Shown: piece by piece, positions 1-64,000 of the stretch
Layout: the number at the start of each line of letters is the position of its first letter
How positions within the stretch are numbered: position 1 is the first letter of the stretch
Source of the DNA: Natronomonas gomsonensis
GTDB taxonomy: Archaea; Halobacteriota; Halobacteria; Halobacteriales; Haloarculaceae
Assembly (NCBI RefSeq): GCF_024300825.1
Contig: NZ_CP101323.1
Location: 3,286,001-3,350,000 of the forward strand
Reading direction: 5' to 3'
Length of the DNA stretch: 64,000 bases
The notes under the pieces: generated by a model
Told to the model about the DNA's origin: nothing
The model's database searches: none
What the model saw: the letters and a program-made list of their open reading frames with translations, nothing else
Translations under genes and position numbers: made by a program

Positions 1-1135
1 AGCCGAGTTGGTCACCGAACCCGCGACCCGTCAGATTCGACTCGACGACGTTGCCGGACGCCCGGAGTTGACGGGCGATATCGGCGGCGACGTCGCGGGT
101 GTCACCGACCGTCAGGACGTAGTAATCCGTCGTCAGTTCCTCCTCGGGCCAGACGCCCGCCCGCTGACACAGCAGGCTCAGGGTGGCGTGGCCGATGCCG
201 ACGCCGACCGCGGGCGTCGGTTGGCCGCCGAACCCCTCGATGAGGTCGTCGTAGCGACCGCCGCCGAACACCGACCGCGACACCTCCCCGGCGGTGTCGA
301 AGCACTCGAAGACGACCCCGGTGTAGTAATCCAGTCCGCGGGCGGTCTCCAAGGAGACCGTACAGAACTCGTCGGCACCGAAGTCGTCGGCGGCGTCGAG
401 CACTGCACGCAGGTTCTCGACGGCCGACGCCACGCGGTCGGTGCCGGCGAACTCGACGAGGTCGTCGAGGTCGTCGGTCGCCAACACCGCATCGAAGGAC
501 TCCGCTTCCTCCCGTGTTAGACCGGCCTCGACGAGCAACTCGTGGTACTCCGCGTCGTCTATCTTCTGGCTCTTGTCGACAGCGCGAATCGCATCGGCGA
601 TATCCACGTCGCTGTCGAGGGACTCCAACAGGCCACCCAATATGTCGCGGTGGGAGACCCGGAACTCGAAGTCCTCGGCGGTCAATCCGAGTTCGGTCAA
701 CACGTCGGCGGCGGCCGCGAGGATTTCTGCGTCGGCTTCGGGGTCGGAGACGCCGAAGATGTCGACGTTCGTCTGGTAGAACTCCCGGAACCGGCCCTGC
801 TGGACCTGTTCGTAGCGCCAGAACGGCCGCGTCGAGAACCACTTGATGGGCTTCTGTAACGCCTGCTGTTTGGCGACGACCATCCGTGCGACCGTCGGCG
901 TCAACTCCGGCGTCAACGCGACGTTTCGGCCGCCTTTGTCCTCGAAGGTGTACAGCTCTTCGACGATTTCCTCGCCCGATTTGTCGACGTACATCTCGGT
1001 CCGCTCCATCGCCGGCGTCCCGACCTCTCGGAAGCCGTACCGACGCAGTTGCTCCTCTACGGCGTCGGTGACCTCCCGCCGGGCAGACATCTCGCCGGGG
1101 TAGAAATCGCGGAACCCCTTCAGCCGGTCGTACAT
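1..1135 (-). CDS. hisS: Histidyl-tRNA synthetase, C-terminus cut by the window edge
   Basis: Class II synthetase that charges tRNA-His with histidine. About 378 codons are visible. Readable are a motif 1 stretch (KWFSTRPFWRYEQ), motif 2 (QGRFREFYQ), the histidine-binding segment RGLDYYTGVVFE and the glycine-rich GGGRYDDLIEGFGG. The reading stops just inside the C-terminal anticodon-binding domain (YYVLTVGD onward), so roughly 50 residues are missing. The ATG at 1135 gives the family start MYDRLKGFRDFYP. A TATA-like box about 28 bases upstream implies an almost leaderless mRNA. The function is secure from these motifs. Confidence 0.97.
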   Translation of the reverse strand, partial: MYDRLKGFRDFYPGEMSARREVTDAVEEQLRRYGFREVGTPAMERTEMYVDKSGEEIVEELYTFEDKGGRNVALTPELTPTVARMVVAKQQALQKPIKWFSTRPFWRYEQVQQGRFREFYQTNVDIFGVSDPEADAEILAAAADVLTELGLTAEDFEFRVSHRDILGGLLESLDSDVDIADAIRAVDKSQKIDDAEYHELLVEAGLTREEAESFDAVLATDDLDDLVEFAGTDRVASAVENLRAVLDAADDFGADEFCTVSLETARGLDYYTGVVFECFDTAGEVSRSVFGGGRYDDLIEGFGGQPTPAVGVGIGHATLSLLCQRAGVWPEEELTTDYYVLTVGDTRDVAADIARQLRASGNVVESNLTGRGFGDQLG

Positions 1136-1156
1136 GCCAACGGCTTCGAGAGGGGA

Positions 1157-1168
1157 GGCACTAAAAGG
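1157..1168 (-). promoter_or_regulatory. TATA-like box of hisS
   Basis: Read on the minus strand this is ccttttag, centred about 28 bases before the hisS ATG. That spacing places transcription start at or within a few bases of the start codon, the usual leaderless haloarchaeal arrangement. Confidence 0.5.
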
Positions 1169-1179
1169 TGCGATTGTGC

Positions 1180-1259
1180 GTGGGAAGCGAGGCGTTCGCT
1201 ACTCACGGCGGCCGCTGGCCGCCGTTCGTTCGAGGCTTTTCTCTTCGGTCAAAGCCTCG
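1180..1259. terminator. Three consecutive hairpins between DUF5808-like gene and hisS
   Basis: Three inverted repeats fill the gap. The first is 1180-1190 with 1196-1206 (11 pairs, one mismatch). The second is 1205-1213 with 1217-1225 (9 perfect pairs, 3-base loop). The third is 1231-1239 with 1251-1259 (9 perfect pairs). The last begins directly after the stop codon of the upstream minus-strand gene, so it probably ends or stabilises that transcript before the hisS promoter. Confidence 0.5.
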
Positions 1260-1535
1260 CTAGTCGTCAACAACGACTTCGACAGGCTCTTCGGTGTCGT
1301 CCTCGGTCGCGGCTTCGCTGGCCTGTCGCTGCTGGTAGAACAGCGCGCCGGCGACGGCCAGCACTATCCACGACCGCCAGTTGGCGAGGTTGAGCGTGTA
1401 GCCGATGCCGAACGGCTTCTCGACGAGCATGCCCTCGTCGGGTTGCCAGTAAGCGCTCATCATCCGTCCGAGCGACGGTCGTTCGAAGTTGTACGGCACG
1501 CCGAACAGTTCGCCGGACTGCGGCTTGTCGGTCAT
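1260..1535 (-). CDS. Small membrane protein, DUF5808-like
   Basis: A 91-residue protein. The N-terminal half is soluble and rich in aromatic and proline residues (GELFGVPYNFERPS, then PFGIGYTLNLANW). One membrane segment follows at about residues 54-67 (SWIVLAVAGALFY), and the C-terminal tail is acidic. This matches my memory of the haloarchaeal DUF5808 family, whose function is unknown. I chose the ATG at 1535 because the longer reading to 1595 runs through the likely promoter (ctataag near 1560-1566). A role in the cell envelope is only a guess. Confidence 0.75.
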   Translation of the reverse strand: MTDKPQSGELFGVPYNFERPSLGRMMSAYWQPDEGMLVEKPFGIGYTLNLANWRSWIVLAVAGALFYQQRQASEAATEDDTEEPVEVVVDD

Positions 1536-1604
1536 GTCTCGCCGTACGGCGGGCCGGAACTTATAGCCACGCCCCTCGCCACGACTCCGCCTCACATTGC
1601 GGTG

Positions 1605-3209
1605 TCACTGGTATCGCCCGCGGCCCTCTATCTCCCGTAACTGCTCGACGGCACGGGCGTCGCCCGCTTCGCGATAGGCGTCCTCGAAGGCCTCGAGTAG
1701 CTCGGGTGCGTCGTCGGCCGTCCCACTCAACGCCCCCTCGAAGACGTGGAGGTCCATCGCGTAGTCCTCGATGTCGTCGGTGTAGTATCCCAGCCCGAAG
1801 TCGATGAGGTAGGTCCGGTCGCCGTCTTCGCCGCCGACGCGGGCGTTCCGCGGCGTCGGGTCGCCGTGGACGAATCCGGCCTCGTGACAGCGAGCGAGAT
1901 GGTGCCCGACATCGCGGACGCCGGATTCGTCGAGATCGTCTCGCAAGTCCGCATCGCCGACGTACTCGAAGACGAGCCGACCTTCCGTGGGGTCGACGTC
2001 GAAGACGACCGGCGTCGGTACGCCGAGGCGTCGGGCCTCGCTCGTGAGTCGGGCCTCCGAGCGCGTCCGTCGCGTCCGGAGCGCTGCGTCGAGTTCCGGA
2101 TGCCGGTACGGCTTCGAGAGTCGCTGTTTGTGCGCCCGCCGGCCGTCGAGGTCGACGACCGCCTCCGCGCCCTGCTGGCGGTCGTCGTCGGCGACCGGCT
2201 CGGCGACGGCCTCCCCGGAGCGCCACGTCACCGCCACTTCATCGGGTCGGAAGTTCGGCAACACGCGGGAGTCGCCGATGTCGACGGTGTCGCCGGCCTC
2301 GTACATTTTCGCGCCGAGGACGGCTATCATACCGGCGTTGTCCCGGAGGAATCGAGGTTCGGGGGCGTAGAAATCCGCCCCGCGCTCTTCGCACATCGAT
2401 TCCAACATCGACCGCAGGCGGTCGTTCTGGGCGACGCCGCCGCCGAGGACGAGTTCCTCCGCCCCGGTCAACGACAGCGCCCGCTCGCTTACTTCGGTGA
2501 GCATGGCGAAGACGTTCTCTTGGAGGCCACAGCAGACGTCTTCGACGGGAACTCCGTCGTCGTAGGCGGCCTTCGCCGCTGACATGATGCCGGAAAACGA
2601 GAAGTCCATTCCCTTGACGACGTACGGCAACTCGACGTACTCGCCCTCGCGAGCGTGGGCTTCGACCTTCGGGCCGCCGGGGTGGGTCCAGCCGACGTGT
2701 CGGGTGAATTTGTCGAGAGCGTTGCCGACGCCGGTGTCCATCGTCTCGCCCAACACGCGGTACCGGCCATTCCGGTAGCCGAGGACGTGGGCGTTCGCAC
2801 CGGAGGCGTTCAGACACACCGGCGAGTCGAATCCCGACCGGTGCCGCCCGATTTCGAGGTGGGCGACCATGTGGTTGACGCCGACGAGCGGTACGTCCAA
2901 GCTTCCGGAGAGAGCCCGAGCGGCCGTCCCGACGATGCGAAGACAGGGGCCGATACCGGGGCCTCTGGAGAAGGCGACGGCGTCCAGCGCCTCGCTTGGG
3001 TCGCCGTAGGTCTCTCGACCCTCGTCGAGAACCGTCTCGACGACGGTCGGAATCGCCTCGCGCATGTGCTCGGCGGCCTCACGCGGATGAATGCCGCCGC
3101 TGTCCGGTTGGTAGGCGTCGGATTCGATAGAAACGGTGTCCATCTCGGAATCGAACAGCGCCGCACTGGCACACCAGGCGGTCCCCTCGATGCCGAGTAC
3201 GCGCGTCAC
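1605..3209 (-). CDS. kae1-bud32: Kae1-Bud32 fusion, KEOPS subunits for tRNA t6A
   Basis: Bifunctional KEOPS protein of 534 residues. Kae1 (about residues 1-325) transfers threonylcarbamoyl to A37 of ANN-decoding tRNAs. Its metal-binding HMVAH lies at residues 113-117. Bud32 (about 345-534) is a small kinase/ATPase regulator with catalytic HGDPTPRN near residue 448 and LIDFG near 470. A linker rich in Asp and Glu joins them. Kae1 and Bud32 are separate proteins in eukaryotes, but the fused form is known in several archaea including haloarchaea. The gene is the last of the S24e/S27ae operon and starts 3 bases after the S27ae stop. Pcc1 and Cgi121 are not in the window. Confidence 0.95.
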   Translation of the reverse strand: MTRVLGIEGTAWCASAALFDSEMDTVSIESDAYQPDSGGIHPREAAEHMREAIPTVVETVLDEGRETYGDPSEALDAVAFSRGPGIGPCLRIVGTAARALSGSLDVPLVGVNHMVAHLEIGRHRSGFDSPVCLNASGANAHVLGYRNGRYRVLGETMDTGVGNALDKFTRHVGWTHPGGPKVEAHAREGEYVELPYVVKGMDFSFSGIMSAAKAAYDDGVPVEDVCCGLQENVFAMLTEVSERALSLTGAEELVLGGGVAQNDRLRSMLESMCEERGADFYAPEPRFLRDNAGMIAVLGAKMYEAGDTVDIGDSRVLPNFRPDEVAVTWRSGEAVAEPVADDDRQQGAEAVVDLDGRRAHKQRLSKPYRHPELDAALRTRRTRSEARLTSEARRLGVPTPVVFDVDPTEGRLVFEYVGDADLRDDLDESGVRDVGHHLARCHEAGFVHGDPTPRNARVGGEDGDRTYLIDFGLGYYTDDIEDYAMDLHVFEGALSGTADDAPELLEAFEDAYREAGDARAVEQLREIEGRGRYQ

Positions 3210-3212
3210 GAC

Positions 3213-3347
3213 CTACTTGAATTCGGTGTAGCTACACTTCCCGCAGTGGGTGCGGTCACCGTAGTCACCGAGGAACGTGTCGCCACAGCGGGGACACATT
3301 TCCTTGTCCGTCGTGCCGTCGTCGTTGTAATACTCGTGGCGCGCCAT
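3213..3347 (-). CDS. rps27ae: 30S ribosomal protein S27ae
   Basis: A 44-residue zinc-ribbon protein of the small ribosomal subunit. It contains CPRC and CGKC pairs (Cys18, Cys21, Cys35, Cys38). Eukaryotic S27a has the same ribbon fused behind ubiquitin; here it stands alone, as is usual in archaea. Its ATG follows the S24e stop codon without a gap (TAGATG), and the gene ends next to Kae1-Bud32, so the three are almost certainly co-transcribed. Confidence 0.95.
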
Positions 3348-3680
3348 CTAGGCTTCCTCCGCTTCCGTGTCGGCGTCCTCGGCCGCTGCCTCCTCGTCGT
3401 CGGCGGTAATCTTGTTCCGTTCGAGCATGTACTCCTGCTCGACGGCCTTGGCGTTGTCGGCGCTGTCGTACACCTTCGCGTAGCCGACGGACTTCCGCAT
3501 GCCGTATTTGGTATCGAGTTTGTGGACGACGACCTCGCCGGCGTCCTTGTTCAGTTTCGCGGCCAGCGAGTCGCGGACCGACAGTCGCTCCGGCGTCGCC
3601 TCCTCGTGAGTCAGCTGGAACCGGACGTCCGTCCGGTGCAACATTGGGTTCTCGTCTTCATCGATGATTTCGACGTCCAT
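3348..3680 (-). CDS. rps24e: 30S ribosomal protein S24e
   Basis: Small-subunit ribosomal protein of 110 residues, opening with MDVEIIDEDENPML and carrying the family segment KYGMRKSVGYAKVYD. The last 20 residues are almost entirely Ala, Glu and Asp, a halophilic extension. The start at 3680 is preferred over an in-frame start at 3764 because it matches the family and has a TATA-like ccttttac at about 3713-3719 close upstream. It is directly followed by S27ae. Confidence 0.96.
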   Translation of the reverse strand: MDVEIIDEDENPMLHRTDVRFQLTHEEATPERLSVRDSLAAKLNKDAGEVVVHKLDTKYGMRKSVGYAKVYDSADNAKAVEQEYMLERNKITADDEEAAAEDADTEAEEA

Positions 3681-3806
3681 GGTTACGTTGCCCGAACTTT
3701 CCCCCGAAGCGCGTAAAAGGATTTCGAAGCGCGAGACGGCGGCCAGAGGCCGTTTCGGGTCCACACAACCCGTCGAAAGCTGGGCGACTGGAGGGTCTCC
3801 GTGGCC

Positions 3807-4346
3807 TCAAACGCCGAGAATATCGAACACCCGCTCGGAATCGCCCTCCATCCGCTCCAGTAGGTCCCGACACTCCGCTCGAAGGGTCTCATCGACGGTA
3901 ACGAGCACCATCCCTTCGTCGGGTTGCCCGTAGACGACGGCGGCGCCCTCGGGCGCGGCGACGATGGCGGGCAGCGCCGCGAGGTCCTCCTCGCCGACGA
4001 CGGTGATGACGGTCGTTCCCTCACCGTCGATGGCGCCGACGAGCACCTCCAGCAGTTCGGCCGTCAGCGTCGCGGGCGGGTTCTCGACTTCGCGTCGGGA
4101 ATCGAACCCCTCGATGGCGTCGAGGATTTCTCGCTCGACGCGTTCGCGTTTCGTCTTGCCATCCACCAACGCCACGTCGGGACGGTAACCCGCCTCTAGG
4201 AGGTGATACGTGACGATATCGCCGACGGCGATAATCGGGCCGTCGGTGTCGGTCAGAAGTGCGTCCGTGTCGGTGTAAACCGGGCCGAGCGGCTCTTTTA
4301 GTTCGCCGCGTAGCTCTTTCTGCAGTTCGACGAGGACATCGACCAT
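3807..4346 (-). CDS. GTP-dependent dephospho-CoA kinase (DUF359 family)
   Basis: A 179-residue enzyme that phosphorylates dephospho-CoA with GTP, the last step of archaeal coenzyme A synthesis. The family, formerly DUF359, is marked by the GDIVTYHLLE segment near residues 42-51 and the DGKTKR motif near residue 62. Both are present, followed by ITVVGEEDLAALP. It lies one base after the Spt4 stop codon, at the end of the transcription-factor operon, an order I know from other haloarchaea. The assignment rests on motifs; I see no truncation. Confidence 0.9.
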   Translation of the reverse strand: MVDVLVELQKELRGELKEPLGPVYTDTDALLTDTDGPIIAVGDIVTYHLLEAGYRPDVALVDGKTKRERVEREILDAIEGFDSRREVENPPATLTAELLEVLVGAIDGEGTTVITVVGEEDLAALPAIVAAPEGAAVVYGQPDEGMVLVTVDETLRAECRDLLERMEGDSERVFDILGV

Positions 4347-4347
4347 C

Positions 4348-4545
4348 TCAGCGGACCTTCAGCGCGTAGCGTCCGGGTTCCGTGATTTCCATCTCCGAGG
4401 CGATTTGGCTCTCTTCGGGGTGGGCGATGACGACGTACCCGGCCCAGTCTTCGGTCAGGGAGTTCGAGGCACAGACGGGGCACTGCTCGCCGTCGTCGAT
4501 TTCGAGGACGCGGTGACAGTCCCGACACACCAGTCTGTCTGCCAT
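4348..4545 (-). CDS. spt4: Transcription elongation factor Spt4 (RpoE'')
   Basis: A 65-residue zinc protein that pairs with Spt5 to make RNA polymerase processive. Four cysteines, at residues 7, 10, 22 and 25 (CRDC and CPVC), form the zinc site, and WAGYVVIAHPEES is the Spt5-binding face of the family. It begins right after the rpoE' stop codon and is followed one base later by the dephospho-CoA kinase gene. Confidence 0.95.
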   Translation of the reverse strand: MADRLVCRDCHRVLEIDDGEQCPVCASNSLTEDWAGYVVIAHPEESQIASEMEITEPGRYALKVR

Positions 4546-5115
4546 TTAATCACCGGCCTCCGCCTCATGGCGCTCCCGGTCCTCCTTGAGCCACCCGTGT
4601 TTGCCCAGTCCCGGCTGTTTCGCGGTGAGACCGATTTTCGAGTCCCGGGGGTTCCGCTCGTCGATGCTCTTGGTGACGATACGCGCCCGGACGGAGTCAC
4701 CGACGCTGAGCACGCGATTGGAGTCACGCGAGGCCAACTGTTGGTTCTCCTCGTCGTAGGCCAGATACTCGTCGGATATCTGGGAGACGTGGAGCAGACC
4801 GTCGACGGGGCCGATGCCGACGAAGGCCCCGAAGTTGACGACTTCGACGACCTCGCCGTCGACGACCTCCTGCATCTGGGGGTCGTAGGTGACGGCGTCG
4901 AACTCCGCCTCGTAGTAGACGCCCGGCCGGTTCGGCAAGACGGCGCCGTCGCCGATGTCGTGGACCTCCGTCACCGAGACGACGCTGCCGACCGATTCGT
5001 CCATCCGTCCTTCGAGCTTGTCCTGCAGCAGCCGCTTGACCAGCTCGGGCGACACCTCCGCGAGATGCCGCGGCGGCACCTCGACCGTGTCCTTGAGTCG
5101 TACCCGTTTGTACAT
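4546..5115 (-). CDS. rpoE1: DNA-directed RNA polymerase subunit E' (Rpo7)
   Basis: Archaeal Rpb7 homologue of 189 residues. With Rpo4 it forms the stalk of RNA polymerase, which binds emerging RNA and helps open the promoter. The N-terminal tip domain (MYKRVRLKDTVEVPP) is followed by an S1-type OB fold at about residues 83-165 (GEVVEVVNFGAFVGIGPVDGLLHVSQ). The C-terminal tail is charged. Spt4 follows directly and a PIN-domain gene lies just upstream. Confidence 0.96.
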   Translation of the reverse strand: MYKRVRLKDTVEVPPRHLAEVSPELVKRLLQDKLEGRMDESVGSVVSVTEVHDIGDGAVLPNRPGVYYEAEFDAVTYDPQMQEVVDGEVVEVVNFGAFVGIGPVDGLLHVSQISDEYLAYDEENQQLASRDSNRVLSVGDSVRARIVTKSIDERNPRDSKIGLTAKQPGLGKHGWLKEDRERHEAEAGD

Positions 5116-5116
5116 G

Positions 5117-5491
5117 TTATGGTTGAGTTACTTCGAGTTTGTTACGCCCCCGTAAACTAATTACGGGAACGTTTTCGTCCAGTAGCCGCCGCCGCAGCGG
5201 CATGTCGTTCGTGACCGCACCGTCGACCTCGCGGGCGATTTCGAGGACCGCATCGTCCGCATACGCCGCCTCGTGCTCGATAGGTTCGCACTCCCGGCGT
5301 GCGAGGTCCGCACCGACGCTTGCGGCCTTTGCCTCCTCGCCGTTGCCCTCGGCGAGGTCGTCGAGTTCATCCAGTACCGCCCGCGGGACGACCGTCTCGT
5401 GGTCGCCGAGAAGGCGGTCCAACTCCTCGAACGTCCGGACGCCGACTTCGACCGGCATCATCAGTGCGTTCGTATCGAGCACCACGCGCAT
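5117..5491 (-). CDS. PIN-domain protein, Fcf1/Utp24-like
   Basis: A 124-residue single PIN domain, a metal-dependent RNase fold. The acidic residues expected for the active site are visible: Asp in VVLDTNAL near residue 6, acidic residues in LDELDDLAE, Asp in YADDAVL and Asp in TNDMPLRRRL. The solitary form next to aIF2-gamma and rpoE resembles archaeal Fcf1-like proteins implicated in rRNA processing, so rRNA or tRNA maturation is the likeliest role. No antitoxin gene is adjacent, which argues against a VapC toxin. The ATG at 5491 overlaps the aIF2-gamma stop as TGATG; a GTG three bases earlier is possible. Confidence 0.85.
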   Translation of the reverse strand: MRVVLDTNALMMPVEVGVRTFEELDRLLGDHETVVPRAVLDELDDLAEGNGEEAKAASVGADLARRECEPIEHEAAYADDAVLEIAREVDGAVTNDMPLRRRLLDENVPVISLRGRNKLEVTQP

Positions 5492-6714
5492 CACCGAAGC
5501 GTTCCGACGCCGATGAGTCGCCAGCGCGCGCCGACTCGGCGATTGATTGCGATTTTCGCCCCTTCGGCGGCACAGACGGGACGTTTGAGGTTCACTTCAC
5601 ACTCGCCGTCGCGGGCGCTCGTGACTGCACCGACGGTCGTCGCCGTCCCGATGGTCATCATCAACGGCTCGCCCGTCGATATCTCCTCGACATCGCCCTC
5701 GCCGACGATGCGGTCGAACAGTTCGACGTCCATCGTGAACGCCTCGTGGGTCGGCGGGAGGCTCCCCGGCGGGCCAGCGACCTGTCCGGCGAGGGCGTCG
5801 CCCTTCGTCAGCGAGGGGTCCAGTCCCGTTCCGACGCCGAGCAGTCCGCCCGGTGAAACCTCGTCGACGAACTCGCCGCCGGCCTGCAGCGACCGAACCG
5901 TCGTCTCGACGGGCTGGTACTCCGATTGGCCGCCCTCCTCGATTTCGCGGCCGGGTTTGATTTCGATTTCGTCGTCGACTTCGAGTTGTCCCTGAGTGAG
6001 CGACCCGCCCAACACGCCGCCGGTGAGGTCCTCCCAGGTCGTCCCGGGTCGGTTGATGTCGAAGGAGCGTGCGACCTGCAGTCGCGCGTCAGTATCGGGG
6101 TCTCGCTCCGGCGTCGGGATGGTCTCCTCGACGGTCTGAATGAGGAGGTCCATGTTGACGTTCTGCTGGGCCGAGATGGGGACGATGGGTGCGTCCTCGG
6201 CGACCGTCCCCTCGACGAACTCCTCGATTTGCTCGTAGTTCCGGAGCGCCTGCTCGCGGTCGACGAGGTCGATTTTGTTCTGGGCGATGACGATGTTCTC
6301 GATGCCGATGATGTCCAGTGCCATCAGGTGTTCTTCGGTCTGTGCCTGTGGCACCGGTTCGTTGGCACCGATGACGAGCACCGCACCGTCCATGATGGAG
6401 GCACCCGACAGCATCGTCGCCATGAGCGTCTCGTGGCCCGGTGCGTCGACGAACGACACCGTCCGAAGATGCTCACTGGGCGAGCCGTCCGGGCACTCCT
6501 CCTCGACGGTGTAGCGTTCCGGCTCGTCGAGGTCCGGGCAGTGCCGGAACGTCGCGTCGGCGTACCCGAGGCGAATGGAGATGCCTCGCTTCATCTCCTC
6601 GGAGTGCTGGTCGGTCCACTCCCCGGAAAGCGCCTGTACGAGCGTCGTCTTCCCGTGGTCAACGTGGCCGACCAGTCCGATGTTCACCTCCGGTTGTCGG
6701 TGTTCTTGCGTCAT
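5491..6714 (-). CDS. eif2g: Translation initiation factor aIF2 gamma subunit
   Basis: GTPase subunit of aIF2 (407 residues), which carries initiator Met-tRNA to the small ribosomal subunit. The G1 motif GHVDHGKTT lies at residues 16-24, DAPGHE is G3, NKID is G4, and two beta-barrel domains follow. The zinc knuckle is reduced: the usual two CxxC pairs are single cysteines here (Cys59 and Cys74). The gene heads the information-processing operon and its stop overlaps the start of the PIN gene. A 12-base palindrome lies between its TATA-like box and the ATG. Confidence 0.96.
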
Positions 6715-6725
6715 TTAGTAATGAT

Positions 6726-6755
6726 GTGGATATCCACCCGTGCGCATCATAACGC
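6726..6755 (-). promoter_or_regulatory. Promoter of the aIF2-gamma operon with a 12-base palindrome
   Basis: Minus-strand cgttatgatg at about 6746-6755 is a reasonable TATA-like box. Between it and the ATG at 6714 lies the perfect palindrome gtggatatccac at 6726-6737. A dimeric regulator could bind there and block transcription start. No binding protein is known to me. Confidence 0.4.
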
Positions 6756-6897
6756 TTCCGCTTCGTTCGCTCCGTCGAGTGGCCGCGCCCGCCGCTGTCG
6801 TCTTTTGTTTCAGGACCCGGAGGCCGCTAGCAATCGAGTGTGTCCGTCACACGTCCACTGCCCACAGGGATAAGCCGCCCGAGCGCAATCACTGGGT

Positions 6898-7575
6898 ATG
6901 ACCTCAGCCGAAACGGTCACGTTCGATTCCTACAGCACGCTCCTCGATGTCGACGCCGTCGAGGCCGCCCTCGCAGATGCCGTCGAGAACCCACGACCCG
7001 TCTCCCAACACTGGCGGTCGCGGTCGCTGATGTACACGATGGTCGCAAACGAAATCGACGCCTACGACACGTTCTACGCGTTCAATCGGGCGGCACTGGA
7101 ACACGCCCTCGAAACCCACGGCGTCGACCTCACCGAGACCGAACGCGAGGAGATTCTCGCGACGTATCACGACCTGCGGGTCTTCGACGACGTTCAGGAC
7201 GGGATGGCCGCTCTGACCGATGCCGACTACGACGTGTACGTCGTCTCCAACGGCAACCCGGAGATGCTGGATTCGCTGGTCGAAACCGCCGGTATCGACG
7301 AGTACGTCGAAGATACCATCAGCGCCGACGAGGTCGAGACCTACAAGCCGAACGCCGAAATCTACCGCCACGCCGCTGCTCGAACGGGAACACCGATAGG
7401 CGCGATTGCTCACGTCAGCGCGGGCTTCTTCGACGTGCTCGGCGCCCAACACGCCGGCATGACCGGTGTCTGGCTTGACCGCGGGAAGGTCCCGTGGGAC
7501 GGCTTCGCCGGCGACCCCGACGCGACCGTCTCGGATATCCGCGACGTGATAGACGTACTACAAAAACGCGATTGA
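6898..7575 (+). CDS. HAD-superfamily hydrolase, L-2-haloacid dehalogenase type
   Basis: A 225-residue HAD hydrolase. The nucleophile motif is FDSYSTLLD near residue 9, motif II is VVSNGNPEML, the motif III lysine is in TYKPNAEIY, and motif IV is VSAGFFDVLGA. The layout matches type II haloacid dehalogenases (FDAYGTLFD and SNGxxxML). The Asn normally present in motif IV (SSNAWD) is Gly here, so true dehalogenase activity is uncertain and a phosphatase role is possible. A gataag box about 27 bases upstream suggests a leaderless mRNA. Confidence 0.85.
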   Translation: MTSAETVTFDSYSTLLDVDAVEAALADAVENPRPVSQHWRSRSLMYTMVANEIDAYDTFYAFNRAALEHALETHGVDLTETEREEILATYHDLRVFDDVQDGMAALTDADYDVYVVSNGNPEMLDSLVETAGIDEYVEDTISADEVETYKPNAEIYRHAAARTGTPIGAIAHVSAGFFDVLGAQHAGMTGVWLDRGKVPWDGFAGDPDATVSDIRDVIDVLQKRD

Positions 7576-7612
7576 GCGAAGATATTAGCCGGAGGCTGCT
7601 CTTCGTGTGGGT

Positions 7613-8530
7613 ATGAGTGACGCAGAGGGAACCTCTACGGAGCCCGAGGACCGAGGCGCCGTCTCGCCGTTCGACTGTGAGGCGTGTCTCGCCCCCGCAG
7701 AGGCCTTCGCGGTCGTCGGCAACGAGACCCGATTCGCCATCCTCAAGGCGCTCTGGGAGGCTCCGGACCGCCCGGTGACGTTCTCGGCGCTCCGAGACCG
7801 CGTCGGGATTCGCGACAGCGCACAGTTCAACTACCACCTCCAGAAACTGACGGGCCAGTTCGTCCGCAAGACCGACGACGGCTACGACTTCCGGAGCGCC
7901 GGCCGCGCCGTCATCCAGGCGATTCTCTCGGGGTCGCTGAACCAGAACCCGGAGTTCGGCCCGTTCCCGGTCGAAGGCGAGTGTATCGACTGTGGGGCTG
8001 GACTGCAGGCCCACTACGAAGAGGAACTGCTCTACGTCGACTGTCCGGCCTGTGGCCGCGCTCACACCGACTGGCAGTTCCCGCCCGGTGGACTCGAAGG
8101 GCGTGACCGCGAGGCGGTGATGGACGCGTTCAATCAGCGGGTTCGACACCTGCTGTGTCTCTCCGCCGACGGCGTCTGTCCGGCCTGCAACGGGCGCATG
8201 CAGACGGCCATAGCCCACGCCGACGCGGAAGACGACATCGACGTTGCGGTGACCCACCGATGCCGCCGATGTGAGAACACGACGAAGACGACCGTTGGCA
8301 TCGCCCTCCTCGATGACGCGGAGGTGGTCTCCTTCTATCGGGACCACGGTATCGACCTCAACGCGGTCCCGTTCTGGACGCTCGAGTGGTGCGTTTCCGA
8401 CCGCTACACCGAAATCGTCGACGACGATCCCTGGCGAGTGGCCGTCGAGATACCGCTGGACGACGAACGACTCAGCGTGGTCCTCGACGAGTCGCTTTCG
8501 GTCGTCGATGCCGAGCGTTTGTACGCGTAA
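7613..8530 (+). CDS. ArsR-like winged-helix regulator with two zinc ribbons
   Basis: A 305-residue probable transcription regulator. The N-terminal winged helix (about residues 25-100; VVGNETRFAILKAL, then FNYHLQKL) is ArsR-type. Two zinc-ribbon-like pairs follow: CIDC with CPAC (about 125-155) and CPAC with CRRC (about 187-225). The C-terminal 75 residues look like a mixed alpha/beta sensor. This architecture is common in haloarchaea, and its ligand is unknown. The ATG at 7613 is chosen over a GTG six bases earlier. Confidence 0.85.
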   Translation: MSDAEGTSTEPEDRGAVSPFDCEACLAPAEAFAVVGNETRFAILKALWEAPDRPVTFSALRDRVGIRDSAQFNYHLQKLTGQFVRKTDDGYDFRSAGRAVIQAILSGSLNQNPEFGPFPVEGECIDCGAGLQAHYEEELLYVDCPACGRAHTDWQFPPGGLEGRDREAVMDAFNQRVRHLLCLSADGVCPACNGRMQTAIAHADAEDDIDVAVTHRCRRCENTTKTTVGIALLDDAEVVSFYRDHGIDLNAVPFWTLEWCVSDRYTEIVDDDPWRVAVEIPLDDERLSVVLDESLSVVDAERLYA

Positions 8531-8593
8531 ATATCAACTAGCTAACCTAATTGTGTTTCAGTCGGTTCGTCTACAAAAGTGTATTTCTGCGAA

Positions 8594-8603
8594 CATATAT
8601 TCT
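8594..8603 (+). promoter_or_regulatory. TATA-like box of the small membrane protein gene
   Basis: acatatattc lies about 27 bases before the ATG at 8626, in an AT-rich stretch that follows the regulator gene. It fits a leaderless start. Confidence 0.45.
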
Positions 8604-8625
8604 GGTGTGGGTCGTTCGTACTGAT

Positions 8626-8919
8626 ATGAACCAAGGAACCACACAGGCCGGACGCACCGCCTCCGCTCCGCCCGCATCGGAACGTGTCACACGAACCCAA
8701 CGTGGGGACCTCGTGGTCACCATTCCGGCGCTGGCCGTACGGGTGCTGTCGGTACTCGCCGTGTTGGTCGCTGGTATCGCCGTTCCCGCCGCCGTCGTCG
8801 GCGTTCTCTCGGTCGTTGGGACGCCGCCGCTGGCGTTGCTCACCCTCCCCGCGTTGCTCGCCGTCGGCTTCGTCGCCCCCTTCGCGGCCGTAGGCGTCGC
8901 CGCCACGTTGCTCGGATAG
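8626..8919 (+). CDS. Small two-helix membrane protein, unknown function
   Basis: A 97-residue protein with a polar, Thr-rich N-terminus (about 30 residues) and two hydrophobic segments, about residues 30-62 and 68-96, built mostly of Ala, Val and Leu. I recognise no family. It lies just after the ArsR-type regulator on the same strand with its own AT-rich promoter, so it could be that regulator's target, but nothing here shows this. Confidence 0.7.
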   Translation: MNQGTTQAGRTASAPPASERVTRTQRGDLVVTIPALAVRVLSVLAVLVAGIAVPAAVVGVLSVVGTPPLALLTLPALLAVGFVAPFAAVGVAATLLG

Positions 8920-8996
8920 CCGTCCCGACGCTCGGCCCTCCAACGGCCTCCGTCGGTAACCGACCGTTTTTGCTCCTCGCGACCCCACGTTCGGTC

Positions 8997-9965
8997 GTGC
9001 GGGAGTACCCCTTCGAACTCGCGGTGTGTGCCGCCGTCGAATCCGAAAGCGACGGCCTCATCGCCCGACAACTCGGCACGCACACGCGCATCGTCGACGC
9101 CGTCGAAATCCGTCCGGGCCCCGAGTTCGAGGACCGTATCGCCATCACCGCCGAGTCGATTCCCGACCTCGCCATCGAGAGCGACGTTGGCGCGGGGCGA
9201 GCCCGCTACTGGAAGGACGCCATCGACGCCGCTCCCGACCGCGCCAGGGGGGCCGTCGACCGAGCGATTGAAATCGGTTTCTTCGAGGCCGAGCGCCGCA
9301 ACGGCCGCCGATACGTCCGACAGACGGCGCGATACCCCGACTGGGTCGGCGGACTGCGGGCTTTCGAGAACAAACCCGACCTCGGCCGTCCCGGTGACCT
9401 CGAACTCCAGTTGCGGAAGGACGTCTCGCTCGCGCTGTTCGACGAAGTCATCCTCGTCACCGAATCCTACGTCACGGGCGCACACCTCAATCGCATCCCC
9501 GACTCCGTCGGCGTGTGGCGCTTCGACGCCGAAGCGGGTGATATCGAGGTGGTCCGGGAGGCCACGCCGCTGCCGACCGACGAACCGGGAATCGCCGTCC
9601 TCGATGAGTCGCCGGCCCGGGTCGATATCGAACCCGTCACCGCCGCCGAGAAGGCTCGCCTCCGCCGACGAATCGCGGAACGCGCCTACGGAAAGGGCTG
9701 GCGTCCAGGGACGCTTCCGGCCTGTAGCCAAGCCGACGCGCGTGGCCCGCCGTTCCGGACGGACGATGCGCTTCCCTACTGCGAGTGGAAGGGTCGACTG
9801 GTCGACCCTTCCCGGGAGTGCGGCGCCGAATGCGGCGGGTACGACCCCGCCGACCCACCGGACGCCGACGGCGAGGCGGCACGCGAACGTCACACGCCGT
9901 GGACCGCCGACCCGGCGGGAACTGACCGAAAACAGACGGGATTGGACCGCTTCTCCAGGACGTAA
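8997..9965 (+). CDS. DUF5787-like protein, possible nuclease fold
   Basis: A 322-residue haloarchaeal protein that I associate with DUF5787. The start is GTG at 8997 (VREYPFELAVCAAVE), with a cgtttttgc box about 27 bases upstream. The middle reads FENKPDLGRPGDLELQLRKD, then ALFDEVILVTESY, which resembles the ENK/EVK core of PD-(D/E)xK nucleases. Four cysteines near residues 240-280 (PAC, PYCEW, REC, AEC) could hold a metal or Fe-S cluster, as in Cas4- or AddB-type nucleases. A nuclease role is my inference and not established. Confidence 0.7.
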   Translation: MREYPFELAVCAAVESESDGLIARQLGTHTRIVDAVEIRPGPEFEDRIAITAESIPDLAIESDVGAGRARYWKDAIDAAPDRARGAVDRAIEIGFFEAERRNGRRYVRQTARYPDWVGGLRAFENKPDLGRPGDLELQLRKDVSLALFDEVILVTESYVTGAHLNRIPDSVGVWRFDAEAGDIEVVREATPLPTDEPGIAVLDESPARVDIEPVTAAEKARLRRRIAERAYGKGWRPGTLPACSQADARGPPFRTDDALPYCEWKGRLVDPSRECGAECGGYDPADPPDADGEAARERHTPWTADPAGTDRKQTGLDRFSRT

Positions 9966-9970
9966 CGCGT

Positions 9971-10795
9971 CTACACCACGAACTGCTCGCCGTCCAGCGC
10001 CATATCGTCGTCGAAGGCGTCCTCGGCGGCGATGTAGTGTGAGAGGTGGACGAGACGGTACTCCTCGATGGAGAGGTCCTCGGCGAAGGCGCGTGCGCCC
10101 TCGATAGTCATGTGTTTCGTCCCGAAGGTCCGGGGGATACCGTTCTCGTCGGCGTGGTCGCCGCCGTAGGGGTGGTACTCGCAGTACGCGGCCGGAACGA
10201 TGCCGTCGACGAACAACAGGTCGGCGCCGGACAGCACTCCTCGGGAGCGCTCGGAGACGCCGTAGTTCGTATCCCCCGACAGCGACAGCACTGCGCCCGT
10301 CTCGGGGTCCTCGACGCGCAGGCCGTAACACACCAGCGGCGGGTGTTCGACGGGGACGAGGGTCACCTCGAACCCGCAAGTCTCGAACGGTTCGAACGGC
10401 GACTCCGGCGAGACGGTGACGGCGTCGAGGTAATCGTACTTCTCTTCGATGGTCTCGGCGACGCTCTCGCCGGTGACCGGGTCGGTCTCGTCGGCCGCGA
10501 ACACAGGCACGTCCTCCAGCAGACGGTAGGCGTTGCCCAGTCCGTCGAGGTGGTCGAAGTGGATGTGTGAGATACAGATGGCGTCGGGCAACGCGACGTC
10601 GTTGTCGAGGAACTGCTGGCGGAAGTCGGGGCTGGCGTCGACGAGCAGCGACTCGCCGGTGCGTTCGTTGTGGACGTGGACCGAAAACCGAGAGCGCTCG
10701 ACGCCCCGTTTTCGTGCCTCGGTGCAGGTGTCACACTCGCAGTTCGGCGTGGGCGTCCCCGTCGTATCGCCGGTTCCGAGCAGCGTGACTTCCAT
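9971..10795 (-). CDS. MBL-fold hydrolase, PhnP-like phosphodiesterase
   Basis: A 274-residue metallo-beta-lactamase-fold protein opening with LLGTGDTTGTPTPNCECDTC, typical of PhnP and related cyclic phosphodiesterases. The metal motif HIHFDHLDG lies near residue 79, and SGDTNYG, HMTIEGA and LSHYIAAED supply later metal ligands. PhnP cleaves 5-phosphoribosyl 1,2-cyclic phosphate, but the exact substrate cannot be read here. CxCxxC near residue 20 may bind structural zinc. Its ATG overlaps the stop of the AAA ATPase gene (TGATG), so the two are translationally coupled. Confidence 0.85.
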   Translation of the reverse strand: MEVTLLGTGDTTGTPTPNCECDTCTEARKRGVERSRFSVHVHNERTGESLLVDASPDFRQQFLDNDVALPDAICISHIHFDHLDGLGNAYRLLEDVPVFAADETDPVTGESVAETIEEKYDYLDAVTVSPESPFEPFETCGFEVTLVPVEHPPLVCYGLRVEDPETGAVLSLSGDTNYGVSERSRGVLSGADLLFVDGIVPAAYCEYHPYGGDHADENGIPRTFGTKHMTIEGARAFAEDLSIEEYRLVHLSHYIAAEDAFDDDMALDGEQFVV

Positions 10796-12114
10796 CAGTC
10801 GTGGTCGTGATCGTGGCTGGGACTATCCGAACCGCCCGCGACGAGCGCGTCCGCGTCGCCCTCTATCATGTCCATGTTCTTGAGGTTGTCACGCTCTTCG
10901 AAGTCCTCGATGGCGTCCAGGAGGTCCTCTTGGGTGAGCGTCGTCCGGTTTTCGGTGAGGGCATCGAGGACGGCCTCACGCAGGACGAGTCGAAGGTCGC
11001 TCCCAGTCAGCCCCTCCGTCGCCTCGGCGAGTTCGTCGGGGTTGAAGTCGTCGACATCCATCCGCCGGGTGACGATGCGGAGGATGTCCGCACGCATTCC
11101 CTGGTCGGGTTTCGGGAAGTTGACAATTTCGTCGAAGCGGCGCCACGCCGCGGCGTCGAGTTGGTCGGGGTGGTTCGTCGCGCCGATGAGGAGCACGTCG
11201 TCTTGAATCAACGAGATTTCGTCGATGCTCTTCAGCAGCGTGTTGACGGCGCGCTTGATGGCGGCGTGTTCGTCCGACGAGCGTGTCTTCGCGACGAAGT
11301 CGAACTCGTCCATGAAGAGGATACACGGCGAAAGCCGCTTTGCGACCTCGAAGGTCTTGTCGACGTTCTTGGCCGTCTCGCCGAGGTACTGACTCGTTAT
11401 CATCGAGAGTTTCACTTCGACGAACGGCAAATCGAGGTCCTGTGCGAGCGCGCGGGCGACGGAGGTCTTCCCTGTTCCGGGCGGGCCGACAAAGAGGAGT
11501 TTCCCGATTTCACGCAGGCCGATTTCCGCGAGGTAATCGCGGTGTTCGATGGCCTTGACCACCTTGTGAATCTCGTTTTCCTGGTCGGCTGTGAGGACGA
11601 GGTCGTCGAGGGTCATCTCGATTTCCTCGGGGGCGCGCACGTCCACGAGGTCGAGCATCTCCTCTTCGTCCTCGTCGAACATCTCCTCCAACAGTGAGTC
11701 TATCCACACCCGGTCGGCGTGGATTGGTCGGTTCTGCTCGCGGGCGGCCTCGTAGTCGACGCCCAACTCCTCGCCGAAGGCGTAAGCGAGCGTCGGATTG
11801 CCGAGCAGTTGTTCCTCGGAGAGGCGCTCTTTGAGCCACGATTCGGCCATCCCGCGGTCGGTGAACTCTATCTTCCCGGAGAAGTCGTCACGGTCGGTGA
11901 ACATCAGCCCCGAGACGGCCTCCCAGGGGCGTTCGACGCCGGTCGCCGCCGCCGCCGTGTTCGTCGTGGTCGTCAGCGGCCGTTCGACCTCGCCATCCTC
12001 CCAGAACACCCGACGATAGCGGGGTGGAAGGTCTCGCTCGTCGAGGTCGTGGTTCTCCGTGTAGATGGCCGCAGTCAACAGAAACTCGACTACATCGAGC
12101 TCGGGGCTGCTCAT
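10795..12114 (-). CDS. AAA-family ATPase, CDC48-like single module
   Basis: A 439-residue ATPase with one AAA module. Walker A is GPPGTGKTS near residue 209, Walker B is CILFMDEFDF, sensor 1 is LLIGATNHPDQLD, and a C-terminal helical lid follows. About 170 N-terminal residues (SSPELDVVEFLLTAAIY) are not a known N-domain. The C-terminus ends in a short Asp-His repeat. It could be an unfoldase or remodelling factor. The ATG at 12114 has a cttatac box 28-34 bases upstream. The stop overlaps the start of the PhnP-like gene. Confidence 0.85.
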   Translation of the reverse strand: MSSPELDVVEFLLTAAIYTENHDLDERDLPPRYRRVFWEDGEVERPLTTTTNTAAAATGVERPWEAVSGLMFTDRDDFSGKIEFTDRGMAESWLKERLSEEQLLGNPTLAYAFGEELGVDYEAAREQNRPIHADRVWIDSLLEEMFDEDEEEMLDLVDVRAPEEIEMTLDDLVLTADQENEIHKVVKAIEHRDYLAEIGLREIGKLLFVGPPGTGKTSVARALAQDLDLPFVEVKLSMITSQYLGETAKNVDKTFEVAKRLSPCILFMDEFDFVAKTRSSDEHAAIKRAVNTLLKSIDEISLIQDDVLLIGATNHPDQLDAAAWRRFDEIVNFPKPDQGMRADILRIVTRRMDVDDFNPDELAEATEGLTGSDLRLVLREAVLDALTENRTTLTQEDLLDAIEDFEERDNLKNMDMIEGDADALVAGGSDSPSHDHDHD

Positions 12115-12322
12115 TCCCCGAAACCTTACCGGGTCGGAAGTATAAGCCCGTCGAAAGGCGCTGATATGCGCCCACGGTTTCGGAACGGGCAATTCCGCCG
12201 CTCGCTGCCGGCGGTCACTCACGGACACCTTCGTTCTTTATAAATTACCTTCTCCACGAGGTTAACAGAATATGTCTACTGTCCCTAATGCGCTAACATG
12301 AGAAAAATGACCGAGTAGAAGC

Positions 12323-12328
12323 TTTAAC
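12323..12328 (+). promoter_or_regulatory. TATA-like box of the thiolase gene
   Basis: tttaac lies about 30 bases before the ATG at 12356, in an AT-rich stretch, and fits a short or absent leader. Confidence 0.45.
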
Positions 12329-12355
12329 GTGCGAGCAAAAATAATGAGGGTTCGT

Positions 12356-13510
12356 ATGAGTGCCAACACACCGGTCGTAGTCAAAGCGTATCGCACCCCG
12401 TTCGGGAAGGAAGACGGCGTCTTCTCCGAGGTCCGTCCGGAGGACCTCTCGATTCCGCTCATCAACCGCATCCTCGAGGAGACGGACCTCACCGGCGAGG
12501 ACGTCGACGACCTCCAGTGGGGCTGTGCCCAACAGCGCGAAGAGCAGGGCAACAACATGGCCCGCGTCATCGCGCTGATGTCCGAGTTGGGCGAGGACAC
12601 GCCCGCGACGACCATCAACCGCTGGTGTGCCTCCTCAGCGCAGGCGGTCATCTCCGCCGCGGACGCGATTCGGGCCGGCCAGCGTGACTGTATCATCGCC
12701 GGCGGCGTCGAGTCGATGTCCCGCGTGAAGATGGGCCAGAACAACGAGATTCACCCGGGCCTCAACGACCACCACAACATCGCCGCCCTGCAGATGGGCA
12801 TCACCGCCGAAACCGTCGCCGAGCGCTACGACGTGAGCCGCGAAGAACAGGACGAGTACGCCGCCCGCTCCCAGCAGCGCGCCGTCGCCGCCACCGAAGA
12901 GGGCCGCTTCGACGACGAAATCGTCCCCATCGAGGGCCACGACGACGAGGGCAACGAGATTCTCGTCGAGGAAGACGAGGGGCTCCGTCCCGGCACCACC
13001 GCGGAGAAACTCGCCGAACTGCCGACCGTCTTCCAGGCCGACGGCACCGTCACGCCCGGCAACGCCTCCCAGACGACCGACGGCGCCGCCGCGCTGTTGG
13101 TCACCTCCGAGGAGTTCGCCGAGGAACACGACTTCGAAATCCTCGCGGAAGTCGGCAACAACTCCGTCGCCGGCGTCGAACCCGAGGTCATGGGCATCGG
13201 CCCCATCCCGGCGTGTGAGGAACTGTTCGAGCGCTCCGGCACGACCGCCGACGACTACGACCTCGTCGAGTTGAACGAGGCATTCGCCTCCCAGTGTTAC
13301 TACTGCCAGCAGGAACTCGGCTTCGACGACGACATCTACAACGTCAACGGCGGCGCCATCGCCATCGGTCACCCCCTCGGTGCCACCGGTGCGCGGCTGC
13401 CCGTCACGCTCATCCACGAGATGCGCAAGCGCGACGACGCCGAACTCGGCCTCGCCACCGAATGCGTCGGCTTCGGGCAGGGCGCAGCCATCGAGTTCGA
13501 GCTTCGATAA
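12356..13510 (+). CDS. Thiolase, acetyl-CoA C-acyltransferase
   Basis: A 384-residue thiolase that forms or cleaves acetoacetyl-CoA and longer 3-ketoacyl-CoA. All catalytic residues are present: nucleophile Cys91 (RWCASS), the NEAF motif, His339 (GHPLG) and the second Cys370 (ECVGFGQG). The family's usual CIGGGQG is CVGFGQG here. No beta-oxidation partners lie next to it, although an acyl-CoA ligase and two thioesterases occur at 37-41.6 kb. It could serve beta-oxidation or supply the mevalonate pathway for lipids; the sequence does not decide. Confidence 0.93.
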   Translation: MSANTPVVVKAYRTPFGKEDGVFSEVRPEDLSIPLINRILEETDLTGEDVDDLQWGCAQQREEQGNNMARVIALMSELGEDTPATTINRWCASSAQAVISAADAIRAGQRDCIIAGGVESMSRVKMGQNNEIHPGLNDHHNIAALQMGITAETVAERYDVSREEQDEYAARSQQRAVAATEEGRFDDEIVPIEGHDDEGNEILVEEDEGLRPGTTAEKLAELPTVFQADGTVTPGNASQTTDGAAALLVTSEEFAEEHDFEILAEVGNNSVAGVEPEVMGIGPIPACEELFERSGTTADDYDLVELNEAFASQCYYCQQELGFDDDIYNVNGGAIAIGHPLGATGARLPVTLIHEMRKRDDAELGLATECVGFGQGAAIEFELR

Positions 13511-13635
13511 ACGCCGACCCCATCGAACGACTCACGCCTTTTTCCAGCGAAACCCGACTCAATAGCCGGTAGCATGGCCCTATCTGTCGTGTCGGTGAGC
13601 CTCGAAAACGCGTGCGGACTTCGCTATCGGAACCG

Positions 13636-14382
13636 TCACTCCGTATCGGTCGCCGCTTCCTCGACCTCCGGTTCCTCGTGTTGGATGACGAAGACCGGAC
13701 CGAGGAACTGCTTGGCGACCTGGTCTGCGGTCATCCCGAACAGGAAGGTCGTCACCGATGGGTCGGATTCGCCCATGACGATTGCGTCGTTGTCGTCGGC
13801 AGCATCGAGGATTAACTCCTGAGAGTCGTCTCCACGCGCGATTTGAGTCTCGATTAACTCCGGGGAGACGCCTTCTTCGGAGAGTCGAGTCGCGATTCCG
13901 TCCAGCAGCGTCTCGACGTCCTCGTCTGATTCGTCCGCTTCAGCGACGTGATACAGGGTCACGCGTATATCGAGCGGTGCGAACAGGCCCGAAACCAATT
14001 TGATGAATCGGTCGACACCGACGATTCCGCGGACCGCGACCAGAACGTTCTCGAGCGGCCTCGTCGCGTTCGGAATGAGGGTCGCGAGACAGTCGTGTTC
14101 GTCCGTCATCCGGTCGATTGTCGCCTGTCCGTCGTGGGTAAACACGACCCGTGATTCGACTGTCGCTCCCGCGTGTTCGAGTATCGCCGTGAAATCCTCG
14201 AGACGGCGAATGGCCTGGTCTTCGAACTGCTGGCGCGCCTGGTCGGTGGCGGTCTGTTCCGGCACGACGTGGTAGCCGAGCAGGACGACGTGGGCGTTCG
14301 TCAGGAGTTCGGGAACGCCCTCCGGAATCGATTCCCCTTCGAGAACGCTGACCGGGAGCAGGATGGTTGGTCTGTCTTCCAT
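13636..14382 (-). CDS. Tandem universal stress protein
   Basis: A 248-residue protein made of two UspA-like halves. The first (about residues 5-110) is divergent. The second (about 110-240; VLVAVRGIVGVDRFIKL, then DAIVMGESD with GMTADQVAKQ) keeps most of the UspA nucleotide-binding loop layout. Such tandem proteins are common in haloarchaea and may bind ATP. The C-terminus is acidic. It stands alone on the minus strand with no obvious partner. Confidence 0.85.
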   Translation of the reverse strand: MEDRPTILLPVSVLEGESIPEGVPELLTNAHVVLLGYHVVPEQTATDQARQQFEDQAIRRLEDFTAILEHAGATVESRVVFTHDGQATIDRMTDEHDCLATLIPNATRPLENVLVAVRGIVGVDRFIKLVSGLFAPLDIRVTLYHVAEADESDEDVETLLDGIATRLSEEGVSPELIETQIARGDDSQELILDAADDNDAIVMGESDPSVTTFLFGMTADQVAKQFLGPVFVIQHEEPEVEEAATDTE

Positions 14383-14495
14383 TGTCTGAACGCCCCGTCG
14401 AATCCGATGGGACTGACTTAGATGTCAGATGCGCTCCGGTGATAAAGCCAGCGTGCGTTCGGTCGCGCCTCGGGGCCGTTCGCTCTCGTCGTCTC

Positions 14496-14858
14496 TCAGG
14501 GCAGTTTGAGGTATCCGTTGCCGTGCCACTGCAATCGCGTCACTTCGGCGACCCCGGAGTCGACGGTTTCGACGCCCTCTGCCAGCTCCTCCGTCGAAAC
14601 ACCGAGTCGCTCCAGCGAGTTGGAACAGGCGAGAATCCGGACGCCGGAATCGGCGAGTCGGGAGAGGCGGTCGGCGTCCGGTTCGTCCGCCTGCAGGAAT
14701 CGGGTCGCGTCGCCGTTGACGACGATGGTTATCAGATTCGGTTCGATTGGCACGCTCTCGTCGCTGTGGAGGTTCGTGACGTTTCGGAGCGCCTGCTGCC
14801 AGTCGTTGGCGTCGGGACTCGTGATGTGGACGACGACGCCATCGATGTGGCCGCTCAT
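14496..14858 (-). CDS. DsrE-family protein
   Basis: A 120-residue single-domain DsrE-like protein (VVVHITSPDANDWQQALRNV, then LITIVVNGDATRFLQ, then RILACSNSLERLGVS). The one cysteine, in LACSNSL near residue 79, sits where sulfur-relay DsrE proteins carry their persulfide cysteine. A role in sulfur transfer is plausible but unproven. No dsr, tus or sulfur-carrier gene is adjacent. Confidence 0.8.
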   Translation of the reverse strand: MSGHIDGVVVHITSPDANDWQQALRNVTNLHSDESVPIEPNLITIVVNGDATRFLQADEPDADRLSRLADSGVRILACSNSLERLGVSTEELAEGVETVDSGVAEVTRLQWHGNGYLKLP

Positions 14859-14917
14859 GGCCGTGTTTCGTTCGACTGGGGGATAAAGTCCGCCCCGGTT
14901 CGACCGCCGACGCTCAC

Positions 14918-15505
14918 CTACAGTTCGCCTTTCGTGCTCGGCGTGTCGCTGCGGCGCTCGTCGATTCGCATCGCATCGTCGAGCGTCCGCGCGAGGGCCT
15001 TGAACAGTGCCTCGATTTCGTGGTGGGCGTTCTCTCCCGACACCGACGCATGCAGCGTCAGGCCGGCGTTCAGCGCCAGCGACTCGACGAAGTGCCGCGC
15101 CATGTCGCTGGTAAAATCGCCAACCGAAGGCTGGCTGAACTCCCCGTCGAAGTAGAACCGCGGCCGCCCCGACACGTCGATGACGACCTCGGCGACGGCC
15201 TCGTCGAGCGGCACCTTCCGGTCGGCGTAGCGGACGATGCCGCGTTTGTCGCCCAGCGCCTCCTCGAAGGCCGCACCGAGGGTGATGGCCACGTCCTCGA
15301 CGGTGTGGTGGTCGTCGATAGCGAGGTCGCCGTCACACCGGACGGTTACATCGAAGAGGCCGTGTTTCGCCAACGCCTCCAGCATGTGGTCGAAGAATCC
15401 GACGCCGGTTTCGACGGTGGCGTCGCCGTCGCCGTCGAGGTCCAGCGTCACCTCGATGTCCGTTTCGGCGGTTTCGCGGGTTCGTGCTGCCGTCCGGTCT
15501 GTCAT
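14918..15505 (-). CDS. hisB: Imidazoleglycerol-phosphate dehydratase
   Basis: Sixth-step enzyme of histidine synthesis, 195 residues, monofunctional as in other archaea. It shows [17 protein letters not shown] near residue 36, the [11 protein letters not shown] metal motif near residue 64, and the later [16 protein letters not shown]. The Mn-binding histidines are intact. hisA lies 520 bases upstream on the same strand, with two small plus-strand genes between, so the his genes here are scattered rather than one tight operon. Confidence 0.96.
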
Positions 15506-15550
15506 GTGCGGTAGTTCTCGCGCTTGCTTAAGGTGATTGCGGCGACGTGA

Positions 15551-15560
15551 TTTTTATATA
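15551..15560 (+). promoter_or_regulatory. TATA-like box of a tiny membrane protein gene
   Basis: tttttatata lies about 24-28 bases before the ATG at 15580. This clear promoter is the main support for the short gene that follows. Confidence 0.5.
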
Positions 15561-15579
15561 TGGATGCCGAACTGTCAGT

Positions 15580-15753
15580 ATGCTCGAACTGCTCGGATTG
15601 GCGTGGTCGGCGTGGAAACTCAGCGTCAAGCGGGTGGGGCCACTCGGCGCGGCGGTGGTCGCGCTCCTCGTGGTCGTCGGGTTCGTCTTCCTTCGTGATT
15701 ACCTCGTCGAGAACTACCCCCGTCTCGGAAAGGCCGTCGACGACGCGGTGTAG
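15580..15753 (+). CDS. 57-residue single-pass membrane protein
   Basis: A short protein (MLELLGLAWSAWKLS) with a basic turn (KRVG) and one strong membrane helix at about residues 23-39 (GAAVVALLVVVGFVFL). The tail is amphipathic (VENYPRLGKAVDDAV). A good TATA-like box stands at leaderless distance, and codon use looks like the neighbouring genes, so I accept it as real. No family is recognised. It lies between hisB and hisA on the opposite strand. Confidence 0.6.
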   Translation: MLELLGLAWSAWKLSVKRVGPLGAAVVALLVVVGFVFLRDYLVENYPRLGKAVDDAV

Positions 15754-15848
15754 GGGGTGTGTTGGCGTCGAACCGCCGTCGTCGTGCGGATGCGTGACGG
15801 CTGTCTGACTGAACGTTTTGACCCCTCGGCGACAACGTCGGGCGTTGT

Positions 15849-15989
15849 ATGAGCGCGCGAAACCTGCTCCCCGTCGCCGCGGCGCTGGCCGAACCCGTCG
15901 CGCCACAGCTCCCGGCGACGACCAAAGCGGGACTGCTCGCACGCGCGGCGGCGCTGTACCGTCGGGTTCGGGCGAGGGTTCGCCGATAG
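15849..15989 (+). CDS. Possible 46-residue basic peptide
   Basis: The frame opens MSARNLLPVAAALAEPV and ends in an Arg-rich stretch (YRRVRARVRR). It is very short and its net positive charge is unusual among these acidic proteomes. Its weak support is the ATG placement and frame length in a gap otherwise without a gene. It could be a small membrane-associated or nucleic-acid-binding peptide, or nothing at all. Confidence 0.3.
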   Translation: MSARNLLPVAAALAEPVAPQLPATTKAGLLARAAALYRRVRARVRR

Positions 15990-16022
15990 GACGGCGTCCG
16001 CCCCGGCGACCAGCGACGGCGC

Positions 16023-16742
16023 CTACACCGACTCCATCGCTTCTTCGAGCGTGAACCGACCCTCGTAGAGCGCTGTTCCGACGACGACCGCCGCTGCACC
16101 GGCATCCTTCAGCGCACGCACGTCCTCAAGCGTCGAGACGCCGCCGCTGGCGACGACAGGGATGTCGACCGCGTCGACGACCGCCTCGACCGGTTCACGT
16201 CGGATTCCCTCCAGTTGCCCCTCGACGTCCACGTCGGTAAAGAGGATGGTACCGGCGCCCTCGTCCTCGTAGCGCGCGGCGGCTTCGGCCGGGTCCAACC
16301 CCGTCCCCTCGGTCCATCCCGAGACGACGACCTCGCCGTCTTTCGCGTCGAGGCTCACCATCACGCTGCCGGGGAAGTCCTCGCTTATGGCGCCGACGAT
16401 GGCGGGGTTCTCGACGGCCGCGGTCCCGAGGATGACGCGGTCGACGCCCAACTCTAGGAGCGAACAGGCGTCGTGGGCGGTCCGGATACCGCCGCCCAAC
16501 TGGACGTCTACGTCGACGGCGTCGAGAATCGCCTCGACCGCGGGGGCGTTCTCGCGGTCGCCCTCGAAGGCACCGTCGAGGTCGACGAGATGCAGCGTCT
16601 CCGCGCCGGCGTCGACCCACCGCTCGGCCGCCTCGACGGGGTCGCCGTAGGTCCTGCCGGTGCCGCGTTCGCCACCGACCAACTGGACGACCTGTCCGTC
16701 CTGCATGTCGACCGCAGGGATGATCTCGAACTCCGGAAACAT
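16023..16742 (-). CDS. hisA: HisA isomerase of histidine synthesis
   Basis: The ProFAR isomerase (fourth step), a TIM barrel of 239 residues. It opens EIIPAVDMQDGQVVQLVGGE, with the catalytic Asp near residue 9. The phosphate loops LGGGIRT and VASGGVSTLED are intact, as is FTDVDVEGQL, which carries the second catalytic Asp. Conserved Ala-rich helices run through AAERWVDAGAETLHLVDLDGA. It is divergent from the PiT transporter gene. Confidence 0.95.
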   Translation of the reverse strand: MFPEFEIIPAVDMQDGQVVQLVGGERGTGRTYGDPVEAAERWVDAGAETLHLVDLDGAFEGDRENAPAVEAILDAVDVDVQLGGGIRTAHDACSLLELGVDRVILGTAAVENPAIVGAISEDFPGSVMVSLDAKDGEVVVSGWTEGTGLDPAEAAARYEDEGAGTILFTDVDVEGQLEGIRREPVEAVVDAVDIPVVASGGVSTLEDVRALKDAGAAAVVVGTALYEGRFTLEEAMESV

Positions 16743-16829
16743 ACGTCTTCAACCGGTGGGGGCGGCCAAAAACCTGCCCGTTGGAACGCGAGCGTGGCGC
16801 TTATTTGTCGACCAATCCACCAATCCCGT

Positions 16830-18026
16830 ATGGAAGCGTTGCTCGTCGTGGGCCTCCTCGTTGCGGTCTTCGTCGGCTACAACATCGGTGGTGCGAACAC
16901 CGCCCCCGCGTTCGGACCTGCCGTCGGTGCCGATATCATCCCGAAGGCCGGTGCCGGACTGTTGATGACGGTGTTTTTCTTCGTCGGCGGCTGGACGCTC
17001 GGCCGTGAGGTCGTCGAGACGCTGGGCGGGGAAATCGTCCCTGCCGAACTGTTCACGACGCAGGCGAGCATCATCGTCCTCTTTTTCATCGGTCTGGCGC
17101 TGTTCATCTCGAACTTCTTCGGCGTCCCCGCCTCGACGTCGATGACCGCCGTCGGCTCCATTGCGGGACTCGGACTGGCGACCGGCAACCTCAACTGGGT
17201 CGTGATGGGCCAAATCGTCAGCTGGTGGGTCGTCGCCCCCATCGTCGCCTTCTGGGTCAGCGGCGTCATCGGCCGGTACCTCTATCCGTACCTCAACCAG
17301 TGGGTCGCCATCGCGGGCACGGAGGGCGGTCCGTTCCGAATCGAGCGTTCGGGCCGGATACCGACGGTTCGCCTCGCCGAGGGGACGACTCGCCGTGAAC
17401 TCACAGGCACGCTGCTTCTCGTCGCAATCGGCTGTTTCATGGCGTTTTCCAGCGGGGCATCGAACGTCGCCAACGCCGTGGGTCCGCTGTTCGGCAGCGG
17501 CGCGATAACGATGAACGTCGGCATCCTGCTGGCGTCGGCCGCCGTCGGTCTCGGCGCGTTCACCATCGCCCGCCGGACGCTCGATACGATGGGCAACGAC
17601 CTCACCCAACTTCCGCTGACCGCCGCCATCGTCGTCGCCGTCGTCTCCTCGACGCTGACGGCGGGGCTCGCCGCAATCGGCGTTCCCGCCAGTTTCGTCA
17701 TCATCGCGACGATGTCCATCGTCGGTCTCGGGTGGGGTCGTGCGACGCGGACGACGACCGCTCGCGATGCGGTTCGCGGCGAGGGGGAGGGAGCGAACGT
17801 TTCCGTCGGGGCGCTGGCGGCCGACGACGCTGCGACCGTCGGAAGCACCGACACGGACGGCGCTTCGGCACGACCGATGGGCGAGGAAAGTCCCGAAGAC
17901 ATCCCCGCGGCATCGGACCTGTTCGACCCGGAGACGACGGGTCGTGTCATTCTGATGCAGAACGTCGTCCCCGCGGTCGCCACTATCGGGGCGTTTCTCG
18001 TATTCCGGTTCACGCTCGTGGCATGA
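16830..18026 (+). CDS. pitA: Inorganic phosphate transporter, PiT family
   Basis: A low-affinity, ion-coupled phosphate permease of 398 residues with about ten membrane helices. The duplicated PiT signature is visible twice: GYNIGGANTAPAFGPAVGA near residue 16 and SSGASNVANAVGPLFGSGA in the second half. A hydrophilic loop near residues 310-370 (rich in Asp, Ala and Ser) precedes a last helix. A ttattt box about 27 bases upstream points to a leaderless mRNA. The separate PstB-PhoU module is at 27.7-30.6 kb. Confidence 0.93.
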   Translation: MEALLVVGLLVAVFVGYNIGGANTAPAFGPAVGADIIPKAGAGLLMTVFFFVGGWTLGREVVETLGGEIVPAELFTTQASIIVLFFIGLALFISNFFGVPASTSMTAVGSIAGLGLATGNLNWVVMGQIVSWWVVAPIVAFWVSGVIGRYLYPYLNQWVAIAGTEGGPFRIERSGRIPTVRLAEGTTRRELTGTLLLVAIGCFMAFSSGASNVANAVGPLFGSGAITMNVGILLASAAVGLGAFTIARRTLDTMGNDLTQLPLTAAIVVAVVSSTLTAGLAAIGVPASFVIIATMSIVGLGWGRATRTTTARDAVRGEGEGANVSVGALAADDAATVGSTDTDGASARPMGEESPEDIPAASDLFDPETTGRVILMQNVVPAVATIGAFLVFRFTLVA

Positions 18027-18129
18027 TGGGAAATATTGGCAAAGAAAAGTGAACGAACGGTCGAGTTACGTCGGAACCCCGTCTCCTAACAGCAACCTTC
18101 AACACAGAGGCGCGTGAACTCACTCAGTG

Positions 18130-18519
18130 ATGCCCACGGTAGAATACCTCAATTACGAAGTGCTGGACGACCACGGCTGGGACATCGACGACGACGGCCT
18201 CTTCGATGAGGCCGCCGACGCCGGCCTCGACGACGAGGACTACGGCACGCTCGATGTCGCGGAGGGTGAGTACATCCTCGAATCCGCCGAGGCGCAGGGC
18301 TTCGACTGGCCCTTCTCCTGCCGCGCCGGTGCGTGTGCGAACTGCGCGGCCATCGTCAAGGAGGGCGAAATCGACATGGACATGCAGCAGATCCTCTCCG
18401 ACGAGGAAGTCGAAGAGAAGGGCGTTCGCCTGACCTGTATCGGCAGCCCCGCTGCCGATACGGTCAAAATCGTTTACAACGCCAAACACCTCGACTACCT
18501 GCAGAACCGCGTCATCTAA
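18130..18519 (+). CDS. fer: Plant-type [2Fe-2S] ferredoxin
   Basis: Haloarchaeal ferredoxin of 129 residues, the main soluble electron carrier for 2-oxoacid:ferredoxin oxidoreductases. The cluster cysteines are Cys64, Cys69, Cys72 (CRAGACANC) and Cys103 (LTCIGSP). A strongly acidic insertion near residues 12-45 ([14 protein letters not shown]) is the known halophilic addition. I start at the ATG at 18130 rather than the GTG three bases earlier. A hairpin with a T-run follows the gene. Confidence 0.96.
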
Positions 18520-18566
18520 GCCGCGCGTGTCCTGTCTTGGGACACCGTTTGCGTATCGTGTAGCGC

Positions 18567-18601
18567 CGCGCTCGCCGGCTGACGGCGCGCGTGTCGTTTT
18601 T
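18567..18601 (+). terminator. Likely terminator after the ferredoxin gene
   Basis: Arms at 18567-18571 and 18574-18577 pair with 18583-18591 (a nine-pair stem interrupted by a two-base bulge), and five T follow at 18597-18601. It lies about 50 bases past the stop codon and fits a terminator for the highly expressed ferredoxin. Confidence 0.5.
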
Positions 18602-18650
18602 CCTTTCGACCGGCAAAACGACCCGTTTATCCCGGGTTTGGAAGGCGAGA

Positions 18651-19502
18651 CTAGTCCGTCGACTCCGTATCGAAGTCCTCCTTCGACAGGCGCTCGGCGT
18701 TCCGTTCGTAGCGTTCGAACGTCGTTTCGCCCCACTCACGAAACGCGGTGTTCGACGACTGCACAAGCGCCCGCGGAATCCCCTCGCCGTCTGCGACGCC
18801 GATTTCGATTCGTTCGTCGTCCGGTAATCCGAGGTAAAACGGGAGCGAGCCGTCGGCGATGGCCGCCTCGAATCGGCCGGTAGCGAGCTTTTCGCGGAAC
18901 AGTTCGGCGAACGGTTCCTCCCTTATGTGGTCGGCACACGCCGGTCCGAGGACGATGCTCGCGGTGAACGCCCCGTTCGTGATTCGGTCGTGGACGAGTT
19001 CCGTTCCGTCGAGTTCGATTGCGGGCAGGAATCCCCGGAACCGGTCTGCGGTCCGTATCGTCTCGGTTTGGGTCTGTGCCGGTGCGTACGGTTCCGCTGC
19101 CGTCGACACTGTCAGTTCGGCGTCGGCGAGCCACTCCGGCTCGATATCGAACGACGACGGCGGGACGTGTTCCAACAGCGGCGCGAACTCCTCGGTGAGC
19201 CGGAGGGTCTCCGAGAGTCGAGTGAACTCCGTCGCCACGAGCTCACCGGCCGCGGTCACCTGGTAGCCGTCCTCGGTCGATTCGACCCAACCACGGCTCA
19301 GGAGCCCTTCGAGCGTCCGCCGAACCGTCGCACGGGAGGCGTCGACGGACGCACGAACGTTCCGACGGCTCATCGCGTCCGGTCCACGCAGGAGGTTCAG
19401 TATCCGCAGGCGGTGCCGCGACCCGGCGAGGAAGTCGATATCCGACACGACGGGGGCGTCACCGAGTTGGGCTGGCTCGTTCGCACGTCGTTCGTCACCC
19501 AT
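18651..19502 (-). CDS. Winged-helix transcription regulator with C-terminal sensor
   Basis: A 283-residue regulator. The winged helix spans about residues 20-90 (FLAGSRHRLRILNLL, then ASRATVRRTLEGLLSRGWVES). About 190 residues with an alpha/beta pattern and no recognised ligand motif follow, matching a widespread haloarchaeal regulator architecture. The ATG at 19502 is preferred over longer readings because it has a TATA-like sequence (cttcaaat) at leaderless distance. It is convergent with ferredoxin and divergent from no gene, so its target is unknown. Confidence 0.85.
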   Translation of the reverse strand: MGDERRANEPAQLGDAPVVSDIDFLAGSRHRLRILNLLRGPDAMSRRNVRASVDASRATVRRTLEGLLSRGWVESTEDGYQVTAAGELVATEFTRLSETLRLTEEFAPLLEHVPPSSFDIEPEWLADAELTVSTAAEPYAPAQTQTETIRTADRFRGFLPAIELDGTELVHDRITNGAFTASIVLGPACADHIREEPFAELFREKLATGRFEAAIADGSLPFYLGLPDDERIEIGVADGEGIPRALVQSSNTAFREWGETTFERYERNAERLSKEDFDTESTD

Positions 19503-19597
19503 TGCTAGACGGCTACCGCCCGGAACCATTTGAAGGTCCGCGTGGGCATCGGACGCTGAGACTTCGCTGTGTCGTTTTGTGGTCCCACCGCGTTCCG

Positions 19598-20185
19598 CTA
19601 CGAGTTGGCTTCCAGCGCCGCCAAGAGCGTCGCGGTCTCGACGACGGTCGCGAACTCCTCGGAGAGTTGTGCGAGGGCGAGTCGGTGGTTCTGCTCGGCG
19701 GCGTATCGAGTGCCGTCGAACTCGCGGTCGAAGGTGACGGAGGCGTCGCTGACGAGATACACTTCGAAGCCGAGGTTCTCGGCCATGCGGGTCGTCGTCG
19801 ACACGCAGTGGTCGGTGGTGAAGCCGGCGACGACGAGCCGTTCGACGCCCGCATCGCGCAGTCGACGTTCGAGGTCGGTTCCGATGAAGGCGCTGTTGAC
19901 CCGCTTTTCGACGACGGCTTCGTCGCCTCGGGGTTCGGCTTCGGGCTTGAACTCGTTTCCGGGGCGGCCCGGACGCAGCGGCGAATCCCGTTCCGTCGAG
20001 TCGTGTTTGACGTGATAGATGGGGCGGCCGCTCTCGCGCCACTCGCCCAACAGCTCCGCGATGTGGCGCTCCGCATCGGGGTTGTTCCGCTCGCCCCAGC
20101 GGTCGTCGTCGAACCCCCGCTGTACGTCGACGAGCACGAGCGCGGCGGCGTCCAGATTCAACGTCTCGTAGTCCCGAAACGGCAT
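19598..20185 (-). CDS. Isochorismatase-family cysteine hydrolase
   Basis: A 195-residue hydrolase. The catalytic triad is visible: Asp in LVDVQRGF (near residue 20), Lys in VEKRVNSAF and Cys in FTTDHCVSTT, with a cis-peptide loop at VAGFTT. Members include nicotinamidase and isochorismatase; the substrate cannot be read, though GFDDDRWGERNNPDAERH argues for metal-independent isochorismatase-like enzymes rather than nicotinamidase. A TATA-like gtatatcc lies 35-40 bases before the ATG. Confidence 0.85.
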   Translation of the reverse strand: MPFRDYETLNLDAAALVLVDVQRGFDDDRWGERNNPDAERHIAELLGEWRESGRPIYHVKHDSTERDSPLRPGRPGNEFKPEAEPRGDEAVVEKRVNSAFIGTDLERRLRDAGVERLVVAGFTTDHCVSTTTRMAENLGFEVYLVSDASVTFDREFDGTRYAAEQNHRLALAQLSEEFATVVETATLLAALEANS

Positions 20186-20347
20186 AACCCTGTTCGGTCC
20201 CCGATAGTGAACCCCAGGGGATATACTTTCCCTATCGAGCGTATTCTGTGGGCAATATAGTGAACGAACGTCCGAAAAGACGGCCCAAATACACAACGAA
20301 CGGAATTCAAACTCGGCTGACGAAGAGTGCTTGCGTTTAAGAGGGAT

Positions 20348-21385
20348 GTGGACACACTCCCCTACGTGTCGTCGCTGCTCTTCGATTTCGCGACCGGGCC
20401 CGACATCATCCGACTGCTGGCCGTTCCGGTGTTCGGGTGGGCCGCCTACCGCGACATCGAAACCAGACGGGTACCCAACCGGACGTGGCTTCCCCTCGCC
20501 GTCGCCGGCCTCCTCGCGCTGGCGTGGGACGCGTGGCTCGTGGCCGACGCCGCCGCCTTCGAACAGCGACGCTTCGCGGTACAGGTCGTCCTCTCGGTCG
20601 GCCTCGTCGCGCCGCTGGGGTACATCTTCTGGCGACTGGGTGGCTTCGGCGGCGCCGACGCCAAGGCCATCATGACGCTCGCGTTGCTGTTGCCCGTCTA
20701 CCCGGCGTTTTTCGTCGGGACGGGCGTGTATCCGCCGTCCGGAAACCAACCGCCACTCGGCGTCTTCTCGCTGAGCATCCTCTCGAACACCGTTCTCGTC
20801 GGTCTCGCCTATCCGTTCTTCCTCGCGGGCGTGAACGCGCTCCGAGGCGCGTTCACGCCCGCGATGTTCATCGGCCGTGCCGTCGCCGTCGACGACATCC
20901 TCTCGGAGTACGGCCGTCTGCTCGAAACGACCGAAGGATTCACTCGGCAGGGACTCGATATCGACGCGCTCCGGATGTATCTCCGCTGGCGGGGCGTCTC
21001 CTTCGAGGCGGTTCGGGCGAACCCCGACCGGTATCGGCACCCGCTTCCGACCGAACGCAACGACCCCGGCGACGGCTCCATCCAGTCCGACGAGCGCGCG
21101 TTGACCGACGGCGGGAGCGTCGCCGACGGACTCGATTCTTCCGAGGCGGCGATTCGACCCTTCGACGCGTGGGGTGCCGAGCGGTTCCTCGAAGAACACA
21201 GCGCCTACGGGACGACGCCCGAGGAACTCCGGGAAGGGTTGGAAGTGCTCACCGAACCGGACCGGCAGTCGGTCTGGATTACCCCCGGTGTCCCGTTTAT
21301 CGTCCCGATGTTCGTCGGCTTGCTGCTGGCGCTCACCTTCGGCGATTTGCTGTTCGTCCTCCTCGGGCTCTTCGGGGCGGCGTAG
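20348..21385 (+). CDS. Prepilin/archaellin peptidase, A24 family
   Basis: Membrane aspartic protease of 345 residues that cuts class III signal peptides of pilins or archaellins. The two catalytic aspartates are Asp36 (AYRDIETRRVPN) and Asp104 (GGADAKA, the GxGD-type site). About six membrane helices are present. A soluble block of about 130 residues near 180-310 is inserted before the last helices (VWITPGVPFIVPMFVGLLLAL), longer than typical A24 enzymes. The start at GTG 20348 matches the conserved MDTL-like opening; a GTG at 20327 is possible. Confidence 0.88.
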   Translation: MDTLPYVSSLLFDFATGPDIIRLLAVPVFGWAAYRDIETRRVPNRTWLPLAVAGLLALAWDAWLVADAAAFEQRRFAVQVVLSVGLVAPLGYIFWRLGGFGGADAKAIMTLALLLPVYPAFFVGTGVYPPSGNQPPLGVFSLSILSNTVLVGLAYPFFLAGVNALRGAFTPAMFIGRAVAVDDILSEYGRLLETTEGFTRQGLDIDALRMYLRWRGVSFEAVRANPDRYRHPLPTERNDPGDGSIQSDERALTDGGSVADGLDSSEAAIRPFDAWGAERFLEEHSAYGTTPEELREGLEVLTEPDRQSVWITPGVPFIVPMFVGLLLALTFGDLLFVLLGLFGAA

Positions 21386-21422
21386 GCGTCGGGCTTAAGC
21401 CCTCGCAGGCGAACTCTCTGCC

Positions 21423-22145
21423 GTGATTGTCGTCGCCACGGACGATTTCGAGGTGTACCACGGCGTCGTCGGCGAGCTCCGTGACCGCGGCGTCAAGTTC
21501 ACCACGCTAGAACCCGGCGAGTCGCTTCCGAAGGGGGCTCGCGTCGCCATCGTCGGCCCCGAGGACGAACACCCCGACGTGGAGACGGTTCGGGCGACGC
21601 CGGACGACCCTCGCCGTGCGGTCGACGCCGCCCTCGCGATTCTCCGTGGCGACGGCGGCCGAACCGTCGTCGGCATCGACCCCGGTGACCATCCGGGCAT
21701 CGCCGTTCTCTCGGGGGAGACCGTCGTCGCCGCCTTTCAGGTGCCGGCCGACGAGGCCGCGGCGGCCGTCGCCGAGGAAGTCGCCGACGCCCCCGACCCG
21801 CTGGTCCGAATCGGTGACGGCGCGCGATTGCAGGGTGCGAAAATCATCGAGGCTCTCGACGGCGTACCGGTCGAACTCGTCGATGAAACGGGGACGACGC
21901 CGTATCTCGGGACCGGTGCACGCGGCATGGGCGACGTGCTGGCTGCGGTCAACATCGCCCGACTCGACGGCGAGCGAATCGAGAGTCGGGACATCGAACC
22001 GACGGCCGGCGAGATTCAACGCATCAAGAACCGCTCGCGGCGGCGGAGCGACGACGACCGCACCCTCGACGAGAAACTCGCCAGACGGGTCGCTGTCGGC
22101 GAGTTGACGATGGAGGAAGCCCTGCAGCGACACCGCGAGCGTTGA
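21423..22145 (+). CDS. RNase H-fold protein, RuvC-like core
   Basis: A 240-residue protein. After about 75 residues that read like a receiver-type alpha/beta domain (IVVATDDFEVYHG), the segment VVGIDPGDHPGIAVLSG near residue 85 matches the first strand of RuvC/YqgF-type RNase H folds, with Asp at the metal position. A later Asp in GARGMGDVLAAVN could be a second metal ligand. The usual central Glu is unclear (VRIGDGARL). I infer a nuclease or resolvase-related role, possibly inactive. GTG start, with cttaag at leaderless distance. Confidence 0.7.
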   Translation: MIVVATDDFEVYHGVVGELRDRGVKFTTLEPGESLPKGARVAIVGPEDEHPDVETVRATPDDPRRAVDAALAILRGDGGRTVVGIDPGDHPGIAVLSGETVVAAFQVPADEAAAAVAEEVADAPDPLVRIGDGARLQGAKIIEALDGVPVELVDETGTTPYLGTGARGMGDVLAAVNIARLDGERIESRDIEPTAGEIQRIKNRSRRRSDDDRTLDEKLARRVAVGELTMEEALQRHRER

Positions 22146-22154
22146 GACGCCGCC

Positions 22155-23462
22155 TTACCGACTGTCGTACTCCTGCCGATAGGCCGTCTCGGCGCGGCGA
22201 ACGACTTCCCGAATCGCGAGGTCGGTGGCGTTCGCGACCGCCGCGGCGTCGTCGTACTCGGCGCTCACGTCGTACACCTCGCCCGCGTCGTCGGCCGCGA
22301 TTTTGACCGACACATCGAACGTCTCGCCGCCGATGTCGAGTTCGACCGTCTCGAAGGACCGCTCGGCTATCCATCGGTGGCCCGCCGCCGTCTCGCGGAC
22401 GCCCAGTGTTCCCGTCTCCTCGGCGAGGCGTCGCGCGACCGACGCCACGTCCTCGGGCTTGACGATGACCTTCACGAGGTGGCCGGGGCGGGATTTCTTC
22501 ATCGTCGCCGGAACGATGGTCACGTCCCGTGCGCCCGCGTCCGTCAGCGTTTTCTGGAGCCCGCCCAGCATCTCGGGACTCGCGTCGTCGAGGTTCGTCT
22601 CCAGCACGCGGATGTCGTCGTGTTTCAACCCGCCCTTCGACCCCCCGACCATCGCCCGGAGGACGTTGGGGTGGTCCTCGAAGGACTTGCTGCCAGCGCC
22701 GTAGCCGCCGCTGTCGATGTCCATCGACGGCAGGGAGTCGACGCCTTCGGCGAAGTGTGCGAGAATCGCCGCCCCCGTCGGGGTGAGGAGTTCCTCGTCG
22801 AGGGGTCCGCCCTGCAGTTCCCACGCCGCCGCCTCGGCGATGTACGTCACGGCGGGCGTCGGCACCGGGTAGACGCCGTGGCTCATCGAGGTCTCGCCGC
22901 CACCCGCGGCGACCGGCGTCGTCACCACGCGGTCGACGTCGAGGTCGTCGAACAGCAGCGCCGCCCCGACGATGTCGGCGATGGCGTCGTCGGCCCCCAC
23001 CTCGTGGAAGTGTGTCGCTTCGAGGTCGGTCCCGTGGACTCGGGATTCGGCTTCCCCGAGCAGCCGGAACACCGCCTTGGCGTCGGCTTCGACGGCCTCT
23101 GGAAGTCCCATCTCGGTGACGATGTCCCGACACTCCGCGTAGGTCCGGTTCGGGCCGTGGCCCTCGGCGTGGGTGTGTTCGTGTTCGTGAGTATGGTCGT
23201 GGCCGTGTTCATGGCCATGTTCGTGGTTGTGGTCGTGTTCGTGAGTATGGTTGTGAGTGTGTTCGTGGCCGTCGCCGTCCACCAACACGTCGACGGTCGC
23301 CGCTCGGATACCGTTCTTCGTCGTCTCGCCGATGCGGTAGGTCACGTCGAGTGCGTCCTCGACGGGCGAGAGCACCTCGGGGTCGGCGCCAGCCGCCACC
23401 AGCGCGCCGAGGACCATATCGCCGCTTGCGCCGGTTCGGCCGTCGAAGGCGAGCGTTTTCAT
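22155..23462 (-). CDS. larC: LarC, nickel-pincer cofactor nickel insertase
   Basis: A 435-residue LarC in one continuous frame, covering both LarC1 and LarC2. In some bacteria these are joined by a frameshift. It opens FDGRTGASGDMVLGAL and contains HFHEVGADDAIADIVGAA and LLTPTGAAIL. Residues about 66-103 form a run with 18 His in 38 residues, alternating with Glu, Thr, Asn, Asp and Gly, a plausible nickel store. LarC inserts nickel into the cofactor of lactate racemase with CTP. LarA, LarB and LarE are not in this window. Confidence 0.92.
   Translation of the reverse strand: MKTLAFDGRTGASGDMVLGALVAAGADPEVLSPVEDALDVTYRIGETTKNGIRAATVDVLVDGDGHEHTHNHTHEHDHNHEHGHEHGHDHTHEHEHTHAEGHGPNRTYAECRDIVTEMGLPEAVEADAKAVFRLLGEAESRVHGTDLEATHFHEVGADDAIADIVGAALLFDDLDVDRVVTTPVAAGGGETSMSHGVYPVPTPAVTYIAEAAAWELQGGPLDEELLTPTGAAILAHFAEGVDSLPSMDIDSGGYGAGSKSFEDHPNVLRAMVGGSKGGLKHDDIRVLETNLDDASPEMLGGLQKTLTDAGARDVTIVPATMKKSRPGHLVKVIVKPEDVASVARRLAEETGTLGVRETAAGHRWIAERSFETVELDIGGETFDVSVKIAADDAGEVYDVSAEYDDAAAVANATDLAIREVVRRAETAYRQEYDSR
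23154..23267 (-). repeat. Histidine-rich repeat inside larC
   Basis: A coding repeat in which His codons alternate with Glu, Thr, Asn, Asp or Gly codons. At DNA level it is a run of imperfect six-base units (gtgttc, gtgagt and variants on the plus strand). It is translated in frame and is not an intergenic array. Confidence 0.85.
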
Positions 23463-23536
23463 GCGAATACGTCGGCCGCGCGAGGCGAAAAGTGGTGTGG
23501 TACACGGTTTATGCGGGCGCGGTCCGTGGTTGTAGT

Positions 23537-24583
23537 ATGCGCGCCGCTATCTATCGCGAACCGGGAGACATCGCCGTCGAAGAGGTGCCGAAACCCGAAA
23601 TCGAGGAGCCGACCGACGCCATCGTCCGCGTCACTCACACTGCGGTCTGTGGGTCGGACCTGTGGTTCTATCGCGGCCAGCGGGACCGCGAGGAGAACTC
23701 CCGGGTCGGCCACGAACCGATGGGCATCGTCGAGGAAGTCGGCGACGATGTCCGGTCGGTCCAACCGGGCGACCGCGTGTTCGCGCCGTTCGTCGTCAGT
23801 TGCGGGGAGTGTGAGTTCTGCCGAAAGGGACTGCACACCTCCTGTCGGAACGGCGACTCCTGGAACGGCGACAACGGCGGCGCACAGGGCGAGTACGTCC
23901 GGTCGCCGCACGCCGACGGGACGCTCGTCCGGGTTCCCGAGCGGCACGCAGACGACGAGGAAACCCTGCAGGCACTGCTTCCGCTGACCGACGTGATGGG
24001 GACGGGCCACCACGCCGCGGTCAGCGCCGGGGTCGATGCGGGCGACACCTGCATCGTCATCGGCGACGGCGCAGTCGGACTGTGTGCCGTCCTCGCGGCG
24101 CGTCGACTCGGTGCCGAGCGCATCGTCGCGATGGGCCACCACGAGGACCGACTCGAACTCGCTGAATCCTTCGGTGCGACCGAGACGGTCTCGGCGCGCG
24201 GCGAGGAAGCCGTCGAGCGCGCCCGCGAACTCACCTACGGCGGTTCGAACCACGTTCTGGAGTGTGTCGGCGCGGCGTCGTCGATGGAGACCGCAATCGA
24301 GGTCTGTCGCCCGGGCGGCACCATCGGCTACGTCGGCGTCCCGCTCGGCGTCGAGGAGGAGGGACTCGACCTCTACTCGATGTTCGGCGCGAACATCTCG
24401 CTTCGGGGCGGCGTCGCACCGGTTCGTGCCTACGCCGAGGAACTGATGGCCGACGTACTCCAAGGGACGTTGGACCCCTCGCCGATTTTCACGAAGACGG
24501 TTGGAATGGAGGGGGTTCCGGACGGTTACCGCGCGATGGACGAACGGGACGCTATCAAGGTGTTGGTGAATCCACAGGAGTGA
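23537..24583 (+). CDS. Zinc-dependent alcohol dehydrogenase family protein
   Basis: Medium-chain dehydrogenase of 348 residues. Catalytic zinc ligands include Cys in [13 protein letters not shown] near residue 38 and HEPMG near residue 60. The structural zinc lobe has four cysteines ([15 protein letters not shown]). The Rossmann motif [13 protein letters not shown] near residue 175 binds NAD(P). It resembles threonine or glutathione-dependent formaldehyde dehydrogenases, but the substrate cannot be settled. It is divergent from larC across 74 bases. Confidence 0.88.
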
Positions 24584-24611
24584 ATCGGCCCGCTGTTCCG
24601 GGGCGTGGCAG

Positions 24612-24640
24612 CAAAAAGCATATCTCCGGCGCGACCGGAG
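24612..24640 (+). promoter_or_regulatory. CDC48 promoter with an inverted repeat
   Basis: An AT-rich aaaaagcatat (24613-24623) is the likely TATA region. It is followed at once by the perfect inverted repeat ctccgg (24624-24629), a 5-base spacer and ccggag (24635-24640), ending 13 bases before the ATG. The repeat overlaps where transcription would start and could be an operator. Confidence 0.4.
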
Positions 24641-24653
24641 TTCACGTATCAGG

Positions 24654-26876
24654 ATGAACGAGGTTCAACTGGAGGTCGCCAAGGCCTACCCGAACGACTC
24701 GGGGCGGGGCATCGCGCGACTCGACCCGGATACGCTTTTGCACCTAAAGCTGTCGCCGGGAGACATCATCGAAATCGAGGGTGCCGACACCACCGCCGCG
24801 AAGGTGTGGCGTGCCGACCGGCAGGACTGGAACACCGACACGGTGCGCATCGACGGGTTCACCCGGCAGAACGCCGACGTGGGCATCGGCGAGCGCGTCA
24901 CCATCCGGAAGGCCGAGGCGACGAAGGCGGACAAACTCGTCCTCGCGCCGCCCGAGGAGGCGTCGGTGCAGTTCGGCTCCGACGCCGCGGGGATGGTCAA
25001 ACGGCAGATTCTCAAGCGGCCGGTCGTCGAGCGCGACATCGTCCCCGTGATGAGTTCGACGAACCACCCGTTCATGCGCTCGCCGGGGCAGGCGATTCCG
25101 CTCATCGCCGTCGAGACCGAACCGGACGGCGTCTGTCTCATCACCGAAGACACCGAGGTCGAACTCCGGGAGGAACCGATTTCGGGCTTCGAGAAGACCG
25201 GCGGAGGAATCACCTACGAGGACATCGGCGGCCTCGGAAACGAGATTCAGCGGGTCCGAGAGATGGTCGAGTTGCCGATGAAACACCCCCAGATTTTCAA
25301 GAAACTGGGTATCGAGCCGCCACAGGGGGTGTTGTTGCATGGCCCGCCCGGCACCGGCAAGACCCTGCTGGCGAAGGCTGTCGCGAACGAGACCAGCGCC
25401 TCGTTCTTCTCCATCGCCGGCCCGGAAATCATCTCGAAGTACTACGGCGAGTCCGAACAGCAACTGCGGGAGATATTCGAGGACGCTACCGAGGAGTCGC
25501 CATCCATCATCTTCATCGACGAACTCGACTCCATCGCGCCGAAACGCGAGGACGTCACCGGCGAGGTCGAACGCCGCGTCGTCGCCCAACTGCTGACGAT
25601 GATGGACGGACTGGAATCGCGCGGTCAGGTCATCGTCATCGCGGCGACGAACCGCGTCGATTCGGTCGACCCCGCCCTGCGTCGGCCGGGCCGTTTCGAC
25701 CGCGAAATCGAAATCGGCGTCCCCGACGAGACTGGCCGGAAGGAGATCCTCCAGATTCACACTCGTGGGATGCCGCTGGCCGACGACGTGAGTCTCGACC
25801 ACATGGCCGACGAGACCCACGGCTTCGTCGGCGCCGACATCGAGTCGCTGACGAAGGAAGCGGCGATGAAGGCGCTCCGTCGGTACCTGCCGGAAATCGA
25901 CCTCGACGAGGAGGACATTCCGCCGAGTCTCATCGACCGGATGATAATCAAACGCGACGACTTCCGCGGTGCGCTCAACGAGGTCGACCCCTCGGCGATG
26001 CGGGAGGTGCTCGTCGAACTCCCCAAAATATCGTGGGACGATGTGGGCGGTCTCGACGAGGCGAAGGGGCAGGTCAAAGAGTCCATCGAGTGGCCGATGA
26101 ACTCCCCCGAGAAGTTCCAGCGGATGGGCGTCGAACCGCCGAAAGGCGTGCTGCTGTACGGCCCGCCCGGAACCGGCAAGACGCTGATGGCGAAAGCCGT
26201 CGCAAACGAGACCAACGCCAACTTCATCTCGGTTCGCGGCCCGCAACTGCTATCGAAGTGGGTCGGCGAGTCGGAGAAGGCCATCCGACAGACCTTCCGG
26301 AAGGCCCGACAGGTCGCGCCGACCGTCATCTTCTTCGACGAACTCGACAGTCTCGCCCCCGGACGCGGCAGCGACACCGGGTCGAACGTCTCCGAGCGGG
26401 TCGTCAACCAACTGCTGACGGAGTTGGACGGCCTCGAAGAGATGGGCGACGTGATGGTCATCGGGGCGACGAACCGTCCGGACATGATAGATCCCGCGCT
26501 CATCCGGAGCGGGCGCTTCGACCGACTCGTGATGATAGGTGAACCGGACGTGGAGGGTCGAGAGCAGATTCTCCGCATCCACACCAAGGACACGCCGCTG
26601 TCGCCGGACGTGAGCCTCCGTGAACTCGCCGAAATCACCGAGGGCTACGTCGGCTCCGACCTCGAATCCATCGGCCGCGAGGCGGCGATTCAGGCACTTC
26701 GGGAGGACGACGACGCCGAAGCCGTCGAGATGCGACACTTCCGGCAGGCTCTGGAGTCGGTCCGGCCGACCATCACCGACGACATCCGGGAGTACTACGA
26801 ACAGGTCGAAGACGAGTTCCGCGGTGGCGGCGCCGACACCGGCCGTCGACAGGGCGGCCGCATCGGTTTCCAATAG
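24654..26876 (+). CDS. cdc48: CDC48/VCP-type AAA ATPase
   Basis: A 740-residue double-AAA unfoldase. The N-domain spans about residues 1-190 ([21 protein letters not shown]). D1 has Walker A GPPGTGKT near residue 230 and Walker [16 protein letters not shown]2 has Walker A near residue 503 and [14 protein letters not shown]. The arginine fingers and sensor motifs look intact. In archaea it feeds proteins to the proteasome and acts on protein complexes. It stands alone, convergent with nothing nearby. Acidic residues are interspersed as usual. Confidence 0.96.
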
Positions 26877-27089
26877 AAACTTTTTGCACGCGAGCGCCGC
26901 TGGCGCGGCGAACCGCTTCGAGGAGGTTCTATCGAACCCCTCTCACGGATGCGATCGAGAAGTGATTGTTTGTTTCAGCGCTTGTTCGGTGAAAGACTCG
27001 ATCAATAGAGGTGCGAATTGAACCCCGCGTTCTAGTAAATATGTAATAAATTAAAGTAGTTATGGGAATGACTACTCTGGTACTAGTAC
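26877..27089. other. AT-richer gap before the lipoprotein gene
   Basis: 213 bases with no supported gene. The first 50 are GC-rich with a short hairpin-like stretch near 26895-26912. From about 27020 it becomes AT-rich (taaatatgtaataaattaaag) and supplies the promoter of the lipoprotein gene at 27090. The drop in GC starts here and continues into that gene. Confidence 0.5.
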
Positions 27090-27542
27090 ATGAATCGGCG
27101 GCAATGTCTCGCTTCAATAGCCGGTGGGGCTAGTATTTTCGTCTCTGGATGTCTCTCCGACCCCGGGGCAGAAGGTGGACAAGTACAGACCTTTGAGATG
27201 GATGAATCACCCGATGGGTCAGTTACCGAGGCATCGGACGAGCGAATAAGTGATGTTGCCCCGATTCAGGAGGCCCTTCGGATAGCGAGTAGTGGGTCTG
27301 GTACAGCGTCTATCACTGTCTCTGAACGTGAATTTGACACCGTAGCGCAGGCTCTCTCGGAGCTTCCATGGTACGAGACAGACCCCACCGATACCAGCCC
27401 TCCGCGCCTTTCGGGCAACTACATCCGATTCAAGAACACTCCGTACGTCGTCGTTTTAATTCCGTTTTGTACGGATTCGTGGCTTATCGATGCGCAGAGT
27501 GAACGTGGCGAGTATGGCTGGGGAGGGTGTATCGGACGATAG
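27090..27542 (+). CDS. Tat lipoprotein of unknown function, atypical composition
   Basis: A 150-residue secreted lipoprotein. The N-terminus carries twin arginines (MNRRQCLASIAGG) and a lipobox (VSGC near residue 21), so Tat export and lipid anchoring are likely. The mature part is acidic, with a middle segment (ASITVSEREFDTVAQALSEL) and a Cys-Trp C-terminus (FCTDSWLIDAQ, then GWGGCIGR). Codon use is less GC-rich than every neighbour and no family is recognised, so it may be a recent acquisition or lineage-specific gene. Confidence 0.75.
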   Translation: MNRRQCLASIAGGASIFVSGCLSDPGAEGGQVQTFEMDESPDGSVTEASDERISDVAPIQEALRIASSGSGTASITVSEREFDTVAQALSELPWYETDPTDTSPPRLSGNYIRFKNTPYVVVLIPFCTDSWLIDAQSERGEYGWGGCIGR

Positions 27543-27566
27543 GCAAGCCCCCTCTATCGACCGAGC

Positions 27567-27597
27567 GGTTCCGCGCGCGCCGCAGGCGCGCGGGACC
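27567..27597. terminator. GC hairpin downstream of the lipoprotein gene
   Basis: Arms 27567-27578 and 27586-27597 form 12 pairs with one G-T wobble. It lies 25 bases after the lipoprotein stop, in the gap between two convergent genes. Confidence 0.5.
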
Positions 27598-27641
27598 AAG
27601 GCCCGACTGTAAGGAGGGCCGCCGTGTCTTTTTCATGAAAG

Positions 27642-27674
27642 TTTTTGCCGGCGCCCTGCGGGCGCCGGCAAAAA
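27642..27674. terminator. T5/A5-flanked palindrome between convergent genes
   Basis: The perfect stem is ttttt plus gccggcgccc (27642-27656), a 3-base loop, then gggcgccggc plus aaaaa (27660-27674), 15 pairs in all. Because it is symmetric it would give a T-run after a hairpin only in partial form on either strand. It sits 3 bases past the phoU stop and probably ends transcription from both sides. Confidence 0.55.
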
Positions 27675-27677
27675 GTT

Positions 27678-28358
27678 TCAATAGATGAGTTCGTCGCTGT
27701 TGTCGACCATGTACAGCGTCCGCGCGGCGATGTTGACCGCGTGGTCGCCGACGCGCTCGAGGTCACGGATGGTGAGGAGGAGCCGTGAGACCTCCTGCAT
27801 CAGCGACTCGATTTCCTCGTCGGAGGATTCGGCGTCGATTTCCGTCTCGATGAGGTCTCGGACGACGGTACTGGAGGCGGTCTCACACATCGCGTCGACG
27901 TCGTCGTCTCGGTCGTCGATTTCGAAACACGCGTCGATATCCTCGTCGGCGTAGGCCGTCATCGAGTCGTCTATCATCTCGATGACGGCGTCGCCGATAC
28001 CCTGTACGTCGACGTCGGGGTAGAGGTCGCGTTTCGCCTGCAACGTGTAGTCGCCGAGATTGGTCGCGAGGTCGGCGACGCGTTCGAGGTCGGTGATGAT
28101 TTTGAACGATGCCGCGATGAACCGGAGGTCGCCGGCGACCGGCTGTTGGAGCGCGAAGAGGTCGATGCAGTCCTTCTCGAGTTCGAGGTACATCTCGTTG
28201 ATTTCGTGGTCGCCTTCGATGACCTCGCGGGCGAGCGATTCGTCTTTCCCTTCGAGTGCCTGGAGTCCCATCCGGAGCCGTTCGAGGACGACCTCGCTCA
28301 TGTAGAGGACGTTCTCTCGGAGCTCGCTGAGTTGCTCCTGAAATCCCTTGCGTGCCAT
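27678..28358 (-). CDS. phoU: PhoU, phosphate signalling protein
   Basis: A 226-residue PhoU with two three-helix repeats, each with a DLxRxADxxxN or DLERVGDHAVNIA-type metal motif (TDLERVADLATNLGD near residue 90 and RDLERVGDHAVNIAA near 200). PhoU restrains Pst-type uptake and signals phosphate status. It follows pstB on the same strand, about 60 bases downstream, so the two form one unit. A hairpin ends the unit. Confidence 0.94.
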   Translation of the reverse strand: MARKGFQEQLSELRENVLYMSEVVLERLRMGLQALEGKDESLAREVIEGDHEINEMYLELEKDCIDLFALQQPVAGDLRFIAASFKIITDLERVADLATNLGDYTLQAKRDLYPDVDVQGIGDAVIEMIDDSMTAYADEDIDACFEIDDRDDDVDAMCETASSTVVRDLIETEIDAESSDEEIESLMQEVSRLLLTIRDLERVGDHAVNIAARTLYMVDNSDELIY

Positions 28359-28419
28359 ACAGGTCCGTTCTCGGGTCTCGGATTTGTGTCTTCGGGAGGC
28401 GTCCGACGCCCGTCAGCCG

Positions 28420-29265
28420 TTATCCGAACTTGCCGGTGATGTAGTCCTCGACGCGGTCGCTGTCGGGGTTCTCGAACACTTTTTCGGTGTCGTCGAACTC
28501 GACCAACTCGCCGCCGGTGAGGAAGACGGCCGTCTTATCGGAGATGCGGGCGGCTTGCTGCATGTTGTGGGTGACGATGACGACGGTGTACTCGGACGCG
28601 AGGTCGTCGATGAGGTCTTCGATTTTCGAGGTGGCGACGGGGTCCAGCGCCGACGCTGGCTCGTCCATGAGGACGACTTCCGGGTCGGGGGCGATTGCCC
28701 GGGCGATACAGAGTCGCTGCTGTTGGCCACCGGAGAGGTCCAGCCCCGAGGAATCCAGTTGGTCTTTCACCTCGTCCCACAGCGCCGCGGCTTTCAGCGA
28801 TTCCTCGACGCGGGCGTCGATGTCGCCGTCGTAGCCCTGAATCTTCAGGCCGTAGGCGACGTTCTCCCGAATCGTCTTCGGGAACGGGTTCGGTTTCTGG
28901 AACACCATGCCGACCTTCCGGCGCAGTGCGACGGGGTCGACGTCCTCGTCGTAGACGTTCTTGCCACGGAGTTGCAGTTCCCCCTCGACGCGGGCGGCGT
29001 CGATGAGGTCGTTCATCCGGTTTACACACCGGAGGAACGTCGATTTCCCGCACCCGGAGGGGCCGATGAGTGCGGTGACTTGCTGTTCGGGTATCTCCAT
29101 CGAGATGTCCTTCAGCGCCTGGGTCTGGTCGTACCAGACGTTGATGTCGCGGGCGCTGATGATGGTCCGGCCGTTCCCGCGGTCGGTCGATTCGAGGCCG
29201 GCGGTCGGTCCCTGTTCGACGAGCGATTCGGACGAGGCGTCGGCGGTGGATTCGTTCCGGCTCAT
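28420..29265 (-). CDS. pstB: Phosphate ABC transporter ATPase
   Basis: A 281-residue PstB. Walker A is GPSGCGKST near residue 67, the signature is DLSGGQQQR, Walker B is [13 protein letters not shown], and the H-loop is VIVTHNM. It has a 35-residue Ser/Glu-rich N-terminal extension. It powers high-affinity phosphate import together with PstC and PstA, none of which is adjacent: upstream is an intergenic stretch and the divergent AbrB-PhoU gene. I chose the ATG at 29265 (MSRNES) over longer readings. Confidence 0.93.
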
Positions 29266-29566
29266 TGGATAAGTCCGTCTCGGCTGAGGGCGAGTACCGT
29301 GTCGAGAGACTCGACGGCCGTCCATCGCTGGATAGCTGTCGGAGACGATACACTCGACCGCCCGTACTTACGCCTCGTGGCTGCCGAGTCCGTAAATACT
29401 CCACTATGATTGCTATATAGGCCTATATTCTTCCACGTATTCTGGCAGGGGTGGTGGGTCTCTGTTCGAGCCGGCCCGGGGACTTCGGGAGCAAAGGGTT
29501 CGGTTTAGGGGCTCTTCGGAACATAATATATATTTCGATGGTAATTTATATTACTGGTGGAAAGGG
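29266..29566. promoter_or_regulatory. Divergent control region between pstB and AbrB-PhoU gene
   Basis: About 300 bases with no gene. It holds a 14-base perfect palindrome, atataggcctatat (29415-29428), whose two halves each look like a TATA box. Close to the plus-strand gene is a second AT-rich block (29521-29552). Bidirectional transcription and a phosphate-responsive operator are plausible. The exact TATA boxes cannot be assigned from sequence alone. Confidence 0.5.
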
Positions 29567-30568
29567 ATGCCTATGGAGACGCGAAAGGTGCAGGTGACGG
29601 GTGGTTCTACATACACAGTCTCACTCCCGAAAGAGTGGGCGACGGAAAACGACGTTAGCGGCGGGAGCGTCGTCGAGTTCCATCCCGAGGAAGACTCGCT
29701 TCTGTTGACGCCGCGTCGCGACGAGGAGAAAGTCGAAGGGTCCCTCGATATCACCGGACTGGAGGGCGACCAGTTGATGCGCGCGGTCGTGACGATGTAC
29801 GTCAGCGGCTTCGACATCATCACTCTGGAGACCGCCCGCGTCAGCGCCGCCCAGCGCCGGACGATTCGGGAGGCGACACAGGGCCTCGTCGGACTCGAGG
29901 TCATCGGTGAAACCTCCGAGCGCGTCCAACTGCAGGACTTACTCGACTCCTCGGAACTGTCGATGCACAACGCCATCACGCGGATGCGCCTCGTCTCGAC
30001 GACGATGCTCGGCGACGCCGTCACCGCGCTACTGGACGACGACGACGACCTCGCAGCCGACGTGGTCCAACGCGACGACGACGTCGACCGACTGTGGTCG
30101 ATGGTCTCGCGGGTGTTTCGGTCAGTGCTTCGGGACCCCTCGGCGGCCGCCGAAATCGGCCTCGACCGAGAGACGTGTTTCGACTACCACTCCAGTGCCC
30201 GGCAACTCGAACGCGTCGGCGACCACGCGGCGAAAATCGCAACGCACGCCGAGACGCTCAGCGCGCCGCCGGAGGAAGCCGCCGAGGCGATCGAGGCGCT
30301 CCACGCTGAGGCGACCGAAATCATCGAGATGGCGATGGACGCCCTGCTTGAGGACGACTCCGACCGCGCGACGCGACTCGCGAACGACGCCCGACAGCGA
30401 GTCACCGAAATCGACGAACTCGCCCGGCGGGTCGACGACCGTATCCGCGAACTGGAACCGCAGCAGGCGCAGTTGCTCGGTCTCATCGTCGACTCGCTGT
30501 CCCGAAGTGCCGACTACGGCGGCAACATCGCCGAGACGGCACTCCAGAAGGCCGCTCCGAAGCCCTGA
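29567..30568 (+). CDS. AbrB-PhoU phosphate uptake regulator
   Basis: A 333-residue protein with an N-terminal SpoVT-AbrB DNA-binding domain (TRKVQVTGGSTYTVSLPKEW, residues about 5-45) and a C-terminal PhoU-like helical domain (about residues 120-330; QLERVGDHAAKIA). It probably binds DNA and responds to phosphate status, likely acting on the divergent pstB-phoU unit. An alternative start is the ATG at 29573, giving METRKVQ, the form I recall from relatives. Confidence 0.9.
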   Translation: MPMETRKVQVTGGSTYTVSLPKEWATENDVSGGSVVEFHPEEDSLLLTPRRDEEKVEGSLDITGLEGDQLMRAVVTMYVSGFDIITLETARVSAAQRRTIREATQGLVGLEVIGETSERVQLQDLLDSSELSMHNAITRMRLVSTTMLGDAVTALLDDDDDLAADVVQRDDDVDRLWSMVSRVFRSVLRDPSAAAEIGLDRETCFDYHSSARQLERVGDHAAKIATHAETLSAPPEEAAEAIEALHAEATEIIEMAMDALLEDDSDRATRLANDARQRVTEIDELARRVDDRIRELEPQQAQLLGLIVDSLSRSADYGGNIAETALQKAAPKP

Positions 30569-30598
30569 TTTTTATTATCGGCGCTCGTTCCTCCGGCT

Positions 30599-31270
30599 AT
30601 GATGACCGAACTCCGCGAGGGCGTCTGGTGGCTCGACTGCACCGGCGTCAACGCCTACCTCGTCGAAGACGACGAGGCCCTGACGCTCGTCGATACGGGA
30701 ACCCCCTTCGACGCCACGCGAATCGAGGCCGCAATCGAGACCGTCGGCTTCACGCCGTCGGCAATCGACCGCATCCTCATCACGCACTACGACCTCGACC
30801 ACGTCGGCTCGGCGGCGAAACTCTCGACGGACGCACCCATCTACGTCGGCCGCGCGGATGCGCCGCTCGTCACCGGCGAGGAGCGACCGTCGCTGTCGGG
30901 ACACAAGGCGCTCACCCAACTCGTTTCGGGACTACTCGTTTCCGACGTGCCGGCCGACCGCGTCCACCCGGTCGCCGACGGGGACGAAATCGGTGGCTTC
31001 ACTGCCTATCACACGCCCGGACACACGCCCGGTCACACCGTCTACCTCCACGACGAACACCGGGCGGCATTCCTCGGCGATATGGTCATCGAACGCGACG
31101 GCGACCTCCAGCCCTCACCGTGGCTGCTCTCCTACGATACCGACGAGGTTCGACGGAGTATCGACGCGTTCGTCGACCGCGCACCCGCTTTCGAGGTCGC
31201 GGCGATGGGTCACGGAACACCGTTCCTGAAAGGCGGTGGCGTCCGCCTCAGCGAACTCGCCGCGGAGTAA
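30599..31270 (+). CDS. MBL-fold hydrolase
   Basis: A 223-residue metallo-beta-lactamase-fold protein. The metal motif is THYDLDHVG near residue 60 (the usual HxHxDH has Tyr at its second His), with HTPGHTPGHTVY and LGDM supplying later ligands and MGHGTPF at the end. Substrate unknown; glyoxalase II-like or lactonase-like roles are common for this shape. A tttttatta box lies at leaderless distance. Two start codons overlap (MM); I take the first. Confidence 0.85.
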   Translation: MMTELREGVWWLDCTGVNAYLVEDDEALTLVDTGTPFDATRIEAAIETVGFTPSAIDRILITHYDLDHVGSAAKLSTDAPIYVGRADAPLVTGEERPSLSGHKALTQLVSGLLVSDVPADRVHPVADGDEIGGFTAYHTPGHTPGHTVYLHDEHRAAFLGDMVIERDGDLQPSPWLLSYDTDEVRRSIDAFVDRAPAFEVAAMGHGTPFLKGGGVRLSELAAE

Positions 31271-31591
31271 TCAGATAATCTCTTCGGCGACGGTGTCGGC
31301 GTCGAGCAACTCGGGGTCGACGATGTGGCCGGCCTGTCCCTTCACGAACTCCGGCACCGAATCACGAGTGTAAACGACGACTCGGAGGTCGGGATTGAGG
31401 TCCTTCGCGACCGAAACCGACGTTGCCAGTCCGGCGTCGGTAACGACGAGCGTGTCGGCGTCGACGATGCCCGCCTCCTCAAGCGCGGGGCGATTGGCGG
31501 TGCCGTCGGCGTAACCCACCTCGGCGCCGTTCGCCTCCAGTGCCGCGCCGAGCCCGTCGGGGTCGCCCCCAGCGATGACGATTTTACTCAT
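31271..31591 (-). CDS. Small nucleotide-binding-like protein coupled to guaAb
   Basis: A 106-residue protein ([24 protein letters not shown], then [32 protein letters not shown]). The GxGxxG-like opening and alternating strands suggest a small Rossmann or TrkA-N-like fold. I recall a haloarchaeal family (DUF7126) next to CTP or GMP synthase, but the function is unknown. Its ATG overlaps the last 8 bases of guaAb, so it is translated together with it. Confidence 0.75.
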
Positions 31592-32501
31592 ATTCAATTG
31601 TTGCCGGTGGTTTGTGCGTCACGTCGTAAACGACGCGCGAGACGTTGTCGAGGGTGCCCGTGATACGCGACTGGATTCGCTGGAGCGTCTCCCAGTCGAT
31701 TTCCTGTGCGCGGGCGGTCATGCCGTCGCGGGATTCGACCGACCGGACCGAGACGACCCACCCGTGGACGCGGTTGTCGCCTTTCACCCCGGTGGCCTTC
31801 CCGAGCACGGCCGCGAGCGCCTGCCAGGGGTCGTACTCTTCGAGTTCCTCCTCGATGATGTAGTTGGATTCGCGGGCGACCTCGAGTTTCTCCTCGGTCA
31901 CTTCGCCGAGGACGCGGATGGCCAGTCCCGGGCCGGGGAACGGCATCCGCTCGGAGACGACCTCTTCGAGGTCCAGCGCGCGGGCGACTTCCCGGACCTC
32001 GTCTTTGTAGAGGTCTCGCATCGGCTCGACGATGCCCTCGAAGTCGACGACTTCGGGGAGGCCGCCGACGTTGTGGTGGGACTTGATGGTCCCCTCCGAC
32101 TCGATGCGGTCGGGGTAGATGGTTCCCTGGACGAGGTAGTCGGCGTCGACCTCGCGGGCGACCGTCTCGAACTCCCGGATGAACTGCTCGCCGATGGCGT
32201 GACGCTTCTCCTCGGGGTCGGTGATGCCCGAAAGCGCATCGAGGAACCGCTCGCGAGCGTCGACGATTCGCAGGCTGTCCATGTAGGCGAAGGTCTCTCG
32301 GACGCTTTCGGTTTCGCCCTTCCGCATCAACCCGGTGTCGACGTAGACGGGCGTGAGGCGGTCGCCGAGTGCCTCGTAGGCCAACGCCGCGGCCGTCGAG
32401 GAGTCGACACCCCCCGACAGCGCGATGACGGCGTTGGCGTCGCCGACCGAGTCGTCGATTTCGGCTATCTTCTCGTCGATGAACTCCTCGGTGTCGACCA
32501 T
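31584..32501 (-). CDS. guaAb: GMP synthase, ATP-pyrophosphatase subunit B
   Basis: A 305-residue subunit that adenylates XMP and adds ammonia to make GMP. The PP-loop SGGVDSS is near residue 29, with IKSHHNVGG and [16 protein letters not shown] further on. In archaea the glutaminase (GuaAa) is a separate protein and is not in this window. The ATG overlaps the pyrG stop (TGATG), linking GMP and CTP synthesis in one operon with a small downstream protein. Confidence 0.95.
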
Positions 32502-34147
32502 CAGGCCGTCACCTCCTCGGTGTCCGTCTCGTTGTCTCCGAGTATCGTCTCGACCAACCCGACGAACGGCGGCGACGCGCGGGTGGGTCGCGACCGGAAC
32601 TCGGGGTGGAACTGCGTCCCGAGGAAGTACGGATGGTCGGGCAACTCCAGTATCTCCATGCGGTTGTTCGCCCGGCCGGAGAACCGCATTCCCGCCGATT
32701 CGAGTTTCTCGATGTACTCGGGATTGACCTCGTATCGGTGACGGTGTCGCTCCGTACAGGAGTCGGTCCCGTACACCTCGTGGGCCAGCGTCCCCTCGGA
32801 AATCTCGGTCTCGTGGGCGCCCAGTCGCATCGTCCCGCCCATGTCCTCGACCTCGTACTGCTCGGGGAGGATGTCGATGACGGGGTGAGGAGTATCCTCG
32901 ACCATCTCCGTCGAATCCGCACCCTCCAGCCCACAGACGTTGCGGGCGTACTCGATGACGGCCATCTGGAAGCCCAGACACAGCCCGAGGAACGGGACCT
33001 CGTTTTCACGGGCGTAGCGGACTGCCTCCATCTTTCCTTCGGTGCCGCGTGCCCCGAAGCCGCCGGGAACAATGATGCCGTCGGCGCGTTCGAGGCGGTC
33101 GGCGTGTTCGTCGTCCATCTCGTCGGCGTCGACCCACAGGACGTTTACGTCGGTTTCGGTCTCGAAGCCGGCGTGTTTCAGCGATTCGTGGATGGACATA
33201 TAGGCGTCCTCCAGCCCGTACTTGCCGACCAGCGCGATGTCGATTTCGTCGGTCGGGTCGGTGGTGACGATTTCCCGCCAGCCGTTGTCGCGGTCGGCTT
33301 TCGGAATCGCCTCCTCGGCCAGCCCCAACCGCTCCATGACGTACTCGTCGAGTCCCTCGTCTTCGACCATCAGGGGGACGTGATAGATGTCCGCGACGTC
33401 GGGATTCGAGAAGACGGCGTCGGTGGGAACGTCACAGAACAGCGCGATTTTCTCCTTCGTCTCGGGGTCCAGTTTGTCCTCACAGCGGCCGACCAAGATG
33501 TCGGGCTGGAGGCCGATAGAACGGAGTTCCTTGACGGAGTGCTGAGTCGGTTTGGTCTTCTGTTCGCCGTTCTTCGAGTAGGGGACCAAGGTGACGTGGG
33601 TAAAGAGAATGTCTTCTTCGTCCTCCTCGTGGGCGAACTGCCGGAGTGCCTCGAGATACGGCATCCCCTCGATGTCGCCGACGGTGCCGCCCACCTCGAT
33701 GAGACAGATGTCGTGGCCCTCGGCGGCCTCGCGGATGCGCCGTTTGATGTCGTCGGTGATGTGCGGGATAATCTGAACGGTGTTCCCGAGGTAGTCGCCC
33801 GCGCGTTCCTTCTCGATGACGTGGCGGTAGGTCTTTCCCGTCGTGACGTTGTGGTCGAACGTCATGTCGATGTCGAGGAACCGCTCGTAGTTCCCCAAAT
33901 CGAGGTCGACCTCGCCGCCGTCTTTCAGGACGTACACTTCGCCATGCTGGTAGGGGTTCATCGTCCCCGCGTCGACGTTGAGATACGGGTCGATTTTCAC
34001 GGCCGTCACGTCGAAGCCGGCGTTGGCGAGCAATCTCCCGGTGCTCGCCGCAGTGATGCCTTTCCCCAATCCTGACATCACGCCGCCGGTGACGAAGATG
34101 AATTTGTTCCCCAATGAGGGGTCGTACTCAGTAAGTTCCGTCGGCAT
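32501..34147 (-). CDS. pyrG: CTP synthase
   Basis: A 548-residue enzyme converting UTP to CTP with glutamine. The N-terminal synthetase domain ([20 protein letters not shown], residues about 10-280) holds the P-loop. The C-terminal class I glutaminase has FLGLCLGFQ with its nucleophile Cys near residue 380 and a later HPEFRS. The domains are complete. The gene is the first of an operon ending in guaAb and the small protein. Upstream is a gap crowded with hairpins. Confidence 0.96.
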
Positions 34148-34416
34148 ACCGACGGTCCGCGAGCGTCAGACAAAACCGTTTCGGACCGACCTTTTTCCAC
34201 GGCGCGGCAAAGCCGCGCCGGGAAAAACGTCGATGAAAAATAGCGACTCGTTCCCTACGGTCACTCGTCGTCCTCAGAAACGCTTCGCGTTTCTGATGGG
34301 CTGCGGAAATCGCTATGCGATTTCCGAACGCTACCGCGCTCGCTTCGCTCGCGCGGAGAACCGCTCGGCGCGCTTCGCGCGCCTCGCGGATGCTGGCACA
34401 ACGACTCAATGTTCGG
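34148..34416. repeat. Hairpin-rich spacer with five stem-loops
   Basis: No gene is supported here. Five hairpins follow one another: 34192-34227 (stem about 16 pairs, loop aaa, flanked by T5 and A5), 34274-34296 (10 pairs, loop ttc), 34304-34326 (10 pairs, loop tat), 34334-34356 (6 pairs, longer loop) and 34367-34383 (7 pairs, loop ttc). They lie between the stop of a membrane protein gene and the pyrG start, all on the minus strand. Confidence 0.6.
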
Positions 34417-34827
34417 CTATATCCTTTTCTCCGACAATCGGTCTTCGAACACCGCAGCCAGCAATCCCAGTGGTGCGAGGACCAGCCCCACCGCACCGAC
34501 CACCATTGCCATTTGTAGTCTGTTCGCGGCGAAGGCGAGGTACAGGGCGGCGACGAGTGCCACGAGCATCAGCCCCGCGAAGACGCTGGCCCACGGGTCG
34601 ACCGATTCATTTCGGCGTCTCCGGTCGGCGTTTTCGATGAGGACGACGACAGCCGCCGCGACGGAAGCGACGACACACAGCCAAAACGCACCGATGACGA
34701 GGAACGCGCCGCCGATGTACGGCCCGCTCGTCAGTTGGACGCCGGCGAAGACGACTCCACAGAGGGTAGCGACGACGGCGTAGCCCCCGACGACGAGTTC
34801 CTCGGTCAATCGATTCGTCGTGGGCAT
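34417..34827 (-). CDS. Four-helix membrane protein, unknown
   Basis: A 136-residue protein with four hydrophobic segments near residues 13-32, 37-62, 82-102 and 106-125 (for example GGYAVVATLCGVVFAG and WASVFAGLMLVALVAAL). A short basic cluster (ENADRRRRNES) lies between helices 2 and 3. No family recognised. The ATG at 34827 is preferred over an earlier in-frame start at 34857. Hairpins follow it. Confidence 0.75.
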   Translation of the reverse strand: MPTTNRLTEELVVGGYAVVATLCGVVFAGVQLTSGPYIGGAFLVIGAFWLCVVASVAAAVVVLIENADRRRRNESVDPWASVFAGLMLVALVAALYLAFAANRLQMAMVVGAVGLVLAPLGLLAAVFEDRLSEKRI

Positions 34828-34866
34828 TACACACTCGAATCGACGGTGTCGAACCAAACGTTCGGG

Positions 34867-35496
34867 TCAGTCTTCGAGTTGCTCCAGCGGCCCTTCGTCG
34901 GTGGCGACGAGTACCCACGCCAACCGATACCGTCTGTCGACGACGACCATCGTGAAGTTCCAGTGTGGCTCACCGAACCACTCACACCACGCTTCTCGCG
35001 TCCGGTGGACGGTCACCTCCTCGTAGCGGTCCTCGACGACGGAATCGCGGAACTCCTCGGCGAGTCGCTTGGCCTTCGCGAACGTTCCGTACTGCTGGTC
35101 GAGCGTATCGCTGTAGGAGACGGTGCCGCCGTGGACGAGCTGTTCGGCGAGGGTCCCGTCCATCGACAGCGCCGTCTCGACGGTCATCGACACGTCGGGG
35201 TCATCCGTCACGTCGAGGTCGAGTTCGTCGGTGACGGGCTCCGAGCCGAGGAGTCGGCCGAAGAACTCCGCGTCGGCGAGGCAGTTCCGGGAGGCGAACC
35301 AGTCGATCTCCGGCGAGTCGGGGATTTCGACACAGCAGTAGCGAGCGTCGCCGTGGCGTCGGGTCGCCGCCATCGCGTCGACGTACTGCTCGATTGGTTT
35401 CGCGCCGAGGTCGACAGGTTCGAACGCCGACGACCCCCACACTTCCTCGAGACTCCCCCCGCGTGGTCGAGTGGCACCCCAGTTCGGGTCGTGCAT
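34867..35496 (-). CDS. Hypothetical protein, 209 residues
   Basis: A soluble, acidic protein with scattered aromatic residues and five cysteines (YCCVE, RNC, WCEWF). It contains RREAW-like and EEVTVHRTREAWCEWFGE segments and ends in VVVDRRYRLAWVLVATDE. I do not recognise a family. The alternating pattern and the length suggest an SRPBCC-like or ferredoxin-like fold, but this is weak. A gtttacgtatag box precedes the ATG at leaderless distance. Confidence 0.7.
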   Translation of the reverse strand: MHDPNWGATRPRGGSLEEVWGSSAFEPVDLGAKPIEQYVDAMAATRRHGDARYCCVEIPDSPEIDWFASRNCLADAEFFGRLLGSEPVTDELDLDVTDDPDVSMTVETALSMDGTLAEQLVHGGTVSYSDTLDQQYGTFAKAKRLAEEFRDSVVEDRYEEVTVHRTREAWCEWFGEPHWNFTMVVVDRRYRLAWVLVATDEGPLEQLED

Positions 35497-35550
35497 ACCA
35501 GCGAAAACGGACCTATACGTAAACGTTTCGTGCCAGCGTCTGCCGGACGT

Positions 35551-36150
35551 TTAAGTTCCCCGTGCCCCAGCGAAGAACTCGCCGACCCGGTTTCCGACCT
35601 TCGCTGCCTGACCGACGAAGTGGTGGTCGGCGCTCATTACCTCGACCGTGCCGCCCCGTTTCTCGACGGCTCCGGCGACGGCTTCGGCGTCGACCGTCGT
35701 GTCGCGTTCGCCGTAGACGACACAGAGTGGACAGTCGATGTCCTCGATTGCGGCTACGGCATCGATGTCGTCGGTGATGTGGTCGGCCGGGGCGAGTGCC
35801 GCCACCGCGAACGGCGCCGTTCCCGTCTCACTCTCTCGGGCGGCGGCGACCACGGCGAGACAGCCGCCGAAACTGTAGCCGAACAGCCCGACGGCGTCGT
35901 ACCGCTGTCTGGCCCACGCGTAAGCGTCGCGGGTGTCTGCCAACTCACCGGGTCCCTCGTCCCACGTGCCGTAGTCGAAGCGAAGACACGCACAATCGAG
36001 GGCGTCGCTCACCGCCTGCAGGCGGGGGTCACTCCGGTTCCCGCCCATCTGGGGGTGCGGCGGGCAGGCGACCACACAGGCGTCGCCCTCGGGGGAATCG
36101 AGGCTCCCCCGAACGTCGCGGTCCGACGGAATCACGACCGATTCGCTCAT
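35551..36150 (-). CDS. Alpha/beta hydrolase, dienelactone-hydrolase-like
   Basis: A 199-residue alpha/beta hydrolase. The nucleophile elbow is GYSFGG (near residue 92), an Asp-containing loop reads VYGERDTTVD, and the catalytic His is in SADHHFVG. HPQMGGNRSD, found early, is typical of the family with short lids. The substrate is unknown. It is convergent with no gene and divergent from pspA across about 90 bases. Confidence 0.85.
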   Translation of the reverse strand: MSESVVIPSDRDVRGSLDSPEGDACVVACPPHPQMGGNRSDPRLQAVSDALDCACLRFDYGTWDEGPGELADTRDAYAWARQRYDAVGLFGYSFGGCLAVVAAARESETGTAPFAVAALAPADHITDDIDAVAAIEDIDCPLCVVYGERDTTVDAEAVAGAVEKRGGTVEVMSADHHFVGQAAKVGNRVGEFFAGARGT

Positions 36151-36205
36151 GGGCGACCTTTCGAGCGGTGGGGCCTTGAGGCTGTACCCCGCCGCTCGGA
36201 GAGCG

Positions 36206-36211
36206 TTTTAA
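36206..36211 (+). promoter_or_regulatory. TATA-like box of pspA
   Basis: ttttaa lies about 29 bases before the ATG at 36238, compatible with a leaderless transcript. Confidence 0.45.
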
Positions 36212-36237
36212 GGGTTCGGAACCCATCACGACGATAC

Positions 36238-37047
36238 ATGGGCATCCTCTCTCGGGCGTCGTACGTCATCCGCTCGAAACTCAACGCCGTCCTGAACCGC
36301 GCGGAAGACCCCTCCGAGACGCTCGACTACTCTTACGAGCGCCTCCGGGACGAACTGCAGGACGTAAAGAAGGGTATCGCCGATTTGACGACACAGAAGA
36401 AGCGCCTCGAAATCCAGAAGCGCCGCCTCGAGGAGAACGTCGAGAAACACAACGAACAGGCCAGACAGGCCGTCGAACAGGACCGCGACGACCTCGCACG
36501 CCGCGCACTGGAGAAGAAGAAACAGAAGATGTCCCAAATCGAGGAGTTGGAGACCCAAATCGCGGACCTCCAGAACACACAGGACAATCTCGTCGAGAAG
36601 AAGAACGAACTCCAGAGCCGCATCGAGCAGTTCCGCACGGAAAAGGAGACGATGAAGGCCCGCTACGAGGCTGCAGAGGCCAGCACTCGCGTCAGCGAGG
36701 CGATGACCGGCGCCGGCGACGAGATGGAGAACGTCGGCCGCTCCATCGAGCGCGCCCGCGAGAAGACCGAGGACATGGAGGCTCGCGCCGCAGCCATGGA
36801 CGAACTCCAAGAGAGCGGCGCCTTCGAGGACGCCCTCTCAGACGAGGACGAAATCGACCGCGAACTCAACTCCATGCAACGGGACGGAGAGGTCGAGGCC
36901 GAACTGGAGACGCTGAAGACCGAGGCCGGCAAGGGAAGCGTCGAGGAGGACCCGTCGGTCGACGCCGAGTCCGAAGCCGAAACCGAGACCGCCGACCCAG
37001 AAATCGAGGCCGAATTGGACGAACTGAAAGACGACGACGAGGAGTAG
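36238..37047 (+). CDS. pspA: PspA/IM30 family membrane-stress protein
   Basis: A 269-residue, almost wholly alpha-helical protein. The N-terminal amphipathic helix (MGILSRASYVIRSKLNAVLN) is followed by long coiled coil to about residue 180, then an acidic disordered tail (SVEEDPSVDAESEAE). PspA proteins, like ESCRT-III relatives, bind and remodel stressed membranes. The tail is longer and more acidic than in bacteria. It is convergent with the thioesterase gene: their stops are adjacent. Confidence 0.9.
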   Translation: MGILSRASYVIRSKLNAVLNRAEDPSETLDYSYERLRDELQDVKKGIADLTTQKKRLEIQKRRLEENVEKHNEQARQAVEQDRDDLARRALEKKKQKMSQIEELETQIADLQNTQDNLVEKKNELQSRIEQFRTEKETMKARYEAAEASTRVSEAMTGAGDEMENVGRSIERAREKTEDMEARAAAMDELQESGAFEDALSDEDEIDRELNSMQRDGEVEAELETLKTEAGKGSVEEDPSVDAESEAETETADPEIEAELDELKDDDEE

Positions 37048-37418
37048 CTACGTCAGATTCGCCCGCCACTCCTCGGGGACCGGTGTCGGTTCGTCGGTTT
37101 CTGGGTCGACGATGACCTGCACCGTCCTCGCCGTCGCGACCGTCTCTTCGTCGGTCGCCAGCGTGATTTCGGTCGTGACGCTCGTCGTTCCCACGTCGAG
37201 TACCTCGACGGTGCCGACCACGCGGTCGCCGGCGAACAGTTCGGCGTGGTAGTCGACTTCCATTCGGACTGCCGGCCGGTAGTACTCCTCGAAGGTCGGC
37301 ACCGTCTCCCGGAGGAACGACTCCCGAACCCGGCGGACGTACGTCGAGAACACCGCGTCGTCGACGTGTCGCTTGCCGGTGTCGAGGCTTCCGACGACGA
37401 GTTCGTGCTCGTAGTCGG

Positions 37419-37422
<4 letters not shown>
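37048..37422 (-). CDS. Hotdog-fold thioesterase, 4HBT type
   Basis: A 124-residue hotdog protein. It shows the VRRVRESFL and [20 protein letters not shown] segments of 4-hydroxybenzoyl-CoA-type thioesterases and the typical [14 protein letters not shown] strand pair. It likely hydrolyses acyl-CoA or a similar thioester. The ATG overlaps the thrS stop (ATGA), so it is co-translated with threonyl-tRNA synthetase. Whether that pairing has meaning is unclear. Confidence 0.85.
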
Positions 37423-39347
<1,925 letters not shown>

Positions 39348-39425
39348 GCCTACGCAAAGCCAAGGCGGGCGGATAAGTGTTTAGAGACGGTGGCGAGTGT
39401 TACGGAGTGTCACGCCCCGGATTAA

Positions 39426-41081
39426 TTACAGTTCCTCGCTCGACGACAGCGGCCCGTCCAGTCGCTCGGCGGCGTCCTCCTCCAGTTTGTACCGCTGGAC
39501 CTTCCGGGTGCCACTCCGGGGGAGTTCGTCGACGAAGAACACCCGCCGGGGGTGAGCGTAGGTGGCGACGTGGTCGAGCGCGAACTCCCGGATTTCGCGC
39601 TCTGTGGGTGCGTCCTCGACGCCGGGTTCTAAGACGACGTAGGCGACCGGTGCCTCGCCTTTGACCTCGTGGTCGGCGGCGACGACGGCGGCGGCCTGTA
39701 CGTCCGGGTGTTCGAACAGCGCATCCTCGACTTCGGCGGGGTAGACGTTCTCGCCGCCGACGATGAGCATGTCGTCGGCGCGGTCGACCATCCACAGAAA
39801 GCGGTCCTCGTCGACGCGGGCGATGTCGTCGGTGTAGAACCACCCCTCCTCGTCGAAGACCGCCTCCGTTTTCTCTGGGAGGCCGTGGTACCCCTCGAAC
39901 ACCTGCGGGCCGCGGATGGCGAGTTCGCCGGTGACCTGTGCTTCGTCATCGGGGTTGATGCCGTGGTCCTCGAGCGTCGTCGCCGACGTGGGGTCGAGCG
40001 CCTCGGCGGGCACCCGGAGGTCTCGGGTCATCGGGTCGACCAGTTTCAACTCGACGTTCGGCAGCGGCTGGCCGATACAGCCCGCGCCCTTGTGGACGCC
40101 GTACGTCGAGGAGGTGGTGCCGGCCGGTGAGGTCTCTGTCATGCCCCATCCCTCCGTCAGCGGCGTGTCGAAGGCGTCCTCGATGCGCCGTCGGGTGTCG
40201 TCAGCCAGCGGTGCGGCGCCGCTTCCCAGCGTCTTCAGACTCGAAACGTCGTACTGGTCGGGATTGTCCTCCATCTCGGCGAGCATCTCAATGTAGACGG
40301 CGGGGATGCCCGCGAACTGTGTCACCTCGAACTCGGTAATCGCCGACAGCAACTCCGAGGCGACGGGCATCGTCCGGAGGACGACCGTCGCGCCGTTGTA
40401 GAGACCGGTGAGCATCACGACGCTGAGGCCGTACATGTGGAACAGCGGGAGGAAACACAGCGCCACGTCCTCCTCGGGGTCCGCTCCGCTGCGGGAGGTG
40501 TAGGACTGGACCGTCGACAGGAGGTTCTCGTGGGTGGTCAACACGCCCTTCGGGTCGCCGGTGGTCCCGGAGGTGTAACACTGAACGGCCACGTCCTCGA
40601 AGTCCCGGTCGGGGCGGTCGAACTCCGTCGAGGCCGAATCGACGTGTTCGTCGTAGTCTTCCAATCCTTCGGCACCGCCGGGGATGAACGCCAGCGGCAC
40701 CTCCTCGGCCAGTTCCGTGCCGACGCTGGGAAACACCGGCGAGGTAATCAGCGCCGCCGCGTCGGCATCTGCGAGGATGTACTTCAGCCGGCCAGTGTCC
40801 ATTCGGTGATTCAGCGGTACGGCCACCGCACCCGTTTTGATGACCCCGAAGAAGGTCTCGGGGAACTGCAGGGAGTTCTCCAGATACATCGCCACCCGGT
40901 CGCCGGGTTCGATGCCCGCCTCGACGAGGGCGTTGGCCACTTGGTTCGACCGCGACTCCAAGTCGGCGTAGCTGTACTCCTCGCCGCGGTATTCGAGTGC
41001 GAGTGTCTCGCCGTAGCGTTCGGCCCCCATCGCCGGCACGTCGCCGACGTGCCGAAGCGGCTCCTGCTGGAAGTACTTCAT
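39426..41081 (-). CDS. AMP-forming acyl-CoA synthetase (fatty-acid CoA ligase)
   Basis: A 551-residue acyl-CoA ligase. The AMP-binding motif YTSGTTGDPKGV lies near residue 168, GWGMTETSP is the adenylate-forming motif, and the hinge and C-terminal lysine region (DRADDMLIVGGENVYPAEVE, then PRSGTRKVQRYKLEE) are complete. The chain length preferred is not readable. Two thioesterases nearby (37048-37422 and 41175-41603) and the thiolase at 12.4 kb could be related to acyl-CoA metabolism. Confidence 0.93.
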   Translation of the reverse strand: MKYFQQEPLRHVGDVPAMGAERYGETLALEYRGEEYSYADLESRSNQVANALVEAGIEPGDRVAMYLENSLQFPETFFGVIKTGAVAVPLNHRMDTGRLKYILADADAAALITSPVFPSVGTELAEEVPLAFIPGGAEGLEDYDEHVDSASTEFDRPDRDFEDVAVQCYTSGTTGDPKGVLTTHENLLSTVQSYTSRSGADPEEDVALCFLPLFHMYGLSVVMLTGLYNGATVVLRTMPVASELLSAITEFEVTQFAGIPAVYIEMLAEMEDNPDQYDVSSLKTLGSGAAPLADDTRRRIEDAFDTPLTEGWGMTETSPAGTTSSTYGVHKGAGCIGQPLPNVELKLVDPMTRDLRVPAEALDPTSATTLEDHGINPDDEAQVTGELAIRGPQVFEGYHGLPEKTEAVFDEEGWFYTDDIARVDEDRFLWMVDRADDMLIVGGENVYPAEVEDALFEHPDVQAAAVVAADHEVKGEAPVAYVVLEPGVEDAPTEREIREFALDHVATYAHPRRVFFVDELPRSGTRKVQRYKLEEDAAERLDGPLSSSEEL

Positions 41082-41174
41082 CGATGGAGACGTGCTTGTG
41101 ACGTGTTATCAAAAACCTTCGCCCTGTGGACGGAGGCGTCTTTTAGCCGAGGCCGAATCACACGACAGTCGCGC

Positions 41175-41603
41175 TCACTCGTAGCCGACCTCAGCGTCCA
41201 ACTCGACGCCGCTCTTGGCGAAGGTGCCGGTTCCGCGGGCGAGTTGGTTCCCCTCGCCGTCTTCGAGGACGCCGTCGGCGATGAGTTGTTTCGGGTGGTC
41301 GTTGACGACCTCCGCCCGCGCAACGAGTTCGCCGGCCGAGACGGGGCGGGTCAACTGCAAATGGAAGTCCGTCGTCAACACGAACACGTCTTCGACGAGG
41401 GAGTTCGCCGCGAAGAACGTCGCGTCGTCGAGGGCTTTGAAGTAATAGGAGCCGTGGACGCCGCCGGCGGCGTGGTGGTACTCTTCGCCCACCTCGATTC
41501 GGAGTTCGGCAACGCCCTCGCGTTCGATGTGTAGCGTGGGGTCGGTCTCGTCGTTGCACGGCGCGGCGTGGTACATCCGTTCGAGTTTCCGGAAGTGTTC
41601 CAT
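41175..41603 (-). CDS. Hotdog-fold thioesterase, PaaI-like
   Basis: A 142-residue hotdog protein. The motif HHAAGGVHGSYYFKALDDATFFAANS (the GGxxHGG/SxxxxxxDxxxxxAA pattern) near residues 43-68 is typical of PaaI-type acyl-CoA thioesterases. It lies on the same strand just upstream of the acyl-CoA ligase gene, separated by 93 bases, so a thioesterase-ligase unit is possible. Confidence 0.85.
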   Translation of the reverse strand: MEHFRKLERMYHAAPCNDETDPTLHIEREGVAELRIEVGEEYHHAAGGVHGSYYFKALDDATFFAANSLVEDVFVLTTDFHLQLTRPVSAGELVARAEVVNDHPKQLIADGVLEDGEGNQLARGTGTFAKSGVELDAEVGYE

Positions 41604-41657
41604 CCTCGGAGGCCTCGAAGCGGACGGTAATCGGCGTGTCGGTCGCCCCTTCGGGAG

Positions 41658-42560
41658 TCAGTACCGGGTCAAATCCCGTTCGAGGACGAAATCCGGCTCC
41701 TCGGAGATGGGTTGGCGGGCGTAGGCGGCGTCGGAGACGTGCCGGGGGGTTTCGGGAATGAGCATGCGAGCCTTCTCGGCGCCGGCCTCGGCAGCATCGC
41801 GGGCGACCGCAGCGGCCAACGACCGCAGCGCCTCGTGGTCGCTCCACGCGCCGACGCCGTATTCGGCCCACTGCCGTTCCTCGCCGTCTTCCTCCCGCTG
41901 GAAGGTTCGCGTCCGGTAGGTCGTCCCACGGACGCTGTCGGCGTCGGCGACGGTCAGCGTCGCCTCGGCGTCGGCCAGTCGCTCCGGGGTCAGTTCCGCA
42001 AGCGCCCACGACTCCTCGAGGTCGAGCCCGAGTCCCGAGAGTTCGTGGTAGGCGTCGCTGCCGTGGAAGGCGCTCCACGCCGCTTTTGAGTCGCTGAGTA
42101 CGTCGAGTGTGGGGTCGGCCGTCTCATCGGGGTCGGGTTCGACCCAGCGGAACTCCGCCAGCGGCTCGAACCCCATCGACCGCGACTGGCCGAGGCCGGC
42201 GGCGTTCCAGGAAAAAACCATGTTCCGACAGACGGTCGCACCCCGGTCTGCGGCCCACTCGAAGACGGCCTCGGTCAGCGCAGGGCTGATACCCTCCCCG
42301 CGGTAGTCGGGGGCGACGCGCATTCCCTGTGCCCACGCCTCGTGCTCGGAGAGGGTCACGCCCTGACAGATGCCGACGGGGTCGCCGTCGACGACGGCGA
42401 CGAGCGTCCGCTGTGTCGGCCCATCGGTGTCGACCCACTCCTCGAAGACGCGAGGGATGTAGTCGCCGCCCAACTCCGGCCAGGTATCCTGGGTGAATTC
42501 GACGACCGCCTCGCGGTCGGCGTGTCTGGCCTGCCGGACCGTCACGTCGGGTTCGCTCAT
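41658..42560 (-). CDS. GNAT acetyltransferase, double domain
   Basis: A 300-residue N-acetyltransferase. The first GNAT fold covers about residues 8-150, with the acetyl-CoA loop in VAPDYRGEGISPALTEAVFEW near residue 78. The second half (about 160-300) is a divergent, catalytically doubtful GNAT copy (RSLAAAVARDAAEAGAEKARML). The substrate is unknown. It lies between the thioesterase and gatD on the same strand. Confidence 0.82.
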   Translation of the reverse strand: MSEPDVTVRQARHADREAVVEFTQDTWPELGGDYIPRVFEEWVDTDGPTQRTLVAVVDGDPVGICQGVTLSEHEAWAQGMRVAPDYRGEGISPALTEAVFEWAADRGATVCRNMVFSWNAAGLGQSRSMGFEPLAEFRWVEPDPDETADPTLDVLSDSKAAWSAFHGSDAYHELSGLGLDLEESWALAELTPERLADAEATLTVADADSVRGTTYRTRTFQREEDGEERQWAEYGVGAWSDHEALRSLAAAVARDAAEAGAEKARMLIPETPRHVSDAAYARQPISEEPDFVLERDLTRY

Positions 42561-42564
42561 CGGG

Positions 42565-43809
42565 TCAGGTCCACGGCACCGACCGTTCCTGCAGTTCGCC
42601 GGCGATGGGTCGCCGCATCGTCTCCTCGACGCTCTCGACGTTCGAAAGCGCCCACATCAGTTTGACGTACGCCGTCGCCGGAAGGGTGTCGCCGGCCTCG
42701 ACGACGCCGGCCTCCAGGAGGTCCCGACCCGTGTCGTAGACGCGGTCACAGACCCGCCCCTCCAGACACTGACTCGTCATCACGACTGTTGTGCCGTCGT
42801 CGACCAACGCCTCGATTTTTTCTATCCACTCGGTGTTGACGTGACCCAGTCCCGTCCCTTCGAGGACGAGTCCAGAGGCGTCGGCGGCGAGGTCGAGCGT
42901 CTCCGCCGAGCGCCCGGGTACGAACTTCACGAGTTCCACGTCGGTAGCGAGGTCGGCGTGGATGTCCAACTCGACGGCATCGCGGTCGGCCACCTCCCGG
43001 CGGAACGACACCTCGCCGCTCTCCCACTCGACCTCGCCGAGGGGTTCCGCGCCGACCGTCTCGAAGGCGTCCCGCCGGGAGGTGTGGTTCTTCCGGACGC
43101 GCGTCCCGCGGTGGAGCGCGCAGGTGTCGTCGGACTCGGTTTCGTGCATACAGACGAGTACCTCGGAGTGTTCGGCTTTGGCCGCTTCGACCGCACAGAC
43201 GGCGTTCATCACGTTGTCCGAGGAGGGTCGGTCCGCCGAGCGCTGGCTGCCGGTAAAGACGACGGGAACGGGCGTATCGAGCGTAAACGACAGCGCCGCG
43301 GCGGTGTACTGCATCGTGTCGGTGCCGTGCATGACGACGACGCCGTCGGCGCCCCTCTCGATTTCCTCGTGGACGGCTTCGGCGAGGTCGGTCCAGACGT
43401 CGGGCGTCATGTTCTCCGAGAGGATGTTCGCGACGACGCGACCCCGATAGTTCGCCCGGCCGGCGAGTTCGGGCACCGCACGCAGTACGTCTTCGGCGTC
43501 GAACTGGGCGGTGACCGCACCCGTCCGATAGTCGACCGTCGAGGCGATGGTACCACCCGTCGAGATGAGCGCGATGGTGGGCAGGTCGTCCTCGAAGGTG
43601 ATTTCCGATTCGGAGTCGCCGTCTTGGGCGCTCTCGACGTCGTAGCTGTCGGTCTCCAGTACGTCGACGTTCGCGTCGGCGCGGTCGACGCCGACGTTGT
43701 AGCCGCCGTCGAGTTTGACGACGAGGTGGTCGGCGGTCGTCGAGGGCATGAGGACGCCCTCGTAAGTCGCTGTGCCGCGGTCGACGCGGACGCGGTCCCC
43801 GGGGTTCAT
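42565..43809 (-). CDS. gatD: Glu-tRNA(Gln) amidotransferase subunit D
   Basis: A 414-residue L-asparaginase-type subunit of the archaeal GatDE complex, which makes Gln-tRNA(Gln) from Glu-tRNA(Gln). An N-terminal SH3-like domain (residues 1-70; GDRVRVDRGTATYEGVL) precedes the asparaginase core. The catalytic Thr residues are in ISTGGTIAST and MHGTDTMQYTAA, with a Lys near KNHTSRRDAF. GatE is not in the window. The start at 43809 is the family start; the long extended reading is not supported. Confidence 0.95.
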   Translation of the reverse strand: MNPGDRVRVDRGTATYEGVLMPSTTADHLVVKLDGGYNVGVDRADANVDVLETDSYDVESAQDGDSESEITFEDDLPTIALISTGGTIASTVDYRTGAVTAQFDAEDVLRAVPELAGRANYRGRVVANILSENMTPDVWTDLAEAVHEEIERGADGVVVMHGTDTMQYTAAALSFTLDTPVPVVFTGSQRSADRPSSDNVMNAVCAVEAAKAEHSEVLVCMHETESDDTCALHRGTRVRKNHTSRRDAFETVGAEPLGEVEWESGEVSFRREVADRDAVELDIHADLATDVELVKFVPGRSAETLDLAADASGLVLEGTGLGHVNTEWIEKIEALVDDGTTVVMTSQCLEGRVCDRVYDTGRDLLEAGVVEAGDTLPATAYVKLMWALSNVESVEETMRRPIAGELQERSVPWT

Positions 43810-43897
43810 ACGTCCGGCTACCGTGCGGGCGGACTTGAAAGCCTCCCTTCGGGGTGGCTGGGAAAGACCGATACCGTTGGCGACGAAACGTGAACCC

Positions 43898-44404
43898 ATG
43901 AGTCGCGACCGAATGCGGACCCGCGAGCGGTCCGACGAGGCCGACACCGTCGACACCTCCGAGTTCGATGTCGGTGCGGACGTGGCCGGCGAGGCGAGCG
44001 CCCCGAGCGAGACCGGCGAGTCGTCGGGACTTCGGGGACGGTTGGCCGCCCGCACCGAACGGCTGTTCTCGCCGCGTGCGTTCCTCGCCATCCTCCTGTT
44101 GTCGGTCGCGGGGCTGTTCACCGCCGGTACCTTCCTTCCGCTGCCGGGGTCGGGGTTGCTCGGCGTCTTCCTCGCGACGTTCGCTTTCGGACTGGTTGCT
44201 TCGGACCGTCGGTACGCCGAGGCCGCCGTCGCTGGCGGTATCACCGTCGGCGCCAGCGCGTTCCTTGACGCCGCCGTCGTCGCCTTCCTCGGCGGCTTCG
44301 GCGTCCCGCTTGCACTGCTCGGTGGCGGCGTCGGCGCGGCTGTCGCCGTCGTCGGAACATACTTCGGCCGGGACCTGCGGGCTGGACTGACGCGAGAAAT
44401 CTGA
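43898..44404 (+). CDS. Membrane protein with acidic N-terminus
   Basis: A 168-residue protein with about 60 hydrophilic residues (rich in Glu, Asp and Ser) and then three to four hydrophobic segments (FLAILLLSVAGLFTAGT, LLGVFLATFAFGLVA, AAVAGGITVGASAFLD and GGFGVPLALLGGGVGA). The glycine-rich helices resemble DUF456-type membrane proteins, but I am not sure. It is divergent from gatD and convergent with the ArsR regulator. Confidence 0.75.
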   Translation: MSRDRMRTRERSDEADTVDTSEFDVGADVAGEASAPSETGESSGLRGRLAARTERLFSPRAFLAILLLSVAGLFTAGTFLPLPGSGLLGVFLATFAFGLVASDRRYAEAAVAGGITVGASAFLDAAVVAFLGGFGVPLALLGGGVGAAVAVVGTYFGRDLRAGLTREI

Positions 44405-44405
44405 T

Positions 44406-45086
44406 TCAGACCAGCCGCCACGTCTTGCCGTCGCGTTCGACGACGCCGTGTGCCGACAACCCCTCCAGAGCGTCGGTGACGACGTCGGGTGGGGCTTCGA
44501 CGCGGCGACTCAACCGTTCGGCCGTCGCGGGGCCGTCGGCGAGCGCCCGAAGCAAGTCCGCGTAGAACCGCCCGTCGAGTCCCTCGAAGTGTGAACTGAT
44601 TCGGTCGAGCGTCTCCGTCAGCCGGCCTTGTACCCACCGCTGAGCCATCGACAGTTCGTTCTCCAGCCGTTCGAGTTCCTGTAACTCCTCGGTGAGGCCG
44701 GCGAGTTCGGGGTCGGCCGCGTCGGGGTCGCCGTTCTCGTCACCGGGGCGACAGCACTCCACGTCGAGTGAGACGTATCGCCAGGAGGTGATGTCGAAGT
44801 TCGGCGACGCCGAGTAGGCGCTTTTCGTCCCGAAGTCGTACGGCGAGACATTGACCTCCAGTCGGAGGTTCCGGGCGATGGAGAAGTACTTCCGGCGCCC
44901 CTCGTCGACAGTCGACTCGACGAGACCCGCCTCTTCCAGTTTCCGGAGGTGGTCGATGACTGCTTTCGGGCTGACGCCGAGGTATTCGCTGATTTCGGTG
45001 ACGTAGCAGGGCTTTCGGGCGAGGAGCCGTAGGATGCGTCTACGGTTCTCGTTTCCCAGCAGGTCCAACAGCGCCGCCGAGTCCAT
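44406..45086 (-). CDS. ArsR-family regulator with C-terminal helical domain
   Basis: A 226-residue transcription regulator. Winged helix at residues 5-75 (DLLGNENRRRILRLLARK, then GVSPKAVIDHLRKLEEAGLV) and a cysteine-containing centre (DVECCRPGDEN). A coiled-coil helix (about 120-165) is followed by a second winged-helix-like segment (LRALADGPATAERLSRRVEAP). Metal sensing by the cysteines is possible but not shown. It is convergent with the membrane protein gene at 43898. Confidence 0.85.
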   Translation of the reverse strand: MDSAALLDLLGNENRRRILRLLARKPCYVTEISEYLGVSPKAVIDHLRKLEEAGLVESTVDEGRRKYFSIARNLRLEVNVSPYDFGTKSAYSASPNFDITSWRYVSLDVECCRPGDENGDPDAADPELAGLTEELQELERLENELSMAQRWVQGRLTETLDRISSHFEGLDGRFYADLLRALADGPATAERLSRRVEAPPDVVTDALEGLSAHGVVERDGKTWRLV

Positions 45087-45163
45087 TACGTTGGGCTTCG
45101 GTCCGCGGACGAAAAAGGGTGCCGCCCCGCCGCCAAGGGTTTTTCGAGTCAGTCGCCGCCGTC

Positions 45164-45973
45164 TCAGCGGTCGCTGCCGTTTCGTTCGGGGTCTTCGGCT
45201 GCAGCGTCGGCGCCGGCACTATTGTCGTCGCGTTCCTCGCTGTCGTCGCTTTCCTCGCGGTCTTCGGGCGCGCTACTGCCGCTGGAATCGGGAGAGCCGC
45301 CGTCGCCGTCGTCGGATACCGGGTCATCGCTGACGTCCGTCTCGACGGGCGGGCCGCCACCGTTCGAGGCCCCGGGAACGTCGACGGAGGTGTTCGAATC
45401 GCCGTCGGCATTACCGGTGTCCTCCGGTGGGCCGCGCTCGCCGTCGAACATCGGTCCAGCGAGGTCACGCGCCAACTCGGCCACCTCACCACCGCTGAGA
45501 TTGTGGGCCTCGTTTCGAAGCGCGTCGAGTCGCGTCGTATCGACGCCGGCCTCCGCGGCGACCGATGCGGTCTCGTTGGCTGACTCCTCCAGTCCGTTCG
45601 CACCGGTCGTGACGTGTGCGGCTATCGCGCGGTTACGGACCTCCGAGTCCTCTTCCGAGATGGCCGCTCGGCGGTTCGCCAGCCGCTGTTGTCGTTGTTC
45701 GAGTTGCGCTTGCCGCTGTTCGATGAGTTCGCGCCGCTCCTCTTGGCTCTCAGCCCTATTCAACGACGCCTTGAACATGCCGTCGTCGACCTCGCCTTCG
45801 GCCTCGGCACTGCTGGCCTGCATGAACGACGAGACCGTCGCTCCGAAGGAGGCGTTCCCGCCGTCCGTCGTCTCGTTCGTCGGCTGGGTCTGTGCCGCGA
45901 CGCCGCCCATCCCAGCCGTGAGGAGGACGGCGAGTGCCACCAAGACGCCAATACCGACAGCGATTCGTTTCAT
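45164..45973 (-). CDS. Secreted acidic protein with coiled-coil core
   Basis: A 269-residue protein with a Sec signal peptide (residues about 1-27, MKRIAVGIGVLVALAVLL), a helical Gln/Arg-rich core (residues about 60-150; RRELIEQRQAQLEQRQQRLA) and a low-complexity Asp/Ser/Gly tail. No catalytic motif is visible, so it may be a surface or cell-wall-associated protein. The start at ATG 45973 gives the signal peptide; the longer reading does not. Confidence 0.75.
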   Translation of the reverse strand: MKRIAVGIGVLVALAVLLTAGMGGVAAQTQPTNETTDGGNASFGATVSSFMQASSAEAEGEVDDGMFKASLNRAESQEERRELIEQRQAQLEQRQQRLANRRAAISEEDSEVRNRAIAAHVTTGANGLEESANETASVAAEAGVDTTRLDALRNEAHNLSGGEVAELARDLAGPMFDGERGPPEDTGNADGDSNTSVDVPGASNGGGPPVETDVSDDPVSDDGDGGSPDSSGSSAPEDREESDDSEERDDNSAGADAAAEDPERNGSDR

Positions 45974-46208
45974 CACTGTTCTCTGGGGCACCTGACTCGG
46001 AAAAACCCCCCCCTCCGTTCTCATCGTTCAGTAGACGCCGAAACGACCCCAAACGGTCCAATAGAGTTTATACTGCTGTTAGGGGACTTCGAATCCACCT
46101 CTCGACACCGCCGTTTCGGATGACAGTCACGTCGGCTCTCGGGGTCCGATACCGCTTCCGTCCCGGACAAAGCTTATGCGTGTGACTGTCTAACACTCGC
46201 GTAGCGGC

Positions 46209-46571
46209 ATGTTCGAACCGTTCTCAAGCGGCTACTACCTCGGGCGGCTCTACGTGGAGCCGCACGACGGCGACTGCGCAGTAATGCACCACGAACACCA
46301 CGAGCGGGTTAATGACCGATTATACACCGAAAAAGCGGATTATTCCGGCCCGTTGGTGATGAAAATCGGCTCGGCACACGTTCCGGTCCACGGCGCCGAG
46401 GGCGTCCCCGGCCGGACCGTCGCGCTCCCGGAGTCGGTACTGCCGGCGACCGGCGTCGACAATCCGCCGACGCTCAGCGAGGTACTGTTGGCGAAAGCCG
46501 ACCGCGCCGCCCAACTGCTGGGTATCGACGGCGATGCCACGGACTGCACCGACGGGGCCGCGGGCTTTTAG
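46209..46571 (+). CDS. DUF5802-like protein
   Basis: A 120-residue protein opening MFEPFSSGYYLGRLYVEP, which I associate with the haloarchaeal DUF5802 family of unknown function. It has a His-rich segment (MHHEHHERVN, residues 26-35) that could bind metal, and a Pro/Gly-rich C-terminal half (PVHGAEGVPGRTVALPE). An agcttatgc box lies about 30 bases upstream. The downstream Vms1-like gene starts 24 bases after its stop, so they may be co-transcribed. Confidence 0.75.
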   Translation: MFEPFSSGYYLGRLYVEPHDGDCAVMHHEHHERVNDRLYTEKADYSGPLVMKIGSAHVPVHGAEGVPGRTVALPESVLPATGVDNPPTLSEVLLAKADRAAQLLGIDGDATDCTDGAAGF

Positions 46572-46595
46572 ACGCCCGGCCACCTCGGTCCGGCG

Positions 46596-47474
46596 ATGCT
46601 CGACGACCTCCTCGGCCGGACCGCACTGAAGGAACGCATCGCGGAACTGGAAGACGAGCGCGACCGTCTACAGGCGCAACTCGACGCCGAGAGCGAGCGC
46701 CGTGCCGACGCCGCCAGCGCCAGACAGGAGGCCGAAGAGCGGGTCAACCGCCTCGAAGACCGCATCGCCGACCTGAAGGGAAAAGTCGACGCCGAACACG
46801 AGACAGCCGACGTCGCATTTCGACACCGCGAAACCGTCCGCGGTTCCCGACTCGCCGAGATACGCGGGCGACTCACGTCCTTTGAGGGGTCCACCGAGAC
46901 TGTCCTGACGGCGTTCGTCGACGACGAGGTGCCCGACGACGTTCGCGAACTCCTCGGTGACCGCACCCCGCTCGTCTCGCGGGCCGCGCCGTGTCTCGTC
47001 TGTGCCGACGACGCCGGCCTCCTGGCGGTCGCCATCCGGCCGCCGGTCGCTCCCGACCCGTTCGTCGAGTGGAACGCGACCCCGCGAATCGACCGCGAGT
47101 GGATAGCGCCGACCGGCCGGTTCGCGCTCGCGTTGGTTCGCTCGGACGTCTTCGCCGTCGGCGTCTACGAGGGCGACGAGCGCGTCGACTACGAGGGCTT
47201 CGAGAGCGACGTAAAGAGCGACCACTCGAAAGGCGGGTTCTCGCAGTCCCGTTTCGAGCGACTCCGCGACGAGCAAATCGCCGACCACGTCGAGAAGTGC
47301 GAGGACGCCCTCGCGGCCATCGACGCCGACCGACTGTACGTCGTCGGCGACCGCCGTCTTATCGGTGAGTTCGATGCCGACGTGACCGCCGCCGTCGATG
47401 CCACCGGCAAACCGCGAGCGGCCCTCGAGGACGCCTTCGATGACTTCTGGACCGTCCCGGTGTACGGACTGTAA
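46596..47474 (+). CDS. Vms1/Ankzf1-like peptidyl-tRNA hydrolase (VLRF1 type)
   Basis: A 292-residue protein. An N-terminal coiled coil (residues 10-70) precedes an eRF1-like domain. The key loop KGGFSQSRFERLRD (212-225) has the GGxSQ of Vms1/VLRF1 proteins: Gly213, Gly214 and Gln217 are in the positions where eRF1 has GGQ. In eukaryotes Vms1 releases nascent chains from stalled ribosomes. A translation-rescue role in haloarchaea is likely but is inference. Confidence 0.85.
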   Translation: MLDDLLGRTALKERIAELEDERDRLQAQLDAESERRADAASARQEAEERVNRLEDRIADLKGKVDAEHETADVAFRHRETVRGSRLAEIRGRLTSFEGSTETVLTAFVDDEVPDDVRELLGDRTPLVSRAAPCLVCADDAGLLAVAIRPPVAPDPFVEWNATPRIDREWIAPTGRFALALVRSDVFAVGVYEGDERVDYEGFESDVKSDHSKGGFSQSRFERLRDEQIADHVEKCEDALAAIDADRLYVVGDRRLIGEFDADVTAAVDATGKPRAALEDAFDDFWTVPVYGL

Positions 47475-47496
47475 ACGCGCGGCGCGGACTGATGCG

Positions 47497-47502
47497 TTTA
47501 TA
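47497..47502 (+). promoter_or_regulatory. TATA-like box of the DgcN-like gene
   Basis: tttata lies 25-30 bases before the ATG at 47527. It marks the promoter of the two-gene DgcN-DgcA-like unit and fits a leaderless transcript. Confidence 0.5.
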
Positions 47503-47526
47503 CTCACGGGTGGTGTCTTTCGGCGT

Positions 47527-48537
47527 ATGCGCATCGCGATTCTCGCCCACGAGCAGTTCCCGGACAGCGCCAAAACCGCCGTCGGCATCCTCAGATACGG
47601 CGACGACGATGTCGTCGCGGTGCTCGACCGCGATTCGGTCGGAACGACCGTCTCCGACCACCTCCCCGATGTGGATTCCGATGCCCCGGTCGTCGAAAGC
47701 GTCGACGACGCCCCGGAGTTCGACGCCCTTATCGTCGGCATCGCGCCCATCGGCGGCGGCTTCGACGAGTCTTGGCGCCCGGACGTCCGCGGCGCCATCG
47801 AACGCGGCGCCGACGTAATCGCCGGCCTGCACTACTTCCTCGAAGACGACGAGGAGTTCGCCCGCCTCGCCGACGAACACGGCGTCGAGTTACGCGACGT
47901 ACGGAACCCGCCCGAGGACCTCACCGTCGCCGAGGGCGTCGCCCGCGACCTCGACTGCGAAATCGTCCTGACGGTCGGCACCGACTGCTCGACCGGCAAG
48001 ATGACGACGACGCTTGAGTTGGTCGAAGCCGCCCGCGAGGCCGGCCTCGACGCCGGGTTCATCCCGACGGGCCAGACGGGCATCATGATTGCCGGGTGGG
48101 GTATCCCAATCGACCGCACAATCAGCGACTTCACCAACGGCGCCGTCGAGCGCATGCTGAAGGAGGCCGCCGACGAGTACGACTACCTCTTCGTCGAGGG
48201 GCAGGGCTCGATTATCCACCCCGCCTACTCGGCGGTCACCTGCGGCATCCTCCACGGCGCGATGCCCGACCACCTCGTGTTGTGTCACGTCGCCGGTCGG
48301 GAGGCCATCCACGGCTACGAGTCGTTCCCAATTCCCGATCCCGGCGAGGTGGCGACGCTGTACGAGGACCTCGCGGAAGGCGTCGCGCCGACGGAACTGC
48401 TCGGCGGCGCGTTGAACACCTACGGCATGTCGCCCGACGAGGCCGAGGCGGCCATCGAAGCGTACGAGGACTCCATCGGCGTCCCCGCCGCCGACCCCGT
48501 CCGAGACGACGCCGCGAAAATCATCGAACAGTTATGA
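47527..48537 (+). CDS. dgcN: DUF1611 protein, DgcN-like D-glutamate N-acetyltransferase
   Basis: A 336-residue DUF1611 protein. The N-terminal Rossmann-like part (residues 1-130) precedes a P-loop-like TVGTDCSTGKMTTTLE (about 152-167), and FVEGQGSIIHPAYSAVT is characteristic. The family member DgcN N-acetylates D-glutamate, after which DgcA racemises the product. The very next gene is a DgcA-like enolase-superfamily enzyme overlapping by ATGA, exactly that pairing. The symbol is by analogy; the acetyl donor and substrate are not proven here. Confidence 0.82.
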   Translation: MRIAILAHEQFPDSAKTAVGILRYGDDDVVAVLDRDSVGTTVSDHLPDVDSDAPVVESVDDAPEFDALIVGIAPIGGGFDESWRPDVRGAIERGADVIAGLHYFLEDDEEFARLADEHGVELRDVRNPPEDLTVAEGVARDLDCEIVLTVGTDCSTGKMTTTLELVEAAREAGLDAGFIPTGQTGIMIAGWGIPIDRTISDFTNGAVERMLKEAADEYDYLFVEGQGSIIHPAYSAVTCGILHGAMPDHLVLCHVAGREAIHGYESFPIPDPGEVATLYEDLAEGVAPTELLGGALNTYGMSPDEAEAAIEAYEDSIGVPAADPVRDDAAKIIEQL

Positions 48538-49565
48538 AGACCGACTTCGAGACCGTCGAGTTGCCACTCGACGTGCCGTTTACCATCTCCCGCGGAACGA
48601 CCGAGACGACCAAAAACGTCGTCGTCACGATTGAGCACGGCGACGAAGTCGGATACGGCGCGGCCGCACCCTCGCGACACTACGGCGAGACACCCGCCAC
48701 CGTCGAGGCGCTGTTGCCGGAGTACCTCGATGCGGTCGAGGCGGTCGGCGACCCCTTCGCTCGCCGCGAGATTCACGACCGGATGCTGTCGGTCGCACGC
48801 GACAACCCGGCGGCCCGCGCCGCCGTCGACATCGCCCTGTGGGACCTCGCGGGAAAACTGCTCGACCAGCCGGTGTACCGCCTGCTCGGTGCGTCGGCCG
48901 AAACCGAGCGTCCGCCCACCTCCTTCACCGTCGGCATCGACGACACCGACGCGATGAAGCGCCGCGCCCGCGCGGCCGTCGAGTCGGGGTATCCGGTTCT
49001 GAAGGTGAAACTCGGAACCGACCGCGACCGACGCATCATCGAGGCGATTCGCGCCGTCGCCCCCGACGTGTCCCTTCGGGTCGACGCCAACGAGGCGTGG
49101 ACGCCGACCGAGGCGGTCCGCAACTGCGAGGCGCTGGCCGACCACGACGTCGAGTTCGTCGAACAGCCGGTTCCCGCGGAGAACCGCGAGGGCCTCCGAT
49201 ACGTCTCCGAGCGCTCGCCGCTCCCTATCGCGGCTGACGAGTCCTGTCTCACCGCCGTCGACGTGGCCGAGGTTGCTGACCGCTGTGACATCGTCAACCT
49301 GAAACTGATGAAGACGGGCGGCATCACGCCCGCTATCGAGGCGATTCACACCGCCCGCGCACACGGGCTGGAGGTGATGTGTGGCTGTATGCTCGAAACG
49401 AACGCCGCCATCGCGGGGGCGGTACACCTGCTACCGCTGCTCGATTACGCCGACCTCGATGGGTCGCTGTTGCTGGAGTCGGACCCCTACGAGGGCATCC
49501 CCGTCTCCGAGGGCCGGTTCGTCCTCGGTGCGGTCGAATGCGGGACGGGCGCTACGCCGCGGTGA
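48534..49565 (+). CDS. dgcA: Enolase-superfamily racemase, DgcA-like dipeptide epimerase family
   Basis: A 343-residue muconate-lactonizing-like enolase-superfamily enzyme. The catalytic lysines are in LKVKLG (KxK, near residue 160), the metal ligands are in RVDANEAW, FVEQP and IAADESC, and the second Lys is in NLKLMK. It is annotated in many genomes as L-Ala-D/L-Glu epimerase, and DgcA, N-acetyl-D-glutamate racemase, is in the same family. The coupled DUF1611 gene upstream argues for DgcA. Confidence 0.85.
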   Translation: MKTDFETVELPLDVPFTISRGTTETTKNVVVTIEHGDEVGYGAAAPSRHYGETPATVEALLPEYLDAVEAVGDPFARREIHDRMLSVARDNPAARAAVDIALWDLAGKLLDQPVYRLLGASAETERPPTSFTVGIDDTDAMKRRARAAVESGYPVLKVKLGTDRDRRIIEAIRAVAPDVSLRVDANEAWTPTEAVRNCEALADHDVEFVEQPVPAENREGLRYVSERSPLPIAADESCLTAVDVAEVADRCDIVNLKLMKTGGITPAIEAIHTARAHGLEVMCGCMLETNAAIAGAVHLLPLLDYADLDGSLLLESDPYEGIPVSEGRFVLGAVECGTGATPR

Positions 49566-49572
49566 CGGCTGC

Positions 49573-50712
49573 TCAGACCACGTCGAAGGCGACCGCGACG
49601 GCGCCGTCGCCGATGACGCCGAAGTACGCGAACCGATAGCGGCCGGCCGACAGGTCCGGACACACCTCGAAGCGGTCGCCGGCTACCGCGTCCTCGATCA
49701 ATTCGATGCGCCACTCGAACCCCTCGCTGGGTGCGTGTCCGATTGCCACGTCGGTGTAGCCGAACGAACTCTCTGACCCGCCGCGGACGTCCTGCCAGCC
49801 GTCCTCGGTGTACACCTGCAGATTGAACTTTCGTCTGTTTCCGGTCGAGACCTCCCGGTCGGTGACGTTCGTGAGCGAAATTTCGACGGTGTCGCCGCGC
49901 TCGTAGCTCGTTTCGGCGACCCGAAGCGCGAACGTCGGTTCGCCGTCCGTCTCGAAGTCGCCGTACTGTACGTCGGCTTCCTCGGCCCACTGCGGGTGGC
50001 GCTCGAAGGAGTCATCGTCACACGACAGCGGCGCGACGGGGTCGGCCTCGTCGTCGGGGCGGACGTACCCCGGCAGGTCGGCGGGGTCCGGCGACAGGGG
50101 GTCGTCGGCGCCTGCGGTGACCGTCGCCGTCTCACCCCACCCATCGGTGATGTCGAGGGATGTGTCGGTGACGGGTTCTCCGTCGAAGGTGACGCGAACG
50201 AGCGCCGACGGGAACGTCACCGCTTGCCCGCACCCTTCGTCGTCGCCGCTGGTGTCGACGGCAGAGGCCTCGCCGACCAGCGCCTCGTCCTCGACAGCGA
50301 AACCGCCGGCGTCGACCTCGGTGTAACAGGTGTTCGGACCGACGGCGGCGACGAGCAACACGACGCTCTCCTCGTAGTCGACGCCATCGAGGAACGAGCC
50401 GACGGCCTCGCGCCGGCTTTCCGGTAGTTCGTGGGGCCGAACGACGGCCTCCTGTCGCTGTTCGCTGTCGATGACGACGACGTGGCCCGTCGTCGACTCG
50501 TCGTACCACTCGGCCGAGCTATCGAGGCGATACTGCTGTATCTCGGTGTCTTTCACCGACGGTTCAGTGGGCGTTTCATCGGGAGTGCCGTTCGGTGTTC
50601 CGTCTCCGTTCCCGTTTTCATCGCCGTTACCGAGTCCGTTGAGACAGCCGGCGAGCGCGCCGACGAGACCGGCGCCGGCAACTCGGAGGGTCGTTCGTCT
50701 GTCGGGGGCCAT
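49573..50712 (-). CDS. Tat lipoprotein with immunoglobulin-like C-terminal domain
   Basis: A 379-residue secreted lipoprotein. Twin arginine ([13 protein letters not shown]) and lipobox (LAGC near residue 23) are followed by a Gly/Asp/Asn/Glu/Thr/Pro linker. Two globular parts follow. The first (about 60-195) has cysteines (NTCYTE, EGCG). The second (about 250-379; [19 protein letters not shown]) resembles BsuPI-type immunoglobulin-like domains. Cell-surface location likely, function unknown. Confidence 0.75.
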
Positions 50713-50754
50713 ATCATTGGATCGGTGACCGAGATAAGAGGCCCTTGTGGTGGC

Positions 50755-51054
50755 TCAAACGAGCGTTTGAGAGACGCCACTGCCACCGCTAACTGGCGGG
50801 AACAGCGCGAGTTCGTCGCCCTCCTCCAGTACCGTCTCGTGGCCGTCGTCTTTCACGAAGGGGTTGTGGTCGTTGCGGAGAACGCGGATGTGGTCGCGAA
50901 TCTCGCCGTCGTCGAGCACTTCGTCTCTGAGTTCGGGATGGGTCTCCAGCAGTTGCTCGAAAGCCTCACCGAACGTGTCGCCGGGACCCGCCTCGACCGT
51001 GACACGTTTCGTGCCGGCGGCTTCGGCGAGGTTGGCGAACAGTCGCCATTCCAT
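50755..51054 (-). CDS. SAMP1-like ubiquitin-fold modifier with C-terminal tail
   Basis: A 99-residue MoaD/SAMP1-type beta-grasp protein. It has the family opening [14 protein letters not shown] and ends [11 protein letters not shown] at residues 82-91. SAMP1 of Haloferax ends exactly at this diglycine, which its E1 (UbaA) adenylates. Here eight further residues (SGVSQTLV) follow before the stop, so the diglycine is internal and would need proteolysis to be usable, as for ubiquitin precursors. The stop codon in frame is clear. It is divergent from tgtA. Confidence 0.85.
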
Positions 51055-51162
51055 GGACGTTGGTCGGCGTGGCTCTCCCTTAGCGGTGTCGCCCGCGGAC
51101 GACTCGGCGGGCGTGTCGACCGAACGCAACCCTTAGTGCTGTCGCTCGGCAACGGCGGTGTA

Positions 51163-52671
51163 ATGCGCGACTCTTTCGAACTCCGGGACGGGGACGGCGC
51201 CGGCCGAATCGGCGAGCTCTCGGTCCCGCGGGCCGGTGTCACCGTCGAGACGCCCGCTCTCCTTCCGGTTATCAACCCCCATATCCGCACCATCGAACCC
51301 GCAGTGCTCGAAGCCGAGTTCGGTGCGGACGTTCTCATCACGAACGGCTACATCTTCTTCAAATCCGAGCAGTTCCGCGAGCGCGCCCTCGATGAGGGTC
51401 TCCACGACCTGCTCGAGTTTTCGGGCGCCATCATGACCGACTCGGGGTCGTTCCAACTGTCGGAGTACGGCGAAATTTCGGTGACGAACGAGGAGATACT
51501 CCGGTTCCAACACGACATCGGCTCCGACATCGGCACGCCGATAGACATCCCGACGCCCCCCGATGTCGGTCGCGAGCAGGCCGAATCCGACCTCGAAACG
51601 ACTCAGGCGAGACTGGAGGCCGCCCAGTCGGTCGACGTCGGAGAGATGCTCGTCAACGCGCCGGTACAGGGGTCGACGTACCCCGACCTGCGGGAGACCG
51701 CCGGCGCACACGCCGCGGGCACCGACCTCGACGTGTTCCCCGTCGGTGCGGTCGTGCCGCTGATGAACAGCTATCGCTACGCCGAGATGGTCGAGGTCGT
51801 CCTCGCGGCGAAACGCGGCCTCGGTGTCGACGCCCCCGTCCACCTCTTCGGTGCCGGTCACCCGATGATGTTCGCCCTCGCCGTCGCCGCGGGGTGTGAC
51901 CTCTTCGATTCGGCCGCCTACGCGCTGTACGCCCGCGACGACCGCTATCTCACCGTCTCCGGGACCGAACACCTCGAGGACCTCGATTACCTTCCGTGTG
52001 CGTGTCCGGTGTGTGCCGAACACACCCCCGAGAGCCTTCGGGCGACCGACGCCGACCGCCGCGAGGAACTGCTCGCCCGACACAACCTCCACGTCAGTTA
52101 CCGAGAGTTGCGGACCGTCAAGCAGGCGATTCGGAAAGGGAACCTCCTTGAGTTGGTCGAACGCCGCGCCCGCGGGCATCCGGCGATGGTCGACGGCTAC
52201 CGGGCGCTCTTGGACGGTGTTGACGAATTGGAGGCCCACGACCCAGTCTCGAAGGGGACGTTCTTCCATCTCTCCGCGGAGTCCGCCCAACGGCCGGAGG
52301 TCCGGCGGCACCACGACCGGCTGTCGCGACTCACCGTCGAGGGCGACCGCGTCCTGCTGTCGGAGGGCGACGACAACAGCCGCTTCGACGTGACGTGGCG
52401 GCTGCAAGCCCCGTTCGGCCCGTACCCGCCGGCGCTGTCGGACAGCTATCCGCTGACCGCGGAGATTCCGAACCGCCTCGACCCCGCCGCCTACGAGGCC
52501 GCCGCCGAGGGAGTCCGACGACTCGCCGCGGCCAACCCCGATACGGAGTTTTGGGTCGGCCACTGGGGGTGGCCCGAGACGGCACTGGCGGCGCTGCCCG
52601 AATCGGTCGGGACCGTCCAGTTGGGCGACGACAGCACGATTCCGGCATGGATGGACGGCGAGGCGGAGTGA
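51163..52671 (+). CDS. tgtA: Archaeosine tRNA-guanine transglycosylase
   Basis: A 502-residue arcTGT that exchanges guanine-15 of tRNA for preQ0. The nucleophile loop is [15 protein letters not shown] (Asp93). The substrate-binding segment [18 protein letters not shown] and the zinc site CACPVC with a later His near residue 305 are intact. The usual C-terminal PUA domain is absent; the PUA is carried by ArcS next door. The ATG at 51163 gives the family start. arcS follows 39 bases downstream. Confidence 0.95.
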
Positions 52672-52710
52672 GACCGAAGGAGGGTTACCCACCGGCCGAC
52701 GAACCCCTCT

Positions 52711-54465
52711 ATGACCGATTACTTCGAGGTTCACGAGCGCGACGCCGCCGCCCGTCGCGGCGAGTTGCGCCTCGCGGACGCCGTCTCGACACCGGCCCTC
52801 GTCGACGAGTTCGTCGACGATTCGGGCAGTCGCTGGCACGAGGCCCGCGAGGTGCCCGACGGCGACGACGCGCGGTTGACCATCCTCCCGCATCGGGCGC
52901 TGCCACCGGGAACCGAGCAACCGGTCGCCGAAGCCTTCTCGGGGGAATATCCAGACGTGGACTACCCAAGCGCCGCCGTTGTCTCCCCGGAGACGGCCGC
53001 CGACCACGGCACCGACGCCTACGTCCTCGCCGGCGGGCCGGGGTACGCCGGCCACGCAGAGGCGTTCGTCGAGGCAGTTCTCTCGGTTCGGGGTGCAATC
53101 CCCGACGACACCGCACTGTATCTCTCCGGGGTCGCGACGCCGGCCAACGCCGCCGTGTTAGTCTATTCGGGCGTCGACCTGCTCGACGAGAAACGCGCGA
53201 GAGCGCGTGGCCTGGAGGGGTTTTACCTCTCGACGGACGGCGAGGCGTTCCTCGAGGACCTCGATGAGTTGCCGTGTCCCTGTGAGGCCTGCCGAAAGCC
53301 CGTCTCGGAGTTCACCCGGGTCGACTGCGCCGACCACAACGCCAACGCCCTGCGTGCGGAACTCGCACGCGTCCGCCACCGGATTTCGGAGGGCCGACTG
53401 CGCGATTACGTCGAGGGACAGGCCCGCCACGAGGCGTGGCTGACGGCGACGTTCCGCCGACTCGACCAGCAGTACGGCTATCTCGAAGCACGGACGCCCG
53501 TGTTCCGGCGCAACGAACTGCTCGCGGCGACCGACGACGCGCTCCGGCGGGTCGAAATTCAACGGTTCGCCGACCGCGTGACGAGTCGCTACCGTCGCCG
53601 TCTCGACGCGCCGCTTGTCCTCGTCCCCTGTTCGGCCCGGAAACCCTACAGCGACTCCCAGAGCCACCAGCAGTTCTCGGAGGCCATCAAATATCGCGGC
53701 CACGTCGTCTCGATGACCTCCCCCATCGGCGTCGTCCCGAACGAACTTGAGACGACCTACCCAGCCCAACACTACGACAGCGTGGTGACCGGCAACTGGA
53801 CGGAGACGGAAATCGAGTTCGTCGCCGCCGTTCTCGAACGCTATCTCGAACGCGCCGACTACGACCGTCACATCGCCCACGTCCCCGGTGAGGGGTATCG
53901 GGAAATCTGTGAACGCGTCGGCGACTCGCTGGACATCGACTTCGAGTACACCGTCGAAGACCACCCGACGACCGACGCCTCCCTCGACAACCTCGCCGCG
54001 GCGCTGGAGGGCGAGGATAGCTACTACAAGAGCGAACGCGAGGCGGCGACGGTGCGAGCCATCGCGGACTTCCAGTTCGGCGACGGTGCCGGCGACGAGG
54101 TGTTCGGCCCCGAGGTCGAAACCGAGAGCTACTACCCGAAACTCCGGGTCGTCGACGGCGAGGGCGAACTGCTTGCGACGCAGGTCGCCCAGTACGGCAC
54201 CCTGTCGTTGACGCTGGCCGGCGCCCGGGCGTGGCTCGACAGCGACGCACCGACCAAGCGAGTCGAAATCGACGCCTTCGTCCCCAGCGGAAGCGTCCTC
54301 GCGCCGGGTGTCGTCGACGCCGACGACTCGATTCGCCCCGGCGACGAAGTCGTCTTCGAGGGGCCGAAGGCCTTCGGCATCGGTCGGGCGGCCTGCCACG
54401 GCGCGGCGATGGTTGAGGGAAGCCGGGGCGTCGCCGTCGACGTACGCCACTGCGAAGAGTCATAG
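52711..54465 (+). CDS. arcS: Archaeosine synthase subunit ArcS
   Basis: A 584-residue TGT paralogue that attaches lysine to preQ0-tRNA; a radical-SAM partner then completes archaeosine. The N-terminal TGT-like domain has lost the arcTGT nucleophile loop. A CxCxxC zinc motif (CPCEAC, near residue 190) and the diagnostic PCSARKPYSDSQSH near residue 310 are present. The C-terminal PUA domain (about 505-584; VEIDAFVPSGSVLAPGV) binds tRNA. Directly downstream of tgtA, so the pair forms one pathway unit. Confidence 0.93.
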   Translation: MTDYFEVHERDAAARRGELRLADAVSTPALVDEFVDDSGSRWHEAREVPDGDDARLTILPHRALPPGTEQPVAEAFSGEYPDVDYPSAAVVSPETAADHGTDAYVLAGGPGYAGHAEAFVEAVLSVRGAIPDDTALYLSGVATPANAAVLVYSGVDLLDEKRARARGLEGFYLSTDGEAFLEDLDELPCPCEACRKPVSEFTRVDCADHNANALRAELARVRHRISEGRLRDYVEGQARHEAWLTATFRRLDQQYGYLEARTPVFRRNELLAATDDALRRVEIQRFADRVTSRYRRRLDAPLVLVPCSARKPYSDSQSHQQFSEAIKYRGHVVSMTSPIGVVPNELETTYPAQHYDSVVTGNWTETEIEFVAAVLERYLERADYDRHIAHVPGEGYREICERVGDSLDIDFEYTVEDHPTTDASLDNLAAALEGEDSYYKSEREAATVRAIADFQFGDGAGDEVFGPEVETESYYPKLRVVDGEGELLATQVAQYGTLSLTLAGARAWLDSDAPTKRVEIDAFVPSGSVLAPGVVDADDSIRPGDEVVFEGPKAFGIGRAACHGAAMVEGSRGVAVDVRHCEES

Positions 54466-54497
54466 GTTTCTTTTCGCCGGGTGTCGGGAATGGGGGT

Positions 54498-54923
54498 ATG
54501 GACCGCCCTGCCCTCCTCGCAGTCCCGGTTGCAGTCGTATCGGCACTCGTCGTTCCGTTGCGGAGTCTCGTTGCTTTTCAATCGCTTCAGGATTTCTTCG
54601 GCCTGACTACCCTGTCGCTGCTGATTCGCCCGCTTTGGATGTCCGTCGCCATCGTCGGCTTCGCCGCCGTCGGCTACGCCTACGGAACGACTGCCCGTAG
54701 TAAACCGACGGGCGTCCTCGCCGTCGCGGCGCTGGCGGGGTTCGTCGGTTCCGCCGTCGGATACCTCTTCGTTCGCTTCGGGGCCGACACGGTCGCCCAA
54801 CGGGGGTCGCTCCTCGTCGAGATGGGAATTCTCGGTGGATACGCGATGCTGGATGCGGCCCTGTTCGGTCTTCTCGTCGTCGGCGGGTACGCCCTCACCT
54901 TCGAGACGGGTCGGTCGGAATAG
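54498..54923 (+). CDS. Four-helix membrane protein, unknown
   Basis: A 141-residue protein with four hydrophobic segments near residues 5-25, 40-62, 71-92 and 112-132 (for example LLAVPVAVVSALVVPL and AVAALAGFVGSAVGYLFV). No family recognised. It starts 32 bases after arcS on the same strand and may share its transcript. Confidence 0.75.
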   Translation: MDRPALLAVPVAVVSALVVPLRSLVAFQSLQDFFGLTTLSLLIRPLWMSVAIVGFAAVGYAYGTTARSKPTGVLAVAALAGFVGSAVGYLFVRFGADTVAQRGSLLVEMGILGGYAMLDAALFGLLVVGGYALTFETGRSE

Positions 54924-54978
54924 TTCCCTCGACGCAGGCGCCGGCCACCTTTTTACTGTCGTGGCACCACTACGCCGT

Positions 54979-55365
54979 ATGGACGAAATTTCGCTCGGCG
55001 TCCCACAGCCGCTTCTCGACGCGCTTCCGGAGGACGGACAGGCTGCCGCACAGGATATGCAACGGGCCGTCGAGGGGTACGAACAGCGTCTCAACGGTGC
55101 AATCGAGGAGGCCGACGACGACGCCGAAGCCGCGAGCAGCGCGCTCGACCTCATCGAGCACTTCGACGCCCGTCGTGAGCGCTTCGACGAGTTCGTCCCC
55201 GAACTCCGGGCGTGGGGGCAGTCGCCCATCTTCGCCATCGCGTGGCGGAACCTCTATGCGGACCTCGTCGCCCAACTGTACGAACACGACTGGCTGGCGG
55301 CGCAACTCGACCGCGAACGCAACGCCCGCCTCGTCGAAGACGGCATCCGACTCTCGGATTTATGA
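54979..55365 (+). CDS. Helical protein of unknown function upstream of SAMP3-like gene
   Basis: A 128-residue, mostly helical and acidic protein (ISLGVPQPLLDALPEDGQ, then RRERFDEFVPELRAWGQSPIF, then YEHDWLAAQLDRERN). No domain recognised. It has a tttttactg box at leaderless distance. Its stop overlaps the earlier possible start of the next gene (ATGA), and three more small genes follow without gaps, so it is the first of a four-gene unit. Confidence 0.75.
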   Translation: MDEISLGVPQPLLDALPEDGQAAAQDMQRAVEGYEQRLNGAIEEADDDAEAASSALDLIEHFDARRERFDEFVPELRAWGQSPIFAIAWRNLYADLVAQLYEHDWLAAQLDRERNARLVEDGIRLSDL

Positions 55366-55388
55366 GCGGGACGGACCAACAGCAGGGC

Positions 55389-55670
55389 ATGAACCTCGAG
55401 TTGCGGTTTTTCGCGACGTTTCGGAAGGCCGTCGGTCAGAAAGTCGTCGAACGGGAGTACGACGACGACGCGACGGTCGGCGACGTGCTCGCGGCAATCG
55501 AATCGGAGTGGCCGGAACTCGTCGGCGAAATCCTCGACGACGACGGCGACATCCAGCCGCAGTTGACCATCCTCAAGAACGGCCGGGAGGTGGTCCACAT
55601 CGACGGCACCGAGACGGAACTGGACGACGGCGACCGGTTGAGCGTCTTCCCGCCGGTGGCGGGTGGATAG
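55389..55670 (+). CDS. SAMP3-like ubiquitin-fold modifier, MoaD family
   Basis: A 93-residue beta-grasp protein (NLELRFFATFRKAVGQK, then LKNGREVVHIDG) ending in the usable diglycine SVFPPVAGG directly before the stop. This is the SAMP1/SAMP3 type of small archaeal modifier, adenylated by UbaA and joined to lysines; some members also supply sulfur for molybdopterin. An in-frame ATG at 55362 overlapping the upstream stop would add 9 residues. The next gene starts at the base after its stop. Confidence 0.9.
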   Translation: MNLELRFFATFRKAVGQKVVEREYDDDATVGDVLAAIESEWPELVGEILDDDGDIQPQLTILKNGREVVHIDGTETELDDGDRLSVFPPVAGG

Positions 55671-55931
55671 ATGCAGGAGACCCGGCAGTTCCGCGGTATC
55701 TCGAAGCGGTTGGCCGCGGACTACCTCGAAAACCTCGGCGGCGCCCGAACCGACGAGAGCGGTGACCGAATCGAGGGCGACGGCTGGCACGCCGACCTCT
55801 CCGAGGAGCAAGTGGATGTCGTCGGGTCGATAACGCTGACCGAAGTGACCGTCGACTTCGAGGGCGACGACGAGACGCTGGAACCGCTCATCGAGGACTT
55901 CGCCCGGAAGGCGATGCGTGCGGGTGGGTAG
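55671..55931 (+). CDS. Small protein, possibly DUF1952-like, ending in diglycine
   Basis: An 86-residue protein (ETRQFRGISKRLAADYLENLGG, then EEQVDVVGSITLTEVTVDFEGDD) that also ends in Gly-Gly before its stop. The alpha-beta pattern and position recall DUF1952, a ferredoxin-like domain fused behind MoaD in a Thermus protein. That link is my memory of family architecture and is not confirmed here. It starts immediately after the SAMP gene and is followed without gap by another small gene. Confidence 0.7.
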   Translation: MQETRQFRGISKRLAADYLENLGGARTDESGDRIEGDGWHADLSEEQVDVVGSITLTEVTVDFEGDDETLEPLIEDFARKAMRAGG

Positions 55932-56288
55932 ATGGCGGGCGGTCCGCTACAGGGCAACGCGCTCGTCGTCGCGGCCGCGAAAGCCTCGGTCTCCGGCGAA
56001 ACGCTCCCCGACCTTGTCGACCGAGCCCAGGCGTACCTCGGCGCTCGACGCCCCGACTACGGCCGACGCTACGAATGTGTCCACGAGGACGAATCGACGG
56101 CCGTCTTCCTCACCAGCGAGGGCCACTGGGCCGAGATTGGCGAGGAACTGTCCCTTACCGACCGCGAGTGGAAGGCGATACGCCGCGCTCACGCCGAACA
56201 CCTGAAGCGACTCGGTGACGACCTCGACCGCCGCCAGGAGTTCGAGACGGCACTGGAGGTGCGGGAGGCCGTCGTCATCGGGAAATGA
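55932..56288 (+). CDS. Small basic-acidic protein, last gene of the SAMP unit
   Basis: A 118-residue protein (LVVAAAKASVSGETLPDLVDRAQAYL, then CVHEDESTAVFLTSEGHWAEIGEE, then EWKAIRRAHAEHLKRLGDDL). No family recognised. It starts at the base after the previous stop. Its last 14 bases overlap the end of the convergent epoxide-hydrolase-like gene. Confidence 0.7.
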   Translation: MAGGPLQGNALVVAAAKASVSGETLPDLVDRAQAYLGARRPDYGRRYECVHEDESTAVFLTSEGHWAEIGEELSLTDREWKAIRRAHAEHLKRLGDDLDRRQEFETALEVREAVVIGK

Positions 56289-57192
56289 ACGCCTCGATGT
56301 CGGCGCCCGTTCGCTCGGGGAACTCGGCATGGAGCCAGTGACTCGCCTCCGGGTAGTGTTCGACCGTCACGTCGTCGAGTTCTCGCTGGATGACGTTGGG
56401 AATGTGCCCGCCGAGTGCGCGGTCGCGTTCGCCCCACAGCAGTAGCGTCTCGGCGCGGACGCGTCGGCCGGCGTCCCAGCGGTTTCGCCACAGTCGCTGG
56501 ACGTTCTCCCGCCCGAACGCCCGGTAGTAATCGAGCATCGCCCGAATCGCACCCTCCCGTCGCCACGCCCTCCGGTACGTCGCGATATCGTCGTCGGTGT
56601 AGGCTCCCGGGGCAGGGTCCTCACGGAACAGTCGTTCGAGCAACGCGAAGTCGTTGGCCGAAAGCACCCGCTCGGGAATCGCGGGCACCTGGAAGAAGCC
56701 GGCGTACCACGACCGAAGCGCCTGTCTGAGTGTGAACTGCCCCTCGAAGGCACCGGGATAGGGTGCGTTGAGGACGACCAGTCGGTCGAGGACTTCGGGT
56801 CGCTGGAGGGCGGTCCCGAAGGCGACGACGCCGCCCCAGTCGTGGCCGACGACGTGGGCCGTCTCGTGGCCGGTCGTCCGTATCAGCCCCGCCACGTCCT
56901 CGGTTACTGCTTCGAGTCGGTACTGTTCGACCTCGTGGGGCTTCTCCGAGCGATTGTAGCCGCGCAGGTCGGGAACGACGACGTGGAACGATTCGGCGAG
57001 CCGGTCGATGTGTCGCCGCCACGCCCACCAGCACTCCGGAAAGCCGTGGAGTAAGACGACCGCCGGTGCTGTGGGGTCGCCCGCGGAGACGTAGTGGAGG
57101 TCGAGACCGCCGACGTCCGCGATTCGGTGGCTCCAGCCCCGTTCGTCGGTCCACTCGTCCCGTCCGTCTCGTCGGAGTGCCGGCTGGCTCAT
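56275..57192 (-). CDS. Alpha/beta hydrolase, epoxide-hydrolase-like
   Basis: A 305-residue hydrolase. The oxyanion motif HGFPECWWAWRR and the nucleophile elbow VGHDWGGVVAFG (Asp as the nucleophile, as in soluble epoxide hydrolases and haloalkane dehalogenases) are clear. An acid follows in WGERDRALGG and the catalytic His is in EASHWLHAEFPE. Substrate not readable. Its 3' end overlaps the convergent small gene by 14 bases. Confidence 0.88.
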   Translation of the reverse strand: MSQPALRRDGRDEWTDERGWSHRIADVGGLDLHYVSAGDPTAPAVVLLHGFPECWWAWRRHIDRLAESFHVVVPDLRGYNRSEKPHEVEQYRLEAVTEDVAGLIRTTGHETAHVVGHDWGGVVAFGTALQRPEVLDRLVVLNAPYPGAFEGQFTLRQALRSWYAGFFQVPAIPERVLSANDFALLERLFREDPAPGAYTDDDIATYRRAWRREGAIRAMLDYYRAFGRENVQRLWRNRWDAGRRVRAETLLLWGERDRALGGHIPNVIQRELDDVTVEHYPEASHWLHAEFPERTGADIEAFISR

Positions 57193-57263
57193 ACGCGTCG
57201 TTGGGCGGCCGGATGCTTGAGCACCGGGTTCGAAGTGCCGTTCGCCGGTTTTTCGATGCCCGC

Positions 57264-57668
57264 CTACTCGCCCTCGACGCCGGTCGCATCGAAGCCGAGT
57301 TCCTCGACACCTTCGACGATGGCCGTCTGGTCGGCGTCGGCCTCGTAGTAGAACACCACGTCGTAGGTGCCGTCGCGGACGAGCTGTTGGCACTCCCAGA
57401 CGAACTCCTCGTCGTCGAGAGTGAGCCCCTGATGTTGGTTGACGCCGAAGCGGTCGTCGTCGTTGCCGGAGTACACGTAGGTGTCAGTCGGGTCGATGCC
57501 GGCGGCTTCGGCGATGATATCGCCGATGTCGAGGGTGGCCTGATGGAGCGTCGGCTCCTCCTCGCCGGTCAATTCGCTCCGGACGATGACGCCGTTCAGT
57601 TGGATGTCTCCGGGTTCGAGCAGCGCCCTCGTCCGCTGATAAAGGTCGTCGTCGATAGCGTCTGCCAT
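57264..57668 (-). CDS. DUF5778-like protein
   Basis: A 134-residue acidic, soluble protein (ADAIDDDLYQRTRALLEPGDI, then YVYSGNDDDRFGVNQHQGLTLDD, then YDVVFYYEADADQTAI). I associate it with the haloarchaeal DUF5778 family of unknown function. A ctgtattac box lies at leaderless distance. It stands between the epoxide-hydrolase-like gene and cspA on the minus strand. Confidence 0.75.
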   Translation of the reverse strand: MADAIDDDLYQRTRALLEPGDIQLNGVIVRSELTGEEEPTLHQATLDIGDIIAEAAGIDPTDTYVYSGNDDDRFGVNQHQGLTLDDEEFVWECQQLVRDGTYDVVFYYEADADQTAIVEGVEELGFDATGVEGE

Positions 57669-57764
57669 TGAGATAGCAGAGGCTATCGAGGGTAATACAG
57701 GTCACGGTCCGCGCCGGAAGCCCGCACCGCGCCGAAGTCGTAAACGCTGTACCGGTGTGCCGTC

Positions 57765-57959
57765 TTACAGACGGGTCAGATTCTTCGCGCGCGGGCCCTT
57801 CTCGGCTTCCTCGATGTCGAACTCGACTTCCTGCCCCTCCTCGAGGTCAGGACCGCCGACGTCCTCCATGTGGAAGAACACGTCTTCGTCCGCGTCGTCA
57901 GTTTCGATGAATCCGTAGCCGCCAGTGTCGTTGAAGAAGTCAACCGTACCAGTCGCCAT
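57765..57959 (-). CDS. cspA: Cold shock protein, CspA type
   Basis: A 64-residue single cold shock domain, opening GTVDFFNDTGGYGFIETDD with RNP1-like GYGFIE and RNP2-like DVFFHMED, as in bacterial CspA. It binds single-stranded RNA and DNA and probably loosens mRNA structure. A cataaaaag box at 57985-57993 stands about 30 bases before the ATG. Confidence 0.93.
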   Translation of the reverse strand: MATGTVDFFNDTGGYGFIETDDADEDVFFHMEDVGGPDLEEGQEVEFDIEEAEKGPRAKNLTRL

Positions 57960-58184
57960 TGCAACTGTCGGGATGACGTGGGTGCATAAAAAGCCTACGG
58001 CTACATGACTGTGAACCGACTGTTTTCGGGGGTCGCTTACCCCGAAGAGCGGGGAAACCGGGCGCTGTGACGCGTGAGGGGCCGTTTATAACCGGGGCGT
58101 GTGACTCGAGACAGTCGGCTTCGGCTGTCGCGCGCCGGCCGGACCAACAACACTCATTTGGCTGGGTGTCTTCGGGTCGGATAG
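57960..58184. other. Divergent gap between cspA and uppS
   Basis: 225 bases without a supported gene. It holds the cspA promoter, a good plus-strand TATA-like box (tttata, 58085-58090) and a hairpin at 58110-58129 (8 pairs with one G-T) in what would be a 70-base leader of uppS. Such a leader is unusual here, since most genes look leaderless. Confidence 0.5.
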
Positions 58185-59105
58185 ATGAGAGGTCCCCGTC
58201 GGCTCCTGGAAGCCGCCTACGAGCGCGTCCTGGAGCGCGAAGTGTCCGGTGCCCCGTCCCACGTTGCGGTCATTCAGGACGGCAACCGTCGATACGCCGA
58301 AAAGCAGGGCGAAGCGAAGACCGAAGGCCACAGAGCGGGCGCCGACACCACCGAGTCCGTGTTGCGGTGGTGTGCTGACCTCGGCGTCGAGGAGTTGACG
58401 CTGTACACCTTCTCGACGGAGAACTTCGAGCGCCCGCCGGAGGAACGCGAGGCGCTGTTCGACCTCATCACCGAGAAACTCCGAACGTTCGCCGACCGCG
58501 AGGAGGTCCACGACCGCGAGGTCCGCATCCGCGCCATCGGCGAGGTCGAGCGACTCCCGCCGCGCGTCCGCGAGGCCGTTGACTACGCCGAATCGCGGAC
58601 CGCACAGTATGACGAACTGTATCTGAACATCGCCTTGGCCTACGGCGGCCGTGCGGAACTGCTCGGCGTCGCCCGCGACATCGCCGAGGAGGCGGCCGAC
58701 GGCGAACTCGACCCCCAGTCAGTCTGCGTCGAGGAAATCGAACGCCGGATGACCACTCGCCCCACCCGCGCGGTCGACCTCATCATCCGCACCGGCGGCG
58801 ACGAGCGGACCTCGAACTTCCTGCCGTGGCACGCCAACGGTAACGAGGCCGCCGTTTACTTCTGTACGCCTTACTGGCCGGAGTTCTCTCGCGTGGACCT
58901 CCTGCGTGCGGTTCGGACCTACGAATCGCGACAGGAATCCTGGCGCCGGACGCGCGCTCAGCGTGCGGCCGCGCTGTTGCGCGCCGTCGGCGACGTGGAA
59001 CTCCAGGAAGCCAGCCGCGTCATCGGGCGGTTCCGCGACTCGCTGCCCGACGGAGAACTCGACGACATCGAAGAGGCCGCCGAGGCCGACCCGTCGGTCG
59101 AATAG
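58185..59105 (+). CDS. uppS: cis-Prenyltransferase (undecaprenyl/dolichyl-type), active form
   Basis: A 306-residue cis-prenyltransferase that builds the long polyprenyl carriers for glycan assembly. The catalytic DGNRR is at residues 32-36, with FSTENFERP and IIRTGGDERTSNFLPWHANGNEAAV downstream: the binding Arg, the Ser and the metal Glu align. The C-terminal 60 residues are an acidic extension. The second, active-site-less homologue lies 450 bases downstream on the other strand. Confidence 0.93.
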   Translation: MRGPRRLLEAAYERVLEREVSGAPSHVAVIQDGNRRYAEKQGEAKTEGHRAGADTTESVLRWCADLGVEELTLYTFSTENFERPPEEREALFDLITEKLRTFADREEVHDREVRIRAIGEVERLPPRVREAVDYAESRTAQYDELYLNIALAYGGRAELLGVARDIAEEAADGELDPQSVCVEEIERRMTTRPTRAVDLIIRTGGDERTSNFLPWHANGNEAAVYFCTPYWPEFSRVDLLRAVRTYESRQESWRRTRAQRAAALLRAVGDVELQEASRVIGRFRDSLPDGELDDIEEAAEADPSVE

Positions 59106-59120
59106 GGGAGTGTCCATTCC

Positions 59121-59528
59121 ATGACGCCAATCGCCTCAACCGACAGCGTCCGACGCGGGAGCGCCCTGCTCGGCGTCGTTCTGAGCGTCGCAACGCTGCT
59201 CGCGGCCGCAGCCATCTGGGCGGTGCCGGCGTTGACGCCGGTCGGGACGGCCGCTGCCGTCGTGATTAGCGCGATGACACTGTCGCTGCCGGTCGTGGCG
59301 GCAGGACTGCTCTACTCCCTGCGAGACGGTCTCACCGGTGTCGGAGTCCGAGTCGAACGGCTACTGTGGGGTTCGCTTTTGGGGGCGCTTGCCTTCTTCA
59401 CCACGGGGACTGCCGCCGTGGTGTCCGGCGTCGAGCCGATTCGAACGGTCGGCGATTGGCTCTACGGCATCGGAATCGTCGTCCTGCTCGTGGTTTCGAC
59501 CGCCACGCTGTTCGTCGACGCGAAGTGA
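59121..59528 (+). CDS. Four-helix membrane protein between the two prenyltransferase genes
   Basis: A 135-residue protein with four hydrophobic segments near residues 12-32, 36-60, 73-93 and 105-125 (GVVLSVATLLAAAAIWAV and GIVVLLVVSTATLFV). No family recognised. It starts 15 bases after uppS and is probably co-transcribed with it, but no link in function can be read. Confidence 0.72.
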   Translation: MTPIASTDSVRRGSALLGVVLSVATLLAAAAIWAVPALTPVGTAAAVVISAMTLSLPVVAAGLLYSLRDGLTGVGVRVERLLWGSLLGALAFFTTGTAAVVSGVEPIRTVGDWLYGIGIVVLLVVSTATLFVDAK

Positions 59529-59554
59529 GCGCGAGGTCTGGCGATTCACCTCGC

Positions 59555-60205
59555 TCATCTTCCGAACCGCCGCTGCCGTTCCTGATACTCCCGTACGGCA
59601 CGCAGGAAGTCCCGCCGTCGGAAGTCCCGCCAGTTCACGTCGGTGAAATGCAACTCGGAGTAGACGGATTGCCAGATGAGGAAATCCGAGAGCCGTTCGG
59701 CGCCGGTCTTGATGACGAGGTCCGGCGGCGTCCGAAAGACGAGGTGGCGCTCGATTTCGGCCTCGTCGATGTCCTGGGGGTCCAACTCACCCGACGCGGC
59801 GTCTTCGGCGATGTCGCGGACGGCGGCGGCGAACTCCTCGCGGCCACCGAGGCCGATGGACACTTGCACGGGCGCGTCGGCAGCGTCGTCGGCGTCGGGA
59901 CCACGGACGGCGACCGTTCTCGGACTCTCCAACTCCGAGAGTGCGTTCCGAAGCGTCGGGACGGCGGCCTTGTCGAGGACGCTCACGTAGATGAGGATTT
60001 CCTCGACACCGGTCTCGAAAGCCCACTCCAGAAACGCCGAGAGGGTGTCGTAGGCGCCGCGTTCGAGCAGGTCGTGTTCGGTGATGACGAGTGCGACCCG
60101 CTCGGGAACGGCCGCGTCGCTGAGACGGATTCGCGTCGCGAGGTACCGGTCGTACAGTCCCACGTCCGCGTGTTCTCGCCGACGTGCCTGAACGTGTCGG
60201 TCCAC
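59555..60205 (-). CDS. cis-Prenyltransferase homologue lacking the DGNRR active site
   Basis: A 216-residue homologue. The C-terminal half is canonical (DLVIKTGAERLSDFLIWQ, then YSELHFTDVNWRDF), with the RxxxSxFLxWQ motif complete and typical. The N-terminal half has lost the catalytic DGNRR: where it should be, the sequence reads VITEHDLLERGAYD, and about 13 residues are missing. It cannot be a self-sufficient enzyme. It may act as a partner subunit, as NgBR does with DHDDS in eukaryotes. Confidence 0.85.
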   Translation of the reverse strand: MDRHVQARRREHADVGLYDRYLATRIRLSDAAVPERVALVITEHDLLERGAYDTLSAFLEWAFETGVEEILIYVSVLDKAAVPTLRNALSELESPRTVAVRGPDADDAADAPVQVSIGLGGREEFAAAVRDIAEDAASGELDPQDIDEAEIERHLVFRTPPDLVIKTGAERLSDFLIWQSVYSELHFTDVNWRDFRRRDFLRAVREYQERQRRFGR

Positions 60206-60245
60206 CTTCGGGAAGGTTAAGTGGGCGACGGCGGAATCTCGGGGC

Positions 60246-61577
60246 GTGACTGGCGACGTACGTCGGGCCGGCGGCTACTTCCTCGTCGGAGCGCTGTCCC
60301 TCCTCGCTCCGGTGTTGGACGGCGTCACGAGCGGTCGACTCGCCGCCATCTCCACCGTCGCCCCCTTCGCGTTCGTCGCCGCCGTGGCGCTGGCATCGAC
60401 TCGCGGCCCGCTGTTCGAGTTGTTCGCCCGGGAAAGTGACCGCGAGGAGGGCCGGCTGTACGGACTCGCCTCTTTCGCGCTCGCCGTCGCCGGCCTCGCC
60501 GTGTTGCTCGTCGGCTTCGAGTTGCCGACGGCGGCGTTCGTCGCGACGGTGTTCGTCCTCACGACGGGAAATCTCGGCCAGATGCTCGTGGCGACCCGGC
60601 TGGTGAACCCCTTCGTCGTCGTCTCGGCGTTCGTCGCCTCGGGGATGGCCGGGGCTATCGGGGCGATTTTCCTCGCTGGCACCCTCGGCGCAACGACGCC
60701 ATCGCTCCCACTGGCGACGTTCTTCGCGGCCAGCGGCGCGCTGTTGGCGGCGCTCATCCGCTCGGCGCTTCACGTCCGTGACGACTCGCTGGTGTTGCTC
60801 TCGACGGGACTCGTCATCTGGTTCCTGCTCGAACTGGGGTTGGGCGCGACGACGTCGTCGACTCAAATCGCCGTAGGGCTCGGACTCACCGTCTTACTCG
60901 GAGGCCTCGCCTACGGGCTCGGAACCGCCTCGATTACCGGCATGCTCACCGGCGTGTTGCTCGCGCTGTTCGCCGTCGTCCTCGGGGGGTACGGCTGGTT
61001 CGTCCTCCTCATGACCTTCTTCGGCGTCGGTGGCCTCGCCTCGAAGTACCGCTACGACGAGAAACTGGAACGCGGCATCGCCCAGGAGAACGAGGGCGCC
61101 CGCGACAGCGGGAACGTCCTCGCGAACTCGGCGGTCGCGTTGGTCGCCGTCGTCGCCTACGCCGGTGCGGTCCACGTCAGTATGGACGCCTCCGTGTTCC
61201 GATTTGCCTTCGCCGGCGCGGTGGCCGCAGCGCTTGCCGACACCCTCTCCAGTGAGTTCGGCGGGCTCTTCGACAACCCCCGGCTCATCACGACGTTCGA
61301 ACGCGTCGAGGCAGGCACCGACGGCGGCGTCACGTGGCAGGGCGTCGTCGCCGGCCTCGTCGGGTCGGGGTGCATCGCCGGCCTCGGCGCGCTGTTCTTC
61401 GGCCTCGGCGTCCCCGGCACCGTGACGATTCTCGCCGCCGGGTTCGTCGGCATGACCGTCGACAGCATCCTCGGGGCGACGCTCGAAGGCGGTCGCCTCG
61501 ACAACCAGAGCGTCAACCTGCTGGCGACGCTGTCGGCGGGGCTGGTCGCCGCGGCAGCGGGGCTCGTGGTGCTGTGA
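60246..61577 (+). CDS. DUF92 membrane protein
   Basis: A 443-residue protein with more than ten membrane segments. The C-terminal half shows DUF92/TIGR00297 features (KYRYDEKLERGIAQENEGARDSGNVLANS, then ADTLSSEFGGLFD and TVDSILGATLEG). In plants VTE6, a DUF92 member, is a phytyl-phosphate kinase, so a role with prenyl phosphates is possible. That would fit the nearby cis-prenyltransferases. GTG start with ttaagt at leaderless distance. Confidence 0.85.
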   Translation: MTGDVRRAGGYFLVGALSLLAPVLDGVTSGRLAAISTVAPFAFVAAVALASTRGPLFELFARESDREEGRLYGLASFALAVAGLAVLLVGFELPTAAFVATVFVLTTGNLGQMLVATRLVNPFVVVSAFVASGMAGAIGAIFLAGTLGATTPSLPLATFFAASGALLAALIRSALHVRDDSLVLLSTGLVIWFLLELGLGATTSSTQIAVGLGLTVLLGGLAYGLGTASITGMLTGVLLALFAVVLGGYGWFVLLMTFFGVGGLASKYRYDEKLERGIAQENEGARDSGNVLANSAVALVAVVAYAGAVHVSMDASVFRFAFAGAVAAALADTLSSEFGGLFDNPRLITTFERVEAGTDGGVTWQGVVAGLVGSGCIAGLGALFFGLGVPGTVTILAAGFVGMTVDSILGATLEGGRLDNQSVNLLATLSAGLVAAAAGLVVL

Positions 61578-61981
61578 TTCGGCCGATGGACCCGGCCGAC
61601 GAACCGGCCGTCCGGTCGCTGCAGTCGACTCTCGACTACGCGGACCCACAGTTAATCGACGCCGCCCTCGACGGCCCGTTCATCGGCCGAGTCGCCGTCC
61701 ACGAGGGGAGCACCGTCGGCTACGCTATCGCGCTTCCCGGCCAGGAGACGACGCTCTCGGAGTTGGTCGTCGCCGCCGAGTACCGTCGGCACGGGTACGG
61801 TCGGTCGTTGGTCGATGCCGTCGCGGAGGCCTCGGGCGCCGACCGAACGGTCGTCACGACGCCAGCGGAAAACGAGAGAGCCGAACACTTCTATCGGGCC
61901 ATCGGATTCGCGGTCAGCGAGCGCTTGCCGTCGTTTTACGCCGACGGCACGGCCGCATTACGCCTCGTTCGCGGCGAGTAA
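61574..61981 (+). CDS. GNAT acetyltransferase
   Basis: A 135-residue single GNAT domain ([17 protein letters not shown], acetyl-CoA loop [19 protein letters not shown] near residue 70, then [13 protein letters not shown]). Substrate unknown. The GTG start overlaps the DUF92 stop (GTGA). Its 3' end overlaps the convergent dnaG by 24 bases. Confidence 0.85.
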
Positions 61982-63292
61982 TGCGTCGGCGGTTCTGACA
62001 CGGACGCTCGTCGGCTGTTTGACGAACTCACCGGTCGAGGCGGCGACGACCTGGTCGACGCCCCGCTGGGCGGCCACGTCGAGGAGCCGCTGGTCCAGTT
62101 CACCGTCGACGACGACGGCGGTGGGCACCGTCTCGGCGTCGACCAGACAGTCGAAGGCGTCCGCCGCGGGGCACTCCTCGGTCGCTCGAAAGTCGGCATC
62201 CAGCAGTCTGGCGCGGCCGCTCTCGCCGCCGATGATTTCACGGACGTGCCCGCGAAGCGTTCCGGGGTCGCCGTCGTCGTCGCTTTCAGTCGCCGTCGCT
62301 TCGGATTCTTCGGGTTCGGTCATCTCGGTGTCGGCCGCCGCGTCGGTGCCGTCCGTCGGCTCCTCGGCGGGGGCTTCGGCCGACGCGTCGACTGCGGCGG
62401 TTCCGTTGTTCGTCGGGCCGGATGCCGACGCCACTGACTCCGACGATTCGACGCTCGGTGTCTCGGGAGAGTCCTCCGCTTCGGTGGCCTTGATGGCCTG
62501 TTCGTGGGGAACTTTCTCCCGAAGCGCGGCCATCACTTCGTGGCGCGCGAGGTCCTCGACGCATTTCCCCTCCGGTGCGAAGGCGACGTAGTCGATGTCG
62601 CCGACCTGCGACAGTTCCTTCCGGATGAGTTCGCCGCCGCGGTCGCCGTCGAGGAAGACGGTGACGGTCTTCGATTCGGTCAATTCGGCGACTGCGTTGG
62701 GGACGTTCGTCCCCTCGACGGCGATGGCGTTCTTGATGCCGTACCGGAGCAGCGTGAGCACGTCGGCGCGTCCCTCGACGACGACGATGGCGTCGGAGTC
62801 GACGACGCGGGGGCCGGCCGGGAGGCCCTCGTATTCGGTGATGTCCTCGACGCGAACGGCCTCTCGGACTTCCTCGACGAGGTCACGGCTGGAGCGGACC
62901 GTATCGTCGAAAGCCTCGCCGAACAGCGCCTTCGCGCGCTCGACGACTTCGCGGCGCTTTGCGGCGCGGACGTCCTCGATTTTTCTGACCTCGATGGTCG
63001 AGCGACAGGGACCGACGCGGTCGATGGTCTCCAGTGCCGCCCCGAGAATGGCCGTCTCGACTTGGTCGAGGCTTGTCGCGATGGTGATGCGCCCGAACGA
63101 CTGGCCGTTCTGGGAGTCGATTTCGACGTCGATGCGGCCGACTTTCGAGGAGTCCTGTAACTCCCGGAGGTCGAGTTCGTCGCCGAGGAGGCCCTCGGTT
63201 TGCCCGAAGACCGCCCCCACGACGTCGGAGCGCTCGACCACTCCGTCGGCGGTGATGTCCGCGTGAACGAGATATTTGGCTGTGTCCTGCAT
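61958..63292 (-). CDS. dnaG: Archaeal DnaG (primase-like Toprim protein)
   Basis: A 444-residue DnaG-type protein. The Toprim domain is at about residues 168-255 ([17 protein letters not shown] with its Glu, then [10 protein letters not shown]). In archaea DnaG mainly belongs to the exosome as an RNA-binding subunit. The C-terminal half is an acidic, Ser/Thr/Glu-rich linker ending in a folded tail. The ATG is preceded by a long leader with inverted repeats and two TATA-like boxes. Confidence 0.93.
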
Positions 63293-63334
63293 TGATGAAC
63301 TGCCCGTCGCCGGGCGTGGATGATGATGGTGAAT

Positions 63335-63384
63335 CCATGAGCGAACTCATGGGTATATAAATTACGCCGACACGCGTATATAAA
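63335..63384 (-). promoter_or_regulatory. dnaG promoter: two TATA boxes and an inverted repeat
   Basis: TATA-like sequences lie at 63354-63363 and 63377-63384. Directly beside the inner one is a perfect inverted repeat: ccatgag (63335-63341), 4-base spacer, ctcatgg (63346-63352). The repeat lies between the TATA box and transcription start on the minus strand, a place where a repressor would act. About 36-65 bases of leader follow, unusual in this window. Confidence 0.5.
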
Positions 63385-63453
63385 CCTGCGGACGGACTCG
63401 GGCTTTGGCCAGCCTTCGGGACCGTTTATGTACGTCCACGACGAGGGCCGCGT

Positions 63454-63801
63454 ATGGGTATCGACGAACCCGATATCGACCCGACGGCGTTCTTGGAGGA
63501 CGTGGAGATGCGCATCGGCGAGATAACGAGCGTCGAACCATTCCCGGAGGCCCGAAAGGACGTGTACAAACTCGAAGTCGACTTCGGCTCCGAGACGCGG
63601 CAGTCGGCGGCCGGACTCACCGACCTCTATGACCCGGATGACCTCCTCGGTCGACAGGTCGTCGCCGTCGTCAACCTCGGGACGGTGAACATCGCGGGCT
63701 TCGAGAGTCAGTGTCTCGTCACGGGTGTCGACAGCGCAGGCGGTGGCATCGTCCACCTCCAACCCGAACGCGACGTGCCGAACGGGACGCGCGTGTACTG
63801 A
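63454..63801 (+). CDS. tRNA-binding OB-fold protein, CsaA-like
   Basis: A 115-residue EMAP/CsaA-type OB fold. It opens with 13 acidic residues and then MRIGEITSVEPFPEARKDVYKLEVDFG; VVAVVNLGTVNIAGFESQCLV is the typical late strand pair. CsaA binds tRNA and can act as a chaperone in bacteria. The archaeal role is unknown. A cgtttatg box stands at leaderless distance. Confidence 0.85.
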   Translation: MGIDEPDIDPTAFLEDVEMRIGEITSVEPFPEARKDVYKLEVDFGSETRQSAAGLTDLYDPDDLLGRQVVAVVNLGTVNIAGFESQCLVTGVDSAGGGIVHLQPERDVPNGTRVY

Positions 63802-64000
63802 TTGCCGTCGGTCTCTGACTGATGAAGAGGATTCTTCTTCGATACTGGCCATTGTCGAGCGATTAGCAACATTTAGGCGTGCGGGTCGGTAAGGAGTGGC
63901 AACCAATGGTCTCGACAGCGGAGAAATCTGTGTGATGACGGTCACACGGTGCTTGGATTGCCGGTATGGCTGTAGTGGCATATCGGCTGGATGGTGCTGG
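63802..64000. other. End of window, no supported gene
   Basis: 199 bases with no gene I can defend. An ATG at 63966 opens a frame that is still open when the window ends (only 12 codons), so a gene may begin there, but nothing more can be said. GC content is somewhat lower than average. Confidence 0.4.

Follow-up and report, generated by a model that had tools for sequence, protein, structure and literature searches.

The window, by which we mean the whole 64,000-nucleotide stretch of Natronomonas gomsonensis DNA that we analysed, carries on its forward strand an open reading frame at 8997-9965 that starts with GTG and translates into 322 residues followed by a stop codon. The profile PF19100.5 (DUF5787) covers this frame over its full length at 328.7 bits (E 4.7e-98), against a curated PF19100 cut-off of 25 bits, so that the earlier note, made from the letters alone, had named the family correctly. 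The protein is a full member of DUF5787, a family to which no function is assigned. We annotate it as DUF5787 paralogue A (8997-9965, forward strand; 322 aa), a predicted PD-(D/E)xK nuclease with a C-terminal four-cysteine region. The sequence landmarks that had been picked out in it are present in the product: AFENKPDLGRPGDLELQLRKD at residues 122-142, EVILVTESY at residues 150-158, and four cysteines at positions 243 (PAC), 262 (PYCEWKG), 275 (REC) and 279 (AEC), which span 37 residues. A fifth cysteine, C11, had been absent from that list. Nearby in the window lie genes for a metallo-beta-lactamase-fold protein that has CECDTC close to its N-terminus (9971-10795, reverse strand), convergent with paralogue A, for a protein that joins a helix-turn-helix domain (DUF7347) to DUF7351 and contains several CxxC pairs (7607-8530, forward strand), and for a PIN_9 domain protein between the aIF2-gamma gene and an S1/Rpb7-type gene (5117-5494, reverse strand).

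Distribution of DUF5787

We found DUF5787 in 289 of the 292 genomes of the class. When the matches at E<=0.001 were read by eye across these 292 genomes, 270 held two copies, 16 held three and three held one (G162, G184 and G205). The three genomes of the 292 in which no match was found (G021, G218 and G286) measure 1.9-2.3 Mb, and DUF5787 may therefore not be essential throughout the class. A weak match in G021 (E 0.057) was dismissed as noise, being an arginine-rich frame of 160 residues. In a sample of 392 genomes from the phylum, 80 exceeded the cut-off, all of them from the window's own order. The sole match beyond that order, in G480, fell below the cut-off and proved to be no relative of DUF5787; it corresponds to the cysteine insert of a methionyl-tRNA synthetase, and a weaker match in G294 is likewise a methionyl-tRNA synthetase. 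Among 14 control genomes, Haloferax volcanii was the only one with DUF5787. Two pattern-based scans of viral contigs returned no relative and the phage records gave no match, while a single record out of 72,556 plasmids contained the family, an 827-kb Natronorubrum replicon that carries paralogue B.

Two paralogues in conserved neighbourhoods

The window's genome encodes a second DUF5787 copy (G000:C1:1465603) that is 37% identical to the first and scores 390.4 bits against PF19100. We gathered 103 locus entries and aligned 94 of them with the window protein, giving 95 rows. Nine entries were excluded: the window itself (L001), three loci identical to others (L002, L003 and L011), two cut by contig ends (L057 and L060), the two entries of L058, whose frame is broken, and L062, which matched the query only from residue 77. 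For family spread we hand-picked 20 B loci, followed by 19 A loci and one B locus; the B rows also include the best-scoring 30 B loci of the class-wide search, which biases identity among B proteins upwards. A tree of the 95 proteins separates 46 of the window's type (A) from 49 of the other (B) by one branch with 100/100 support. Because many families are represented on either side of this branch, the split is presumably older than the families sampled.

Among rows pulled from the loci, 47 of 50 A rows and all 52 B rows have GTG or ATG at or near the equivalent start place, with one row, L037, lacking a start codon at the chosen place; most homologues open there with MREF or MREY. These start codons and openings agree with a GTG start at 8997 for the window protein. 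The nearest named relatives of the window protein are from Natronomonas, at 91% and 92% identity. Against the two nearest relatives, dN and dS came to 0.041/0.219 and 0.034/0.198 (NG86), and the dN/dS ratio was about 0.17-0.25 in four pairs. The low dN relative to dS against the two nearest relatives indicates purifying selection on paralogue A.

We then counted neighbouring genes in loci longer than 8 kb (43 A and 21 B), taking distances between tblastn matches and scoring neighbours past the fetched stretch or contig end as misses. Around A, the aIF2-gamma gene lies upstream and divergent in 29 of 43 loci and a metallo-beta-lactamase-fold gene downstream and convergent in 30 of 43, each always in that orientation. 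A PIN gene occurs in 27 of the 43 A loci, and eight of the 43 have the DUF7347-DUF7351 gene upstream of A in the same direction. In 17 of 21 B loci, a Nudix gene precedes B on the same strand, at 170 bases or less in 14 of them, so placed that Nudix and B form a possible two-gene unit; an example of the Nudix hydrolase gene upstream of B is L072:3436-3912. DUF5797 is convergent downstream of B in 17 of 21 loci, overlapping or within 10 bases in nine (L088:4936-5499 is one DUF5797 frame convergent with B), and in 16 of 21 the uS10 gene lies upstream and points away from B. The neighbours of DUF5787 are translation and transcription genes as much as DNA-related ones, and most genomes have the family as A and B, two old paralogues that sit in differing conserved neighbourhoods.

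Invariant residues and predicted fold

Both paralogues share a set of strictly conserved residues. E7, E15, D34, E124, K126 and Q138 are invariant in all 95 aligned A and B proteins, as are R24, Q25, R31, R47, Y113, P114, W116, D142 and D149. Altogether, 31 of the 322 window-protein positions show a single residue throughout the 95 rows, at a mean A-B identity of 34%, a degree of conservation that exceeds chance by far. Conservation of the E-N-K triplet had been proposed as a check, and E124, N and K126 are each found in 95/95 rows; the same holds for every position from E124 to L129 (E124-N-K126-P-D-L129) except D128, which is kept in 94.

An AlphaFold2 model of paralogue A, built from 26 sequences, reached a mean pLDDT of 69.2. 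Averaged over ten-residue blocks, pLDDT was 79-94 at residues 11-40 and 121-230, 36-68 at 41-110 and 35-64 from 231 on. The modelled elements follow one another as helix 3-17, strands 21-27 and 32-40, an insert, strand 117-125 running into ENK, helix 135-145 and strand 150-155, an order that fits a PD-(D/E)xK core. The first helix (9003-9047, forward strand, as for all features below) bears the invariant E7 (9015-9017) and E15 (9039-9041) and the conserved C11 (9027-9029); being four residues apart, these three would lie on the same face of the helix. Strands 21-27 and 32-40 (9057-9116) hold the invariant R24, Q25 and R31 and, on the second strand, D34 (9096-9098), a residue of metal-ligand type. 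Strand 117-125 and the ExK motif (9345-9383) supply E124 (9366-9368), on the strand, and K126 (9372-9374), directly after it. The next segment (9399-9461) comprises helix 135-145 with the invariant Q138 (9408-9410) and D142, followed by strand 150-155 (EVILVT). In the PD-(D/E)xK superfamily, the D, ExK and helix Q positions provide the metal ligands, the lysine and the helix glutamine. In the model, D34, E124/K126 and Q138 appear to sit at these active-site places, from which we infer their exact roles.

When the whole model was compared with the PDB by Foldseek, no entry passed E<=0.001 and the leading hits had low TM-scores. With a second structural aligner, the best match was 3dnx (SPO1766; Z 12.7, rmsd 3.8, 138 aligned residues, 14% identity), followed by PaqCI (10.3), XisH (10.0 and 9.7), VC1899 (8.5), Card1 (8.4), Can2 (8.4 and 8.3), NucS/EndoMS (7.9), SdaI (7.0) and Bax1 (6.7), with other restriction enzymes and repair nucleases also listed. 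This aligner typically gives a best Z of 7-8 to queries that lack any clear match, so the first four rows (9.7-12.7) are the only ones well clear of that level. Ranks 1-20 of the listed structures run from Z 12.7 to 6.1, and we take nearly all of them to be PD-(D/E)xK proteins. The case for the predicted fold rests on the second structural aligner. Sequence searches of DUF5787 found no known nuclease family above cut-off; the NCBIfam sce7726 family, presumably PD-(D/E)xK-like, matched 16 of 26 members weakly, with a best E of 0.012 that is far under its cut-off. The fold guessed in the earlier note is supported by the predicted core and its alignment to 3dnx (Z 12.7), PaqCI (10.3) and XisH (10.0), and on the strength of the model we regard a PD-(D/E)xK fold as very likely for DUF5787.

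The insert between the D and ExK strands comprises 77 residues (41-117; 9117-9347) and was modelled in the full protein as a helix at 80-92 with a hairpin at 96-109. Modelled alone, it formed short helices, a 14-residue helix and a hairpin, with a mean pLDDT of 68.7 that rose to 86-88 in the blocks covering its long helix and its hairpin. Foldseek returned nothing significant for this model, and its best Z against structures was only 3.0 among the 50 chains listed, most of which we take to be winged-helix proteins. Residues 41-117 are a possible winged helix, with weak backing from the model and at low confidence.

A C-terminal four-cysteine region

The conserved linker R223...AERAYxKGWR (residues 223-236; 9663-9704) precedes the four-cysteine region (9723-9833), in which C243, C262, C275 and C279 are encoded by the codons at 9723, 9780, 9819 and 9831 and form a predicted zinc or Fe-S site. 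These cysteines, whose conservation had also been named as a check, are kept in 93-95 of the 95 rows (C243 95, C262 95, C275 94 and C279 93), and C11 in 93; at least four cysteines fall between residues 238 and 286 in 94 of 95 rows. Four rows have lost or moved a named tail cysteine and three of them still carry four. The first site reads CSC in L045 and the second reads CTNC in L056, each of these rows keeping four cysteines, L053 has C-x-C at the tail end, and L051, a paralogue A protein, has only three. The spacing in A is C-x(12-23)-C-x(11-12)-C-x3-C in 42 of 43 four-cysteine rows, the other having x1 at the end, and in B it is C-x(14-16)-C-x11-C-x3-C in 48 of 49, the other having x27 first. 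The two rows without C11 (L052 and L096) keep all four tail cysteines, which favours a metal site that is wholly C-terminal. The tail cysteines thus fit a four-ligand site that would be formed by the tail alone, and we consider it likely that DUF5787 has a four-cysteine metal site.

In two genomes that do not belong to the class, the PF19100 tail (profile positions 206-276) weakly matched the methionyl-tRNA synthetase cysteine insert, at E 2.9e-4 and 21.1 bits in G480 (L063:1-1995, reverse strand), where hmmscan gave E 0.0013, and at E 0.144 and 11.9 bits in G294. The likeness is restricted to the cysteine stretch, does not include the nuclease core and stays under the 25-bit cut-off, so that the two would share at most a type of metal site. 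As the synthetase insert is presumably a zinc knuckle or zinc site, this sub-cut-off likeness leans slightly towards zinc in the DUF5787 tail and is no proof of it. DUF7140 (PF23601), a short haloarchaeal motif C..C.HF...PYC..H......C, weakly resembles five of 38 DUF5787 members (best E 0.0013), and in the tail region of one re-scanned member, L072, it scored 13.9 bits against a cut-off of 27. A DUF7140 motif of the form C..C.HF...PYC..H....D.C was also observed at the C-terminus of a membrane-like protein (L121:1489-2463, reverse strand). A kinship with CDGSH iron-sulfur proteins, which appeared in the PDB sequence search at E 0.07 for A alone and 0.53 for A plus B, was rejected: the shared piece is only AY..WR....PxC, and the score drops as the profile widens.

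Comparison with known nucleases

We compared DUF5787 with characterized nucleases by scanning 26 members and then 38 members, the latter drawn from the 95 rows, against family profiles at E<=10; HMMER filters discard most weak matches, which limits the negatives from these scans. The best structural match of the model, 3dnx, is presumably MmcB-like, and its chain of 146 residues is too short to accommodate the DUF5787 insert and cysteine tail. The MmcB-like family (PF06319) was not among the families listed for the 26 and 38 members and, at E<=10, matched nothing in the window's genome. It did match in several control genomes, including Haloferax volcanii, with one of eight matches over the cut-off. 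PMC9578287 describes MmcB as a PD-(D/E)XK endonuclease that protects Caulobacter against mitomycin C.

The earlier note had likened the protein to Cas4, AddB and Dna2. The combination of a nuclease core with conserved cysteines is common to Cas4/AddB and DUF5787 and stands as an analogy, whereas the layout of the cysteines differs. In Cas4 the four Fe-S cysteines are split between the two ends of the protein, a single one towards the N-terminus and three towards the C-terminus (PMC3466216). Unlike Cas4, DUF5787 has all four after the core, with C11 placed within the first helix between E7 and E15. Cas4-type Pfam families were not listed for any of the 26 and 38 members at E<=10, and the Cas4-family protein SSO0001 (4ic1) ranked 37th, with Z 5.5, among the structures listed for the model. 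By these searches DUF5787 is no sequence-detectable relative of Cas4 or AddB.

NucS/EndoMS shares the PD-(D/E)xK core (Z 7.9 for 2vld and 5gke against the model) and is also encoded in the window's genome. Profile-profile comparison of DUF5787 with eight haloarchaeal NucS rows by hhalign gave a probability of 0.1, so the kinship would be structural and not one of sequence; unlike DUF5787, the eight aligned NucS rows have no four-cysteine tail. In the sequence tests made, DUF5787 is not a member of the Cas4, MmcB-like or NucS families. A further haloarchaeal family drew our attention in a genome lacking DUF5787: a DUF5784 protein (L064:1082-2107, reverse strand) shows, by eye, a LIEVTRP segment and an upstream D, and from this sequence DUF5784 could be another PD-(D/E)xK-like family.

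Discussion

A full-text search of one open-access collection returned no paper naming DUF5787, and searches for publications about DUF5787 itself, the adjacent genes, Cas4 and MmcB, and the core proteins of haloarchaea brought up no function for it. We favour, with moderate confidence, the reading that DUF5787 A is a chromosomal housekeeping nuclease of the metal-dependent PD-(D/E)xK type whose cysteines bind zinc or an Fe-S cluster, and that it probably takes part in DNA maintenance. In the mechanism that we infer, from catalysis and its metal to the preference for DNA, the role in repair and the pairing of A with B, a catalytic Mg2+ or Mn2+ ion would be held by D34 and E124 with help from E7 or E15, K126 would orient or activate the attacking water, and Q138 would occupy the customary helix after the ExK strand. 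The four C-terminal cysteines would form one structural metal site, zinc or Fe-S, that closes the tail onto the core, while nucleic acid may be touched by the invariant arginines together with the insert, if the latter is indeed a winged helix or a similar domain. The enzyme would process damaged or branched DNA in repair or replication, as a housekeeping function and not in defence, and paralogue B may share this work or pair with A.

How far each part of this reading can be taken depends on the evidence for the core, for catalysis and for the substrate. That the E-N-K motif and the cysteines are conserved for some reason other than a nuclease core would agree with the sequence searches, which reached no known nuclease family above cut-off, and with the non-significant Foldseek result; the confident core of the model, the top structural rows and the finding that D, ExK and Q fall on the strands and the helix where they should be make this very improbable. 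Nuclease cores can also be reused for non-catalytic binding or regulation, as we take to be the case for SfsA and the TBP-interacting Tk-TIP26 among the listed structures, and an insert that could be a DNA-binding winged helix would suit such a relic. Relics, however, usually lose catalytic-type residues, and those of DUF5787 are invariant in both paralogues (95/95), so that we consider a relic improbable and an active nuclease likely. Restriction enzymes and CRISPR-ancillary nucleases are among the closest folds, which could point to a restriction-type enzyme directed against viruses or plasmids. Defence genes are normally patchy, whereas DUF5787 occurs in 289 of 292 genomes, mostly in two copies at conserved places, with A and B on separate, fully supported branches; PADLOC matches were weak (best E 0.031). 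Because its presence is near-universal and its places are fixed, a role in defence is highly unlikely.

Most of the nearest folds act on DNA, and this, together with 3dnx, which we take to be MmcB-like, makes DNA maintenance the likelier role. The neighbour genes make RNA processing the chief alternative: the same fold and metal chemistry might serve an RNA substrate, such as mRNA or rRNA ends, and paralogue B would then act with the Nudix hydrolase encoded upstream. Consistent with this are the Nudix gene upstream of B (17/21), the divergent uS10 gene (16/21), the divergence of A from aIF2-gamma (29/43) and its convergence with the metallo-beta-lactamase-fold gene (30/43), as well as the presence of Card1/Can2, which have the same fold and also cut RNA, among the listed structures. 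Against it, A is not co-directional with those neighbours and so forms no operon with them, archaeal informational genes cluster anyway, and the PD-(D/E)xK superfamily acts mostly on DNA. We therefore regard an RNA-processing nuclease as unlikely, though a serious candidate, and by analogy with the superfamily the substrate is probably DNA rather than RNA. A bolder reading, which we consider unlikely, would make A and B the two halves of a near-universal, haloarchaea-specific nuclease system, perhaps a heterodimer, with a DNA-reading winged helix inside the core and a new C-terminal zinc or Fe-S staple, serving a core step of genome or RNA maintenance.

Haloferax volcanii carries DUF5787, which makes knockout and biochemical tests directly possible. 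Almost every haloarchaeon sampled keeps this family with its active-site set unbroken in 95 of 95 rows, yet it is filed under unknown function. If the cysteines were to bind Fe-S, DUF5787 would add a distinct example to the Fe-S nucleases, one whose cysteines are arranged differently, and if the protein is a nuclease, it would be an overlooked core enzyme of haloarchaeal DNA or RNA maintenance.

Follow-up and report, generated by a model that had tools for sequence, protein, structure and literature searches.

In Natronomonas gomsonensis the diglycine of the ubiquitin-like modifier SAMP1 is encoded behind an eight-residue C-terminal tail, and the gene, located in the 64,000-nucleotide stretch of DNA analysed here (the window), probably encodes a pro-SAMP1, the tail of which would have been made by stop-codon drift and would be trimmed after Gly91 by a desampylase of the HvJAMM1 type. 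In the proposed scheme, the stop codon that followed the diglycine would have disappeared in the ancestor of this species and two sister species, so that translation would now continue for eight codons through what had been 3' flank before meeting another stop in frame. The JAMM/MPN+ desampylase, encoded beside UbaA, would cut after Gly91 whatever residues come next; UbaA could then adenylate the mature SAMP1, which would serve molybdopterin synthase and the modification of proteins as it does in Haloferax volcanii. The same drift may have taken place many times over in haloarchaea that possess the desampylase, the tails being harmless because the enzyme would remove them. From the genomes we infer the cut itself, the cut site, the enzyme and the neutrality of the tail.

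The SAMP1 open reading frame lies on the minus strand (positions 51054-50755; the initial annotation gave no strand) and comprises 99 codons followed by TGA. Residues 1-91 (50782..51054) constitute the beta-grasp core, delimited by translation, profiles, PDB matches and an AlphaFold2 model, and terminate in FPPVSGG at residues 85-91. This core matches the NCBIfam SAMP1 equivalog NF041918 over model positions 1-91 of 91 with 118.3 bits (cut-off 60) and Pfam ThiS with 49.3 bits, aligns with the solved H. volcanii SAMP1 (PDB 2l83, 3po0 and 4hro), FPPVSGG included, and contains both the MEW..LFA start and the VSGG motif of haloarchaeal SAMP1. The tail SGVSQTLV (residues 92-99, 50758..50781), a putative read-through of the former 3' flank, has no match in the NCBIfam SAMP1 model or the H. 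volcanii SAMP1 structures; the stop codon TGA (50755..50757) lies in the right arm of a palindrome. Translation, the 118-bit profile score and the PDB alignment agree with the initial annotation, which described a SAMP1-type protein with FPPVSGG at residues 85-91 followed by SGVSQTLV and an in-frame TGA. The encoded protein has no free diglycine at its end, eight residues intervening before the TGA, and on the evidence of its sequence the gene is classed as a pro-form ortholog of SAMP1 rather than a canonical SAMP1. In the AlphaFold2 model pLDDT is about 90 or more across most of residues 1-80 and falls beyond, being below 50 for residues 90-99; disorder is thus predicted from Gly90 on, placing the diglycine in a stretch that is probably flexible and accessible.

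When the 20 genomes of the genus were searched at the protein level, with no C-terminal motif required, each yielded a SAMP1, and FPPVSGG is kept by every one of the 20 proteins. Tails homologous to that of N. gomsonensis occur in its two closest relatives, G016 (SSVAQRPV) and G002 (DGGVAQRPV), and end at the same TGA. Most of the genus is tailed, with tails other than that of this clade: the remaining members have AR, SRK, GR, RRR, CGAG, CRR, RR, KVQ, or no tail. In the tailless genome G006, TAA directly follows the diglycine, and the flank behind it, TTTGAGCCACCACAAG, can be aligned with the DNA behind the N. gomsonensis gene. Since this flank is recognisably the same, the tail appears to be former 3' flank read through to the next in-frame TGA, which lies within the palindrome CTCAAACGCTCGTTTGAG.

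The palindrome CTCAAACGctCGTTTGAG extends over the last tail codons and the stop (50754..50771). Its core TCAAACGnnCGTTTGA occurs exactly twice in the genome, at 50754-50771 of the window and at G000:C1:614015-614030, each time preceding a predicted lipoprotein gene, and the palindrome is a possible operator of the next gene. Similar palindromic sites are located behind SAMP1 in G001. Part of the conservation of the tail at the DNA level may stem from the palindrome or from the promoter of the next gene. That the tail exists because of an RNA hairpin or terminator was considered and rejected, the RNA fold z-score of -0.74 giving it no support; a DNA site is more likely.

Tailed SAMP1 with an intact diglycine is present in at least 53 of the 392 sampled haloarchaeal genomes, representing at least 21 genera and 8 families; these are minimum figures, as the last base of the pattern misses about a quarter. 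With the pattern for the SAMP1 terminus, 334 of the 392 genomes of the order gave a match (one mismatch allowed, SAMP3 partly included), and patterns demanding a sense codon after the diglycine matched 31 and 14 genomes. Five matches were excluded from the count, namely L182, L183, L188 and L196, which tblastn did not recover as SAMP1, and G171; 13 further tailed genomes were added from the matches listed for the SAMP1-end pattern. The order-wide pattern requires PPV..GG and is blind to loss of the diglycine, so that only the genus-wide search is free of this bias. Eleven kinds of first tail residue were found across the order, and tail length ranges from 1 to 113 residues, many tails being very short (1-4 residues). 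Between genera the tails have no common sequence or length. On core-CDS trees, built on about 270 bases of SAMP1, at least 13 changes in tail presence are counted with 80 rows and at least 19 with 140 rows (enriched for tails), gain and loss being indistinguishable in these counts. In G158 (L246) the secondary stop of its sisters (SGRR* in G172, G183, G192, G198 and G205) is lost and the frame continues for 113 codons, covering an apparent convergent neighbour gene.

The machinery for the proposed processing is encoded by the genome. It contains one HvJAMM1-type desampylase (NF041370; 174 bits, cut-off 130), in which the JAMM motif E..HSHPRGPAEPSDTD is intact with E, HSH, S and D in place, as well as UbaA (NF047750; 489.5 bits, cut-off 450) and MoaE. 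The desampylase and UbaA genes are adjacent and convergent (G000:C1:2559891-2561081 and beyond, L173). An MsrB-like gene is located two genes from this pair (L173); for H. volcanii, PMC5587910 mentions the participation of the methionine sulfoxide reductase MsrA in sampylation.

The desampylase was searched for in 80 genomes, 59 with a tailed and 21 with a tailless SAMP1, the latter chosen without knowledge of the outcome. It was found in 58 of the 59 tailed versus 11 of the 21 tailless genomes (p = 2e-6, uncorrected for kinship); the sole tailed genome without a match, G018, is an 82% complete MAG. Counted by genus, it is present in 21/21 tailed versus 5/13 tailless (p = 7e-5), and within the family to which the window belongs in 3/3 versus 2/9 (p = 0.045). 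Desampylase presence changes five times on the tree, and its association with tails mostly tracks related lineages. In an independent-pairs test the direction was nearly always as expected, the informative pairs, fewer than six, being too few for significance. With kinship considered, the association is suggestive. Because the desampylase is also found in 5 of the 13 sampled tailless genera, it would permit tails and not cause them. Ten nearly complete haloarchaeal genomes have no desampylase match and keep a SAMP1 with free diglycine. These ten genomes fall in the coded genera g2, g4, g5, g8, g10, g13, g14 and g68.

Pro-SAMP1 could be trimmed by a different protease, either a JAMM2-type protein or carboxypeptidases halting at the diglycine, and this is unlikely, if worth considering. 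Almost every genome of the genus codes for a second Prok-JAB protein, of the JAMM2 type, among them the tailed G018, where the search detected no JAMM1, and the many tails of 1-4 residues could be removed by exopeptidases; however, tails of 37-113 residues would be awkward for such enzymes, the tails track the HvJAMM1-type desampylase, and it is HvJAMM1 that has the exact activity required (PMC4443979).

The window also contains an ortholog of SAMP3 with a free C-terminal diglycine (55389..55670, plus strand). It closely matches H. volcanii SAMP3 (best PDB match 2m19, 118.7 bits), and its stop codon stands right behind VAGG. Thus the SAMP3-like gene that had been noted 4.3 kb away is confirmed, as is the co-occurrence of both forms, a tailed SAMP1 and a free-diglycine SAMP3 being encoded together. 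Directly after the SAMP3 stop lies a gene for a small DUF1952-like protein, itself ending in GG (55671..55931, plus strand; Pfam PF09189 at 21.2 bits, just below the cut-off of 22), which possibly belongs to the haloarchaeal TBP-like family with C-terminal GG (arCOG06308; PMC2948915). Jointly, SAMP3 and the DUF1952-like frame align to the Thermus MoaD-related protein 1v8c over residues 6-179; as the latter spans both parts, the pair occurs fused as well as split. In one MAG of the genus (L030, G019:C23:50228-50515, minus strand) SAMP3 has no stop after VAGG and continues in frame into the DUF1952-like protein, giving a fused product of 181 residues with AGG at its end, while in the window a single stop parts the two genes. 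A third MoaD-like paralog (G000:C1:566907-567188, minus strand; L003/L259) has SPGVSGG followed by AATTRLAEVAQ, the corresponding tails in sister species being TATARLAEASQ and TAMARLAEVPQ; the stop codon of this paralog overlaps the ATG of the next gene, and its tail could have a role in translational coupling. Another candidate, a PF02597 match at C1:2541821 (L178), was considered as a possible SAMP2.

Comparison of the N. gomsonensis SAMP1 gene with that of G016 yielded dS 0.245 and dN 0.022 for the core, a dN/dS of about 0.09, versus dN 0.267 and dS 0.18 for the eight codons of the tail. Evolution is therefore some tenfold quicker in the tail than in the core (dN 0.27 versus 0.02), with a nonsynonymous excess at Fisher p = 0.003 (small counts). 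By these rates strong purifying selection appears to have acted on the core, buried diglycine included, ever since it gained the tail, while the tail drifts. Such a combination of a constrained core and a drifting tail is expected of a protein that uses its diglycine and sheds its tail; because the tail is far faster than the core, a functional tail and a dead modifier are both poor fits. Of the two interpretations offered in the initial annotation, a precursor that must be cut is the best reading of the gene, given the constrained core, the fast tail and the presence of desampylase, UbaA and MoaE.

The other interpretation, an inactive variant, is disfavoured by the same selection on the core and the same three encoded proteins. 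E1-like activation requires a free C-terminal glycine, and conjugation could be covered by SAMP3 with its free diglycine; nevertheless, that the tail renders SAMP1 inactive or purely non-covalent in N. gomsonensis is very improbable in view of the low dN/dS of the core since the tail arose. Moreover, the diglycine is retained in all tailed homologues seen (the order-wide pattern presupposes GG), SAMP1 is single-copy in nearly all genomes, UbaA and MoaE are retained, and tailed forms are too widespread and too recurrent for pseudogenes.

A conserved, regulated propeptide, the cutting of which controls when SAMP1 turns active, is less probable again. Three sister species keep the tail, and in Halorubrum the tail is mostly xVGR, its G and R codons varying solely at third positions (12 distinct sequences); it is possible that the Halorubrum tails, or their DNA, are partly constrained, so that not every tail need be neutral. 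Against this, the tail of the N. gomsonensis clade resembles unconstrained sequence, with dN exceeding dS over its eight codons, and tails of different genera share neither sequence nor length. The 'control' step suggested by the initial annotation is not supported: fast-evolving tails unrelated between genera fit tolerated stop-codon drift better. The presence of a homologous tail throughout a clade, to which the same annotation had looked, is found among the three sister species and stops short of other genera; random tails in homologues, one half of what it had named as speaking against a cut precursor, are what the comparison between genera reveals. Finally, a sequencing or assembly artefact, which a single base change removing a stop could have produced and which the initial annotation had raised as a frame error, is rejected, since the tail recurs in homologous form, with the same stop, in independent genomes of two sister species, and many other genera have tails of their own.

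With pro-SAMP1 and its desampylase as the preferred reading, a wider proposal is tentative and could somewhat sooner fail than hold: haloarchaeal SAMP1 would often be a natural pro-protein, the desampylase would be its obligatory maturase and not just a remover of conjugates, and a neutral ratchet would operate on the stop codon. The blind Gly-Gly precision of the desampylase would free the SAMP1 stop codon to drift, and tails would accumulate only in genomes that retain the desampylase, and would thereafter make the enzyme indispensable to the cell. What is new here is that tailed SAMP1, probably a pro-form, occurs naturally and repeatedly in haloarchaea, with a suggestive link to the desampylase; no description of tailed haloarchaeal SAMP1 or of its link to desampylase was found in the open-licence PMC literature searched. 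The described role of the haloarchaeal desampylase is the removal of SAMPs from conjugates. If the proposal is true, this enzyme gains a second, upstream role, the activation of modifiers, parallel to eukaryotic deubiquitinases and to the Caldiarchaeum system, and its loss should abolish SAMP1 function in tailed species, but not in tailless ones. The recurrent, unrelated tails would then illustrate cleanly how a processing enzyme can allow neutral evolution. In genome annotation, the absence of a terminal GG is no evidence of a dead SAMP.

Among known systems, eukaryotic pro-ubiquitin, pro-SUMO and FUBI-eS30 are likewise precursors trimmed after GG, in their case by cysteine-protease DUBs, and have no orthology to haloarchaeal SAMP1 at this level. 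A close counterpart is H. volcanii SAMP1 (HVO_2619), which has the same beta-grasp fold, aligns over residues 1-91 and is accompanied by UbaA and desampylase in the same genome; it stops at the diglycine, whereas the N. gomsonensis protein has eight more residues. In H. volcanii, HvJAMM1 splits a linear SAMP1-MoaE fusion precisely behind GG, and the cells depend on this cut for molybdenum-cofactor activity and DMSO respiration in vivo (PMC4443979). The diglycine is needed for HvJAMM1 cleavage in vivo (PMC4443979) and is not required in vitro, according to a citation in PMC8832034; the requirement for a free C-terminal glycine is also stated for Ubl-MoaE fusions (PMC4443979). Like the present gene, this artificial fusion and the natural bacterial MoaD-MoaE fusion cut by DRJAMM (PMC8832034) have an internal diglycine; its exposure by a JAMM enzyme yields an active sulfur carrier in both fusions, and would do so here. 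In both fusions the extension is a partner enzyme, whereas here it is a short tail without similarity to any protein.

A maturation cut is therefore not new in principle, being preceded by HvJAMM1, CsJAMM and the capped bacterial carriers, and the initial claim that such a step is undescribed for SAMPs does not stand beside HvJAMM1 acting on SAMP1-MoaE (PMC4443979) and CsJAMM on SAMP precursors (PMC6043591). Bacterial sulfur carriers with capped diglycines are known (PMC6006322): PtmS2 (GG-MV), PtmS3 (GG-C) and QbsE/QbsD have residues behind GG that are removed by a JAMM-type protease before activation; they belong to the sulfur carriers of secondary metabolism and are not SAMP orthologs. With JAMM-cut precursors in general the N. 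gomsonensis gene shares an extension behind GG and a cognate JAMM protease in the same genome. Also comparable are the SAMP and ubiquitin precursors of Candidatus Caldiarchaeum subterraneum, in which a tail is encoded after GG and maturation is carried out by the cognate JAMM proteases CsJAMM, which is reported to cleave the SAMP precursors, and CsRpn11 (PMC6043591). That organism is not haloarchaeal and its genome also has a eukaryote-like ubiquitin system; unlike in Caldiarchaeum, the tails of haloarchaeal SAMP1 come and go between close species.
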